Shown: positions 1 to 64,000 of the stretch, piece by piece | Layout: each line of letters begins with the position of its first letter | Position numbering within the stretch: position 1 is the stretch's first letter | From: Buddleja alternifolia | Lineage: Eukaryota; Streptophyta; Magnoliopsida; Lamiales; Scrophulariaceae | Length of the DNA stretch: 64,000 nt | Assembly (NCBI GenBank): GCA_019426215.1 | Contig: CM033399.1 | Coordinates: forward strand, 34,791,022-34,855,021 | Direction: 5' to 3' | Notes under the pieces: generated by a model | The model's database searches: none | What the model saw: the letters and a program-made list of their open reading frames with translations, nothing else | What the model was told of the DNA's origin: nothing | Program-made: the position numbers and the translations under genes

Positions 1-399
1 CCAATAGATAGTAAAAAATAACTTTCTTAACCCCACCGAATGCAAAATAAATCCATCACATAATGAATCCCTTAAAGAAAGATAATAACAACCATATCAT
101 CTATCTATACTAATATATACTATGAAACTTCTTGCTCCAAAATTTTTAGAGGAGGAAGAGACAATAAAATTCACGTCTGATTTCTCGTTCATGGGTTTTC
201 ATCCTATTTTTATGATTACAAAATACTGGTCCTTAAAAAAACCCATAATTGCAAAACTAACGAATCCGAACTGACTATTAAAACATAAGTTTCACTACTA
301 ACATAATTTAAACCACCTACTAAGCAAAAAAAATAACTACTAGTAATAAAATTAAAATAACAATTAATGATGTGGCCAACAATACGTATCAATTGTCAT

Positions 400-524
400 T
401 GTATCTTGAAGAAGTCTTTTTCAGAATAAGCCGCACCAATTGACCAATTGTTAAGGCCATCTTCAAATCTTGGATTCTGTATGATGTTCTCATCGTCATC
501 ACACAAAGATCCTGTGCTTTGACT
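400..524 (-). pseudogene. Xylanase CBM22 module, N-terminal exon of a second module (relic, copy 1)
   Basis: The minus strand reads DDDENIIQNPRFEDGLNNWS, the typical opening strand of a CBM22 carbohydrate-binding module of plant GH10 endo-1,4-beta-xylanases. The exon starts after a TTGATAG acceptor, in phase with the GGT/GTAAGT end of the exon at 1216-1450. The frame runs into TGA after FFKIQ, and compared with the paralogue at 37951-38159 part of the module is missing. It is a broken exon of the same gene relic as 1216-1860. Family assignment rests on motif recognition. Confidence 0.7.
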
Positions 525-840
525 CTATCAAATGGAAACAAGAAGACCACATGGAAAATGTATGTATCAGTAAATGAAAGTGGACAAGCTATCTCAAAAG
601 CAAAGCATTACAAAGAGGCAACTTTTGTTATATTCTCTTTATCCCTTAAGGATGTCTAGTCTAGTCTTGTTTTTTATCCAATATATTTGTCCTTCGCTTT
701 TAAAGTGGAGATTTTACTCTAGTGTGTTATTACTCAAGCGTTTATTTCAACTACAGAAGATTGAATGAAATCATTTTTGCCATAACAGAATCACCTAATG
801 TATCGATAAAAAGACGAAGACGATTTCCTTATTCATATAT

Positions 841-1215
841 GCTCAATGAAGTGCATATTTATTTTTGAACACCAAGCTTTTTAGCAAAACAGTCTCAGAA
901 TATACAAATTAAAATTTAGATAAAGTTACATGTATCTGTTCATGTTTGCTCAATGAAGTGCGTACTCTTTTTTGTTTTTTTATTTTTTGTTTTTTTAAAC
1001 ACCAAAGCAAAACAGTCTTAGAGAATACAAATTGGATTCTAGACAAACTTACATGTATTTATGCATATTTAGCATACTATAAGTACAAATTAAATTCTAT
1101 ATAAACTTACATGTATTTTTCCGTATTTGGTCGAGGAAGTGCATATTTAATTCCAAACAACGAATTTTTTGCAAATAGTCTCAGAGCATACAAATTAGGT
1201 TCTAGATAAACTTAC
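841..1215. repeat. About four tandem units abutting a splice donor (copy 1)
   Basis: Imperfect units of roughly 60-120 bases start near 841, 948, 1067 and 1128. Each contains, on the minus strand, CATGTAAGTTT or a close variant followed by TATCTAGAA. The last unit merges with the real-looking donor (GTAAGTTT) of the CBM22 exon that ends at 1216. The same array is present at 38670-39037, so it predates segmental duplication A. It appears to be amplification of an exon-intron boundary within the xylanase intron. Confidence 0.75.
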
Positions 1216-1450
1216 ACCATATCCATGAGAAATAAGGATTGTGTCAGTGATAGACTGCGGCCCTCCTAGATAATTAAGGGGGGAAATCGCTATTGATCTT
1301 ATGAGTAAGTCAACGCCAGGTTTATGTCCTTCTAGATAAAGGGTAATCCGATGAGGTCGAGGCCTTTCTTCCATCAGAAAAGGTCGAGGCCTACCTACCA
1401 CAGCAAAGGTAGCTTCTAACTTCTCCCAACGCTCCGGTGACGCTAAAATG
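1216..1450 (-). pseudogene. Xylanase CBM22 module, C-terminal exon (relic, copy 1)
   Basis: The translation has ERWEKLEATFAVVGRPRP, then ITLYLEGHKPGVDLLIRS, which is the classic C-terminal part of a CBM22 module (LYLEGPxPGVDLL). CBM22 modules bind xylan and sit N-terminal to GH10 catalytic domains in plant cell-wall xylanases. Acceptor TGTGTAG lies at 1451-1457 and donor GTAAGT at 1210-1215. It joins in frame to the exon at 1541-1860 (…TRIG, split TG|C codon, ILASPERW). Compared with the paralogue it has an extra eight-residue insertion (FLMEERPR) that repeats neighbouring sequence. No GH10 catalytic exon is visible, so this is called a relic; the gene could continue left of the window. Confidence 0.75.
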
Positions 1451-1540
1451 CTACACATACCGGGCTAATGAATTAAATAAGGTATTGCTACATCAAGAAG
1501 GCAAGAGAAGCAAACTTATAAGTGGGAGAAATAATTTTAC

Positions 1541-1860
1541 CATCCAATTCTTGTAAAGAAAAATGAATTTTTGTATTCGTGTTTCAGAGAGGCTAGCACA
1601 CTTTGAGGAGCCTGTGAATTTGCTATTCCAACCCAAGCACAAAATGTGTATGAGTAACATGTTGAAACTCTGTTGGTAATGTCTTGTGACAGGCCATGCC
1701 AAATTTGTTTTCGGTTTCGAATTACAGTGAAACGACACCCTCTCAACTTTTCTGATAGTCCTTCAACGTAACCAGACTCCGCGGAAACCACAAATCCCTC
1801 ACAACAGGTATTCGGGTTCCGCGAATGAATTATATTATTATTAGATCTTCTCATTGACTT
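1541..1860 (-). pseudogene. Xylanase CBM22 module, N-terminal exon (relic, copy 1)
   Basis: The translation includes CCEGFVVSAESGYVEGLSEK, then QIWHGLSQDITNRVSTCYSY and FCAWVGIANS, matching the first two thirds of a CBM22 module in plant GH10 xylanases of the RXF12/XYN1 type. Acceptor TTCAACAG lies just right of 1860 and donor GTAAAATT just left of 1541. The usual DFSxGLHSW stretch between NIIH and NPN is missing, an in-frame deletion shared in altered form with the paralogue (39319-39635). The role would be xylan binding in the wall. Expression is doubtful because later modules are broken. Confidence 0.75.
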
Positions 1861-2369
1861 CTGTTGAAATATAAGAAATTTAAATTAAGTAATGTAACTG
1901 ATGATAAAGATATTATATTGAAAATGAAATTTTCATAGAATCCTTGTTTATAAAATATCTCTTGTGCTAAAGATTTCAAAATAAATTATATATAGAGACT
2001 GCCTACAACAATTCATAGTAGTTGATTCAATACAATGGCAAAAGTCAAATTTCAAAACCATGTCGCATTAGAAAATAATACTTAGCTATTTATAAAGTCA
2101 TGGTCATGTCACTTGAACATTACCATAAATTCTTTTTTGTTTCTTTTTAACTGAATGGATTACACTATTTAGATGAGAATATCATAAAACAATGGAACAA
2201 TTATCACTAATGAATCTGATTACAAACTATTATATAAGTAGAGAAAGATTGATACGCCGGGTGGGATTTGGAAATCATAACTTTTTAATTGTGAGGCCTC
2301 AACTTGACCAATTGAGTCAAACATCATCAGCGAACATGAGCCTAAATTGAACCTTGAGCGTATTATTAT

Positions 2370-3451
2370 GGCTGCTGATAATGCCAGAGCACAATCCCCA
2401 ATGCCAGAGCAAAACTAATCCAAATGTCATTTCTGCCCTTTAAAGTCAGTGAGGCAAATTAGTTCCTGATTAATTATGCGAAGTCATTTTGGGGGTTCAT
2501 CCGCTATATATCTTCTCTATCTAATCTCTTGTGGGACCTTTGGTAATCAAATTCCCATTGATATTCAAGACTCCGTGTCCCATTATTATAAACGCATTTT
2601 TTGGTTTTTTTACATATAGTACATCTAAAACTTTTTTCATCTTATTTTTATCTAATAATCTCAAATTTTAAAATGCAAAATAAAATTAAAAAAACAATAA
2701 TAATAATAATAAGTATACCAACTATCCACTATGACCTTTGCTAATTTCTAACTTCATTTTATCAAAAATACTTTCAACTTAAATATTGATGATAAAATGA
2801 ATAATACTTAATCATGATAATTGTACATAAAATGTGCAAAAGATTGATTTTTTTCCCCAATTCCTCTCCAAGATCATAATCATTTACCCTTATTTTCTTT
2901 CAGTAACTTTTAGTTTGTCCATTTCTTGACATAATTTTTGTTCTATGAAAGACATAGTTTTATTTGTTTGCTTGCCTTTCCCTCTGTTTAACATGTAACA
3001 AGGTTTTTTTTTTTGGCTAATATTGTTATGTAGAATTGTTTTTAAGACATGAAATTATCTATTTCGTGTTGTATCCAACAACCCAATCATAAACATATCC
3101 AATGTAAATAACCAGTTTTGCTAACATATTTAAATTAATAAATTTTTATAATTGTAATTATGTTTTTAACCGATCCAACTGTTATGTACTTTTCACAAAA
3201 TTCAATTTGGGTAGGTAATAATTTTTTGCAACAAATTGGGGTCCAGCTCAAGGAGATGCCAAAATTAATTATTTAGCAAAGAACAAGGTGTCAATATTAA
3301 CTTCTTCATCCGGCAAGAATCCTGTGATTACGGCATGGAATTTAAGAAATCAATAATGCAGGGATTTGGTCAAAACTTGTAAAGGGTAAACTTGGAATTT
3401 GGAGGATTTTGCTCTGTCATTATGGATGCTGCTCTGGATATATCAACAGCC
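2370..3451. mobile_element. Non-autonomous Mutator-like (MULE) element
   Basis: Insertion of 1082 bases flanked by the 9-bp target duplication TATTATTAT (2361-2369 and 3452-3460). Termini are inverted repeats: GGCTGCTGATAATGCCAGAG on the left, and GGCTGTTGATATATCCAGAG as the reverse complement of the right end, with similarity continuing about 50 bases. The paralogous site near 40.30-40.32 kb (TATAATTAT) is empty. No transposase reading frame is seen. A 9-bp duplication plus long inverted ends is the MULE signature. Confidence 0.88.
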
Positions 3452-3590
3452 TATTATTATTTCAGGGCAAGTAAAAGATTGGTTTTAAAATACCCTATTG
3501 CCACATTCTGATAGATAATTAAATTGAGACTTTAACCTTGAATGCAACTTCATGTGTAAATTGATCTCAAATACAAAGGGAAAAAAGTAC

Positions 3591-3854
3591 CTCAATATTG
3601 GATTGTTGAGCCTTCAAGGCAGCTTCCTTTTCGGGAAGCCTATATTGAAGTTCCCGAATGTATGTCAAGAGCTTCTCCATCTCGCCTTGTATGTCTGCAT
3701 CCAAACACTCATGATTCAGCTCCTCCATCAATTTGTCAACAATTTCTTTTATCCCCAAAATCCGCATCATTGTAACCGAAGATTTAGAATAACGTACTCT
3801 TAATTTCTTCTTGATTATGCCAACAATTGCTTTTATCCACAACATCCTCATCAT
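3591..3854 (-). CDS. Coiled-coil exon, function unknown (copy 1)
   Basis: An 88-codon open stretch starts at ATG (3854) and ends at a clean GAG/GTACTT splice donor at 3590. The product is basic at first (IKKKLRVRYSK), then acidic and heptad-like (DKLMEELNHE, EMEKLLTYIRELQ, EKEAALKAQQ). MMRMLWIKAIVGI and MMRILGIKEIVDK are an internal repeat. The duplicate at 40448-40714 is also open, with mostly conservative changes. No downstream exon was identified; it could be the first exon of an unrecognised gene or of the neighbouring xylanase relic. No family recognised. Confidence 0.4.
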
Positions 3855-5347
3855 CTTAAACTTAATTAACTATTGATTATGCAGAATTGACGGAGATTAA
3901 AGATCAAATATTCAATACTTCCTGATAAAATTCGAGAAACTCAAAAATAAAGAAATCTTAGATTTTTATTGATATTAGAATGAATATCAAGTACAAAATA
4001 TAGTCATATTTAAAGGATAAACTAAGACTCTATTCTTAATCAACTAAGACTCTTACTTCAATTCTACTTCTAAACCAACAAGTCATCTATATATAGTAAA
4101 ACACGAATATTGAGGTTATCTAAATACATATGTGCACGTAGACAATTAAACTAATCTATCTATCTATTTATATCTTATTTAAGCCTAAATCTCGGTCATT
4201 GTAAAATTTGTGAAATTATCACCCCTATATTTTTGGTAAATCTGTTAAGTTGTTATTATATCACACAAATATGAAAATCCCTAGGTCTACTCAACTAGGA
4301 TCCGAACAGCTAGACCTACTTATGTGTTAAGCCCTAATTATGCTAACAATTTAAATTGAACATGATGGCATTGCTGGTAATTGCGAGAGAATAAAAAAAA
4401 ATTCCTAAGGGCGTACGTATCTATCATCTATTATATATTACTTCCTGAATCCCATGCTACGCACGGTACATATTATATCTATCTAAAATGTTAAAATTAA
4501 TGTTTTTTTTATTTTTTTTATTTTAAGGGTGATTGTTTGTTGTGCAAATTTAAAGTATATATAGTGCTACAATTATTACTTTTTTTCAGAATTCCAGCCT
4601 TGAAATTACTATATTTAAGTTGATCTAATAGAGAGATCGTTTAAGTTGAATTTGTGATAATTTAAGTTGAGCTAATAGAGAGATCGTCTAAGTCGAATTT
4701 GTGCTTATATTATAAGATGTCATTTACACAAAAGTCACGATGGAAATAGGATTGTTGGATTATGTCTCTTTAAGTTCCAAGCTATTGGGCCTGATCTCCA
4801 AGCCCACATTAAAGCCTAGGTTAAAATACAAAGCCCAACCTTTGCTGTGAGTTTATTAGTCTTCTTCTTCCTCTTTGTCAAGATAGAAGCTCTGTTACTC
4901 GTTTTTCGATCTCTCCATAATGGTCTTTCATATCTTAGTTATTTGATAAGTGTTCACACGCAAGAATATTTCTTGTAATTAGTTTTTCTTCTTTACTTGT
5001 TATTTGTTCTTCGTGTTTACTCTTTCACTCAAGATATGTGCATCTTTCATATTTTAGCAAAATTGAGAACTTAAATGATGCGTTGAATGACCTAACCATT
5101 GCTTTGTATTCACTTTTATGCAAATTATTAAGTGTTAACTTAAGGTGCATCTGTAAATTAAATCCTACCTAATATCAAATTTTTATTACATGAGGTAATG
5201 TCACTACAAGAAAATTGAGTATTGACAATGAAATATATAACATGACTTAAAATCGTGGTCTATAACAGTCTAAACTGATAGCTAACTTAGCTATGGTAGA
5301 TGTTTCATATATTATTTTTCATAAATAAATTAATAACTCAAATATTA
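3855..5347. other. Non-coding duplicated sequence
   Basis: No gene seen. Up to about 5200 it matches 40715-42276. It contains repeated motifs such as GATCTAATAGAGAGATCG-like phrases near 4620-4690. At 5203 the sequence CACTACAAGAAAATTG resembles a CACTA transposon end, but no partner end was found. Confidence 0.5.
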
Positions 5348-5705
5348 CTCCCTCCGTCCCAAAAAGGATGTCCCTTTTGACTTTTGTTAGGATTTAACAA
5401 AAGACTATTGTTTCCCAAAAATACCCTTTCCATAAAACAAAAAACAATTAATAACATTACCTTACAAAACATGACATGATGTTAATTTAATTTATAACTC
5501 TTGTCTACTATCCATGTATGAAACTTTCTTTCCTTAAATATAATTGCAAGTTTATAGTAAAAATAAATTAATTATATATTTTTCAATTAAAATGAAGGGT
5601 AATTTGGTCAGATTGGACAAAAAATACCAACTTTTATAGTAAGGGACAAACATTTTGGGACAGACAAAAGTGGAATAGTGAACATCCTTTTTGGGACGGA
5701 GGGAG
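5348..5705. mobile_element. Stowaway-like MITE
   Basis: A 358-base element bounded by TA (5346-5347 and 5706-5707). Its terminal inverted repeat is CTCCCTCCGTCCCAAAAAGG on the left, with its near-perfect inverse at the right end. TA target and the CTCCCTCCGT terminus are typical of Stowaway (Tc1/mariner) MITEs. A relative lies in opposite orientation at 42681-43036. Confidence 0.9.
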
Positions 5706-5999
5706 TATTTTTTAGAATTTTGAATTATTTTAATATTAAATATAATTACGTTTGTCAACATATCATCAATATGGTAAAGATTATTTGAATTTTGAATTTA
5801 TTTTAGAAATAATATCTCACTAATTCCTTAATTTGGTAAAGAAAGTCCATGCCTTCCAAATGCTATGCAGCACATAGGGATGTACGCGGTGCGGGTTGGG
5901 ATAATTTTCTTATTTTTTTTTATTAACCTGATCCTAGGTTTGCGGTTTTTTAATATTTTAACCCTAGCACAACCCAAAAATTCTAAAATAATTGAAAAG

Positions 6000-6279
6000 T
6001 GTTATGAATAATTCATTAAGTGGATGTCCATACAACTCCAATACATAATTTAGTGGATTCACCTACAACTCCAATATCTCATTTAGTGGATTCACCTACA
6101 ATTCAATTACCTCGTTTTGTAATCAATATTTGATCTTGTTTTGTGCCTATAAATAGGCTTTGCCATTTTATTGAGAAATACACCAAAAATCAAAGAAAGA
6201 ATTCTCTTCTTAATTCTCTAGTCTTTCTACTTTAGAATATTTGTATATATTTCATAATATTTGAGGTTATTTCATAACA
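6000..6279 (+). repeat. Copia 5' LTR
   Basis: 280 bases beginning TGTTATGAATAATTC and ending TTTCATAACA, near-identical to 13247-13525. It contains an imperfect ~33-base internal repeat (ACAACTCCAATA…GTGGATTCACCT) and a TATAAATA box near 6150, the probable promoter. Confidence 0.95.
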
Positions 6280-6305
6280 CGTTATCAGCACGATTCGTCT
6301 CAAGG
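6280..6305 (+). other. Primer-binding-site region of the copia element
   Basis: Directly after the LTR comes CGTTATCAGCACGATTCG. Its TTATCAG core resembles copia primer-binding sites. It is not a perfect match to the common initiator-Met site TGGTATCAGAGC, so the primer tRNA is left open. Confidence 0.5.
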
Positions 6306-6734
6306 TGTTAAGTTATTTTCAATCTAAGAAATCGCTTACATAAAGGACGGCTAAATTATTCAACATACAAATGCATTTTAAGTCCAAGCAAGCAGGTGTG
6401 AATTCTAGCTGTTAATAGCAAACTCGAGGTGAGGTTCTCAATTTTTAGTTATTCTACTCATTGCCATGTAGGCAGTGTATCTAATATCTCTAATAAATAC
6501 TAATAAAGGATGATGATATACATCTACTATACTTCACCTTAGTGATTTGTTGTCTTCCATGTGACGTCAATTTTCGTATAGGTAATACACTATACAATAT
6601 CAAAGTTAAATATTTAGTTAGTTCAACATTTAATATTTTGATCTTCACATTAGTTCATGTGGATTAATAATTATTATTGTATAAGTTCATTGATTGTTAT
6701 CTAACTTTTCTTATACTTTGATGATAGTATTATA

Positions 6735-7412
6735 ATGACGAATCTTGCAAAACTTGATTTTGTGGCTCTTGACATTATGGGAAATAATTATTTCTCTTGG
6801 GCGTTAGATGTTGAAATTCATCTTGATACAAATAACTATACTCCATTCCCTGAAGTGAATGTGTTGAGCAATATATAAATTCATATATGCAAATAAATAT
6901 ACTTCATTCCCTGAAGTGAATGTGTTGAGCGATATATAATTATTTTAATCATGAGTTCCGTCCAACTAGTTCTGCTACATTCCCTGAAGTGAAAGTAGCA
7001 GCACATAACTATTTTAATCATTAAAGAAATCATGGACGTGGACGTTGTCGTGGATATGGTTATGGCAATCGTGGTGGTTATTCAAAGAATACATCTTTCC
7101 ACCAGAAGTGGAAAAATAATGAAGAGGAAAATGAAGGTGGCTAAAATAGCAAATCTTTGGAAAATTTATGCTATCGTTGTGGTAGTAAAGGTCATTGGTC
7201 ATGTACCTGTCGTACACCAAAACATCTTGTTAACCTTTACCAAGAATCGTTAAAAAGTAAAAGAAAGAAAATAGAAACAAATTTTGCTTTTGAAGAAGGC
7301 GATTCTGATCATAGCCGATTTTGATGACACTCATTTAGATGTTGCTGATTTCTTTGCTGATCCTGATGGAAAAATTAATCACTTGAGTGGAGATGGAAGT
7401 GTTCAAAAATAA
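6735..7412 (+). pseudogene. Copia gag remnant
   Basis: It starts MTNLAKLDFVALDIMGNNYF, the usual start of this copia gag type, then collapses: most of the capsid region is missing and replaced by three copies of a phrase around CATTCCCTGAAGTGAA (6843, 6903, 6978). An RGRG-rich basic stretch near 7030-7070 and a CCHC zinc knuckle (CYRCGSKGHWSCTC, about 7169-7210) remain, followed by an acidic tail (DVADFFADPDG). It normally packages RNA in the virus-like particle. Not functional here. Confidence 0.8.
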
Positions 7413-7591
7413 ATTTGTTAAATTTTAATTCTAGTACTTTATAAATAAATATTTAAGCAGAATGAATTTATTCATAAGATTATCGTTTCTCATATTAAAC
7501 AATATTGTTTGGTATTGATTTATTTCTTTTTATGTTTCAATAAAGAATGAGTATTTACTCGATCAGCAGCAACATTAATAATGAAAATATA

Positions 7592-8096
7592 TGTCTCGCT
7601 GATAGTACATCAACTCACACCATCCTCAAAAATAAAAAAATACTTCTCTTATTTAGTAATGTAAGAAGCCAATGTTAGTACTATATCGGGTAGGACAAAG
7701 TTAATTGAAGGCTCTGGCAGAGCTAATATATTGTTACCCGGAGGAACTCAATTTTATATTGATGAAACATTATATTCTACCAAATCTCAAAAAAATTTAC
7801 TAAGCTTCAAAGATATCCGCCGAAATGGATATCATATTGAGACAACAAGTGATGACAATATTGAGTATCTTTACATCACTAATACAATATCTGGTAACAA
7901 ATGTATATTGAAAAAGTTGCCAGCATTGTCTTCCGGTTTGTACTACATGCATATATCTACTATTTACTACATGCATATATCTACTATTGAAACACATGTT
8001 ATCGTAAACCAGAAATTTACAAATCAAAATAAATTTGTTATTTGGCATGACCGGTTGGGCCATCCCGGATCAATTATGATGCGAAAGAGAATTTAG
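7592..8096 (+). pseudogene. Copia protease and pre-integrase region
   Basis: CLADSTSTHT near 7592 carries the aspartic protease DST active-site motif. After a stop and frame change come SKSQKNLLSFKDIRRNGYH-like sequence and WHDRLGHPG, the gag-pre-integrase zinc region. YYMHISTI is duplicated in tandem near 7940-7990. A stop (TAG) at 8094-8096 separates it from integrase. Confidence 0.8.
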
Positions 8097-8152
8097 AATT
8101 CATGTGGTCATCCATTGAAGAGCCAGCAGATTCTTCAATCGAATGATTTCTC

Positions 8153-9579
8153 ATGTGCAATTGTTCACAAGGAAAGTTGATTATTCGACCATCAACAACA
8201 AAAGTAGGAAGTAAATCTCTTACGTTTTTGGAACGTATTCAAGGTGATATTTGTGGACCAATACACCCGTCGTGTGGACCATTTAGATATTTTATGATTT
8301 TAATTGATGCATCAACAAGATGGTCACATGTATCTTTGTTATCAACTCGCAACCTGACGTTTGCGAGATTGCTTGCTCAATTGATTAGAATACGAGCACA
8401 TTTTCCTGATTATCCAATTAAGAAGATACGCCTTGATAATGCGGGTGAATTTACTTCAAAAACGTTCAATGACTATTGTATGTCTATTGGAATTGATGTT
8501 GAACATCCTGTAGCACATGTTCATACACAAAACGGTCTAGCAGAATCGTTTATTAAGCGTCTGCTGTTAATTGCAAGACCTTTACTTATGAGATCAAAAC
8601 TTCCTATTTCTTGTTGGGGACATGCTATTTTGCATGCAGCAGCACTTATTCGCATAAGGCCAACAAGTTATCATAAAGTCTCCCCATTACACTTGGTTTT
8701 TGGTCAGGAACCAAATATTTCCCATCTAAGAATTTTGGATGTGCGGTATATGTTCTAATTGCTCCACCACAACGCACTAAGATGGGTCCTCAAAGGAAAT
8801 TGGGAATATATGTTGGATTCGATTCTCCATCGATAAAGTATCTAGAGCCATTGACTGGAGATTTATTTACGGCTCGATTTGCTGATTGTCATTTTGATGA
8901 ATCAGATTTCCCAACATTAGGGGGAGAAAATAAGCAGCTGGAAAAGAAAATTAGTTGGAATGAATTATCTTTATATCATCTTGATCCTCGAACAAAACAA
9001 AGTGAACTGGAAGTTCAAAAGATAATTCACTTGCAAGGTTTAGCTAACCAACTACCAGACGCATTTACTGACCTAAAGAAAGTGTCTAAGTCACATGTAC
9101 CAGCTGTTAATGCTCCAGTAAGAATTGTTGTCCCTGAAGGTCAAAGTAATGAGTCTACTGCACGCCTGAAGCGTGGTAGACCTATCGGTTCCAAAGATAG
9201 TCATCCTCGAAAAAGAAAAGGAGCTAGGAATCAAGATGGTCTAATCGATGATAAAATAACTCCAGAAGAGTCCCCAGTCATAACTAATATTTCAGTTCCA
9301 GAAGAACCTCAGGTACCTGAAAATTGTGAAAATAATGAGATCTCAATCGATTATGTTATGAACGGGAAACGATGGAATCGAAATGAAGTCAACATTGATG
9401 ATAAATTTGCATATAATGTAGCGCTAAATATGATGAATGATAATGAGGATCAAGAACCAAAGTCTGTTAATGAATGTCGACAAAGAAATGATTGGCCAAA
9501 ATGGAAAGACGCAATGAGGGCAGAGTTAAACTCGCTTGAACCAACGAAACGTTTTTGGACCTGTAGTCCGTACACCTGA
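8153..9579 (+). pseudogene. Copia integrase and linker
   Basis: Two open stretches (8153-8758 and 8782-9579) separated by a stop at 8756. The catalytic D,D(35)E residues are recognisable in context: GDICGP, then LDNAGEF, then NGLAESF. The C-terminal part carries the basic linker GRPIGSK that leads to reverse transcriptase. Integrase joins the cDNA ends to the chromosome. The frame is lost at 9540-9551, where the repeat at 9551-9667 begins. Confidence 0.85.
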
Positions 9580-9667
9580 AGATGTAAAAGTTTTTGGACC
9601 TGTAGTCCGTACACCTGAAGATGTAAAAGTTTTTGGACCTGTAGTCCGTACACCTGAAGATGTAAAG
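9551..9667 (+). repeat. 39-bp in-frame triplication in copia pol
   Basis: Three head-to-tail copies (9551-9589, 9590-9628, 9629-9667) encoding VFGPVVRTPEDVK. They are identical except for the last bases of the third. Copia elements normally have one copy at this junction between linker and reverse transcriptase. It looks like recent replication slippage. Confidence 0.95.
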
Positions 9668-10252
9668 CCAGTAGGATACAAGTGGGTATTTGTGCGAAAA
9701 CGAAATGAGAAAAATGAAATTGTAAGATATAAGGCACGTTTTGTTGCCCAAAGGTTAGCAATGACCTGGCATAGATTATGAGGAGACTGATTCTCCTGTG
9801 GTGGATGCAACTACTTTTCGTTATATAATAAGTCTGGCAGTGCATGAAAAACTTGATTTGCGTCTAATGGATGTTATTACAGCCTATTTGTATGGCTCGC
9901 TTGATAATGATATATATATATGAAAATCCTTGAAGGATTTAATATGCCTGAAGCATATAAATCAAGTTCTCGAGAATATTATTCAATTAAATTAAGTAAG
10001 TCATTGTATGGACTGAAACAATCTGGACGAATGTGGTATAATCATCTCAGTGAATATTTGTTGAAGGAAGGACATAAGAATGATCAAATTTGTCCTTGTA
10101 TTTTCATAAAAAGATCTGGAAATGAGTTTGTTATAATTACAGTTTATGTTGACGATTTAAATATTGTTGGAACTCCTGAAGAGATTTCAAAAACTGTTAA
10201 TTGCTTAAAGAAAGAATTTGAGATGAAAGATCTTGGAAGAACAAAATTTTGC
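9668..10252 (+). pseudogene. Copia reverse transcriptase, interrupted
   Basis: It begins KPVGYKWVFVRKRNEKNEI (the conserved RT start) and after frameshifts continues SLYGLKQSGRMWYN and YVDDLNIVGTP, the catalytic YVDD box (about 10147-10160). The reading frame is cut at about 10252, where an inverted LTR fragment begins. Normal RT would continue about 250 more bases before the point where plus-strand pol resumes at 12332. Confidence 0.9.
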
Positions 10253-12331
10253 CACTAAATGAGATATTGGAGTTGTAGGTGAATCCACTAAATTATGTAT
10301 TGGAGTTATATGGACATCCACTTAATGAATTATTCATAACATTCCCCCTTGGATGTCCATCACTTAAGAATATGCCTCGTTAAAACCTTATTAGGAAAAA
10401 CCCTGTGGGATAAAAACCTAGTGAAGGAAAAAGAGTACATAATTCTTTCAATACGCAATCAGATGCTGCCTCATTAAAAACCTTACCAGGAAAACCCAGT
10501 GGGAAAAAGAGTGCGGCGCGTATTATCTCCCCCTCATGACAATATCAGTCAAGATCTTTAAGTCTACGCAAACCAATATTGTAGACTAGCTTTTCAAATG
10601 TTGCTGTGGGAAGTGCCTTGGTGAACAAATCAGCAAGATTATCTCTGGAACGGATTTGTTAATATCACCATTCTTCTGAAAATCATGGGTGAAAAAGAAC
10701 TTTGGTGAAATATGCATTGTTCTATCTCCTTTAATGTACCCTTCTTTCAATTGTGCGATACATGCGGAATTATCTTCATATAAGATCGTCGGGATCATTT
10801 TTCCAGAAGATAAACCACAAGTCCCTCGAATGTGTTGAATCATGGATCTTAACTAAACACATTCTCGACTTGCCTCGTGAATAGCCAAGATTTCTGCATG
10901 ATTAGATGATGTGGCCGATATGGTTTGTTTTATAGATCGCCATGAAATGGCTGTGCCACCACATGTAAATAAATAGTTTGTTTGTGAGCGACCATTATGA
11001 GGATCAGACATATATCCAACATCTGCATATCCAACCAATTCGGAGTTTGGTACATTTGAATAAAACAAGACCATATCGATTGTTCCTTTAAGGTAGCGGA
11101 GTACCTGTTTAACCCCATTCCAATGCCTTCGTGTAGGAAAAGAATTATATCTTGCTAATAGATTAACAGCGAATGCTATATCAGGCCGAGTATGACAACA
11201 AGATACATTAGTGCACCGATTGCACTTAGATATGGTACTTCAGGACCAAGTAGTTCTTCATCACTTTCTCGAGGTCGAAAAGGATCTTTGTTCACATCTA
11301 GTGACCTTACGACCATCAGGGTGCTCAATGGATGTGATTTATCCATGTAGAAATGCTTTAGCACCTTTGATATATAAGCGTCTTGATATACAAAAATTCC
11401 GTTCTTTAAATATTCAATTTGTAGTCCAAGGCAAAATTTTGTTGTTCCAAGATCTTTCATCTCAAATTCTTTCTTTAAGCAATTAACAATTTTTGAAATC
11501 TCTTCAGGAGTTCCAACGATATTTAAATCGTCAACATAAACTGTAATTATAACAAACTCATTTCCAGATCTTTTCATGAAAATACAAGGACAAATTCTTT
11601 CTTTGATTTTGGTGTATTTCTCAATACAATGGCAAAGCCTATTTATAGGCACAAAACAAGATCAAATATTGATTACAAAATAAGGTAATGGAATTGTAGG
11701 TGAATCCACTAAATGAGATATTGGAGTTGTAGGTGAATCCACTAAATTATGTATTGGAGTTATATGGACATCCACTTAATGAATTATTCATAACACTCCC
11801 CCTTGGATGTCCATCACTTAAGAATATGCCTCGTTAAAACCTTATTAGGAAAAACCCTGTGGGATAAAAACCTAGTGAAGGAAAAAGAGTACATAATTCT
11901 TTCAATACGCAATCAGATGTTGCCTCATTAAAAACCTTACCAGGAAAACCCAGTGGGAAAAATCTTGGTTAAGGGAAAAAGAGTGTGGCGCGTATTATCT
12001 CCCCCTCATGACAATATCAGTCAAGATCTTTAAGTCTACGTACTCCAATATTGTAGACTAGTTTTTCAAATGTTGTTGTGGGAAGTGCCTTGGTGAACAA
12101 ATCAGCAAGATTATCACTGGAACGGATTTGTTGAACATTAATATCACCATTCTTCTGAAGATCATGAGTGAAAAAGAACTTTGGTGAAATATGTTTTGTT
12201 CTATCTCCTTTAATGTACCCTTATTTCAATTGTGTGATACATGCGGAATTATCTTCATATAAGATCGTCGGGATCATTTTTCCAGAAGATAAACCACAAG
12301 TCCCTCGAATGTGTTGAATCATGGATCTTAA
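10253..12331 (-). mobile_element. Inverted chimeric copia fragment inside the copia element
   Basis: On the minus strand, reading from 12331 leftwards, it holds the end of RNase H, the 3' untranslated region, a polypurine tract, the first ~200 bases of an LTR (11795-11593), then reverse transcriptase from mid-domain, RNase H, another 3' untranslated region and polypurine tract, and the first ~90 bases of another LTR (10341-10253). So two truncated 3' ends of the same family lie in tandem, inverted relative to the host copy. Junctions are abrupt, without target duplications. Confidence 0.85.
10586..11592 (-). pseudogene. Reverse transcriptase/RNase H of the inverted copia fragment
   Basis: Minus-strand frames give YVDDLNIVGTPEEISK (about 11550-11500), RRHWNG, then ADVGYMSDPHNGRSQTN (RNase H; the usual ADAG is ADVG here) and LYEDNSACIAQLKEGYIKGD. 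Three frames are needed, so it is broken. The segment includes the RT stretch deleted from the plus-strand copy, showing it came from a separate, fuller family member. Confidence 0.85.
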
Positions 12332-13025
12332 CCATATCTAAGTGCAATCGGTGCACTAATGTATCTTGCTTGTCATACTCGACCTGATGTAGCATTCACT
12401 GTTAATCTATTAACAAGATATAGTTCTTCTCCTACACGAAGGCATTGGAATGGGGTTAAACAGGTACTCCGCTACCTTAGAGGAACACTCGATATGGGTT
12501 TGTTTTATTTCAATATACCCAAGTCCGAATTGGTTGGATATGCAGATGCTGGATATATGTCTGATCCTCATAATGGTCGTTCACAAACGGGCTATTTATT
12601 TACATGTGGTGGCACAGCCATTTCATGGCGATCTATGAAACAAACTATATCGGCCACATCATCTAATCATGCAGAAATTTTGGCTATTCACGAGGCAAGT
12701 CGAGAATGTGTTTGGTTAAGATCCATGATTCAACACATTCGAGGGATTTGTGGTTTATCTTCTGGAAAAATGATCCCGACGATCTTATATGAAGATAATT
12801 TCGCATGTATCGCACAATTGAAAGAAGGGTACATTAAATTAGATAGAACAAAACATATTTCACCAAATTTTCACTCACGATCTTTAGAAGAATGGTGATA
12901 TCAATGTTCAACAAATCCGTTCTAGAGATAATCTTGCTGATTTGTTCACCAAGACACTTCCTACAGCAACATTTGAAAAACTAGTCTACAATATTGGCGT
13001 GCGTAGACTTAAAGATCTTGACTAA
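12332..13025 (+). pseudogene. Copia RNase H, plus-strand remainder
   Basis: Pol resumes with YLSAIGALMYL-type sequence, then TRPDVAFTVNLL, VGYADAGYMSDPHNGRSQTG and ILYEDNFACIAQLKEGYIK: the RNase H domain with its acidic residues in YADAG and YEDN. A frameshift near 12890 ends the main frame. In the next frame SSxNLADLFTKTLP follows, the typical copia C terminus, to a stop at 13025. Confidence 0.88.
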
Positions 13026-13237
13026 TAATGTCATGAGGGGGAGATAATACGCGCTGCACTCTTTTTCCCTTAACCAAGGTTTTTTCCACTGGGTTTTCCT
13101 GGTAAGGTTTTTAATAAGGCAGCATCTGATTGCGTATTGAAAGAATTATGTACTCTTTTTCCTTCACTAGGTTTTTATCCCACAGGGTTTTTCCTAGTAA
13201 GGTTTTAACGAGGCATATTCTTAAGTGATGGACATCC

Positions 13238-13246
13238 AAGGGGGAG
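13238..13246 (+). other. Polypurine tract
   Basis: AAGGGGGAG lies directly before the 3' LTR. It is the plus-strand priming site of the retrotransposon. Inverted copies of the same tract are seen next to 10341 and 11795. Confidence 0.9.
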
Positions 13247-13525
13247 TGTTATGAATAATTCATTAAGTGGATGCCCATACAACTCCAATACATAATTTAG
13301 TGGATTCACCTACAACTCCAATATCTCATTTAGTGGATTCACCTACAATTCAATTACCCATTTTGTAATCAATATTTGATCTTGTTTTGTGTCTATAAAT
13401 AGGCTTTGCCATTGTATTGAGAAATACACCAAAAATCAAAGAAATAATTCTCTTCTTAATTCTCTAGTCTTTCTACTTTAGAATATTTGTATATATTTCA
13501 TAATATTTGGGGTTATTTCATAACA
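13247..13525 (+). repeat. Copia 3' LTR
   Basis: 279 bases, TGTTATG…CATAACA. It differs from the 5' LTR at roughly seven or eight positions by eye, including one single-base indel near 13358. Confidence 0.95.
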
Positions 13526-13663
13526 AAAAGCATTCTTTTGGTGTCACCATTTTTTGGTCCATCAATTTTCCATTGTTTTTTAAAAAATAAATAATAATAA
13601 CAAGTTAAGTCCCCCACTTATCATGCTAACTCCCATTACGGTTTCCATAACCCCAGTTTGATT

Positions 13664-14175
13664 TAGGGTTAATTGTACTAACTACCACTCTTATTTATGT
13701 AACTATGATCCAGTCTGATTATTTTGAACACATAAAAAAAAACTAAAGAAATTAACTAATATCATAATTTTTTTTTCGAAATTTCCTGTTTTGCCTTTGA
13801 GGGGTAATGTTTCATATTTATGAGAATGCAATTGTAATTTTTAATTTGGTCTTAAATAAATAATTCCATAAAGACCTATTAACACTTTTAGAATGAAGTG
13901 CAAAATTCGATTTATGTCAATTTGATTATCGCTTTAATAATGGAAAATATATACCAAGTTTCGATTTGTTTTAGGAGCAATATCACAATTCAATACAGAT
14001 GAATTTAAATTAGTAATTTGACAAAAATGTAACTTTTGACAAATGGTCATTAGTCGGAGGGGAGAAAATATAAGGTTTTATTATAAGAGACGAGTGTTTG
14101 TTATGTGCCACAAATAAGTGAACTGAACTGTAATTACACTAAATAAGATGGTCAGTTAGTGTAATTAGCCCTTTA
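13664..14175. mobile_element. MITE with AGGGCTAATTACACTAACT-type ends (copy 1)
   Basis: The left end reads TTAGGGTTAATTGTACTAAC; the inverse of the right end reads AAAGGGCTAATTACACTAAC. An inverted relative occupies 63345 onwards at the right edge of the window. The interior is non-coding. No certain target duplication was read. Confidence 0.7.
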
Positions 14176-14751
14176 ATTTAATTCCTACTTGTCCAAAATT
14201 CGTCTGGTTGTGCACGAAATCTCAATAGTTAATCAATCTCTATGTGCCGAGGAAATCTAGTTCTACTGCAAAAGGGTTCTAAGATATTAAGGTTCTACTC
14301 TTATCGACAAGCGTGTGAGCTTTCTTTACTTTACACTGTGTTAGCTGATTGTAATATTAGTTGCGTTAGTGTAATTATTTTAGCTCATTGTGTATAAGCC
14401 CAGGCTTCGTACATCATACTTATATACTTTTGTATCTACATTATCATATTCACATAATAAAATAGACACATATTCACATGCTCTCTCTCTTTCCCAATTA
14501 GGTATTGATGACATTTATCATATGACCGATTCAATAAAAAGATAGACCTCTACGACTCTACGTTGAAGCACGATCGAGTCACTTGACCAGGGTCAAGGGT
14601 TTTACAATTTTTTTTTTCATTTTTTTTAAATGGCGAAACACACAAGAACTCGAGCAAGTCGGTTGACCTGGGTTCAAGGTTTTTGACAGTTTGTTTCTTT
14701 GCTTATAAAAAACAAAACATTGATTGAGTAATATAAAACCATATTTTGAAT

Positions 14752-15789
14752 AACTAAAGAAAAGTATATGTTCACTCTGCACTTTCTCTCTCTAGAGAGA
14801 ATGATGCTTCATCTTCCCTCTTGTTAGGGTTTCTTCCTTCCCTCTTGTTTAGGGTTTTTCTCTTGGTCATTGTGGCTGCCTCCCCTCTCTTTTTCTCTTC
14901 ATTTTTCCATTGTTATTTCAAAAAACTCTCTCAATGTTGTTATCTCCCTCTTCTCAAGAAGGTTTTTCTCAACCACTTCACCATCTCACCACTACCACCG
15001 CGCCGCCCCGCGCCGCTACGATGCCGCCGTCACCCACTGTCCACTGTGCATCGCCCGCCTTCCTCCACCACGCTTCTACCGTGCAGCCCCCGTTTTTCTC
15101 TGTCACCCCATCTCTCCGACGGGTTGCATCTTTTTCGGTTTACTCGGAAGCCAGATCTGCCGTCCTTAAGGCTGGATCTACTTTCTCTTCAACATCAATG
15201 CTACCCCTTGACCCGAGTTGATGATGTTGGACTCGACCGAGGGCTTGGTCAACCCTTGTGTCGGATTTTGGACTCACCACATCTTCTTGGTTTGATGTTA
15301 TTGTGGTGTTTTATGCTTTCCTTTAGTTTCAACATTTTATTCTCTAATGTCTTTTTTCGTTTTCAGTTTTTGATGCGTTTTTGCCAAAGGTTTTTCTTTG
15401 AAGATCATAAGATTATCGGTAATGGCATCAAATTTTATTTTTGGCATGATATTGAGGACATTGAGATCTACATCGGGGGAGTTTGTGATGTTTGTTGTCA
15501 TTTTCTTTCCAATTTTTTGGAGATGAAAGTGGACATGTTGGAATGGCTTGAGCCCTCTTCGGAGGGTGGATCTTTTTCAGAGAAGCTGGCTCAATCCTCC
15601 TCTGTGTCAGGGTTGAGTTGCTTTTCTACCTTTTTTACATTTTTTTCTTTTTTGTGCTCGCTTTTTGTACCCCAGTGTAGTATCTTGTTTGTTGGAGATT
15701 GTAATGCCATGCTTTTTTAGTGTAGCTTAGGTTGTAATTGGGAGTTTTCCCTTTGTTTTATTGTTTAATGAAATTTATTTATAAAAAAA
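14752..15789 (+). mobile_element. Poly(A) retroposon (LINE-like or retrocopy) with 17-bp target duplication
   Basis: The insert is flanked by AAAACCATATTTTGAAT at 14735-14751 and 15790-15806; the same sequence occurs once at the empty sites near 56.42 kb and 44.31 kb. The 3' end is AATGAAATTTATTTAT followed by an A run, so it moved by target-primed reverse transcription. The first part is TC-rich leader-like sequence with TAGGGTTT motifs and a GC-rich patch (15000-15120). A 299-codon frame crosses the insert but shows no recognisable domain. It may be a short non-autonomous L1 derivative or a processed transcript. Confidence 0.85.
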
Positions 15790-16379
15790 AAAACCATATT
15801 TTGAATTGCAAACAATAAAAATAAAAATCATGACTTCAGCAATTCTATATGATGATTACTGCATATTAATTTCACACAAATTCATCTTCGAATTTTCTTT
15901 TATGAATTATTCTGTAATAACAACATAGAAATATCAGAAAAATTTGCAAATCACTATATAAAAAACATACGACGTTAAATGTAGAGAATACGGAGGAAAG
16001 AAATTTTTGTATCTTAAATATATACCATATTGTATATATGACCTTTTTTAGTATAAATTATATTTGGCGATTTGTAGCTCATAAATTGAGGAATTTATTT
16101 TAAACTTTAGCTTAATTAATTACCAAGCGATTATATCCGATGGATCATTTACAGTCCATGAGATGTTATGAAATCCATGTAAGGTGTTATAAATTTGTGG
16201 AAATTTTATAAATAATTGCATGGATGAATGTTGACCATGTATTTTGTTCACATGCACAATTGATACTATAGAAAGTTGGAGTGTAAGAAAAAAAAAACGT
16301 CGTCTTTAATAACAATGCTATATCTGAGGATAAGTGATCCAAAAGGTTTTTTTTTTTCCACTGACGAAGGGAATACCCT

Positions 16380-16757
16380 AGCTATTTAGTCCGATAAACC
16401 CGGACCAATAATTATCTCTCTTGGTCATCTATGACCAGCCATGTCGTGATCACAAAAAGGTTTCACATTCAAATCCGGGACCTCCAAGAGTTCTTTATGT
16501 TGACTAATCCCTGCTTTGGCCAAAAAGTCGGCAACTTGATTTGCTTCTCAAGGTATATATTGCAACCTTACCTCCCACTCTTTATTGATCATCTCTCTAT
16601 ATTATGGACTATAACGAAATAGTGGTGCGCATAGGTAGCTTCATCTATAGCCGTAATGCATCCATACAATCCATCTCGACCAATATTTTCTTAAACCCTT
16701 CCTGCCAAGGTATTTGTAGCCCCTTGAGTAAGGCTACAAGTTCCGCTTCCAGTGGGG
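16380..16757 (-). pseudogene. LINE RNase H-domain fragment
   Basis: The minus strand reads EAELVALLKGLQIPWQEGFK, then VEMDCMDA, and after frame changes EANQVADFLAKAG: the RNase H (RVT_3) domain found at the 3' end of plant L1-type LINEs. An A run (plus-strand T run at 16345-16357) marks its 3' end. It is a 5'-truncated, decayed insertion into duplication B copy a; the paralogue at 57.0 kb lacks it. Confidence 0.75.
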
Positions 16758-17676
16758 TTTGGGTTCATGGGCTTGCGAAAGAATTTGGTTGTGAAAGAAT
16801 TTGGTAATTACACAATAAGTAATGCTTATCAAAAATAATAATAATAATTACACAATAAGTAAGGGGGTTTGTGTATAATTTTTTTTTCTTTTAATGACTG
16901 GGAAAAGTCTTCATGCCGAAAATCTGCATTGTTAGCCGCATCATTAATGGATAAAAAAAACACTGAAAATTGATAGTTCAATGGTTAGGCGAGCATATTT
17001 ATATTTTGAATATACATGGATGCAACATATTAATGATTTATTTTTCTTTAGAAACTAAACAAAATGAGTTGTAATTTTGTGAATCAAATTATGTGGAGAT
17101 TTTCCTCGCAAATTGAAAACAAATGGAGAGTTGAGCAGTGGGGTCATTTGAGATGAGGATTGTTGAGGTATTATTGTTTTCCTTATTAACTTTTCATGCA
17201 CCAAACTTAGAATAACTCTTTGTAGTTTGTTGAGTTGTTGAAGTAGTTTTAAGACTACAGTATTACCATGATAACCCTTTTTATTTCTTGCAAAATACTT
17301 AAAAAATGGTTATTTTAGGGAACACACATTTGGTAAACTAAGCAGTTACTCTAGCCCTCTCAAATTTCATAAATAGTATTAGATACTATTACTAAGTAAA
17401 TTAAGAGTACAAACTCATGACATTGTAAAATTGTTAAAATTTTGCATCTCTCTTTTTTTCTGACAATTATCACAAATATTCAAAATCAATTAAATTTTCT
17501 TCAGTAGTATGTCATGTAAATGAGAAAGCCAAAAACAAAGAATTATAGATAGTATTCAAAAGTTTGCACTGTACATGTGTGTGTAAATTATGAAACCTTA
17601 AAGTTCATGAATAAAACTAATGATAAAATGCTCGCACGTACTAGCCTCATGTGTAATAAGGGACACCCTTTAGTTT

Positions 17677-18198
17677 TTTTTTTTTTTTTTGAAGAAAAAT
17701 CGATTATATATATCATTCAATAGAAAGTTTATAACGCCTGAAATAATATAATTTATATTGACTCAAACGATGTAGTAAGAACATCTGAAACACTAACTAC
17801 CAAGTTCTTGAAGATAACAAATCTTAAAAACTCACAAACGAACACAAGAAAATTCTTGTGCAACTCCTATTCAAGGAGAGATGAAACTCTCATTCGAGAG
17901 AGAAAGCAAACTCTCATACGAGAAAGAAATAAAATACTAAATAAAATATCTAAAATGCTATATAAAAATTTATGTATCACCCGTTTTCATCTCGTCAGAT
18001 CTGTCTTGGTCTCTTAGATTCATATCTGTCTAATCAAATTTGAAGATGTGATGTACAACTTGAAGAAGGATGCTCTAACCTAACCGCCGACGATGGTGGT
18101 GGTAATAGTGGTGAAGTAGACGACTGTTTCACCAAGTCATCGCTAGCGGAGGAAAATAAAAAAAAAAAAGAAGGTTAAGAGATGGGGAGGAATTATGC
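17677..18198 (-). mobile_element. Poly(A) retroposon, minus orientation
   Basis: 522-base insert flanked by the 14-bp target duplication ACACCCTTTAGTTT (17663-17676 and 18199-18212). The left end is a run of T, meaning a poly(A) tail on the minus strand. The other end contains TC-rich sequence and a CCACCATCG-type stretch. No reading frame of note and no clear RNA polymerase III boxes. It could be a retrocopy of a short transcript or a truncated LINE. Confidence 0.8.
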
Positions 18199-18212
18199 AC
18201 ACCCTTTAGTTT

Positions 18213-19217
18213 GACTCCAATAACATACAATAATTGCAAATGCATGCATGAGTGTGGTGGTACAAGTTCAAGACCTGAAGCACCAGCAGATCAAGGTAAA
18301 ATTAATTTTAAACGCTTCATTTAACTAATGATGTATATTTTCCTCTAATTTTGTTTCTAAGTATAGGCTTACCATAGACGTGACTAATATAATATATACA
18401 ACCATTCATTTTTTGCCATTTTTCACCTATCAGTGATATGGTAAGATATCTATTTGTTATGTACATATAAATTACGGAAATCATATCAAATGCATTTATT
18501 GCATTCAATATACCACTAGTTATTAGTCACTATTTATTCAATTTTTTTAATTTTGATAAGAAATGAATACAATAAATGTGTGTGATTTGATTTTCGTATT
18601 TATATCTACCATAAAAATAAATATTTATCTTATTAAGGAAGGATCGATGAAAAACATAAACATTGATACATAGCATTTTTCTATCCACAATCGTAGTAAA
18701 GCCTTTGTTTATGGCCCAATGTGACATTTATGCCTCTTCTTATCTAATCTTGGGTTGGTCCCACATAAATTTATTTTGAACTCACCCAATAAAATCCATC
18801 TCAAGCGCACTATTATACAAAAATTATTACAATTAAAAATAATTAAAATTAATAATTAAAAATTGACATGTTTGCAAACACAGATGAATAATAAAAAAAA
18901 GCTGCAGATAATTTTTTGCAAAAACACAAGTAATGAAAAATAATTAATATATCTAAAATAAAATTATTTTAATTACAAAAGTACCATAATCACTTTTAAA
19001 CGCTCATTTACCAATTTATATAAATGATAAATTAATATCACTTAATTAAAAAAATCAAAATCACAATTTAAATTTGCAAACATTCTTAAATAAATAAATT
19101 AATTTAATCCATAATCTAAGCACTTGCTTATTTGCCCATCCATAAAATATTGGGTCATAACCCACCCTATCAAAATTCATCCGCCATTTTCAACTTTCTT
19201 CACCATTGCTCTCGAAA
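18213..19217. other. Upstream region of the 11-exon gene
   Basis: AT-rich, no gene seen. The last ~100 bases before the ATG are less AT-rich and contain AACCCACCC and GCCATTTTC; transcription probably starts here, but no sure TATA box was assigned. Confidence 0.4.
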
Positions 19218-22200
19218 ATGCAGCAAGCAATTGGAGCTACACTATGGAAATCACGGCGGCGATTGGCTAGGGTTTTGAAAAACCTAACACCGACGACAAG
19301 TCTATTGAATTCATCTGAAAATGCTGCTTGTGAACTCCGACGCCGCCGCTTTCACTCCGCCGCCTCATCGGGTACGTCCTCTCCTCTCGCCTTGGGATTG
19401 ATTTCTGATAATACCCCATTAGAAGAAGAAATTAGGATTACAGTTGTTAAAGTAAGCACCAATATCATCATCTAATTTTACCTTGAAATGAAGAATTTTT
19501 AAAATTTACTTGCGCTATTCATTAAGAAGAAGTGGATTCCAAGTGTATTAATTTACTTTCGTTCTGTGTAGTATTATGCATTCTATTTGTGTTTTTTTTT
19601 TCATTTTTGTAGATTGTGCTAATGCATTCTATGTAATTTTCTTCGAAAAATTAATCCTGAAATTATTTTGTTTTATGTGCTAGTTTGTTTTGGGAAACAT
19701 TCAATGAACATCAAGGTTAAAGTAAGAAAAAAATAATAATCAGAAATTCGTAAGTTATGCATGGTTTTATTTGTGAGCGGTTGTTAGCGGTGCACAAATT
19801 ATGTACAACGATTGGGAGTGTGTCTTAAAAGAATGATTTTATCCAAGTTATGTGTATTAGTTGAAAAAGTAATTTTCTGATGGAATGTGAAATCTTCAGG
19901 GAATGTATGCAGAGATTCTTTCGAAATGGAATTGAATTACCAAAATAATATAACGGGAATTCCTTCATCATCAATGTTGATGCGGATTAGATCTTTTTCT
20001 TCAGAAGCAACAGCGGTTGGAAATGATTCTGCAGGTACTTATCTTGTTTTCTCTGTTTGTTTTTATGTGGTTTAAGAAATTTGAAGGTTTATCTGTTGTT
20101 TTCGATGTAGAGAGACTAGAGACAGTGAAGGGAATTTATGAAAAGATGCTGAACTGTGTAGCAGACAAAAGAACTGCACCTCCAAATGCTTTGTTGTGGT
20201 CACTCATTGCTAAATGTTCTACCAATGAAGATATTGAGCTTCTATTTAGTATATTGCAGAAACTTCGTATACTAGTTAGTGCCTATTTTTTCAGTGCTTT
20301 GGAGGTAGCTTTCCGACTTCTATTTGTTTGTTTCTTATATGTTCTTTTTTTGTGGGCTGCAGAGACTCTCCAATCTTCGGATACCCGAAGGTTTTAACAG
20401 TGCACTTTGCAGGGAAGTCACTAAGGCTTGTGTTCGTGCAGGGGCCATTGATTTTGGTAAGCGTAATATGACATCCCTTCTAATTTTTATGTGGTTTATT
20501 AGTTGATTCTGTTGGTGCAGCAAACTGTATATTTAGATTAGTAAGAGTGAATATTGTATCTGCGTGGAGGAAACTCAGATTGCTAACGAGTGAAACAATT
20601 TTCATTTGTGGTTTCTGTTGTATGTGGGTGCACAAGCGTGTAGCACTCACTGTGCTCATTCTTAAAGCAATAATGATCTTTTTTTCATAACATTTATTTA
20701 CACTTTATTGATGCTCCGTATGGCCCATATAAATCTGATAAGGGGTTGTCGTTATTGTTGTTGACGTAAATTTGAGATATGGGTAATGCTGTATCATGTT
20801 TTTGGTTCTTTTGTATTTTTGGCAGAATAATAAACTTGTGGCAGTTTTTAAGCACATATTGCCACGGGCCACGGCAGAGACTTGGTTCCTTACATTGCTT
20901 TTACTTTTTAGATGGATAGTGATTAGGGAAAAAAGCATTGAACTCTTTAGAAGTTCATGGAAGAGAAGGATTTTTTTAAAATATATGGGGCATCGATTTA
21001 GCATTCACGTCATCTTTTTTAGAGTGCAAAGAAAAATATATGTTTTGGCTTTATCTTGTTTGAGTATTTCTATCGTGAAAGTCAATGCTTTGAAATCAAA
21101 TTTTAGGATATACTTCTGTAATCTCGTATTTATGGCATCTTTGACTGGCAAGAGAGTGGACTTGCCCCTTTCTTTTTGGTGCTGGTGTTTTTGGTCTTTT
21201 GTTTTCTTATGACCAGATATAAATATTATGATATTATTATTCTCAAACAGGTAAGAAGGCTCTCTGGAAAAATAATATAGTTGGACTGACTCCTGATATC
21301 GGATCTGCACATCATTTGCTGGTATGTAAGTGTTCCACTTTTTTATGAGGTTTTCTATTGTCTATTTCTTCTTTACATGCTTGTATAGATATAGAAAAAC
21401 TTCTTGTTTTATTGCTGCAGTTACATGCTAAACAACATAATGATGTGAACCTCATGATCGAAGTAATGAAACTTGTGAAGAAGAATGAGCTACCTTTGCA
21501 ACCTGGCACTGCAGATATAATTTTCAGGTATTCATTAATCAGACTAATTCTTCTAATCTTCTTCATCTCCGTACCGCCTATTTTACTTGTCTTGATAATT
21601 GTTGTCCTCGTGTCTTTCACTATATTGTGACTGTTCTTTATCTTTAGTCTCTTCTTTGTTTCAAAATCAATTTCGTTAGCAAACATACATATACCTGTAA
21701 AAGAGTTAGCTGAACAATAATTTGTTGGTTGTCCTATGTCTCCAAAAAATAGCTACCTTGGTGTTAATTGTTCAGCAATTTGGCCATTTTTCATTTGTTC
21801 CTATGGTAGTTCAAGTTTTTTCCCATTTCACTCCATGTTACCACTTGATTTTCATATTTGCTTACTGGATTTTGCTTATTGCAGCATTTGTTATAGCGCA
21901 GACAGATTTGATTTGATATCTAAATATGGAAAAAGGTTTGTCAAGTCTGGAGTAAACCTTAGACAAACTTCCTTCGGCTTGTGGATGGAATTTGCTGCCA
22001 AAAAAGGTCTTAAACAATCTTCTTTTTTCGCTCCATAGAAACCACTTTCTTCATACATTTGTTTGTTTTGCTCCTTTTTCATGATCGCTAATTTATGGGT
22101 GTCTGATATGATCATTTAATTTAACTCTTCACTTGATTCTGTGATACGTCATTTCCATGCTTTTGATCTGGTTTGCATAATGCTTAAAACAACTAATTGA

Positions 22201-23711
22201 TGCATTCCCTGTTCTTTACTTTATAGGAGATGTTGAGTCCTTATGGAAAATTGAGAACTGGAGATCAGAATCTATGAAACAGCATAGTCTTTCAACTGGC
22301 TTTTCCTGTGCTAAGGTAATTTATCATTGACGCGCATTGATTTCAAATTTTCTTCATTTGCTGTCGGGAATTATCAGGGCTTTGATCTTAGCATGTAATC
22401 CCTGTATAAGATTACGTAATCATTCTAAATGTCTTACCACATATCATATGTTTGTTTATATTTAATTTATAGTTTTATTTATATGCTATAATGAACAACA
22501 TTCATCACTGAAAAAGATTTCGTTTCCAGGGGTTCATTCTTGAGAATAAGCCTGAAAGTGCTGCTGCAATTATTCAAGTGCTGTATCAGGTAAATGCATT
22601 TCTCATTTGAATTTGCATGAATATAAAGTTATACCCTAATAGGTTCACAACCCTTATTCAAATCAAGCAAGAAACTGCATGTATCAGAGACAAGACAGTG
22701 TCTGGCCTTAATGGATTCCATTTTCACCTAGAAAGGCCCAAACCATTATGTTAGCAACATATTTGCATTTGTTTGAAAGATGCCTCTTATTGTAAGGTTT
22801 ATTCTTCCTCTTGGTCTCTGATTCAATTCAAGCAGCAATCACAACCATCCATGTTGTAGAGCCCTCGTGATTACTACCAGCGCTTGGACCCCATACAATA
22901 CAAGCAACAATCAGTGGACCCCATACACTGATTATGTTTACTTGGATCCCGGGATTTTCTGAGAATCACTCTTATTCTAAACAGTGCTCTATTCAAATAG
23001 TGATCAGCGGGTTGAGGTGGGGTCCGGTTGAATACAGGCTTAATTCTTGACGATCAATGGTTTATGATTGTCATGAAAAAATGATTGCATTCATTGATAT
23101 CAACACCACTTTTATGTTCTTTTGCTAAAACCTTTAACCTTGACCAGCAACCCGCACCTACCTCCAAGCTGTAATTTTCTGACAATACATGTTATATTGT
23201 AGAGAGTAATCCAAAGCAGGAAATTATCTCCACAAACATTAATACAGATGACAATTTTTTTGGTACTCTATAAAAATTTCCATTTGATATTTACAAAAAT
23301 GATCTTTAAGATGGGAACAACTGAAGTAATTATTGCGTTTAAGCTTGTTGCTTTCCCCCCCCCCAGCCCAATCTCTTTTCTTCCTATCTTGATTTTCTTG
23401 ATGTATTGAATATCATTCAATGTTCAGACTCTATCTGATGCAAGAAAGCCTAGTATTGTGGTTGAACTTCAAAAGCTAGTGAGCGAGTGGTCTTTGGAAG
23501 TTATAAAGCACCAAAACAAGGAGAACAGAAAGGTATTCTATGTGATTTGTTTTTGCTCTAATAAAGATTCTGTTGTTTGTAATTAGGAGATCAGTGGGGT
23601 CTAAGATGGGAGTTGTGTATGAATTTTATCTCCCCTCCCTCCCTCACACACACACACGCAAAAGTAGACAAACAAAGGTATTACTTGCTTATTTCACACA
23701 CACACACACTC

Positions 23712-23744
<33 letters not shown>

Positions 23745-24152
23745 GTATAGCTCCTTGTGTAACTGCAATAATTCTTGGTAGCAGAACAGCTCTTTAAATA
23801 AGCACTCTGTCTACTATGTATCTTCCTCTATTCATCATTTGAGAGTTAACATATTCGTTGTGTTGTAGACTTTTACACATGGATTGGATCAAAATGACTT
23901 TTGTCTGCAAAATGCTTTCACGGTAGTTTAAAAAAAGAAGAAGGGGTTTCTTAGATTCTAAATCTCTCTCTTTGTTGTCCTTGAGCATTTGTGAGTCAAG
24001 GTGCCAAAATCATAGTTTGTTGTCATGGGCAGGCATTTGCTGCAGCATTACAAAATGACGTTTCTGACCTAATCCGAACTTTACCGAGCTTGGGTGTGGA
24101 GGCGAACGTTACCGTAGAAGAGTTCACCCAAAAAGAAGAGGTTTTGTCTTAG
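19218..24152 (+). CDS. Probable mitochondrial helical-repeat (PPR-like) protein, 11 exons
   Basis: Eleven exons join in frame to 406 codons: 19218-19371, 19900-20034, 20111-20274, 20363-20456, 21251-21321, 21421-21527, 21885-22006, 22227-22315, 22530-22589, 23428-23532, 24033-24152. All introns are GT..AG. The start MQQAIGATLWKSRRRLARVL is followed by many Arg/Ser and few acidic residues for about 50 residues, like a mitochondrial presequence. The rest is predicted all-helical, with PPR-like phrases (VKGIYEKMLNC, LWSLIAKCSTNEDIELLFSI, VTKACVRAGAIDF, LMIEVMKLVKKNEL, LWMEFAAKKGDVESLWKI) and an acidic C terminus. The many short exons are unlike typical intron-poor plant PPR genes, so it may be a divergent helical-repeat family. 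RNA binding is inferred only. An alternative donor at 19452 would break the frame. It appears intact. Confidence 0.85.
23644..23735. repeat. CA/AT microsatellite in intron 10
   Basis: (CA)n at 23644-23657, then (CA)n running into (AT)n at 23696-23735, separated by about 38 bases. Likely polymorphic. Confidence 0.95.
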
Positions 24153-25032
24153 AAGCATTATACTTCTGATACATATGTTGTCTTTGAATGGCAAACGCAG
24201 CATTTTTGTGCTCAGTTCTGTAGACTGTAGGATTACTTTAGAGGCATCTAATTCCAAGGTACACAAATGCACTTTTCCATTTTTCGTCACATTTTTGAAC
24301 CTTTATAAACATATCGCAACATGTTTTCCTTTTTTTGTTCTCTTTAAATTCAAAAGTATAGGATTTTATGCTGTAAATTACAGCCTTTGCTGTTGTCATA
24401 AAGCTATCATAATCAATGTTCACCCAAGTTGAAAATGGTTGCACTCTTAGATAGTACTGGAAGATCTCGTCCATTATGTATGAGAGCTGGATGGTGTGCC
24501 TGCTCAAAGTTAATGGTAAGAACTCGGGAAATCTCGGAATTTACCAATCCTAGTGCCAGTTAAGAACCAACCCTTGAAAATGGTACATGATATATTTTCA
24601 CTTCTGAGTTTATTTCATCCATTAGTTCGAATAGTCTAAAATCTCGACTATTTAGAAGAAAGAGTTGTTAGCCCTTGACCAGATACATCATACACGAAAT
24701 ACATCATACAGATGTATTAAACTAAACACCCTTTGTACAGTACATTGAACGTCAAAACTACATGGGCTCCTCAAGATTTACGTGTTATGTCTAAACCTTT
24801 GCTTGTGGAATTTTGAGAGTAGTTCGTTTGGTGTGCATGTTGTTGAGAGCTTGTCTCAATCCATTCTTAATGCCCCTGAAACCCAGGTCGGGTTGGGTCA
24901 ATTTTATTGACCCTCCTATTCGTGGAATTTAAGCGAGGCTTATACATCATTGATCAGAAAATCAAACAAAAGACAATATATCATTTAGTAATTCTAAATG
25001 AAACTATACATTTAGAGCAAACAATATGAAGC
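24153..25032. other. 3' flank of the 11-exon gene
   Basis: The first few hundred bases are probably 3' untranslated sequence. No further gene or clear repeat recognised before the SINE at 25043. Confidence 0.4.
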
Positions 25033-25042
25033 TAAATCAAGA

Positions 25043-25230
25043 TGAAGTCTAATTTTACTGGCGAAGTTGATGATCAAGACATTAGATGTCTTGTGTTCTA
25101 CTTTCACCTAAAGTGTGTGAGTCTTTCTCTACTTTCATAGTAATTATTAACTAATTGTAGTTAGTTGTAATTTGTTACAATTTGTATTTATGACATGTAT
25201 AATATAATCGATTCATCAAAAAAATAACGT
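25043..25230 (+). mobile_element. Degenerate tRNA-derived SINE
   Basis: 188 bases flanked by the 10-bp target duplication TAAATCAAGA (25033-25042, 25231-25240). Head TGAAGTCTAATTTTACTGG and middle TTTCACCTAAAGTGTGTGAG align with the better-preserved SINE at 43738-43954; the tail CGATTCATCAAAAAAA also matches. The pol III A and B boxes are degraded, so this is an older copy of that family. Confidence 0.7.
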
Positions 25231-25741
25231 TAAATCAAGAAAAATACATCTAAAAAGCAAACTTGCCCCAAAAAAAAAAAAAAAATCATCCAAGGCAAAC
25301 AAACTATTATGAAAGTAGACAAGTAGCCGTACGATTAAAACTCAACCCAACACCTATGTAATGCTAGAATTTTTGTTCCTCGAAATGGTATTTGAGGGCC
25401 GTCTAGCCATATAATCTCCAAGCGACCTCGAAATGGTATTATGGATTGGTGATGCTTTCAAGGAGCAAAAATACAAAATTATGCAGCCCCTCCTTTTCTC
25501 GACTTTAATATTCCATGATACTTTTACCTAACCATCACCATTTTTTAAATTAGAATGCCCACATTTCATCATCTTGCATCTCTATGCTAAGTTCTTTCAA
25601 ACAAACTTTCATTTGTTAAGTTATATATAATATGTCAAATTCAATCTTCTCTTTTCCCCTTGAATTCCTGAGAGTTTGCTCTTCATAGAGAGATTTTTTT
25701 ATTTATTTTTTTTTGTAATTTTTTTATCTTCTTTCCAATTC

Positions 25742-27029
25742 ATGGATGCAAAAGAAACTTATTTCCGAGTTCTAATGTTTCCATGGTTAGCTCATGGACA
25801 TATATTCCCACATCCATAAATCATGATTCGGCCAAACAAAATCTCCAGAAAACTTCATCTTCTTCTTCTTCCGATGATTTATCAATAGAATTAGTCGAAC
25901 TTCAATTGCCATCTCTCCATAATCTTCCTCCACACTACCACACAACCAAGAACATACCACCCCATCTCATGCCAACCCTAATGAAGGCCTTTCAAATGTC
26001 AAGCTCTAATTTCACCAATATAATCACCCTTTAAACCCTAATTTACTTATTTATGATCGATTTCAGCCTTGGGCTGCGAAGATCGCTTCGTCACAAAACA
26101 TCCCATCCGTTCTTTTTGCCACGTCAGGTTCGACTGTATTTTCATTTTATCAGCATCTTTATACTTATAAGACTTTGATACTTTCCCTTATCCATCCATA
26201 TATAAATTAGTGAACACGAGAAAAGCGATATTCGTGCTCAAGGCGAAGGGTTTGCTTTCGGCATCCTCAAACTATCTTGTGAAATTTTTCTTATCAAGAG
26301 CTGTGGATTGAGGGTAGATACATGGATTATCTCTCCACTTTGTGCATGAAAAAAATTGTACCGGTTGGTCCACTAGTTACAAGCAATGATAAAGAAAACA
26401 ATACTAATTCCTCAGAGATGATCATAAAAATCTAAACATTCAACTTTATACATTTCATTTGGGAGTGAAAACTACTTGTCCAAGGATCAGATTCAAGAAA
26501 TAGCAAAAGGGTTGGAGCTAACTAATGTTAACTTCATATGGGTCATTCCATTTCCTATCGAAAGTGATCAGATTAAGATCATAGAAGAATCACTGCCATT
26601 AGGGTTTCTTGATAGGTTAAAAGATAGAGGCATGATTGTACAGAAATGGGCACCACAGCTGTGATTCTAGCAAATCCATCTGTAGGTGGTTTTATGAGCC
26701 ATTGTGGGTGGAGTTCTGTAACAAAAAGTATATGTTTTGGTATGCCAGTTGTGTCTTTGCCTTTGAAACGTGATCAGCCTGTGAACTATAGGCTGGTGGA
26801 GGAGGCCGGTGTCGGCGTGGAGGTGAAAAGGGATGAAAATGGATGGTTTAATGGAGAAGGGGTGGCAGAAGCTGTAAATAAGATGATTTTGGAGGAGAGT
26901 GGAGAAGGGTTTAGGTTTAAATTTAGAGAATTGAGTGAGAAGATAAAAATGGAGGAAGAAGAAGCAATTTTTGAGGTTGCTAAGGAGCCGTCAAGTGTTT
27001 GCATGAAAAGAAATGTGGAGCAGTTATAG
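25742..27029 (+). pseudogene. UDP-glycosyltransferase (UGT94/91-like) pseudogene
   Basis: The start MDAKETYFRVLMFPWLAHGH is the N-terminal acceptor-side motif of plant family-1 glycosyltransferases. Then, in shifting frames: IELVELQLPSLHNLPPHYHT, YDRFQPWAAKIASSQNIPSV, KKIVPVGPLV, SKDQIQEIAKGLELTNVNFI, and the UDP-sugar-binding PSPG box WAPQ…GGFMSHCGWSSV…PLKRDQP (about 26645-26780). At least four frameshifts or stops occur, one inside the PSPG box after WAPQ. The last ~125 codons are open and end VEQL at 27029. A live enzyme would be cytosolic and transfer sugar to a small molecule or glycoside; many UGT94 members extend sugar chains. The sub-family call rests on motifs only. Confidence 0.85.
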
Positions 27030-27260
27030 TATCTATTTTTGGAAAATTGTTGTATGAATCTGATTCTAACCATGATAAGGTCCAGATTAGCAAGCAACCA
27101 TGCATCTTCCATTGTAAAGCATGGATGAACGACATATCGAAATAAATTTTTTATTCTTCCATTAGGAGATTCTATCAATTAGATGCATGTCACTCATTTG
27201 TGCCTTGTAAGAGAAGATACAATAAGAAATTGCAATAGAAGATTCCATTTGCCAAGTAGT

Positions 27261-27664
27261 CACTACAACAAAAAATAATACTAGTAACAAAATTTGAAGT
27301 GACAATGTTAAAATTGTCACTAGATATAAAGAATGAGTGACAAGAATGTTTGCTTTGCCACTATAAGAATATTTAGTGAACAATTTCTCTAAAGTTGTTA
27401 CTATTGATAATTAGTGACACATGTATAGTGACAACACAAGTATAGTGACAAATATAATTGTTGTCATTAAGTTATCACTAAAAGTGTATCACTAATTGTC
27501 AATAGTGACATTAATTTCCTTGTCACTAACTATCAAGAGTGACAACTTTTATACAAATTTTGTCACTATTAAACATGTAAAACCTATTCTTGTGACAACA
27601 CAAAATTTTTTATCATTAAAAATTTGCAATTAGTGACAATTTTGACATTGTCACTTGATACAAG
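27261..27664. mobile_element. Palindromic MITE with CACTA-like end (left member of a pair)
   Basis: Begins CACTACAACAAAAAATA. It is filled with GTGACAA / TTGTCAC motifs and is self-complementary: AAGTGACAATGTTAAAATTG near the left matches the inverse of the right part. The right terminus is missing. It matches 30012-30439 over about 300 bases in the same orientation. Confidence 0.7.
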
Positions 27665-28000
27665 GCGAGTCCATAGGAAAACTTTCCCTCAATCACATTG
27701 TTTTCGAGTTTTAGGTTGAAATTTGGTCTTCGCTTGATGTATTGATATGGTTCTTGGTTACTTTTATGTATCTCAGTCTTGGAGAAATCTCATGCTACTT
27801 CACCAGAATAGTACCAGAGTGTGTGTAAGAGCTGTTGGATGTGTATATGAATTTTGGATAAAAGAAGAATGAAAGATGATGGTGGTAAAATTCGTCAGTC
27901 TGAAATTATCACATGAGGTGGAGAATTCAATTCAACTCACGGGTAAACTAGGTTGATGGTTGATGAATTTATAGACTGCACTCGTTTTAAGGGAGCTGCC

Positions 28001-28700
28001 TAGGGGTGTAAGGTGAGCCGAGCCGGCTCATGAGCATGGTGAGCCGGCTCGATTGGAGCTCAGCCTGAGCTCGAGCTATTTCGAGCTCGAGTCGAGCTTT
28101 TCGAGCTCGAGCTTTTTTGTGAATCGAGCTCGAACTCATTTATAGTTGTTCATATGCTCGTGAGCTTTTATTATTATTTTTTATTAATTTTTAATATATG
28201 TCTAAAAGTACTTGTATTTCATAAAAATAATACTTGCAATTTTATATACAACATAATATTTAAGTTTTTTTTTCTTTTTTGATTAAATCGTGCAAAACAA
28301 TAACAACAACAATTATAAGATTATATATTTTAGTTGATATGATATATTTTTCTATAAAATAATTTAATGAAATCATCTTTTCATGACACCCTCATCTATT
28401 TTCTAAATACTTATTGAATATAAGATATTTAATTATATTTATATTAATAATACTTATTGTATATGTGAATAATGTATACTATACATTATTAACGTATTGT
28501 TATAAGCTAAAAAGCAGAATATATTTTATTTTATTTTATTTTCTAAAAAAAAATTAAATTATTTTTTACTTCAAGCTCGAGCTCAAGCTCGAGCTCGGCT
28601 CATTTACTTCGAGCTTAAACTCGAGCCCTAGAAAATGAGGCTCGTCGAGTTTGAGCTCGAGCCTGAAAATTTCATCAAGCTCGGCTCGTTTACAACCCTA
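28001..28700. mobile_element. hAT-type MITE rich in GAGCTCGAGC
   Basis: Exactly 700 bases with the perfect 8-bp target duplication GAGCTGCC (27993-28000, 28701-28708). Terminal inverted repeats are TAGGGGTGTAAGGTGAGCCG on the left and, inverted from the right, TAGGGTTGTAAACGAGCCG. Subterminal regions are dense in GAGCTCGAGC motifs in both orientations; the core is AT-rich with no frame. Confidence 0.92.
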
Positions 28701-28708
28701 GAGCTGCC

Positions 28709-30011
28709 TACGTACCCGATGAAATGGGATCAAGTCAGTTCGTAGTTCTATATTGAAATTCCTCTCGGATGTAGCCAGTGAATTTTTTCTGAGAGAGTCG
28801 ATCCTCCTTGCCATCAGCTCCTTCGGGGGTATATATAGAACTGATGGTGGGCTATGGCCCGGGGCTTAACAATTGGCCCATTTGCCTCTTTATTAAACCT
28901 ATTACCTGACCCTATTATATTAAAATAGACTTCTTTCTTTTATAGCCTCTTGACCATAGTGGACATATTTGCAATGGGTTGTCAGCCCTATGAGTTTGAC
29001 TATCATATTAACCGCAGACTTGATTCACGGGTAGCACCCGGCCCCGAGCTAGGGGTCAATTAATTACCATAATGCCTTTAGATATTTTTGTTGCACATCA
29101 TAAGATGAGCCAAGAAATGAAGTTATTTTTTGCACCAATCAAGGAAATCAATTCTTGTAATTTTCTTTTGATTTGAAGTTATCGAAAGTTGGAACTTAGG
29201 GACTTGTATTAATAGAGACTTGATTTGTTTATGATGTAAGACAAGAAAGCTATAAATTTTGAGAATTTTAAGATATCGAAAAATTGTAACTTTTAATTTG
29301 GGAGAAGTTATGAAGTCCTTTATATGTGCATACGTGATCTTTTCAAGGTTTATGGGGCGTTTCACTGTTGATAGTATTTTTCGAGTTGAAATTATGTCTT
29401 TTTAGGTACTTTTAAGTCGCAATTTAATTTTTGAAGGAATTTTAGAGTTATTCTTGTTATAGTTTAGTCCTAATTCTATGGATATAAGTTAGTAGAGTCA
29501 TACCTATTTTAGGTTAAGTTAGAAAAGTCATGTGGGTAAACTCCATTTGACCCCATGTGAAATACGAAATTGATCGAAAACACACGTGTAATTTTATTGC
29601 TTGGTGCCCCCTTGTAATCACATAAATTCTACACGAAACCCCCCCCCCCCCAGCCATCAGAAACTAATGAACGAAGAGTAGCTTGTACGGTTGATGTGCG
29701 AAATTTAGTTTGTTTTGAACGTTTTTAACCACAAATGTCATATTGACTATTATGCCCTTACATGTTTAGTACATATGCTTGCTTCTTTCCTTCTAATTTA
29801 AACAAAAAATTAGTTTGGGTAGGAACTAGCCTATTGGGGTAGGTATATTAATAATATGGATTTTAAAGGATAATCAATATAGTCTAAAGGTATTTGCCAC
29901 TTGCGCGTCTCCATTTTTTTTTAAATTTCTTTTATTCTTCTTTTTAAGTTTTTCTAGACCTCATTGTCTCGCCATAACATTTGAACAAGTATTATAAAAA
30001 TAAAAATTAAT
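28709..30011. other. Unassigned intervening sequence
   Basis: No gene recognised. Together with 27665-27992 (which it joins across the hAT MITE) it has moderately GC-rich tracts (CCCGGGGCTTAAC, GCACCCGGCCCCGAGC) that look like part of a degraded retroelement leader or LTR. A 10-12 base C run lies at 29640-29651. From 29.5 kb it is AT-rich and featureless. Confidence 0.35.
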
Positions 30012-30439
30012 ATTTTTAGTAACTGTACATCATATAAGTGGCAAAAATTAAGTGACAATATCTAAATTGTCACTAAATATACATAGTGAGTGATAATAAT
30101 TTTTGTGTTGTCACAATATATATAATGACTTTTAGCGACAAGAATAATTTTTAAGTTGTCAATATTGACAATTAGTGACACATATATAGCGACAACACAA
30201 ATAGAGTGGCCTCTTCATTTGTTGTCATTAATTTGTCACTAATTATCAATAATGATAATAATTTTCTTGTCACCAATTATCAAAAGTGACAATTTATATA
30301 CAACTATTGTCACTATTGTACATGTGAATATTATTTCTGTGATAAAACAAAAAGTATTGTCTCTTAATACATATAAATAGTGACAACTTTAATATTGTTA
30401 GTTGACATTTTGTCACTAATGTTTTACTTTTTTGTAGTG
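30012..30439. mobile_element. Palindromic MITE with CACTA-like end (right member of a pair)
   Basis: Same family and orientation as 27261-27664 (shared phrase TTAGTGACACATATATAG). It ends TTTTTTGTAGTG, the inverse of the left end of the other copy. The left terminus is missing. Bases flanking the pair (AGT and ACA) do not match as a 3-bp duplication. Confidence 0.7.
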
Positions 30440-30627
30440 ACAAGCGTGACTCTTAGATTTCAAATAGTGCATATTGGTTAGTCCCAACAAATGAACAACA
30501 TTGCAAATTAGTCCCTTTTTAAGCATAGTGTGCCCTCCGTTTTATTTCTATATCTATTCTAAAAGTATGGATGATATGAGATGATTTACAAGAAAATGAT
30601 TTACATGAAGATGATTTACATTTCTTA

Positions 30628-31584
30628 ATTTTTTTGTTAAGACTAAAATAACCCTACATTAATAAATTAGTATTATCCTCAAATTAAAAAAAAATATTAT
30701 TGTTATCAATGAATGTGCATGAATTGAAATTAATAGTGAACAAACTTGTTCAATGTATATTATAGATTCACAAGAATATGAATGGGTGAAGACACTATGT
30801 ATAACTATAGGTGTTAATTTATATATCAAACAAGAGCAATGTACATCATTGTTATTTTTAGTGCCCTTGACATGAATCTCTTGTGGAAAGCTCGAAATCA
30901 ATTGATCCACAACCAGGAAGAAATCGATTTTAAGGGCTGACGGAATTTTTTTTTGTTAAGACTAAAATAACCCTACATTAATAAATTAGTATTATCCTCA
31001 AATTAAAAAAAAATATTATTGTTATCAATGAATGTGCATGAATTGAAATTAATAGTGAACAAACTTGTTCAATGTATATTATAGATTCACAAGAATATGA
31101 ATGGGTGAAGACACTATGTATAACTATAGGTGTTAATTAATATATCAAACAAGAGCAATGTACATCATTGTTATTTTTAGTGCCCTTGACATGAATCTCT
31201 TGTGGAAAGCTCGAAATCAATTGATCCACAACCAGGAAGAAACCGATTTTAAGGGCTGACGGAATTTTTTTTTGTTAAGACTAAAATAACCCTACATTAA
31301 TAAATTAGTATTATCCTCAAATTAAAAAAAAAATATTATTGTTATCAATGAATGTGCATGAATTGAAATTAATAGTGAACAAACTTGTTCAATGTATATT
31401 ATAGATTCACAAGAATATGAATGGGTGAAGACACTATGTATAACTATAGGTGTTAATTTATTTATCAAACAAGAGCAATGTACATCATTGTTATTTTTAG
31501 TGCCCTTGACATGAATCTCTTGTGGAAAGCTCGAAATCAATTGATCCACAACCAGGAAGAAACCGATTTTAAGGGCTGACGGAA
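30628..31584. repeat. Three tandem copies of a 319-bp unit
   Basis: Units start at about 30628, 30947 and 31266 and are nearly identical (single-base differences such as AAATCGAT versus AAACCGAT). Each runs from a T run and GTTAAGACTAAAATAACCC to AAGGGCTGACGGAA. The array abuts a LINE RNase H relic. The repeated minus-strand frames are a by-product and show no known domain. Confidence 0.95.
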
Positions 31585-32034
31585 AATTTTGAGAAACCAA
31601 TTGATCTACATTGGAGTTGCTTGGTCCCCCTCCTCGGATGCCTGTTACGTACAGTGATGGTAAAGCTTCCTTGGCAGCTGTTATTAGAGATTTTGAAGGC
31701 TGGAGTGGTGTTTGCAGTTACTAAAAATTGTCCGACAGAGAATCCTTGCAGTGCTGAGATCCTCATTTAGGACAAATTTAATTTGGACCAAGTGATCTTT
31801 GAATCAGATGTCACCTGGACTAGGAGAATTTTGGAACTCAACAACAAGTGGAAGCTCATTTTTGTGCCTAGGAAATTTAACTTCGCTGCCCATAATTTAG
31901 CATCCTTGGCTTTTTCTTGTATCTTGAATGGACCAGTTCCTCTTTCCAATTTATCCGTTCATGTACTTTGTGAGGGGTAATTCACCATTAAGTTCTTTAA
32001 ATTATTTACTTAATTTGCAAAAAAAAAAAAATTG
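31585..32034 (+). pseudogene. LINE RNase H-domain fragment with poly(A)
   Basis: Reads PPPRMPVTYSDGKASLAAVI, then in another frame AVTKNCPTENPCSAEILI, a stop, and FESDVTW…KWKLIFVPRKFNFAAHNLAS (to a stop near 31980): the RNase H (RVT_3) domain at the 3' end of plant L1 LINEs. An A run at 32019-32031 is its tail. Frameshifts make it dead. Upstream LINE sequence is absent, replaced by the 319-bp array. Confidence 0.75.
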
Positions 32035-33540
32035 TTATTATGATTATGAGATATATATTGCTGAGGAGTTGTGATTTTTTTTTTTTTTTTGTTGCTTAAA
32101 CAGACATATTTTCTGTATTTGTGCTTAAACAGATTTATTTTAGTGCTTAAACTTGTAGTATAAAGTATACTGTAAGTAATATGGTTGTCAAAAGTGAGAT
32201 CGGACCTAGGCTAAATTAGATTTCCCTACACATTTTGTTAGTTTCTTGCAATTGTAAGAAGATAAATGAGAATTGAAGAATAATTTGAGTATTGACGAAC
32301 TCCTATGATTATTGAATTTTTGATTTTATTTCTTAGATTATTTCAAAATGCATGTTCATGCATAAGAGAAAAAATGTTCTTAATGGAGTTAAGTGAAGCA
32401 AAATTTGAACATTAGAAATGGTGATGTTAATTTTTTTTTTTTTTTTACTTGATGGATCACTCTTAACACAAATTTCTACTTCAAAGATTAAAAATGTCAT
32501 TATCCCGTTTTAAATCACTTGAATTATTATTGATTCACTGACCTTAAACAAAGATGTATGTTTAGCATGTGAGTAAAGTTTCGTTCCTGGAACTACTTAG
32601 AATACAATAATTAGTAGAAACTATAGTTAGTTAAATTATGCTAAATCCTAATTTAATATTAACTTGTCTAAACACACCTCAAAAATAGAAAACAATTATT
32701 TATTAAATGATTGTGTATAGCTAATATCATTATTTCTTATAATAGAGTTATATATTTTGAAGAACATTACATTTTCAATAGAGGGTTTAAAACAAAATTT
32801 TAGGATATAAACACAGTTCCAGTAGCTATTGTCTTTACATTTTTTGTTACATCTTTCATGGATTATAACTTCGACGCCCCATGTTATTGATTCATCCACC
32901 TCAAATTGTCAAATAACTTTTCCGCAGTTTTTGTCGTTTTAGGTTTAAAACATATGAAGAACCAAACCAACGGGAAAAAATTGTGTAAATTCTATATATA
33001 AATTCTTAATGTGGATTTTGTGGAAAATTTAAGACGTTAACTTTTACAATCGAATAGGATGCCATCGGATAGAAGAAAAAGAGAGATCTGAGATGTATTA
33101 GTGATAAAATTGTGACATAAAACACATATGATTTACTACATTCATATAAAAATAAAAAACGTGAAAGAAGGTTTGAAATTTTTTTGGAAGCACAAGATAT
33201 ATACCAAACATGTGGAATTGCTAATAGATCCCTTTGTTTAACAACAAAAAAAAAAAGGAATTGCTGATAGATATAATGTACGGGATATCAGTACTATGAT
33301 AGTGGTTGCGGTGGGGTGACAAAGTGATGGTGTTTGAGTTTTGAGGTCGAGCAACGCAGGATCAGTCTTTACTTTGCTTTTATCCCAAAAAAAAAGTATT
33401 TACTCTGCAGAACAGAGAGAACGTATAGAATGTTCTATTATGTTTATCAGTAAGGAGGAATCAATTAATTCAATAAAGGAGTTATTACTTATTAATTCGA
33501 ATCTATGTTAAAAGATTTTAATACAGAAATTATAGTACAT
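32035..33540. other. AT-rich sequence without recognised genes
   Basis: Nothing supported. Homopolymer T or A runs occur at 32079-32090, 32431-32446 and 33246-33256. A short poly(A)-like end near 33390 may mark an old retroposon. Confidence 0.4.
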
Positions 33541-36500
33541 TATATTATTTTACTATTATAAAGCTGAAAAATACTTTATCTTTCTTATTATTTTTATTTT
33601 CATGAAAATTAAGATAACTTTATTGTCTAAATCCTTCAAAAACGAAAAAATTAATTTTATATTTTCTACACACTTCTACTACAATAAAATTTAAATACAT
33701 TTTATCACAAAATATTTTAATTAAAAATAACCAATATTTCTTACAAAAAAAATTATTCATAATTCTTGATTAATAGGATATATGTTACTATTTTGCATAT
33801 ATCCTTCTATATCCTTTCTAATTAAAACAAAATCGTATAACATAAAAAACTAAATCATCTAATTCGTTCAAATTACATTTCTGGTCCAATAATTGTCACG
33901 ATCTTCAATAAATAATTATCATCTTTTTCTAAATTTCAAAATCTACTCTAAATGCTAATTCAAGTTGTGGATCTCAAGTTTATCTTCTACTTTACATTAT
34001 CTTATAATATGGCTCTTTTTATTTGATCTTAAATTTTATGTTTTTTTTTATCACCCAGTGTTAGAATATGTATTAAGTATTATAATAAATAAATAATAAT
34101 TAATTAAGTTTTATAATTATTTACTTAATATGTATTGAACTATGTATGCATGCCAAAAATTATTTTTTGTACTATTGAAAGGAAGAATACAGAGAGAACA
34201 TTAATCACTAATTAACATAAACAAAATTATTCTCATGAATTAGTGTGTACATTTTCGATAATAAAAAAATAATATAAATAGGCTTATCACCTTAGTTTTA
34301 ATGAGTAATATAGTATTGGGAATATAAATGATTAATTTTATTCAACAATATTATTCTAACAACGAATAATATGAATTATCAATATTAAGTTAATTAAAGT
34401 ACCACTAGAAGACTGATATATGAGAGAAAATACTTTTTAATAGTGGCCACAAAAATTAATGTCAGGCTATCTTTTGTTTAGTTTATCTTATTTATAATGT
34501 CAGAATCATATTTTACTATTTATTTCATTGAAAGTTAATTAATTTAATTATTTAGCATTAAATCAATTTTGGGGTTAAATTATACAGAAGTTTAATTCTA
34601 GAGAGACAAAGTGTTTTAGATTATAATAGATTGGCGGAAAGTGAAACTATAATTTTACATAAATATATGGCATTTTTGCCCATCAATACATCAAAGGAGG
34701 TGTTTGAAGGATTTTTTGGCAAACAAGGGGGTGCTTGGAGGTTTTTGTTGTACAAGGGGGTGTTTGATGCCTTTCTATAGTATCGAAGTGCAAAAGGAAT
34801 TTACCCTAATAAAAAAAATAGTTTATTTAACTTTTAATTATTTTTCTTCTAATTTTTATCTATATAAAAATATTTTTAATGAGCTTTCAATAAAAAAGTC
34901 ATAGTAGACTGCAGATAAAATATTTATTATAAATGTTTTAGGGCATAAAATTATTACGTCCATTTTTTTTTTTTAAAAAAACTTTGTCATTGAAGATTAC
35001 TGACTAGCAAGTTACAAGACTGACTCAAAACCCATATGATCATATTTGAATGGCTTTCCGAATCTGGAAATACACTTTTATCAAATATTATGACCATATG
35101 CTTAAAAAATAACTATTGTTTCACATTTTAGAGGTATTTTCAATTTCATACAATCATATATGTGGGTTTATCTTCTTAGTATTAGATTAATTATTGATTT
35201 GATTTGATTATATTTGTGTTGAAAAGAAGTCATCATTATAAGATTAGTCATTTTTCAATCACAATGAGAATCGACCTTGCATTGCATGTGGACATTTCTT
35301 TTCTTTCCTCAATTAGCATTTTTGTTTACTACCTTGGTATGTCTTAGATCTCTTGAGTTAGTATTAATTTACTCATCTGCATAAATATGTTGCATTGTTT
35401 TGTTTCTTGAACAACTTAGAATAAAGTAAATTATGACAATTATATTATAATAAAGTACATACTAAACCTAATTTTTATTAACTTATCTAAAGTTAATTAA
35501 TTATTTTTTAAATGGTTATCATCATTAATTCTTATAATAGTTATATCATTTTATCATTCTGAAAATACAAATACTCTTAAATTTCTTATTTTATTTATTT
35601 TTGAAAATTAAGATAACTTTATTGCCTTAATTCAAAATACATGAAGAACCCTATTTCATATTTCTTACACCTTTATATTACCATAAAAACTAAATACATT
35701 TTATCACAAAATATTTAAATTAATAATAACTAATATTTTCTAAAAGAGATATTCATGATTCTTGGTCGATAATACCAAATACTATTATGCAAAACTTTTA
35801 TGGTCTGCTATAGAAGTTGATTATTTAGTTTTGAGATTCACATAATTAATATGTATAGGTTAAAAAAAATATGAGGGGGTAGAAATGCCCCTAAATTCAG
35901 TGAGTTGTTATTGAGAATTGGGAATAGTCATGAACAAATTGATCACGAAGGTAATATTAAAATTCCAAATAAGATTATTATTGAGTATGATAATGAAGAT
36001 GAGTTAATATACCGTCTTATTGGAGCTATTTTACCAGATTTTTACAAAAAAAGCATGCTTAGCTTATTACATGAAAAATCAAGCAATATTACCAGCTAAG
36101 AGTGAGCATGTTGACAGACTGAAATTTCTAGGGAGAACATAACCCAAAGTATTATAATGAAAGAGCCTATAAGTATTAAATGAATTCAGCTTTCTCATAG
36201 AAAAGCAGAAACTATTAAGAGGAAGCTTGTTGTTATGGTGGATCCAATTATAAGAGTATAATCACAAAATAAGAAGTAGAGAAAAAGAAAAAAGAAAAGC
36301 AAGAATGGGTGGGAGATGAATGCAAGTGGAACTTTTTAAAAAGTTTCTACGTCGAATAAACTTCAAATAAGCACACTAAAAGTTCTGAAGAAAGTTACGC
36401 AACCAAGACAAAGCAACGGACAACAAACTATAAGAAATGAGACATCATAACATAATTTCAAGTGATGAAGAGAAGTGAGCAACTTGAAAAAATAAAAATA

Positions 36501-37001
36501 AATACATGAATTCAAGTAAAAATAAGGTTGCAATGTTCATCAAGATCAAACAAGAAAAAGAACTTGTCAGACCTTAATATAACAGTACAACTTATTAATT
36601 AGATTTCATGTTATTTATCATTTCAAGATTTTTTATTTTATGTGTATGAACTACCATTGAGATTTTTAATTTTCTTCGTTACAATATTTAAATTATGATT
36701 GCTAGCATAACTTGAACGATGAGGAGAAAAGAAAATGTTGTCCGCATGTTAATGAATTTAGAAGCAGCGAAAAATGTGTGCATCCTCTTCAAATACATAA
36801 TTGAACAATCGAAATTGTTTGAAGATAATTCACAAGTTAACAACTTAGTCATATGAAACATTTCAATTAGATAATTTTTAGTAAGGATGCTACGTCTCCT
36901 ATTCATATTTATTTTACATATTATATTAATATTTATTTAATTTCTCCAAATATTTTAGTAAATTCTTATGATTCACGTGCAACGCACGTGCTATTTACTA
37001 G
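33541..37001 (+). mobile_element. Helitron or nested Helitron fragments
   Basis: The right end has the Helitron signature: a short hairpin (CACGTGC-AAC-GCACGTG, 36974-36990) followed a few bases later by CTAG (36998-37001) and T. A probable left end near 33541 (ACTATTATAAAGCTGAAAAA) resembles plant Helitron starts. About 230 bases at 33565-33800 recur at 35555-35790, so a second Helitron may be nested or the region duplicated. A helicase fragment lies at 35884-36121. The left boundary is approximate. Confidence 0.65.
35884..36121 (+). pseudogene. Helitron helicase (Pif1-like) fragment
   Basis: Reads NAPKFSELLLRIGNSHEQID, then IKIPNKIIIEYDNEDELIYR and LIGAILPDF, and after a frameshift YYMKNQAILPAKSEHVDRL. 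This is the stretch between helicase motifs typical of the Pif1-like domain of Helitron RepHel proteins. Only about 80 codons survive. It supports assigning the surrounding sequence to a Helitron. Confidence 0.8.
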
Positions 37002-37574
37002 TTCCATTAAAAATAACGAAATCTAACGGAATTGTCAATCAGAACGCAATTTGGCACTAACTATGCAACTTGTATCAAACACCCTCTATTGTATATGCAA
37101 TTCTAAGGTTATAAAACAAATGATGATTTAATGCCACAATGTTATTACGAATAACTATTAAAGGTAAAAGGAACAAACATCATTACTATAATCAATAGTC
37201 CTTTTTTGGTCAAAACACATCAAGTTTTATTATTTTACTATATTTATATATATAAGCTAATACATCATAAAATATGATCTCTTTAAAAGCCTCAAGCACC
37301 CACATTGATTGAATATACTATTAATCATGTAAAAGATATAACTATGCCAATTCAATATAAATATTAAATTAAAAACTATAAATATCAAGCAGAATTACGA
37401 GTAATATTAAACAACGGTGCAATGCGGTTTCTTTAGCACCAATTTTGACACCAAACTGCATAACACAATAACGTTTAAGTTTTAAATTGCAGTTTTCGTA
37501 GAAAATCGATAAAAATGATGTGGTTCGGTTGGTTCTGACGTTTTTTCAAAATCAATATCAGACCTAGCTGCGAC
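37002..37574. other. AT-rich spacer
   Basis: No gene or repeat identified between the Helitron end and segmental duplication A copy 2. Confidence 0.4.
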
Positions 37575-37950
37575 GAGACAGTACAAAATAACTTTCTTAA
37601 TCCCACCGAATGCAAAATAAATCGATCACATAATGAATCCCTTAAAGAAAGATTAATAACAATCATATCATCTATCTATACTATTATATACTATGAAACT
37701 TTTTACTCCAGAATTTTTAGAGGAGGAAGAGATAATAAAATTCGGATAAAATTCCCGTCTGATTTCTCGTTCATGAGTGTTCATCCTTTTTTTATGATTA
37801 CAAAATACTGGTCCTTGAAGAAACCCATTATTGCAAAACTAACGGATCCAAACTCACTACTAAAACATAAGTTCCGCTACTAACATAATTTAAACCAACT
37901 ACTAAGCAAAAAAATTACTACTCGTAATAAAATTAAAATAACTATAAATT

Positions 37951-38159
37951 ATGTGGCCAACAATACGTATCAATTGTCGTAGTATCTTCCAACATTGGAA
38001 GAAGTCTCGTATCATCCATAGAATCATGCAAGACAATTTTTATATACAACCTCTTCCAGATCAAGCCTTGCCAATTGACCAATTGTTAAAGCCATCTTCA
38101 AATCTTGGATTCTGTATGATGTTCTCGTTTTCATCACCCAAACATCCTGTGCTTTTACT
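37951..38159 (-). pseudogene. Xylanase CBM22 module, N-terminal exon of a second module (relic, copy 2)
   Basis: The minus strand reads ENIIQNPRFEDGFNNWSIGK then a stop; in another frame KIVLHDSMDDTRLLPM continues the module. The acceptor is TTGTTAG, and the phase matches the preceding exon. More of the module survives than in copy 1, but a frameshift and stop disable it. Confidence 0.72.
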
Positions 38160-38669
38160 CTAACAAATGGAAACAAGAAGACCACATAAAAAATATATCA
38201 GTAAATGAAAGAGGACAAGCTATCTCAAACGCAAAACATTACGAAAAGGCAACTTTTGTTATATTTTCTTCATCCCTTAAGGATGTCTAGTCTTTTTTCT
38301 TATCCAATATAATTGTCCTTTACTTTAAAAGTGGAGATTTTACTCTAGTATGTTATTGCTCTAGCGTTTATTTCAACTACAGAAGACTGAATGAAATCAT
38401 TTTTGCCATAACACAATCACCTTATTTATCAAAACAAAAGTTGTATGTACATAAGAGACAATTAACATATATAAATCAATTAAATTGTGAGATACATTTG
38501 GCAGTGTAACGTAAAATATTTCTTGTTTCCATTTTAAAACAACAATAGTTTCATAAGCAACTCAATTATTTACGAAAAGGGTAATTTTGTAAAAGTGTTG
38601 CGTAAAGTTGACAACCAAAGTTATCGAAGACGATTTCTTTTGTGAGGAAAGGAGGATTTATTCATATAT

Positions 38670-39037
38670 GCTCAATGAAGTGCATATTTATTTCTGAACA
38701 CCAAGTGTTTTAGCAAAATATTCTCAGAGCATAAATATTTAATTTTAGATAAAGTTACATGCATTTTTTCGTGTTTGCTCAATGAAGCGCATACTTATTT
38801 CTATACACCAAAATTTTAGCAAAATAGTCTCAGAGCATACCAATTGGATTCTAGACAAACTTACATGCATTTATTCATATTTACTCAATGAAGTTCATAT
38901 ATACTTATTTCAATTACCAAAATCTTAGCAAAATACTCCAAGTACAAATTAAATTCTATATAAACTTACATGTATTTATTCGCATTTGGTCAATGAAGTG
39001 CATATTTATTTCCAAATTAGATTTTAGATAAACTTAC
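38670..39037. repeat. Four tandem units abutting a splice donor (copy 2)
   Basis: Units begin near 38670, 38777, 38883 and 38988, each with CTCAATGAAG and (minus strand) CATGTAAGTTT. Paralogue of 841-1215. The last unit runs into the donor of the exon at 39038-39236. Confidence 0.75.
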
Positions 39038-39236
39038 ATTGGAAATAATGATTGCGTCAGTGATAGACTGGGGCCCTCCTATATAATTAAGGCGGGAAAC
39101 CGTTACTGATCTTATGAGTATGTCAACGCCAGATTTATGCCCTTCCAGATAGAGGATAACTCGATTAGGTCGAGGCCTACCTACCACAACAAAGGTAAGT
39201 TCTAGCTTCTCCCAACGCTCCTGTGACACAGAAATG
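39038..39236 (-). pseudogene. Xylanase CBM22 module, C-terminal exon (relic, copy 2)
   Basis: Reads ERWEKLELTFVVVGRPRPNR then VILYLEGHKSGVDILIRSV, the C-terminal half of a CBM22 module. Acceptor GTGTGTAG on the right, donor GTAAGTTT on the left. It lacks the eight-residue insertion seen in copy 1, so that insertion is specific to copy 1. Read with 39319-39635 it gives one nearly complete module. Confidence 0.75.
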
Positions 39237-39318
39237 CTACACACAATTAAACTTATTAGGAATTGCTATATCAAGAGAAGCAAATTAAACTACTTATTAG
39301 TGGAAGAAATAATTTTAC

Positions 39319-39635
39319 CATCCAAGTCTCGCAAAGATAATTGGTGAATCTTTGTAATCGTGTTTCAGCATGGCTATCACTCTTTGTGGAGTCTGTGAAT
39401 ATGCTGCTCCAACCCAAGCACAAAGTTTGTATGAGTAGCATGTTGAAACTTCGTTGGTAATGTCTTGTGACAGCAAAGGTTTCTCTTGGCTTCGAATTAC
39501 AGCGAAACGACACCCTCTCAACTTTTCTGATAGTCCTTCAGGGTAACCAGACGACTCCGCGGAAACCACAAATCCCTCACAGGAGGAATGAATTATATTA
39601 TTATTATTATTATTATTAGATTTTCTCATTGACTT
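39319..39635 (-). pseudogene. Xylanase CBM22 module, N-terminal exon (relic, copy 2)
   Basis: Reads CEGFVVSAESSGYPEGLSEK, LSQDITNEVSTCYSYKLCAW. An ATT microsatellite (39597-39620) expands the NNNNNNN run near its start. Loss of the codons before LSQD (compared with KQIWHG in copy 1) shortens a core strand. Splice borders are conserved with copy 1. Confidence 0.75.
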
Positions 39636-40447
39636 CTGCTGAAACATAAGAAATAAATTAATGTAACTGAAGATACAGACATTATATTGAAAATGAAATT
39701 TTCTTAGAATCCTGGTTTATAAATATCTTTTATGCTAAAGATTTCAAATTAAAGCTAGCACATATAAACACTACTGCCTACAACAATTAAAGAATTTCAA
39801 AAGCATGTTGTGTTAGAAAATAATACTTATTGTTAGACACTTAAAGAATTTAAAATAAAGTTCAATTACTAATTATGTAAGTGAAATCATTGAGGAACTA
39901 ACTTCATATTGATTTTGAGTTGCTTGAAGGTTGTTAAGATCTTCTTTCTATTTAATTTGGCTAAAAGTCAACATTGTTAAACTGAGATTTCATGAATCAT
40001 TATATGCGTTTGCTATGCGTATGACTTAGCTATTTGTAAAGTCATGGTGATGTCACATGAAAATGGCCATAAATTCTTTTTTGTTTCTTTTTTAACTGAA
40101 TTTATTACACTATTTACATGAGAATGTCAAAAAACAACGAAATAATTATCAATAGTGAATCCGATTATAACCTATTATACAAATAAAGAAAGATTGATAC
40201 GCCCAGTGGGATTTGAAATCATAACTTCTTAGTTGTGGAACCTCAACTTGACCAATTGAGTCAAACATCATCGGCGAACATGAGCCTAAACTGAACCTTG
40301 AGCATATAATTATTTCAGGATAAGTAAAAGATTGGTTTTAAAATACCGTATTGCCACATTCTAATAGACAATTAAATTGAGACTTTAACCTTGAATGCAA
40401 CTTCATGTGTAAATTGATCTCAAATACGTGTTAAAGGAAAAAAGTAC

Positions 40448-40714
40448 CTCAATATTGGATTGTTGAGCCTTCAAGGCAGCTTCCATCTCGGGAAGCCTAT
40501 ATTGAAGTTCCTGAATGTATGTCAAGAGCTTCTCCATCTCGCCTTGTATTTCTGCATCCAAACACTCGTGATTCAGCTCCTCCATCAATTTGTCAACAAT
40601 TTCTTTTATCCCCAAAATCCGCATCATTGTAGTCGAATATTTAGAATAACGTACTCTTAATTTCTTCTTGATGATGCCAACAATTGCTTTTATCCACAAC
40701 ATTCGCGTCATCAT
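40448..40714 (-). CDS. Coiled-coil exon, function unknown (copy 2)
   Basis: Open from ATG at 40714 to the GAG/GTACTT donor at 40447. About 90% identical by eye to the copy 1 exon (3591-3854), with mostly conservative changes (DADIQ to DAEIQ, YIREL to YIQEL). One extra residue (MMT) at the start. Preservation of both copies without a stop is notable beside the decayed CBM22 exons. No family recognised. Confidence 0.4.
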
Positions 40715-41820
40715 AAACTTAATTAACTATTGATTATGCAGAATTGACGGAAATTGAAGATCAAATATTCAATACTTCCAGATAAAATTCGAGAAACTCA
40801 AAAACAAAGAAATCTCTGATTTTTATTGATAGTAGAATGAATAAGAAGTACAAAATATAGTCATATTTAAAGGATAAACTAAGACTCTATTCTTAATCAA
40901 CTAAGACTCTTACTTCAATTCTACTTCTAAACCAATAAGTTATCTATATATAGTAAAACATAAATATTGAGGTTATCTAAATACATATGTGGATGACCTA
41001 ATTCAACTCAATTTTGTTATATAAACAATTAAACTAATATATCTATATATCTATCTATATCTTATTTAAGCCCAAATCTCGGTCATTACAAAATTTGTGA
41101 AATTATCACCCCCTATATTTTTGGTAAATCTGTTGAGTTGTTATTATCACACAAATATGAAAATCCCTAGGTTCTACTCAACTAGGATCCGACCAGGTAG
41201 ACCTACTTATGTGTTAAGCCCTAATTATGCTGATAAGTTTAATAGAATATGATGGCATTGCTGGTGGTTGCGAGAGAATAAAAAAGCCTACGCAACAAGA
41301 ATTCCTAAGGGCGTACGTATCAGAGCTCGCTTGGCTCATCTATTATCTATTATATATATTACTTGCGTGAATCCCATGCTATGCACTGTACATATTACAT
41401 CTATCTAGAATGTTAAATTTAGTGTGTTTTTTTTTTTCCAATTTTAAGTGTGATTGATTGTTGTGCAAATTAAATTTAAAATATATACAGTGCTACAATT
41501 ATTACTTTTTCAGAATTCCAACCTTGAGATTATTATATTTAAGTTGATCTAATAGAGAGATCGTTTAAGTTGAATTTGTTATAATATAAGTTGATCTAAT
41601 GGAGAGATGTTTAATTTGAATTTGTGCTTAGATTATAAGACGTCATTAATACAAAAGTCATGATAGAAATAGGATTGTTGGATTATGTCTCTTTAAGTTC
41701 CAAGCTATTGAGCCTGATCTCCAAGCCCACATTAAAGCCTTGGTTTAAAGACAAAGCCCAACTTTTGCTGTGCAGATGATTAGTCGTCGTCTTCTTCTTT
41801 CTCAAAGATAGCAGCTCTGT

Positions 41821-41977
41821 GTTGGTGGAGTGGTAAGCAGCTTTCAAATCCATATGGAGGAGAACATAAATTCGAATCCTGAGAAATGCATTGTTGGGAG
41901 GGGGACAACCTTTAATACTCCGATTCCGGGGATTAGTCTTGGGCCTCAAAGAGGCTTGGAGATACCTTGGGTAAACC
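41821..41977 (+). mobile_element. tRNA-derived SINE with 16-bp target duplication
   Basis: 157-base insert flanked by AAGATAGCAGCTCTGT (41805-41820 and 41978-41993). Box A-like TGGTGGAGTGG at 41823-41833 and box B-like ATTCGAATCC near 41870 are internal RNA polymerase III promoter elements. There is no long A tail; the end is CTTGGGTAAACC. The paralogous site near 4.88 kb is empty. Confidence 0.9.
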
Positions 41978-42276
41978 AAGATAGCAGCTCTGTTAGTCGT
42001 TTTTCTCTCTCTCCATAATAGTCTTTCATAGCTTAGTTATTGGTTAAGTGTTCACACGCAAGAATATTTCTTGTAATTAGTTTTTCTTCTTTAGTTGTTA
42101 TTTGTTTTTCGTGTTTACTCTTTCTCTCAAAATATGTACATCTTTCATATTTTAGCAAAATTGAAATGATGCGTTATTTGTATTCACTTTCATGCAAATT
42201 ATTAACTTTTAACTTAAGGTGTATCTGTAAATTAAATCCTACCTAATATCGCATGTTTATTGCATGAGATAATGCA

Positions 42277-42680
42277 TAACGCCCACATACTATCGACTGT
42301 TGTATTTATTCAAATAGGTTTTACTTATGACAATTCTAAATTAAATGAGAATTAATATTGTTGTAAAATCTTATTAATTTAAATTATTCTAAACGTAAGC
42401 TCAGTAAATTAAAGATGTGTAAATACTCATCTTTCATTTGTATTTTTGCCTAATGTTGTTTTTGATTCATTTTCCTAGTTACTCATAATTTTTCTTAGTT
42501 TTAATGAATCGAAGAGAAAATTATTATATCTATAAGGAAATTGTAGTTAAAGTGTCACGATGCTCTTTTATCCTTCCTACTTTTCTCCTTCCATTATAAA
42601 AAAGGAAAGTTATCACTCCTTTATAAAAGAATAAATAACTTCATGAAATATATATTTTGAAATAATTAAGATAAAACATA
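42277..42680. other. AT-rich spacer
   Basis: No gene or repeat recognised between duplication A copy 2 and the Stowaway-like MITE. Confidence 0.4.
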
Positions 42681-43036
42681 CCCCCTCCGTCCCAAAAAGG
42701 ATGCCCACTATTCCACTTTTGACTGTCCCAAAATGATTATCCCTTACTATAAATGTATATATTTATTATTTAATCTGACTATATTTTCCTCCATTTAAAT
42801 TGAGGAATATATAAAAAACACATTGTTACTATAAATCTGCAATCGTATTTAAGGAAGATAGTTCCATATATGAATAATAGACAATCATTATAAATTAAAT
42901 TAAAATATTTGTATGTTTTAGATAGTAATATTATTAGTGATTTAATGTCTTATGGCAAGGGTATTTTGGGAAAACAATGGACTTTTGATAATTCCTAAGA
43001 AAAGTCAAAGGGGACAACTTTTTGGGACGGAAGAAG
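42681..43036. mobile_element. Stowaway-like MITE, opposite orientation to 5348-5705
   Basis: 356 bases, TA at 42679-42680 and 43037-43038. Left end CCCCCTCCGTCCCAAAAAGG, right end TTTTTGGGACGGAAGAAG. Internal order is reversed relative to 5348-5705, so the two are separate insertions and not part of the segmental duplication. Confidence 0.9.
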
Positions 43037-43038
43037 TA

Positions 43039-43725
43039 TTAATTTTTAAGTTAAGCAGAAAAGGGTTCACCCCAAAGATAGTAGTTTGCTTTCTTCCAAT
43101 AATAAAAACACATGAATGAAAGCTCATTTAATCTAAAATTAATAGGAAAAGAAAATATGAAGTTGAAACTGGATAAAAGAACATTTTTGGACCACCGCGC
43201 TACTCTAATTATTTCAGAAAAAGAATAAATTCATAAGCAAGATTGAATTGGTTCTAAAAGTTTAATGGGACTAGAATTTTTGTCCATGCATAAATAAATT
43301 ATACATGTTGTGAGAAATTTGTTGAAATAGCTAGATCCCATAGATAGAGAAATCAATAGTTTTAAAGCTTTCACGTTTATAATTTTGTGATCACTAAGTA
43401 TAAATGGTATAATTGATGAAAAGATGAAGATAACTCTGGTGCTTCCAATTTTTTTTCTCTCTAAACAATTGTCCAAGACTCCAAGTCATGAATGAAATGG
43501 ACAATAAGTTAAAATACGTTTTTGTAATAATATTTCTCTCCATCCATGCACGCATCTCAATTTCTGCAGCACGAGCATCAACGGCTCAGTAATCAAATGA
43601 TGCACAAACTTGTAAATCAGTTAGTTGGGTGCGTCAAAATTGACTTAATGAGACAATTCTTTGTGGAAGATTAGACAAAATTGAAATTACTCATATTATT
43701 GAGAGAGAATACTTGAATATACAAG
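43039..43725. other. AT-rich sequence without recognised genes
   Basis: Nothing supported on either strand. Confidence 0.4.
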
Positions 43726-43737
43726 AAGAGAGAGTTC

Positions 43738-43954
43738 GCCCGTGATGTCTTAGCCTAGTGGTAAGACTGAGGCCCCATGACTTAGAGGTCATGGGTTCGA
43801 TCTCACCTGATGTGTGGGTTATTATTTCTCTACTTATATAGTAGTTCTTTGTTTTTAGTTTGTAGTTTATTGTTACTAGTTTGTAATAGGAATTGCTGAT
43901 TATGATTGTTGATTCGATATTCGATGTAATAATGTAACCGTTTCATTCAAAAAA
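43738..43954 (+). mobile_element. tRNA-derived SINE, well preserved
   Basis: 217 bases flanked by AAGAGAGAGTTC (43726-43737, 43955-43966). The tRNA-like head has box A TAGCCTAGTGG (about 43750-43760) and box B GGTTCGATC (about 43795-43803). The body includes CTCACCTGATGTGTGGGTT; the tail is GTTTCATTC plus an A run. Same family as 25043-25230. The head resembles a tRNA gene but lacks a foldable acceptor end. Confidence 0.9.
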
Positions 43955-44129
43955 AAGAGAGAGTTCTGATTAAACTTCTAAAAACCAATCTAACTTTTTT
44001 CAAAACAGGAAATAATACGCTATTTATAGAAAGCCTTAAACGGCTATTTACAACCCTAACCTCCTTTGACCAATCTTGACTTCAACCCTTGACTTTGACT
44101 ATTAGACTTGTCTTCTTGACATTTACAGT

Positions 44130-46000
44130 CGTGTTTTTTATATAATGATTTGCAAATTTTTTTGATATTTCTATGTTGTTATAATTACAGAATAATTCAT
44201 AAAAGAAAATTCGAAGCTGAATTTATGTGAAATTAATATGCAGTAATCATCATATAGAATTGCAGAAGTCATGAGTTTTATTTTTATTATTTGCAATTCA
44301 AAATATGGTTTGATATTACTCAATCAATGTTTTGTTTTTTCTAATTGTATCCTTTGATTGTCATTTAAAAACATATTCAAAAAAAACCTTGACCCCAGGT
44401 CAACCGACTTGCTCGACTTCTTGTGTGTTTTGCCATGTTTAAAAAAAAAAAAAGATGAAAAAAGAAAAGAATTGTAAAACCTTTGACCCTGGTCAAGTGG
44501 CTTGATCGTGCTTCAACGTAGAGCCAAAGAGGTCGATTTTTTTTAATGAATCATTTATGTGATAAATGTCATCAATACCAATTTGGGAAAGCGAGAAAAT
44601 ATGTGATTTTTTTTTTTTTTGATCAAAATATGTGAAAAGTTGTATCTATTGTATCAAGTGAATGTGATAATGAAGATATAAGAGAGTATATATGTATGAT
44701 ATACGAAGCTTGGGTTTATATACAATGGGCTAAAATAATTACACTAACATAACTAATATTACAATCAACTGACACAGTGTAAAGTAAAGAAAACTCACAC
44801 GCTTTTCTGTAAGAGTAGAACCCTAATATCTTAGAACCTTTTTGCTGTAGAACTAGATTTTCTCGGCATATATAGGTTGATTAACTGTCGAGATTTCGTG
44901 CACAACCAGACCAGATGCATGACCTGTTGCCGATAATACAAATGGTTCAGTTCGGGTTCAACAATATAATGTTATCAAGAATATTACTTATATTTTGTGA
45001 ACTTTCATAAGAAGAACTAGAAAAGTCATTCAAACTAACCAAATCAAAGTGCCCAAGATCACGGTGAAGATATTATTCAAATTTCTTGGTGGTTATTATT
45101 ATTGTTGTAATACAAGTACCATTGTAGCGAAACTTCGTGGAAACTTCATTTCTACGACTAACTCTTAAGTAGTATTATCAATAAATCAGAAAAGTTGGTC
45201 AAATGGAATTAGGTGAAAATTAGAAAATTTAAACATTACCAATTTTTTATTAAAAAGTTTTATCAAGGAATCAAGTAACTAAAGATTGGCGTAATTAGCG
45301 TTGACGACGACGTTCTAATGGTCGGCGGGAAATTATATCATACGGAGTAACGGATAGAACTATCATCCTAATATTAGTGGAGGTGGTACCTGCAGTAATG
45401 TTATGTGCGCTCAATAATCTCAAAACCAATACCTCGATATCCTCATAATTAGGGATGGATTCAGAATCACTAGAGGACCTTAATGTGAATTACAAGGTGT
45501 TGAGGTCCTTGCTCGAAATTCTTGAGACAAGAATCCAGTACTTACAATCTAACGCAGGTCAATTGGCGGGAGCTTACGTCATTTTCGGAGATATAATGTA
45601 TAGTCAGGTGCTTCTTCCCTCCGTTACGGTGCATGGAACGTGGTGGATTCTGTTATGTCTTTCAGCTTTCGTTTCGATTGCGTTGCGTTCTGGCTGACGT
45701 TTATAAACTCCGTTAGGGATTGGGTTAGAGTTAGAGAGCAGCAGGATCGTGTCTTCATGGAGCATGATAGGTTGTACCGAAAGATTTACTCGACTTGGAA
45801 TGGCAGGTGTGAAAATTCCGCCATGCAAAGTTTAGAGAAGCCTTTCGCGTTTGTTCGGTTTCAACGGTATGCGTGTGTCGGGGCGATACATTGTGCCCTG
45901 ATCTCCTTCACTTTGCTGCTATCATATGCTCTTCTTACCATTCAAACCCTGATAAATTGAGATGAGATGGGGCTCGAAATCAAATCATCATGTTTGAGCT
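44130..46000. repeat. Segmental duplication B, copy b (inverted)
   Basis: Inverse of 54640-56592 over about 1.9 kb; the left part is also the inverse of 14199-15800 without its retroposon. It carries the membrane-protein pseudogene. Copies b and c form an inverted repeat around 8.6 kb of transposon-derived sequence. Confidence 0.9.
45455..45960 (+). pseudogene. Small membrane-protein gene, frameshifted (copy b)
   Basis: The first frame (MDSESLEDLNVNYKVLRSLL…IQYLQSNAGQLAGAYVIFGD) ends early; the second (45640-45960) supplies FWLTFINSVRDWVRVREQQD, RLYRKIYSTWNG and a hydrophobic C terminus (IHCALISFTLLLSYALL) to a stop at 45960. The join is a 5-base duplication (GCGTTGCGTT near 45678-45690), otherwise the ~165-codon frame would be continuous. 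An N-terminal coiled coil and about two membrane segments are visible. It resembles small uncharacterised plant membrane proteins; no symbol is assigned. Confidence 0.7.
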
Positions 46001-47274
46001 AGAACAAATACCATCACCTACTGTTTCGCGATAAAACAAATCAGAATGAGGTGGATAGGAATAGTCGTCCAAGCCTCGTGATAATATATAATTTGAGATT
46101 ATCTTTCAAACCCTGAGTTCGATATGCTGGATGGTGGTTCAAGTCTTTAATTAATTCTTTGGTTATTAACTTCGAATGTAAAAACAATGAATCGAACAAC
46201 TCAAGTCAAGATAAAATTAACCTATCAAATACTTAAATCTGAAAAAGGATAATTTATACCTCTATGAGAGTCTTCGATCGTGATTACAAGTGATTGTAGA
46301 TACAAGTTTCGCAGCCGAATCCCTGAAATCCTTGACAAGCAACTACTAAATTATTCTACGGCTACTCCTAATTTATGCTAAGAACCACTCCTAAGACTAA
46401 AGCTAATTCTAAAAAAATAAAAATGTAGAAGTTGTGATTATGACGATCTCCTTTTTTTTTTCTTTTTTGGCCACATATATCTTGGCCTTGAGGAACCCAC
46501 GTTCTTCTTCTTCGGGAACTGCCTTCAACTGCCTCTAACTGTTTCTTTCAAATTTCTCAACTTGGCGTGCCTTCTTTGAATGCAGATTACTGGCTTTTGG
46601 GCTCCCTTTATTTTTTCAGATTCGATTGTTGGCTTTTTATTAAATCAGCCCATATCCTATCATTTTTGAATTTAATGGGTCTTGTCTTATTTATTTGTGG
46701 GCCCCACTCCCTTCTTTTCGAACATCCCCAATTTGGCCTATTTGGGCTTTATAATTCGAAAACCCAAATTATTTTATAGTGTAAACAAATGCCCCCTAAT
46801 ATACATGAGCGTTTCGAGTTCATGTATATTAATATACACGTCTTTTGTTTAAAGACACCTTCATAGTATGGCGTGTATGGAAGATCGTGCCTTTCATTAA
46901 AAGACCTCCTGAGACTTATCATCTTCCTCATGGATTCACAGGTGTGCCTTTTCGTGATTGGACACTTAAACCTTCTCAAAACGCGTCTCTTTATGAGCAA
47001 CTCCTCGTATTTTGGCAGGTAAAAAATGTACGAGACTCTTCATCTTCCCCTCTAAGTAACAGGTACATCTTTTCGTGATCGGACACTTAAACCCTATAAA
47101 TATCTGATCCTCTCTTCTGGCCAACTTACATTATTCTAATCTCTCTCTTTCCTTTAATCTTTCGAAGAGACATTCATCTCGCCATACTTTCCTTCTCGAA
47201 GTCTTCATCTTCTCCTCCAGACTCGAATCCTTCTCCTTCTCAAAACCATCATTTTCTTCGCTTGAATTCCTTCG
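46001..47274. promoter_or_regulatory. Upstream sequence of the PMD pseudogene
   Basis: No coding gene. From 46.85 to 47.10 kb two related phrases (CTTTTCGTGATTGGACACTT and TTTTCGTGATCGGACACTT) repeat. A TATAAATA-like box at 47093-47100 lies about 180 bases before the ATG at 47275 and is the likely old promoter. TC-rich leader follows. Confidence 0.45.
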
Positions 47275-48574
47275 ATGGCGAACTCCCATGATCTCTCCCG
47301 CCTGGTCGCTCAAGCAAGTATCTTGGATTGCTAAGATGCCCAAGACTTGTTTCAAACTATCAACGATTTCAAAGCTCATTATCGGGATGAGAAAATATCT
47401 CCTCTTGGTTCCACCCACATAGTTCCACCATGGGCTCTCGATCGCCGAAGTTAATTGCTAAATCATGTTGGTCTTGGACCACGATTTCAACCCGAGGCTT
47501 TCGAGCCTTCCAATGAGGGTAATCCCAATTTATTAGGAATTTGGCCCGCGTTGGAGAATGACGCTCCTCTTTTCCAATGCAGAGTGGGCGACAAGTTTTG
47601 TTGGACAAACAAGACCAAACCAATCAATGGCTAGATTGGGGCCATCGACGCCTATGCTTGGTTTGAGAGATTGTATCAATTTCACAGTAAATGGGAAGGC
47701 AATCAACTCATGGGGCTTATTCGAATAGCCTGTTACCCGGTTCTTCCTTTCGAGCAGGTGGTAACGGATGCTCTCGTTTACTTATGGCATCCTTCTTATA
47801 ACTATTTTGTCCTGCCCCAAGGTTTTCAGACGATTACTTTGGAAGACATGGCTTTGATCACTGGTCTATCTCCAACGGACTCTTCCCACTGGTGAATCGA
47901 TTCCCAGTGTCCGTGCTCTCTTGGTATCCACTGAAACTTGGTTGAAGCATCCTGGCAAAAATAACGCTACTATTGCTTACACTGCTTTGGTCAAGCACTT
48001 CATAAGCTGTGATGACATGGTTACCTCTTTCGAAGAGGTATTGTTTTTAAATTTCATTTTTTCCCGGTTGTTTATGAATGTCGGTTGCGTAGTGAATGAA
48101 ACCTTTCTTAACTTGGCTGCCAATATTGTTGTTACTATGGGACCCATAGAGTTAGCTCCCCTGGTGTTAGCCCATTTCTACTGAATGATGTTCAATCTTT
48201 ATTGCAACCCCTCGAATGCCAATAAATTGGTTGGTTCTCTTTGGTTATTAACATGTTGGATTTTCCTATATTACCCTGAATTGTTGAATATTATGACCAC
48301 TCAAGCCCTCAAAGAGTCAATTCGAAATGAAGCACAAGGGCTTTCGAAGAAGGCCACTGGTTTTCTATTTGAGCCCATTTCAAATTGGGTATATATTTTG
48401 TTTCTATCATTCTTTATTAAATTATCCCGAGGTTTCTCTATGTTATATAAGAGTTTTTGCATCTTTGTTCCAGTCACTCCTACTAATACTTCGTCTCTCT
48501 CCCCTATTTTCGATGGCTGGAACTCTCGCACCTTGATTGTCCTTTACTTCGAATCTCGGCAAGGTACCTAGCAT
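47275..48574 (+). pseudogene. Plant mobile domain (PMD, aminotransferase-like) pseudogene
   Basis: From ATG 47275 one frame runs with stops (in-frame TAA, TAA, TAG) through WFERLYQFHSKWEGNQLMGL and NYFVLPQGFQTITLEDMALI to about 47895. A frameshift then leads to TWLKHPGK…VLFLNFIFSRLFMNVGCVVN and AANIVVTMGPIELAPLVLAH. An intron with GT at 48389 and CAG at 48471-48473 is visible. This is the plant mobile domain of MAIN/MAIL1-type proteins, also spread by transposons. The SSxDED-like catalysis of real aminotransferases is not implied. It lies tail-to-tail with the gypsy relic and was probably carried by a transposon. Confidence 0.8.
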
Positions 48575-50047
48575 GTATAATGTGAGTATCGACAAAGTAA
48601 GAGTTATTTTCCGCTTTAATGATTTTGAATTTATGACCATTCCAAAGACTAAAATTTGATGTAATGTTGACGGGATACAGTAATTCTGATGTATCCAATC
48701 TCTTCCCAGTAACACATTAAATGAGGATGAATTTGTATTGACCACGAAAATTGCAGAATAGGAACTTTGAGTTCCGACTTTAATTCGACAAGGCAAGACT
48801 CCAGATACACTGGTTGCTTGCCCTGAAAAACCATATACTGCTACATTAGTAGTTATTAAATCCTTCAAATTTTTACCCCAACTTTGTTAATGTTTTTTCG
48901 GGTAAAATATTAATAGTAGCACCATTGTCTACTAACACTTTATTTATTTCGACACCTTCAATTTCAGCTCTTATAAATAGAGGCTCTTATTGTCAACATT
49001 TTCTTTTGAAAATAAAAGATTGGCCAAACTTTCATTTTCTTTTTTAGTTTTTAACAATTCATGGTTGGGAATTTCAGCATAAAAAAGATTACCTGTTTCT
49101 CCCACAGTCATCGTTTCGAGAGATTTTTCCTCCTCATCCGTTTTTTCTTCCCTTGCAGCAAATGCTGCTGGTAGCACTGTCACCATGTTTATATCTCTAT
49201 CCCCTTCAAACTGTAAAGCCCTCTTTAAGAATACTTCCTTTGCCTTTATATCTGCTTCGTTTTCCGATTCTTCATAAGGTGAATCTCCCAATAGGATGTC
49301 TAGGCCATCCTCTGACTCGAAATCATCCAAATTTTCATCGTCCTTGATCATGACATTCTTTCCTTTCATACTCATTTCCTTCATTTGGTCGCTTAACTTA
49401 TCCATCTCTTTTTCGTACTCATCATCTCGTGTTGATCCCCTTTCTATTTTTGATTGCAAAATCCCCTTGCTCAACGCCTCTTCTTCGATTCGAAGGTTGG
49501 CGATTATGGCTTCCTTCTGCATTTCCATGGCTACTTCCGCTCGAGAATATGTGACCTGTTGCGCGATAGCCTTCGGGTGGCTTTCTTTCTTCCTCTGGCC
49601 ATTGTATCCACCTAGACGAATGAAGGATGAATCTCTACTGGCTGGTGCAAATCTTCCATATCATCTTCCTTCTCTTCCTCGAAAATGCCTATTGTAAGGC
49701 ATCTGACCACTAGGCTCAGACCTCTGCCTCTTGTTCCATTCTCTTGATATGGCAGAACCCAATCACAATCATTTGGGATCACCTGTAGCCTTACCAACTC
49801 ATAGTGAAGAGTATCAGCTCACTGGCTACACAACACTTTCTGCATCGTCGTCAAGTTATTTACTACTCTCGCGGGGGTTTGGTAAATGATTTCCCGTACT
49901 GGAGTTTCGAGCATCTTCTTATATGATTTCTCTTCATTCTTGTGGGTTGGCATGGCCGATTCGATTTTTGGCTCTTTTTCCTTTGGCTTCCCATCTTGGT
50001 CAAATTCCCATCTTAACTTTTCCTTCTTCTTCACAAGCCATAGCTCC
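48575..50047 (-). pseudogene. Ty3/gypsy gag-protease relic
   Basis: Minus-strand pieces from the right: KLRWEFDQDGKPKEKEPKIE, MVRLQVIPND, then an intact 185-codon acidic stretch (49528-48971; MEMQKEAIIANLRIEEEALS, INMVTVLPAAFAAREE), then VLVDNGATINILPEKTL with the retroviral-type aspartic protease motif (DNGAT in place of DSGA/DTGA), and VLLGRDWIHQNYCIPSTLHQ. Reverse transcriptase and integrase are absent; the relic stops where the PMD pseudogene begins. The right side has a primer-binding site and LTR in the correct order. Confidence 0.8.
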
Positions 50048-50134
50048 TACTCGACAAAATCTCAAAGCTAAAAACTAAGCTCTCGTGTTTACCCTCAGAT
50101 CTAGTTCTACGACGTCTCTTAAAACTAAAATCTA

Positions 50135-50148
50135 GGCTCTTGATACCA
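50135..50148 (-). other. Primer-binding site of the gypsy relic
   Basis: The minus strand reads TGGTATCAAGAGCC two bases after the LTR end (…CTCCTAACA). It matches the common initiator-Met tRNA site TGGTATCAGAGCC with one extra A. Confidence 0.85.
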
Positions 50149-50150
50149 GA

Positions 50151-50754
50151 TGTTAGGAGCACAATGGCTCAACGATGAAAATACTTGGGAAATAAGAACA
50201 CAATGGGAAAATAAAAGCAATATAGAAGACAATAATTTACTCGGTGGAAACCCAAAACTAGGGAAAAATCCACCTCCAATTAGATCTTATTCAACTTATC
50301 AAAGTGATTCAATGTTTACAAGTTTTGAGTTCTATTATTTATAGACGAAGTGAAGTCAAAAGTCAAAACCCTAATTGATTTAGGAAAAACAATTCTAAAT
50401 CACTAAGGAAAGAATCCTATCAACTAGGAAATAATTCTAATTAAACTAGGATTAAGAAACATGCAAAAAAGCCTGCTAAGTCGCAAAACACCCGTTGAAA
50501 CACGTCGAACTTACGTTGCAATGAGCAAAACTACTCGCTGTAGTGCGAGGACATTGGCTTTTCCCAATGCGTGCTGCAGTTCCATTTTCTGGCGTTGTAG
50601 CGCAAGTGTCACTCACGTTGGGGCGCTAGAAATGGCAGCGCGATTCTTCCTCGTGCTGCGGCCCCAGATCTTTTTTGACTCCTTTTCAAGATCTCCTTGG
50701 CTTCATTTTCATCTCTCGTCTTCATTCTTTTGATCCGACTCTACAATCCCAACA
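50151..50754 (-). repeat. 5' LTR of the gypsy relic
   Basis: On the minus strand it starts TGTTGGGATTGTAGAGTCGG and ends GTGCTCCTAACA (604 bases, TG…CA). A 46-base phrase at its outer edge (CGACTCTACAATCCCAACAC…) is repeated directly at about 50736-50781 and 50782-50827, so the outer border could also lie near 50800. No matching 3' LTR was found. Confidence 0.75.
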
Positions 50755-50827
50755 CAATTTTGGGGCCAAAATAGCATTCGACTCTACAATCCCAACACAA
50801 TTTTAGGGCCAAAATAGCATCAGAAAG

Positions 50828-51251
50828 TCCGTAATTGCAAAACCATCTTTATCCGTTATTAGGCCATTTGCGGGATTTTTGGCTGGAAAACTACCTACCT
50901 CTTTCCAAAATAAACAAAGGTTTCTTACAAAGTAATTAACATTCCTCTAGCCAAAAAGTTGCCATCTCTTGTATATGATCTTTATTTGAACTTTATAACT
51001 TAAAAAAAAAAAAAAACAGAATAATCTTAGGAGGACAAACCCAAAACCTATTGGGTTGCGCAAAAAGTTCCCACCACTTCATAATTTTGCGCTTAATATA
51101 TCCTATTATGGGTGATGCATTACTATAGCAAAAATGTGGTAATGGGAAGACTTGTTATCCAATTAAGTCAAACATATATGAACCTTAGAAGAAAAAGATT
51201 GATGGCATTTTCGTGATAATATTTCTTTTCTTGTTTGGATGTTTAAGAATT
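50828..51251. other. Spacer without recognised genes
   Basis: Nothing supported; an A run lies at 51002-51016. Confidence 0.4.
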
Positions 51252-51559
51252 TTGGGGTGGCAAAATGGTTTTGGACTCATGGGTCCAACCCAACCCAATA
51301 GGTTTTGGGTTGGGTTGGGTCCTAGAATTTTTTTGTTTGGGTAGATTTAGGTTGGGTTCAATAAAAGTTTAGGTCCAATTTGGGTCCACTATGGGTCCAA
51401 CTTAGGTCCACTCTAAGTCCACTTTGGGTCCAACATGGGTCCAAATTGGGTTCAATTTGTAATTTTTTTTAAAAAAACTTATATATAATTCTAATATCTA
51501 TAATAAAATCTTAAAATAATTATTATAAAATAAAAGAAAAAAATATAAATAATACCCAC

Positions 51560-51681
51560 CATATATATATATATATTTATATATATATATATACACGCAC
51601 TAAATACTAGAAAGAGAAAATAACAAAAATCTGAAAACAAAAGAAAGCCTACCAAAAGCCAAATATATATATATATATATC

Positions 51682-51713
<32 letters not shown>

Positions 51714-51771
51714 TATATACACTAAATACTAGAAAGAGAAAATAACTAAAAGCTGAAGACAAAAGAAAGAG
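51560..51771. repeat. Duplicated AT-microsatellite block
   Basis: (AT)n followed by CACTAAATACTAGAAAGAG occurs twice (about 51560-51655 and 51663-51771), a tandem duplication of roughly 110 bases. Confidence 0.85.
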
Positions 51772-52201
51772 AGATAGAGATCCCAAATCTTCCGTCCGCG
51801 TATCACCGGCACAAGGCCCACAACCCGCGCTGACCACCTCCGTACAACCCGCCGCCGCCGTACAACTCGTGGCCTCCATTGCACTTCAAGTTCATAGCAA
51901 AAGGTAATGGATTCTTGGTGTATTTTTATGTATATAACTGTATATATATTAGGTATATTTATTTTGTATGTATTTTTTTTTTTTGTTTTGCAAGCTAAAA
52001 TTCAGGTCTGAAAATATATCAGTAGGCTTATTTATTTTGGAAATATAGCAAATTGGCTGGTTTCATAGTCCAAAAAATCGGAGAAGTCAAAGAAGAACCA
52101 AATAATATATTTCAGTAGGCTTTTTTTGAATTGAGCCTTTTTTTTACCTTTGGCAGGAGATATTGGTTTGATAAATTCTAGAAATTGGCTTTAATTTTGA
52201 G

Positions 52202-54340
52202 ATGGAGAATGACAGTGAAGTCAACTCTTCGGTTGGATCGAGGGGTGCTAAAAAAAGTATTTCGTATGTTTGGAAAATATTCAAAAAAATTAATGAGAAT
52301 GGGAAAGAAAATGCGAAACGCAGAAAATGTGGGCAGATTTATGTTGGTGGTTCGTCAGGGACAACAAATTTAAAACGTCATATCAGAGATATGTGTCCAT
52401 TTCGTGATCGAAGTGGTGTTGAGTCTCCAAATGATGAATTTGACCAAAGTGTTTTTAGGAAAAAAGTAGCAAAAGCACTAATTAAACATAATTATCCCTT
52501 TAGATTTGTCGAACATGAAGGAGTTAGAGAAGTCTTTTCTTATTTGAATCCTAGTGTTGAGCATATATCACGGAACCCCGCAAAGGGGGATGTTTTAAAA
52601 GTCTACGAGGCTGAGAAAGAAAAATTCAAAACAATCTTAGCATCTGTTAGTAGTAGAATAGGCTTAATATCCGATTTATGGTCTTCAATTGTATCGAATG
52701 GATTTATGACCATTACTGCGCACTATGTTGACGACAATTGGGTTTTACAGAAAAAAGTGTTGATTTTTCGACATCTCCCCCCTCCATATGATAGCCAAAG
52801 TATAGGTGAGAAATTGGTTAATTTCTTACAAGAATGGGGGATTGAGAGGAAAATTTTCACCATAACTTTGGATAATGCGAGGTATAATGATGGTGTGGTT
52901 AATTTATTAAGAAACCATCTCTCGTTGACGAACTCATTGTTGTGTGTTGGTGAATTTCTCCATGTAAGATGTGCAACTCATATCTTGAATTTAATCGTAC
53001 AAGCTAGTTTAAAACCATTGACACTGGTGTTGAGAAATTTAGGGATAGCGTGAAGTATGTGAAAGGGTCAGAAGCGAGAATGATGGAATTTGTTGAGTAT
53101 GTGAAGCAATTGGGTCTTAAAACAAGAGATTAAATCAGGATATGCCCATTAGGTGGAACTCGGCCTATATGATGCTCGATACTGCAATTTTGTATTCACG
53201 TCCATTTTGTCAATTAAAGCTTTTGACTCCAATTATAAATGGTGTCCATCACCTGAAGAGTGGGGTCGAGTGGAAAAAATCACAAAGTTTTTAAGACCTT
53301 TTCATGAGATGACCGAGCTTTTTTCTAGAAATCAATACTCGACTGCGAATTTTTATTTTTGTAATGTTTGGCGTATACAAATGCTCATACAAAAGGAGAT
53401 GACAAGCACTGACCTTGGCATAAGTATAATGGCAAGAGAAATGAAGCCAAAATTCGACAAGTATTGGGAATCGTATAGTGTTGTATTGACATTTGCAATC
53501 ATTCTTGACCCCCGGTATAAGCTTTCCTTTGTCAAGTTTTGTTATCGGAAGCTTACTCGTCGCACGGCGACTGAGAAAATTAGTTTTTTACGAGAACAAA
53601 TTAATGCAGTTTTTGTTTGAGGAGTATTTGCATGCATCTCTTTCAATGCATGAACGGTCTTCGAATGTTAGTTCAACTACGGGGTTTGATGATGGCATGG
53701 AAGATGTTTTCGACGTGAGTAGTCTTTTATTATGAACTTTATCTTTATTCTTTTAATTTTATGTAAAAATCTTTACGAGTTACACTTTCTCGCAAGAGTT
53801 TGATACATATTTAAGTCAGAATGCAGATGCTACAAACCAATCACAATTGGGATTGTATTTAAATGAGCCTACACTTGAAAGAAGACAATTTGCAGATCTT
53901 GATGTGCTTGATTATTAGAAAGGAAATAGTGCCAGATATCCCGAGTTTGCATTGATGGCTCGTGATATTTTGAGTATTCCAATCATCACAGTGGCCTCGG
54001 AATCTGCATTTAGTCATGGTGGTCGAATTATTGGAAAATTTCATAGTTCAATTCTACCAAAAAGTGCAGAAGCAATTTTGTGCAGTCGTGATTGGCTTGA
54101 AGGTCTAGTTAACTTTCCATTTTCATACACAATTTTCTCATTCTCATTTGTGAAATATCAGTTGCAGCAGGTTAACGTATGTTATTGATATAATTATTTA
54201 TCGTTTCATATTGCAGCTTATAATTCTGAAAATGAAGAAGAAGAAGAACTCTCAATACTGAAAATGAAGAAGAAGAAGAACTCTCAATAGACATTGAGAC
54301 GTTGGTTTCCGAACTTGGCCATACTTCCATTCAGAGGTAA
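52202..54340 (+). pseudogene. hAT transposase (BED finger, RICESLEEPER-like) pseudogene
   Basis: 52202-53053 is open (283 codons): a BED zinc finger (KCGQIYVGG…LKRHIRDMC), whose first Cys appears replaced by Arg, then the RNase H-like core with ISDLWSS (first Asp) and TLDNAR. A frameshift near 53020 and a deletion near 53115 follow. 53153-53620 holds SNYKWCPSPEEWGRVEKITK and KFDKYWESY…ILDPRYKL. An intron is likely at 53717-53799 (GTGAGT…GCAAG). The hATC dimerisation region YPEFALMARDILSIPIITVA SESAF follows a nonsense codon (TAG for Trp) near 53917. It ends SELGHTSIQR at 54340. A 33-base tandem duplication sits at 54226-54291. Transposase is inactive here. Confidence 0.9.
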
Positions 54341-54487
54341 ATATTTCACATTCATTAACAATTAGCTTTTAAAGATTTTAAAAAAATGCGACTCTATTTA
54401 ATATTTCAAGCGAATTTTCATTGATTCACGTTTCATGCAGGTAATTGAAGACGTGTAATCACTACTACTGAACATCGTACTTAATTA

Positions 54488-54575
54488 ATATCAAACTTAT
54501 GACAATTGCAGGTGATGAGTCGGTATATATTATTATAATACCTACTCATCACCTGCATGTGTCATAAGTTTGATA
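54488..54575. repeat. Short near-perfect hairpin
   Basis: Arms 54488-54522 and 54541-54575: TATCAAACTTATGACA and TGCAGGTGATGAGT recur inverted with about three mismatches; the loop is an AT-rich 18 bases. Could be a tiny MITE relic or a hairpin RNA source. Confidence 0.85.
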
Positions 54576-54639
54576 CTAAATGTACATATGTTTGAAGCAT
54601 GGATAAGAAATAGACGAGTGGGTATTTGTTAATCTAGGT

Positions 54640-57600
54640 CATGATTTGATTTCGAGCCCCATCTCAACTCAACTCAACTTATGGGGGTTTGGAAATGGTA
54701 AGAAGAGCATATGATAGAAGCAAAGTGAAGGAGAACAGGGCACAATGTATCGCCCTGACACACGCATACCGTTGAAACGGAACAAACACGAAAGGCTTCG
54801 CTGAACTCTGCAAAGCGTTGTCGTTTTGACTCCGGCCATTTCGAGTCGAGTAAATCTTTCGGTACTACCTTTCCTGCTCCATGAAGACACGATCCTGCTG
54901 CTCTCTAACTCTAACCCAATCCCTGACGGAGTTTATAAAACGACAGCCAAAACGCAATCGAAACGAAAGTCGAGAGGCAGAACGGAATCCACCCCTTTCC
55001 ATGCACCGTAACGGAGGGAAGAAGCACCTGAATATACATTATACCTTCAAAAATCATGTACGCTCCCGCCAATTGGCAGGCGTTAGATTGTAAGTACTGG
55101 ATTCTTTTCTCCAGAATTTCGATCAAGGACCTCAACTCCTTGTAATTCACATTAAGGTCCTTTAGTGATTCTGAATCCATCCCTAATATTATGATGATAG
55201 TTTTGTCATATCCGGCCATACAATAGAATTTCCCGACGACTAATAGAACGTTCTCGTCGTCACCGCTAACTACGCTAATCTTTAGTTACCTAATTGATTG
55301 ATAAAACTTTTTAATAAAATATTGGTAATGTTCAAATTTTCTAATTTTTACCTAATTCCATTTGATCAACTTTTCTGATTTATTGATAATACTACTTAAG
55401 AGTTAGTCATAGAAATCAAGCTTCCACGAAGTTTCGCTACAATGGTACTTGTATTAATACAATAACAACAACCCCCAAGAAATTTGCGCACAAAATCTTG
55501 TATTACAAAATGGTGTTACATCTCATGTTGCATATTATGTCTGACCGACAAGTGTATATAATTCATATTAAATTTATATTTAAGGAAATATTTTATATAC
55601 TTGTTATTCATATGTGAAGTGCAATTGAAAATTGCAACATCATTTGCAATAGAAGATCCAGACTGAGAAATTTGTATAATATCTTCACCGTGGGTCTTGG
55701 GCACTTTGATTTGGTTAATTTGAATGACTTTTCTAGTTCTTCTTATGAAAAATTCACAAAATATAAGTAATATTGTTGATAACGTTATATTGTTGAACCC
55801 GGACTGATCGAACCATTCGTTTAATAGGCAACAGGTTATGCATCTGGCCTGGTTGTACACGAAATCTCGATAGTTAATCAATCTCTATGTTATATATGAC
55901 GAGGAAATCTAGTTCTACTGCAAAAGAGTTCTAAGATATTAGGGTTCTACTCTTCCCGAAAAGCGTGTGGGCTTTCTTTACTTCACATTGTGTTAGCTGA
56001 TTGTAATATTAGTTGTGTTAGTGTAATTATTTTAGCCCATTGTGTATAAGCTCAAGCTTCGTATATCATACATATATACTCTTGTATCTACATTATCACA
56101 TTCACTTAATACAATAGATACACATTTTCACATATTCTCTCCCTTTCCCAATTTGGTATTGATGACACTTATCATATAACCGATTCATTAAAAAAAATAG
56201 ACCTCCACGACTCTACGTTGAAGCACGATCGAGCCACTTAACTATGGTCAAGGGTTTTACAATTCTGTTTTTTGAATGGCAAAACACACAAGAACTCGAG
56301 CAAGTCGGTTGACCTGGGGTCAAGGTTTTTTACAGTTTTTTTTCTTTATTTAATATGTTTTTAAATGACAATCAAAGAATGCAATTAGAAAAACAAAACA
56401 TTGATTGATATAATATAAAACCATATTTTGAATTGCAAATAATAAAAACAAAAATCATGACTTCTGCAATTCTATATGATGATTACTGCATATAAATTTC
56501 ACACAAATTCAGCTTCGAATTTTCTTTTATGAATTATTCTGTAATAACATAGAAATATCAGAAAAATTTGCAAATCACTATATAAAAAACATATGACGGT
56601 AAATGTAGAGAATACGGAAGAAAGAAATTTTTGTGTCTTAAATATATACCATATTCTATATATGACCTTTTTTTAGTATAAATCATATTTGGGGACTTGT
56701 AGCTAATAAATTGAGGAATTTACTTAATTATTTTAATTACCAAGCGATTATATCCGATGGATCATTCACAGTCGTTATGAAATCCATGTAAAGTGTTATA
56801 AATTTGTGGAAATTTTATAAATAATTGCATGGATGAATGTTGACCATGTATTTTGTTCACATGCACAATTGGTACTCTAGAAAGTTGGAGTATAAGAAGA
56901 AAACGTAGTCTTTAATAGCAATGCTATATCTGAGGATAAGTGATACAAAAGGGTTTTTGATAACAAAACATGTTGTTTAAGGGGCAAATCGCAACTTCAA
57001 AATTGACCATTCCGTTAAAGTTTTGGTAGCTTTGGGCTGAGAATTTGGGTTCATGGGCTTGCGAAAGAATTTGGTTGTGAAAGAATTTGGTAATTACACA
57101 ATATAAGGGGGTTTGCGTTGTTGGAATTCTTCGAGCCGCATCATTAATTGATAAAAGAACACTGAAAATTGATAATTCAATTAAGCAGAGCATGTTTATA
57201 TTTTGAATATACATGGATGCAACATGTTAATGATTTTATTTTTCTTTAGAAATAAACGAAATGGATTGTAATTTTGTGAATTCAAATTATGTGGAGCTTT
57301 TCCTCGCAAATTGAAAACAAATGGAGAGTTGAGCAGTGGGTGTAATTTGAGATGAGGAAGTTTGTAGTTTATTGAGTTGTTGAAGTAGTTTTAAGACAAC
57401 AAAATTACCAAGATAACCCTTTTTATTTCTTGCAAAATATTTTAAAAATGGTTATTTTAGGGAGTACACATTTGGTAAACCAAGCAGTTACTCTAACCCT
57501 CTCAAATTTCATAAATAGTATTAGATAATAATACTAAGTAAATTAAGAGTACACACTCATTACATTGTAAAATTTTTAAATTTTTGCATCTCTCATTTTT

Positions 57601-57760
57601 TCTGACAATTACAAATATTCAAAATCAATTAAATTTTCTTCAGTAGTATGTCATGTATATGAGAAAGCCAAAAACAAAGAATTATAGATAGTATTCAAAA
57701 GTATGCATTGTACATGTGTAAATTATGAAATCTTAAACAATTAATTTCATGAATGAAAGT
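54640..57760. repeat. Segmental duplication B, copy c
   Basis: The fullest copy: it covers the inverse of 44130-46000 and is collinear with 14199-17640. It is free of the retroposon and LINE fragment of copy a, so it shows the ancestral arrangement. No gene is seen apart from the membrane-protein pseudogene; the rest is AT-rich. Confidence 0.9.
54678..55180 (-). pseudogene. Small membrane-protein gene, frameshifted (copy c)
   Basis: ATG at 55180: MDSESLKDLNVNYKELRSLI, YLQSNACQLAGAYMIFEGIM, then VSIAFWLSFYKLRQGLG and a stop. An extra T before TTATAAAC shifts the frame; the next frame continues RDWVRVREQQDRVFMEQER, then TAG in place of the Leu codon of copy b, then a hydrophobic C terminus. 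The lesions differ from those in copy b, so each copy died separately after duplication. Confidence 0.72.
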
Positions 57761-58325
57761 ATTATTCATAGTCTCCATACACTACATGTTTATCCTGATG
57801 ATCTAATATGGAAGTATACGGAATAATGTGTTATTATCTATATATTTTCAAAGTAAACGCTTGTATTGTATTTTACTGTTTACATACCTTACTATCTTCA
57901 TAATAAAAAGATAGAAAATTCTAACTCACTCCCAATTCGATCACATCCAAGTGTATCTCATAAATAGAGTGTATTACACTTGCCATATGATTGGTTACTC
58001 ATTTTATGTATTTCAAACTTCTTGATTTGCTTTTATTACTAATTGTATATAACAAAATGATGTTTATTATGTATTATGTTTTAATTTGGGTCAAAATAAT
58101 AGGGTTGATTTCTTTCAGTAGGAGATAGTTTCGAGGTCGATTTAGATGATTCGGGTTGGCAACTGCCTAAAACCAAAGAAACCTTGCCAAGATGGGTTTT
58201 GCCCCAACGTGGACCCTCTCACGTTTGAGTCAGTGATCAAGTTTAATTAGGTCGAGTTCGGCTTAGAGAGATAATTATAGCATTCACAACATACATACCT
58301 CCAAAGTGTTAGGTAATGAGGGTAT
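57761..58325. other. Spacer without recognised genes
   Basis: AT-rich to about 58100, then mixed sequence (CAACGTGGACCCTCTCACG near 58208). No reading frame of note. Confidence 0.4.
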
Positions 58326-58335
58326 TTATAGGTTT

Positions 58336-58822
58336 GAGAAAAATGCAAAAATTAGTCCTGTAACTATAGAAGTCTAGCAAAATTGGTCTCGTATTATTTG
58401 AATTGGCAAAACTGGTCCCGTAACTATCAAAAATTCGCAATTTGAGAACAAATTTAACCGAAAAGCCCTAATTTGGCCGGAAATTGGTCATGTGACATGC
58501 ACATGACCAATTCAATTTGGGAATTTTTTATTTTTAGGTCAAATCAGCTTAGGTGGATTCCAAAGTTGCCAACTCCATGTCAGCATCTTTTAAATAACTG
58601 AAAATAAAAAAAATGCCACATAGTAAATTCAGTCGGAAAATAAAAAAAATTCCCAAATTGAATGCCACATGGCAAATTCCGGCCAAATTAGGGCTTTCAA
58701 GTCAAATTTGTCCTCAAATTGCGAATTTTTTATAGTTACAGGATCAATTGTGCCAATTCAAATAATACGGGACCAATTTTGCCAGACCCCTATAATTACA
58801 GGACTAATTTTGCATTTTTCTC
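58336..58822. mobile_element. Foldback MULE-type MITE
   Basis: 487 bases flanked by the 10-bp duplication TTATAGGTTT (58326-58335, 58823-58832; 9-10 bp is typical for Mutator). The arms are about 160-bp inverted repeats beginning GAGAAAAATGCAAAAATTAG and running through CAATTTGAG and AGCCCTAATTTGGCCGG. The core holds AAAATAAAAAAAAT-type sequence. Confidence 0.9.
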
Positions 58823-59269
58823 TTATAGGTTTTGTCCATGTTACAGTCAAGTAGTGGACACATGACATGATCCATGGGTGTCACGTGCACTTGATCACCG
58901 GTTGATAGGTGGGTCATTGGGTTGGTTCAGGTCGGGTCAATCCGAACCCAAACAAAAACACACGAATCCTTTGGCTTTTTCTAAATATATGAGCAGTGTA
59001 GGGCGTCTATTTATAAATGGAAATACTACCTACATAATTATAATTAGAGGTGGCAATTGGGTGGATCGGGTCGGGTTTGGGTTGGGTCCAATTCGGATCG
59101 GGTCCAACTGGGTCCTATGCAAAAAAATTGTATGAAAGCTAGACTCATAATGGACCCACACAAGGACCCAAAGTAGACCTAATGAGGATCCAGTTAGGAC
59201 CCAATAAGGACCCAACATAGACCCAAAATTGGATTAGAATATGTTTTAAACAAGTTTAGTCAAGCACTC

Positions 59270-60462
59270 TTTTTACACACACTGCACACTTTTCACACAC
59301 ACTAGACATATTTACACATACACAACATACTTTTACACACACAACACACTTTTACACACACAACATATATTTTACACACACTACACACATTTACATATAC
59401 ACAACACACTGCATAATTTTTACACACACAACACACTTTTACACACACTACACATATTTTCACATACAATGCACACTTTTTACACACATTACACACTTTT
59501 TCACACACAATGCACATTTTTTACACACACTATGCACATTTTTTACACACACTACACACTTTTTACACACATTACACACAATGCATACTTTTTACATACA
59601 CTACACACTTTTTACAAACACTACACATATTTTCACACACAATGCACAATTTTTACACACACTACATACATTTTCACACACAATGCACATTTTTTACACA
59701 CACTACACACTTTTTCACACACAATGCACACTTTATACACACACTACACACTTTTTACACACACTACACATATTTTCACACACAATCCATACTTTTTACA
59801 CACACTACACTCTTTTTACATACACTACACACTTTTCATACACACTACACACGTTTTACACACACTATACACTTTTACACACACTACACACTTTTTCACA
59901 CACAATGCACACTTTATACGCACACTACACACTTTTTATACACACTACACACATTTTCACACACAATCCATACTTTTCACACACACTACACATATTTCAC
60001 ACACAATGCAAACTTTTTACATACACTACACACTTTTTCGCACACAATGCACACTTTATACACACACTACACACTTTTTACACACACTACACATATTTTC
60101 ACACACAATCTATGCTTTTTACACACACTACACTCTTTTTACAGACTACACACTTTTCACACGCACTACACACATTTTCACACACAATGCACACTTTTTA
60201 CACACATTACACACTTTTTCACACACAATGCACATTTTTTACACACACTACACACTTTTTACACACACTACACATCTTTTCACACACTATGCACATTTTT
60301 TACACACACTACACACTTTTTACACACACTACACACATTTTCACACACAATGCATACTTTTTACACACACTACACATATTTTCACACACAATGCACACTG
60401 TTTACACACACTACATACATTTTCACACACACTGCACACTTTTTACACACACTACACACTTT
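59270..60462. repeat. Left minisatellite arm (CA/T-rich plus strand)
   Basis: Units of about 20-22 bases such as TTTTTACACACACTACACAC and TTTTCACACACAATGCACAC, with almost no G on the plus strand. Stop codons hardly occur, so all three plus frames stay open for about 300 codons and repeat HTFYTHYT; these are not regarded as genes. Confidence 0.95.
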
Positions 60463-60473
60463 TTCCGTGAATA

Positions 60474-62150
60474 GAAAATGTGTGTAGTGTGTGTAAAATA
60501 TGTGAAAATGTGTAGTGTGTGAAAATGTGTGAAGTGTGTTTAAAATATGCCATTTGTGTGTGAAAATGTGTGTAGTGTGTGTAAAATATGTCATGTGTGT
60601 GTGAAAATATGTGTAGTGTGTGTAATGTGTAGTTTATGTAAAATGTGTGATGTAGGTGTGAAAATGTGTACTGTGTGCAAAATGTGTGTAGTGTGTGTGA
60701 AAATGTGTATAGTGTGTGTAAAATATGTGAAAATATGTGTAGTGTGTGAAAATGTGTGTAATGTGTATGAAAATACGTATAAAATGTGAAAATGTGTGTA
60801 GTGTGTGTAAAATGTGTGAAAATATATGTAGTGTGTGAAAATATATGTAATGTGTGAAAATGTGTGTAATGTATGTGAAAAGATGTGGTGTGTGTAAAAT
60901 ATGTATAGTGTGTGTAAAATATGTGTAGTGTGTGTATAATATGTGAAAATATGTGGTGTGTTAAAATGTGTATAGTGTATGTGAAATATGTGAAAATATG
61001 TGTAGTGTATGAAAATGTGTGTAGTGTGTGTAAAATATGCCATTTGTGTGTGAAAATGTGTGTAGTGTATAAAATATGTCATCTGTGTGTGAAAATATGT
61101 GTAGTATGTGTAAAATATGTAATATGTGTGTGAAAATATGTGTAGTGTGTCTAAAGTAAGTGTAGTTTATGTAAAATGTGTGATGTAGGTGTGAAAATGT
61201 GTAGTGTGTGTAAAATATGTGTAGTGTGTGTGAAAATGTGTATAATGTATGTAAAATGTGTGAAAATATATGTAGTGTATGGAAATATATGTAGTGTGTG
61301 AAAATGTGTGTAGTGTATGTGAAAATATATGCAGTGTGTGTAAAATGTGTGTAGTGTGTGTGAAAATGTGTATAGTGTATGTAAAATGTGTGAAAATATA
61401 TGTAGTGTGTGAAAATGTGTGTAGTGTGTGTAAAATATGTGAAAATATGTGTAGTGTGTGTAAAATATGTGAAAATATGTGTAGTCTTTGTAAAATATGT
61501 GAAAATATTTGTAGTGTGTAAAAATGTGTGTAGTGTATGTGAAATATGTGTAGTGTGTGTAAAATATGTGAAAATATGTGTAGTGTATGAAAATGTGTGT
61601 AATGTGTGTAAAAATATGTGTAGTGTGTGAAAATGTGTGTAGTGTGTTTAAAATATGTGAAAATATGTGTAGTGTATGAAAATGTGTGTAGTGTGTGTAA
61701 AAATATGTGTAGTGTGTGAAAATGTGTGTAGTGTGTGTAAAAATATGTGTAGTGTGTGAAAATGTGTGTAGTGTGTGTAAAATATGTGAAAATATGTGGT
61801 GTGTGAAAATGTGTGTAATTTGTGTGAAAATGTCATCTGTGTGTGTAAAATATGTGAAAATATGTGTAGTGTATGAAAATGTGTGTAGTGTGTGCAAAAA
61901 TATGTGTAGTGTGTGAAAATGTGTAGTGTGTGTAAAATATGTGAAAATATGTGTTGTGTGAAAATGTGTGTAATTTGTGTGAAAATGTCATCTGTATGTG
62001 AAAATATGTGTAGTGTGTGTAAAATATGTGTAGCATGTGAAAATATGTGTAGTGTGTGAAAATGTGTATAGTGTGTGTAAATATGTGTAGTGTGTGTAAA
62101 AAGTGTGCAGTGTATGTGTAAATGTGTTCAAGTGTTTGTGTAAATTGTGT
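60474..62150. repeat. Right minisatellite arm (GT/A-rich plus strand)
   Basis: Units such as GTGTGTAGTGTGTGTAAAAT and ATGTGAAAATATGTGTAGTG, the inverse of the left arm in composition and core motif, with almost no C on the plus strand. Slightly longer than the left arm. The switch point is TTTTTCCGTGAATAGAAAAT (60460-60479). Confidence 0.95.
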
Positions 62151-62367
62151 GTTGGGGGTGTATTAAATTTCAAACTAAGTTAGACCCAATTTGGACCCAA
62201 TTTGGACCCATATTGGGCCCAACTTAAGACCCAATTGGACCCAAAAATAAGTGAGAACAACCCAGTTGGAACTATAAAGAAAAAACTTAGGACCCAACCC
62301 AACTAAAACTTAGGTGAGTTGGGTTTGAAATATATTTTTGACCCAAATTGCCACCCCTAATTATAAT

Positions 62368-63344
62368 ACCCCCACTTTATCGGTCATTTATGCTGCAAGT
62401 CTATTACTACGGAGTAGAAATGTTACTGAATTTGAGTCTTTGCGTAGAGCTTGAGATGAATCCTCATACGTAGACCACAATCTTCAAACAGTCCTTCGTA
62501 TTCCACAAAACGTTGTGGAGAAGGCTGCCCCTCATATATACCCTTGGTGGGAAAAAAGTAAGTGAGTTTTAGCGGTGTCAGAGAAGGCCATATGCAATCC
62601 CCAACACAAGCTCCATCTTTGAGGGTCAAGGTGAGTTTTTTATAATTAAAATGTTTTTGTTGATGCAATAATCCTCCCTTGTTGAAGTTGAAACTCAATC
62701 ACATAAAAGTTTGATGTTGCATCTACAAGCTTTAAACTCGATCATGGGAAAAATCTGCCTCATTTTATCAGCAACTAGTAACAAAATATTTTTGTATTTA
62801 ATAAATATTTTGAATTTAATTTTGATTTTTTATTGTAATTTCCACGCGTTCTAATAGAGGGTGTGTCTCATGCGGGTATTTTCCGGCCATAAAAGACTGT
62901 TGTCGACTAAAAGTGTCACATTTTGACTCCAATAGAACTAAAAGTGTCAAAAATTTTATGGGTCAAAAAGTGTTTTGGCCGAACTTTTATGGTATCAGAA
63001 GTGAGCGAAATTTTTCCGAAATAAAATCAAAGCATAAAGCAAGTTTCATGGCAGGACTCCAAATCGGCAGTATACTTTTCATATTTTTAGTGCCCTTGTT
63101 TGGATTTTTGGCTCTACTTTATTCATCATCATCGTATTTCGAAGATGCTCACGGAAAGCTGCTTGATACCGTTGCCAATTCTCAATTCAAATTTTCATTT
63201 CTTCTCATCTTCCCGTCTAGTTCTTGTATTTTTTGCCGCAAATTCAGAAAGTACGTAAACGTCAAGGAAAATGGTACGGATGCTATAAGAATGGGCTTTT
63301 GTATTAGGGAGAAAAATATGGAGAAATAGGAATTAAATTAATTA
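62368..63344. other. Spacer with weak reading frames only
   Basis: A 138-codon plus frame (62913-63329) and a 91-codon minus frame (62698-62423) exist, but neither shows a domain. The plus frame has one hydrophobic stretch (IGSILFIFLVPLFGFLALLY) that could be chance. No gene is called. Confidence 0.35.
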
Positions 63345-63790
63345 AAGGGCTAATTATACTAACTACCCATATTAGTTAGTGTAATTACAGTCCAGTCCAC
63401 TTATTTATGGTCCATAACAAACACTCGTTTCTTATAATAAAACCTTACATCTTTCCCCCTCCGACTAATGACCCTTAGTCAAAAGTTACATTTTTGACAA
63501 ATCACTAATTTAAATTCATCTGCATTGAATTGTGATATTGCTCCTAAAACAAGCCGAAACTCGGTATAGGGTTTCATTATTTAAACGATAATCGAATTGA
63601 CCTAAATCGGATTTGCGGTTCATTATCAAGGTGTTAATAAGTCTTTATGAAAAAGTTATTTAAAACCAAATTAAAAATTACAATTGCATTCTCGTAAATA
63701 TGAAACATTACCCCTCAAAGGCAAAATAGAAAATTTAGAAAATATTTTTTTATGATATTAATAAATTTCGTTAGTTTTTTTAAAGTGTTC
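63345..63790. mobile_element. MITE with AGGGCTAATTACACTAACT-type ends (copy 2, inverted)
   Basis: Begins AAGGGCTAATTATACTAACT and follows the inverse of 13664-14175 for about 440 bases, then diverges near 63790. The far end is not recognisable, so this copy is truncated. Confidence 0.68.
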
Positions 63791-64000
63791 AAAACTTTGT
63801 TAGTAAAAACTTGTATTATACTCGTATAATACACGTACATACATATAATTGAAAAATACTTCCGTTTGCCGTATGCATTCTGAACGTAATGAATAAAACT
63901 CGTACTTTTGAGTTGAACCGTTTAGTACACGTACTTTACGTATCCCGTATAATACTCGATCAATAATACTCTAATTTTGGCGAAAAAAATATTTTTTTTA
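63791..64000. other. AT-rich edge of the window
   Basis: Several ACGTAC- and CGTATAATAC-type motifs recur (63810-63960); nothing further recognised. Confidence 0.35.

Follow-up and report, generated by a model that had tools for sequence, protein, structure and literature searches.

The DNA analysed here, a stretch of 64,000 nucleotides from contig C10 of Buddleja alternifolia (hereafter the window), contains at positions 59045-62359 a complete non-autonomous hAT element, in which inverted tandem-repeat arms account for about 2.9 of 3.3 kb. The family to which it belongs, with hAT ends and 8-bp duplications, is dispersed through the genome, and three features support its assignment to hAT: the duplication, the termini, and the existence of an element with similar termini that encodes a transposase. 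We consider it probable that this hAT foldback was moved in trans, that its transposase gene was lost and an inverted array gained, and that its satellite, which also fills a PIF/Harbinger-type family, crossed between superfamilies.

The element in the window and its copies

The termini of the element, TAGAGGTGGCAATT beginning at 59045 and AATTGCCACCCCTA finishing at 62359, are complementary at 13 of 14 positions and are flanked by an exact 8-bp duplication, ATTATAAT, at 59037-59044 and 62360-62367 (both plus strand). The left end (59045-59262, plus strand) combines its terminus with 11-bp GGGTCC/GGACCC subterminal repeats common to the family, and the right end (62156-62359, plus strand) combines GGACCCAA-type subterminal repeats with its terminus. 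Between them lies one minisatellite that changes strand once, at 60466/60467. The left arm (59263-60466, plus strand; first clear unit at 59267) presents the CA strand in units of 20/41 bp of a type here called L, and the right arm (60467-62155, minus strand) presents the inverted satellite (TG strand) in units of a second type, R. Tandem Repeats Finder, run on the window, reported 20/41-bp units across 59265-60464 and 19-21/40-bp units across 60490-62152. GC skew in 200-base windows ranges from -0.80 to -0.94 over 59300-60399 and from +0.84 to +1.00 over 60500-62099. An earlier sequence-only reading had recognised hAT hallmarks at exactly these limits, with the same ends and duplication, and had described CA-rich units inverting near 60470, arms of about 1.2 and 1.7 kb, and a plus strand flipping from nearly G-free to nearly C-free. 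All of this was borne out, the arms measuring 1204 bases with 27 G on the left and 1689 bases with 21 C on the right. The interior contains nothing besides the satellite, and hence no transposase gene. Since the G-poor arm (59250-60487) stays open for 356-406 codons in all three forward frames, gene finders could call false proteins there. Two further repeats were observed in the window: an inverted repeat with 139-nt arms, 88% complementary and spaced by 186 nt, just left of the element at 58348-58811, which is perhaps a MITE, and three tandem copies of a 319-bp unit, 99% alike, at 30629-31584.

The arms could have been selected for the hairpin that they would form, as long double-stranded RNA or as a cruciform, either helping or restraining the transposon. 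The predicted RNA fold reaches -1553 kcal/mol, with 1097 of 1306 pairs across the switch, compared with -182 for a one-way array, and the same layout occurs in two superfamilies (see below); however, complementary composition alone gives much of this value, namely -1300 with the right arm reversed without being complemented and about -800 with shuffled arms. The Z-DNA part of the suggestion fails. The sequence-only reading had envisaged Z-DNA over (CA)n, yet long (CA)n tracts are absent: the longest (CA/TG)n is 5 in the window copy and 4-6 over the 20 copies described below, and the longest alternating purine-pyrimidine run is 12 nt in the window copy and 12-16 nt over the 20, on which account Z-DNA was rejected. 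Selection for the hairpin seems improbable as the reason for the layout. A silencing role of the hairpin RNA, such as the supply of 24-nt siRNA suggested in the sequence-only reading, is possible, and if small RNAs arise from the arms, one of the two satellite-carrying families could silence the other.

Searches for the termini were made over the 853.6-Mb Buddleja alternifolia genome. The 14-base end TAGRGGTGGCAATT gave 133+146 matches (279), compared with 4+5 (9) for a reversed control, and a 22-base left end gave 59+43 (102), compared with 0 for its control. Among 100 places listed for the 14-base end, 19 close end pairs were taken, which together with the window make 20 copies. In each of the 19 pairs one end reads TAGAGG and the other TAGGGG, so that the orientation of the copies is known. 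All 20 show a single C-rich to G-rich switch and measure 1.5-4.7 kb; MITEs are short elements of a few hundred bp, and this designation was rejected on length. One copy (L046) has a 2.1-kb non-satellite insert in its left arm and is still single-switch. The lack of a transposase gene in the other copies was judged by composition only. The search for paired termini that the sequence-only reading had proposed yielded 19 further satellite-filled, single-switch copies, and as all 20 pairs lie at separate sites, the element is a member of a dispersed family, neither a single oddity nor an assembly join.

Satellite lies behind the left end at all 30 loci found by it (the window and five of the paired copies included) and is present in six of the first eight bare end matches. 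The bare match L001 is apparently unrelated, and L008 is a 1,362-bp relative flanked on both sides by TTTAGAAT and devoid of satellite. The 8-bp target-site duplication is exact in 14 of the 20 copies and matches at 7/8 in two and at 6/8 in one; a clear ungapped duplication is absent in three (L039, L041 and L055), although by eye those of L039 and L041 would fit with a 1-2-base indel. Mean differences are 0.085 between left ends (35 of 41 used, the six without an anchor being dropped) and 0.089 between right ends (n=20). Plant substitution rates are about 6e-9 per site per year, which would place the age of the family, roughly, at some millions of years. Two places on C15 show duplication involving members of the family. 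In L036 (C15:18,893,125-18,896,352), around its positions 1700-1800, two members stand head to head with shortened left ends and about 45 bp between them; with 99.4% identity between the halves over 1259 columns, an inverted duplication of very recent date seems to have taken place. L028 and L031 (at 3.578 and 3.755 Mb) contain the same element, share an upstream flank identical at 100% over 1494 columns and thus count as one insertion, either a segmental duplication or a duplicated assembly stretch.

Inheritance of the arms and origin of the foldback

Comparison of 8-mer profiles in 19 copies (L046 excluded) gave an agreement across copies of 0.946 for left arms and 0.954 for right arms, compared with 0.752 between left and right arms, within a copy and between copies alike. 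In Mantel tests, copies with similar left arms also have similar right arms (r=0.53, 0 of 5000), and each end varies together with the arm next to it (r=0.34, 62 of 5000; r=0.25, 100 of 5000), whereas the correlation between the two ends is only weak (r=0.16, 634 of 5000). In addition, unique shared 30-mer runs tend to occur in the same order in different copies, with a median tau of 0.52 in left arms (167 of 171 pairs) and 0.38 in right arms (146 of 171 pairs). Taken together, the agreement of arms across copies, the covariation and the 30-mer order indicate that the inversion was already present in the parents, and the arms are shown to be inherited as a unit. Collinearity was judged by these k-mer, Mantel and order tests in place of a global alignment of the interiors, which was rejected as proof because rotated-arm controls (0.896-0.918) were not discriminated from the true values (0.911-0.960).

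Three older members of the family (E003, E004 and E006) have ends 72-81% identical to those of the window element. E003 is flanked on both sides by GGTAAAAT and E004 by CTCGAGAT/CTTGAGAT, and E006 has lost its right end. All three, when completed, have one switch, and the two arms of each resemble one another (0.88-0.945) and belong to the young left-arm type, reading LLLL|LLLL with diagnostic 10-mers. By the same 10-mers, young right arms are mainly R in 19 of 19 copies. The left arms of the young copies vary: in 12 of 19 the units adjoining the switch are of type R, those of L041, L042 and L045 have an R block containing L again inside, and four, the window's included, have no R block. The R type thus fills the young right arm and often crosses the centre, and since the older arms are all L, R is the newer variant. 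E003 and L068 have a common centre, TTTTACACATAC-TATAAA-GTATGTGTAAAA, of which a near copy occurs in E004.

One satellite site, on C11, lies 1.3 kb from a hAT dimerisation domain. The element there measures 5,362 bp, has TTAGGTAC on either side, and reads, in order, left end, about 1.4 kb of one-way L-type satellite, an opposite-strand transposase gene, and right end; the array thus sits between the left end and the 3' side of the antisense gene, and a right array is absent. A 511-aa exon encodes a BED finger and the hAT RNase-H fold, and Dimer_Tnp_hAT follows in the next open stretch. Because its ends are only 83% and 76% identical to those of the window element, the C11 element is kin and not a proven partner. 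A decayed element on C1 (L005) is arranged alike; its coding pieces show 62-83% identity to those of C11, and its right end was not found. Further relatives are one on C6, with a left-end match and no satellite, and one on C12, with the right end only and its left part missing. These four transposase relatives formed the comparison, five further ones on C8, at C10:20.1 Mb, and on C14, C17 and C2 lying outside it; as the array is present in two of the four (C11 and C1), the order of events rests on two elements. Among 140 listed hAT-domain places tested, five others lie 8.5-13.9 kb from an end or the satellite.

The window itself includes a related hAT remnant at 51255-54115 (plus strand, end approximate), 5 kb before the foldback, with a GGGGTGGCAA end, GGGTCCAA repeats and a broken transposase. 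It encodes a BED finger and an RNase-H fold and is 66% identical to the C11 transposase over 52202-53623. The GGGTCCAA subterminal repeats are common to the remnant and the foldback, and the remnant is kin of the foldback, not part of the element. Separately, a stretch of 251 aa that matches the C11 transposase at 96% identity is encoded at C2:7,227,013-7,227,992. A TAGGGG end lies about 0.2 kb away, and this may be a derivative formed recently by internal deletion.

From the layouts of these elements, it is likely that a one-way array first stood beside the gene, and that the gene was then lost and an inverted array gained. The one-way array would have belonged to the ancestral autonomous hAT element, and a derivative would have lost the transposase gene and acquired a second, inverted array copy in its stead, for example by template switching during excision-gap repair. 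As the derivative would have kept both ends, a hAT transposase could still have moved it, and the arrays would later have varied in length through gain and loss of units. Marzo et al. (2008; cited in PMC4079207) proposed that foldbacks arise from transposase loss and lengthening of inverted repeats, and the putative course given here agrees with that view.

The reverse order, in which the foldback was ancestral and the one-way transposase-bearing elements came later, a gene replacing one arm by recombination, is improbable. Older foldbacks do exist, and C6, a relative poor in satellite, demonstrates that an element may have the gene and yet no array; however, the C11 and C1 elements, whose coding pieces have diverged to the 62-83% identity given above, carry the one-way array at the same place, and gaining a whole gene with its flanks would be the harder step. 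Independent inversion of its own array by each copy after insertion was already disfavoured and is very unlikely: although switch sequences differ among many young copies, all 19 young copies examined have their arm types in one and the same order, the left arm of one copy agrees with that of another, and the centre is common to groups of copies. Least credible of all is a collapsed or mis-joined satellite whose strand was flipped by the assembler, for while assembly is difficult in long palindromes and in arrays of short units, the 20 pairs have unequal lengths at their separate sites, 17 of 20 have duplications matching at 6/8 or better, and left and right arms differ in unit type, in the same order in 19 of 19.

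The satellite in a second transposon family

Among the satellite places listed, 48 are more than 5 kb from any listed hAT end, and four of these were fetched in addition to the C11 site. All four are single-switch; diverged hAT ends occur in two and none in the other two. Of the latter, L069 is 3,336 bp long, with terminal inverted repeats GGCTATGTTTGG.../GGCTGTGTTTGG... and TAA on either side, and L067 retains only a right end, similar to that of L069. The end core of this second family, TGTTTGGATTGATGGATTTGGA, has 73+84 genome matches, compared with 0 for its control, and pairs picked by their ends alone have the array inside in four of four cases; a fifth pair, of 5.5 kb, looks like a copy nested in another copy. 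A 3-bp target-site duplication is present in four of five copies (TAA, TAA, TCA and TAA), L074 having TTG/TTA. Among 105 DDE_Tnp_4 places tested, a single one fell within 6 kb of the second-family ends listed, where 0.23 would be expected. This sole place, L076, has DDE_Tnp_4 and Myb-like ORFs followed by an end 82-89% identical to the ends of five copies; one end was seen, without satellite on that side. On the basis of these domains with their matching end, and of the 3-bp duplications, the second family is called PIF/Harbinger-type.

The commonest 20-mers of the two families differ by one base. Of 7289 second-family 20-mers, 1162 are found in hAT arms, compared with 530-692 in 20 order-5 resamples, and 415-733 are common to the hAT sets when read forwards, compared with 4-14 backwards. 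Both satellites are low-complexity, and the 12-mer similarity between families (0.22-0.62) is below that within the hAT L type, as would be expected had two CA-rich repeats converged; against this stand all three observations just given, namely commonest 20-mers a single base apart, sharing in excess of the resamples, and sharing in one direction, and we regard convergence as a slim prospect. The hAT L-type arms are closer to the second family than the R-type arms are, in keeping with R being the newer type.

Five of seven second-family loci have a common centre, which differs from the hAT centre. The word TTTACACATAC lies at both families' centres and was left unused as evidence of a single centre, as the 89,650 nt of arms contain it 94 times. 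Two separate inversions, or the replacement of one centre, would account for the difference between the families. Since the same satellite came to occupy a PIF/Harbinger-type family, again with a single switch and with another centre, it behaves as cargo crossing superfamilies, and transposons would thus appear able to carry repeat DNA with them. A fuller reading, to which we give a little less than even credence, is that the inverted minisatellite is transferable cargo that moved between the unrelated hAT and PIF/Harbinger superfamilies within one plant lineage, and that its inversion formed at least twice, as the different centres would indicate, on each occasion yielding prolific transposase-less copies. 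If so, formation of a foldback would be a repeatable outcome of carrying the satellite.

A satellite 33-mer probe had 104 genome matches, of which the 100 listed fall at 86 sites; any of these has at most three, and arrays of diverged units would be missed by the probe. This distribution accords with the suggestion of the sequence-only reading that transposons were where the satellite was amplified and the means by which it spread. Of the 100 listed places, 52 are no more than 5 kb from one of 178 listed ends, although these neighbourhoods cover at most 0.21% of the genome. The idea that insertions had struck a satellite already in place was considered and rejected, as the duplications flank the whole unit. 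For copies of the satellite in other species, a protein search with its reading frame returned 4905 candidates, none at E<=0.001.

Comparison with known foldback elements

The sequence-only reading knew of no described element of this design. Among the papers listed in literature searches, judged by titles and abstract openings, there is neither a hAT foldback of this kind nor one satellite foldback common to two superfamilies, and to that extent the claim stands; it does not hold for foldback transposons with tandem-repeat arms, which have been described in Tetris (PMC4079207) and in rice (as cited in PMC10794571). The origin of foldbacks has so far been argued largely without transposase-bearing kin. 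With a one-way transposase-bearing relative, old symmetric foldbacks and young asymmetric ones in a single genome, the steps can be ordered. In addition, the presence of the satellite in a second superfamily allows direct study of how such DNA passes from one kind of mobile element to another, and of whether palindromes have an advantage or are a by-product of gap repair.

FB elements of Drosophila have long foldback-like inverted repeats, a feature common to them and the present element. Galileo, also of Drosophila, is alike in this respect; it belongs to the P superfamily and has several transposase-binding sites within its long terminal inverted repeats (PMC3688188), whereas the GGGTCC/GGACCC repeats here lie outside the satellite. 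The rice foldbacks and Tnat1 and Tnat2 of Arabidopsis are likewise plant DNA elements with internal tandem repeats, of less than 90 bp within the terminal inverted repeats in rice and of 60 or 240 bp in the centre in Tnat, and the passage of PMC10794571 that treats them makes no mention of a nearly all-satellite hAT palindrome. Minisatellites propagated by transposons are also known from the rice survey of Inukai (2004), in which, as described in PMC1940011, all 183 multilocus minisatellites reportedly lay within transposons; that description mentions no single-switch satellite foldback in two superfamilies. Tetris of Drosophila virilis, for which a link between foldbacks and satellite DNA was argued (PMC4079207), is similar in being non-autonomous with long inverted arms that contain tandem repeats. 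According to the same paper, Tetris has units of about 220 bp and a middle domain between the arms, was assigned to Mutator by its authors and yielded no transposase-bearing copy, whereas the element described here has units of about 20 bp, no middle domain, hAT ends and a transposase-bearing relative.
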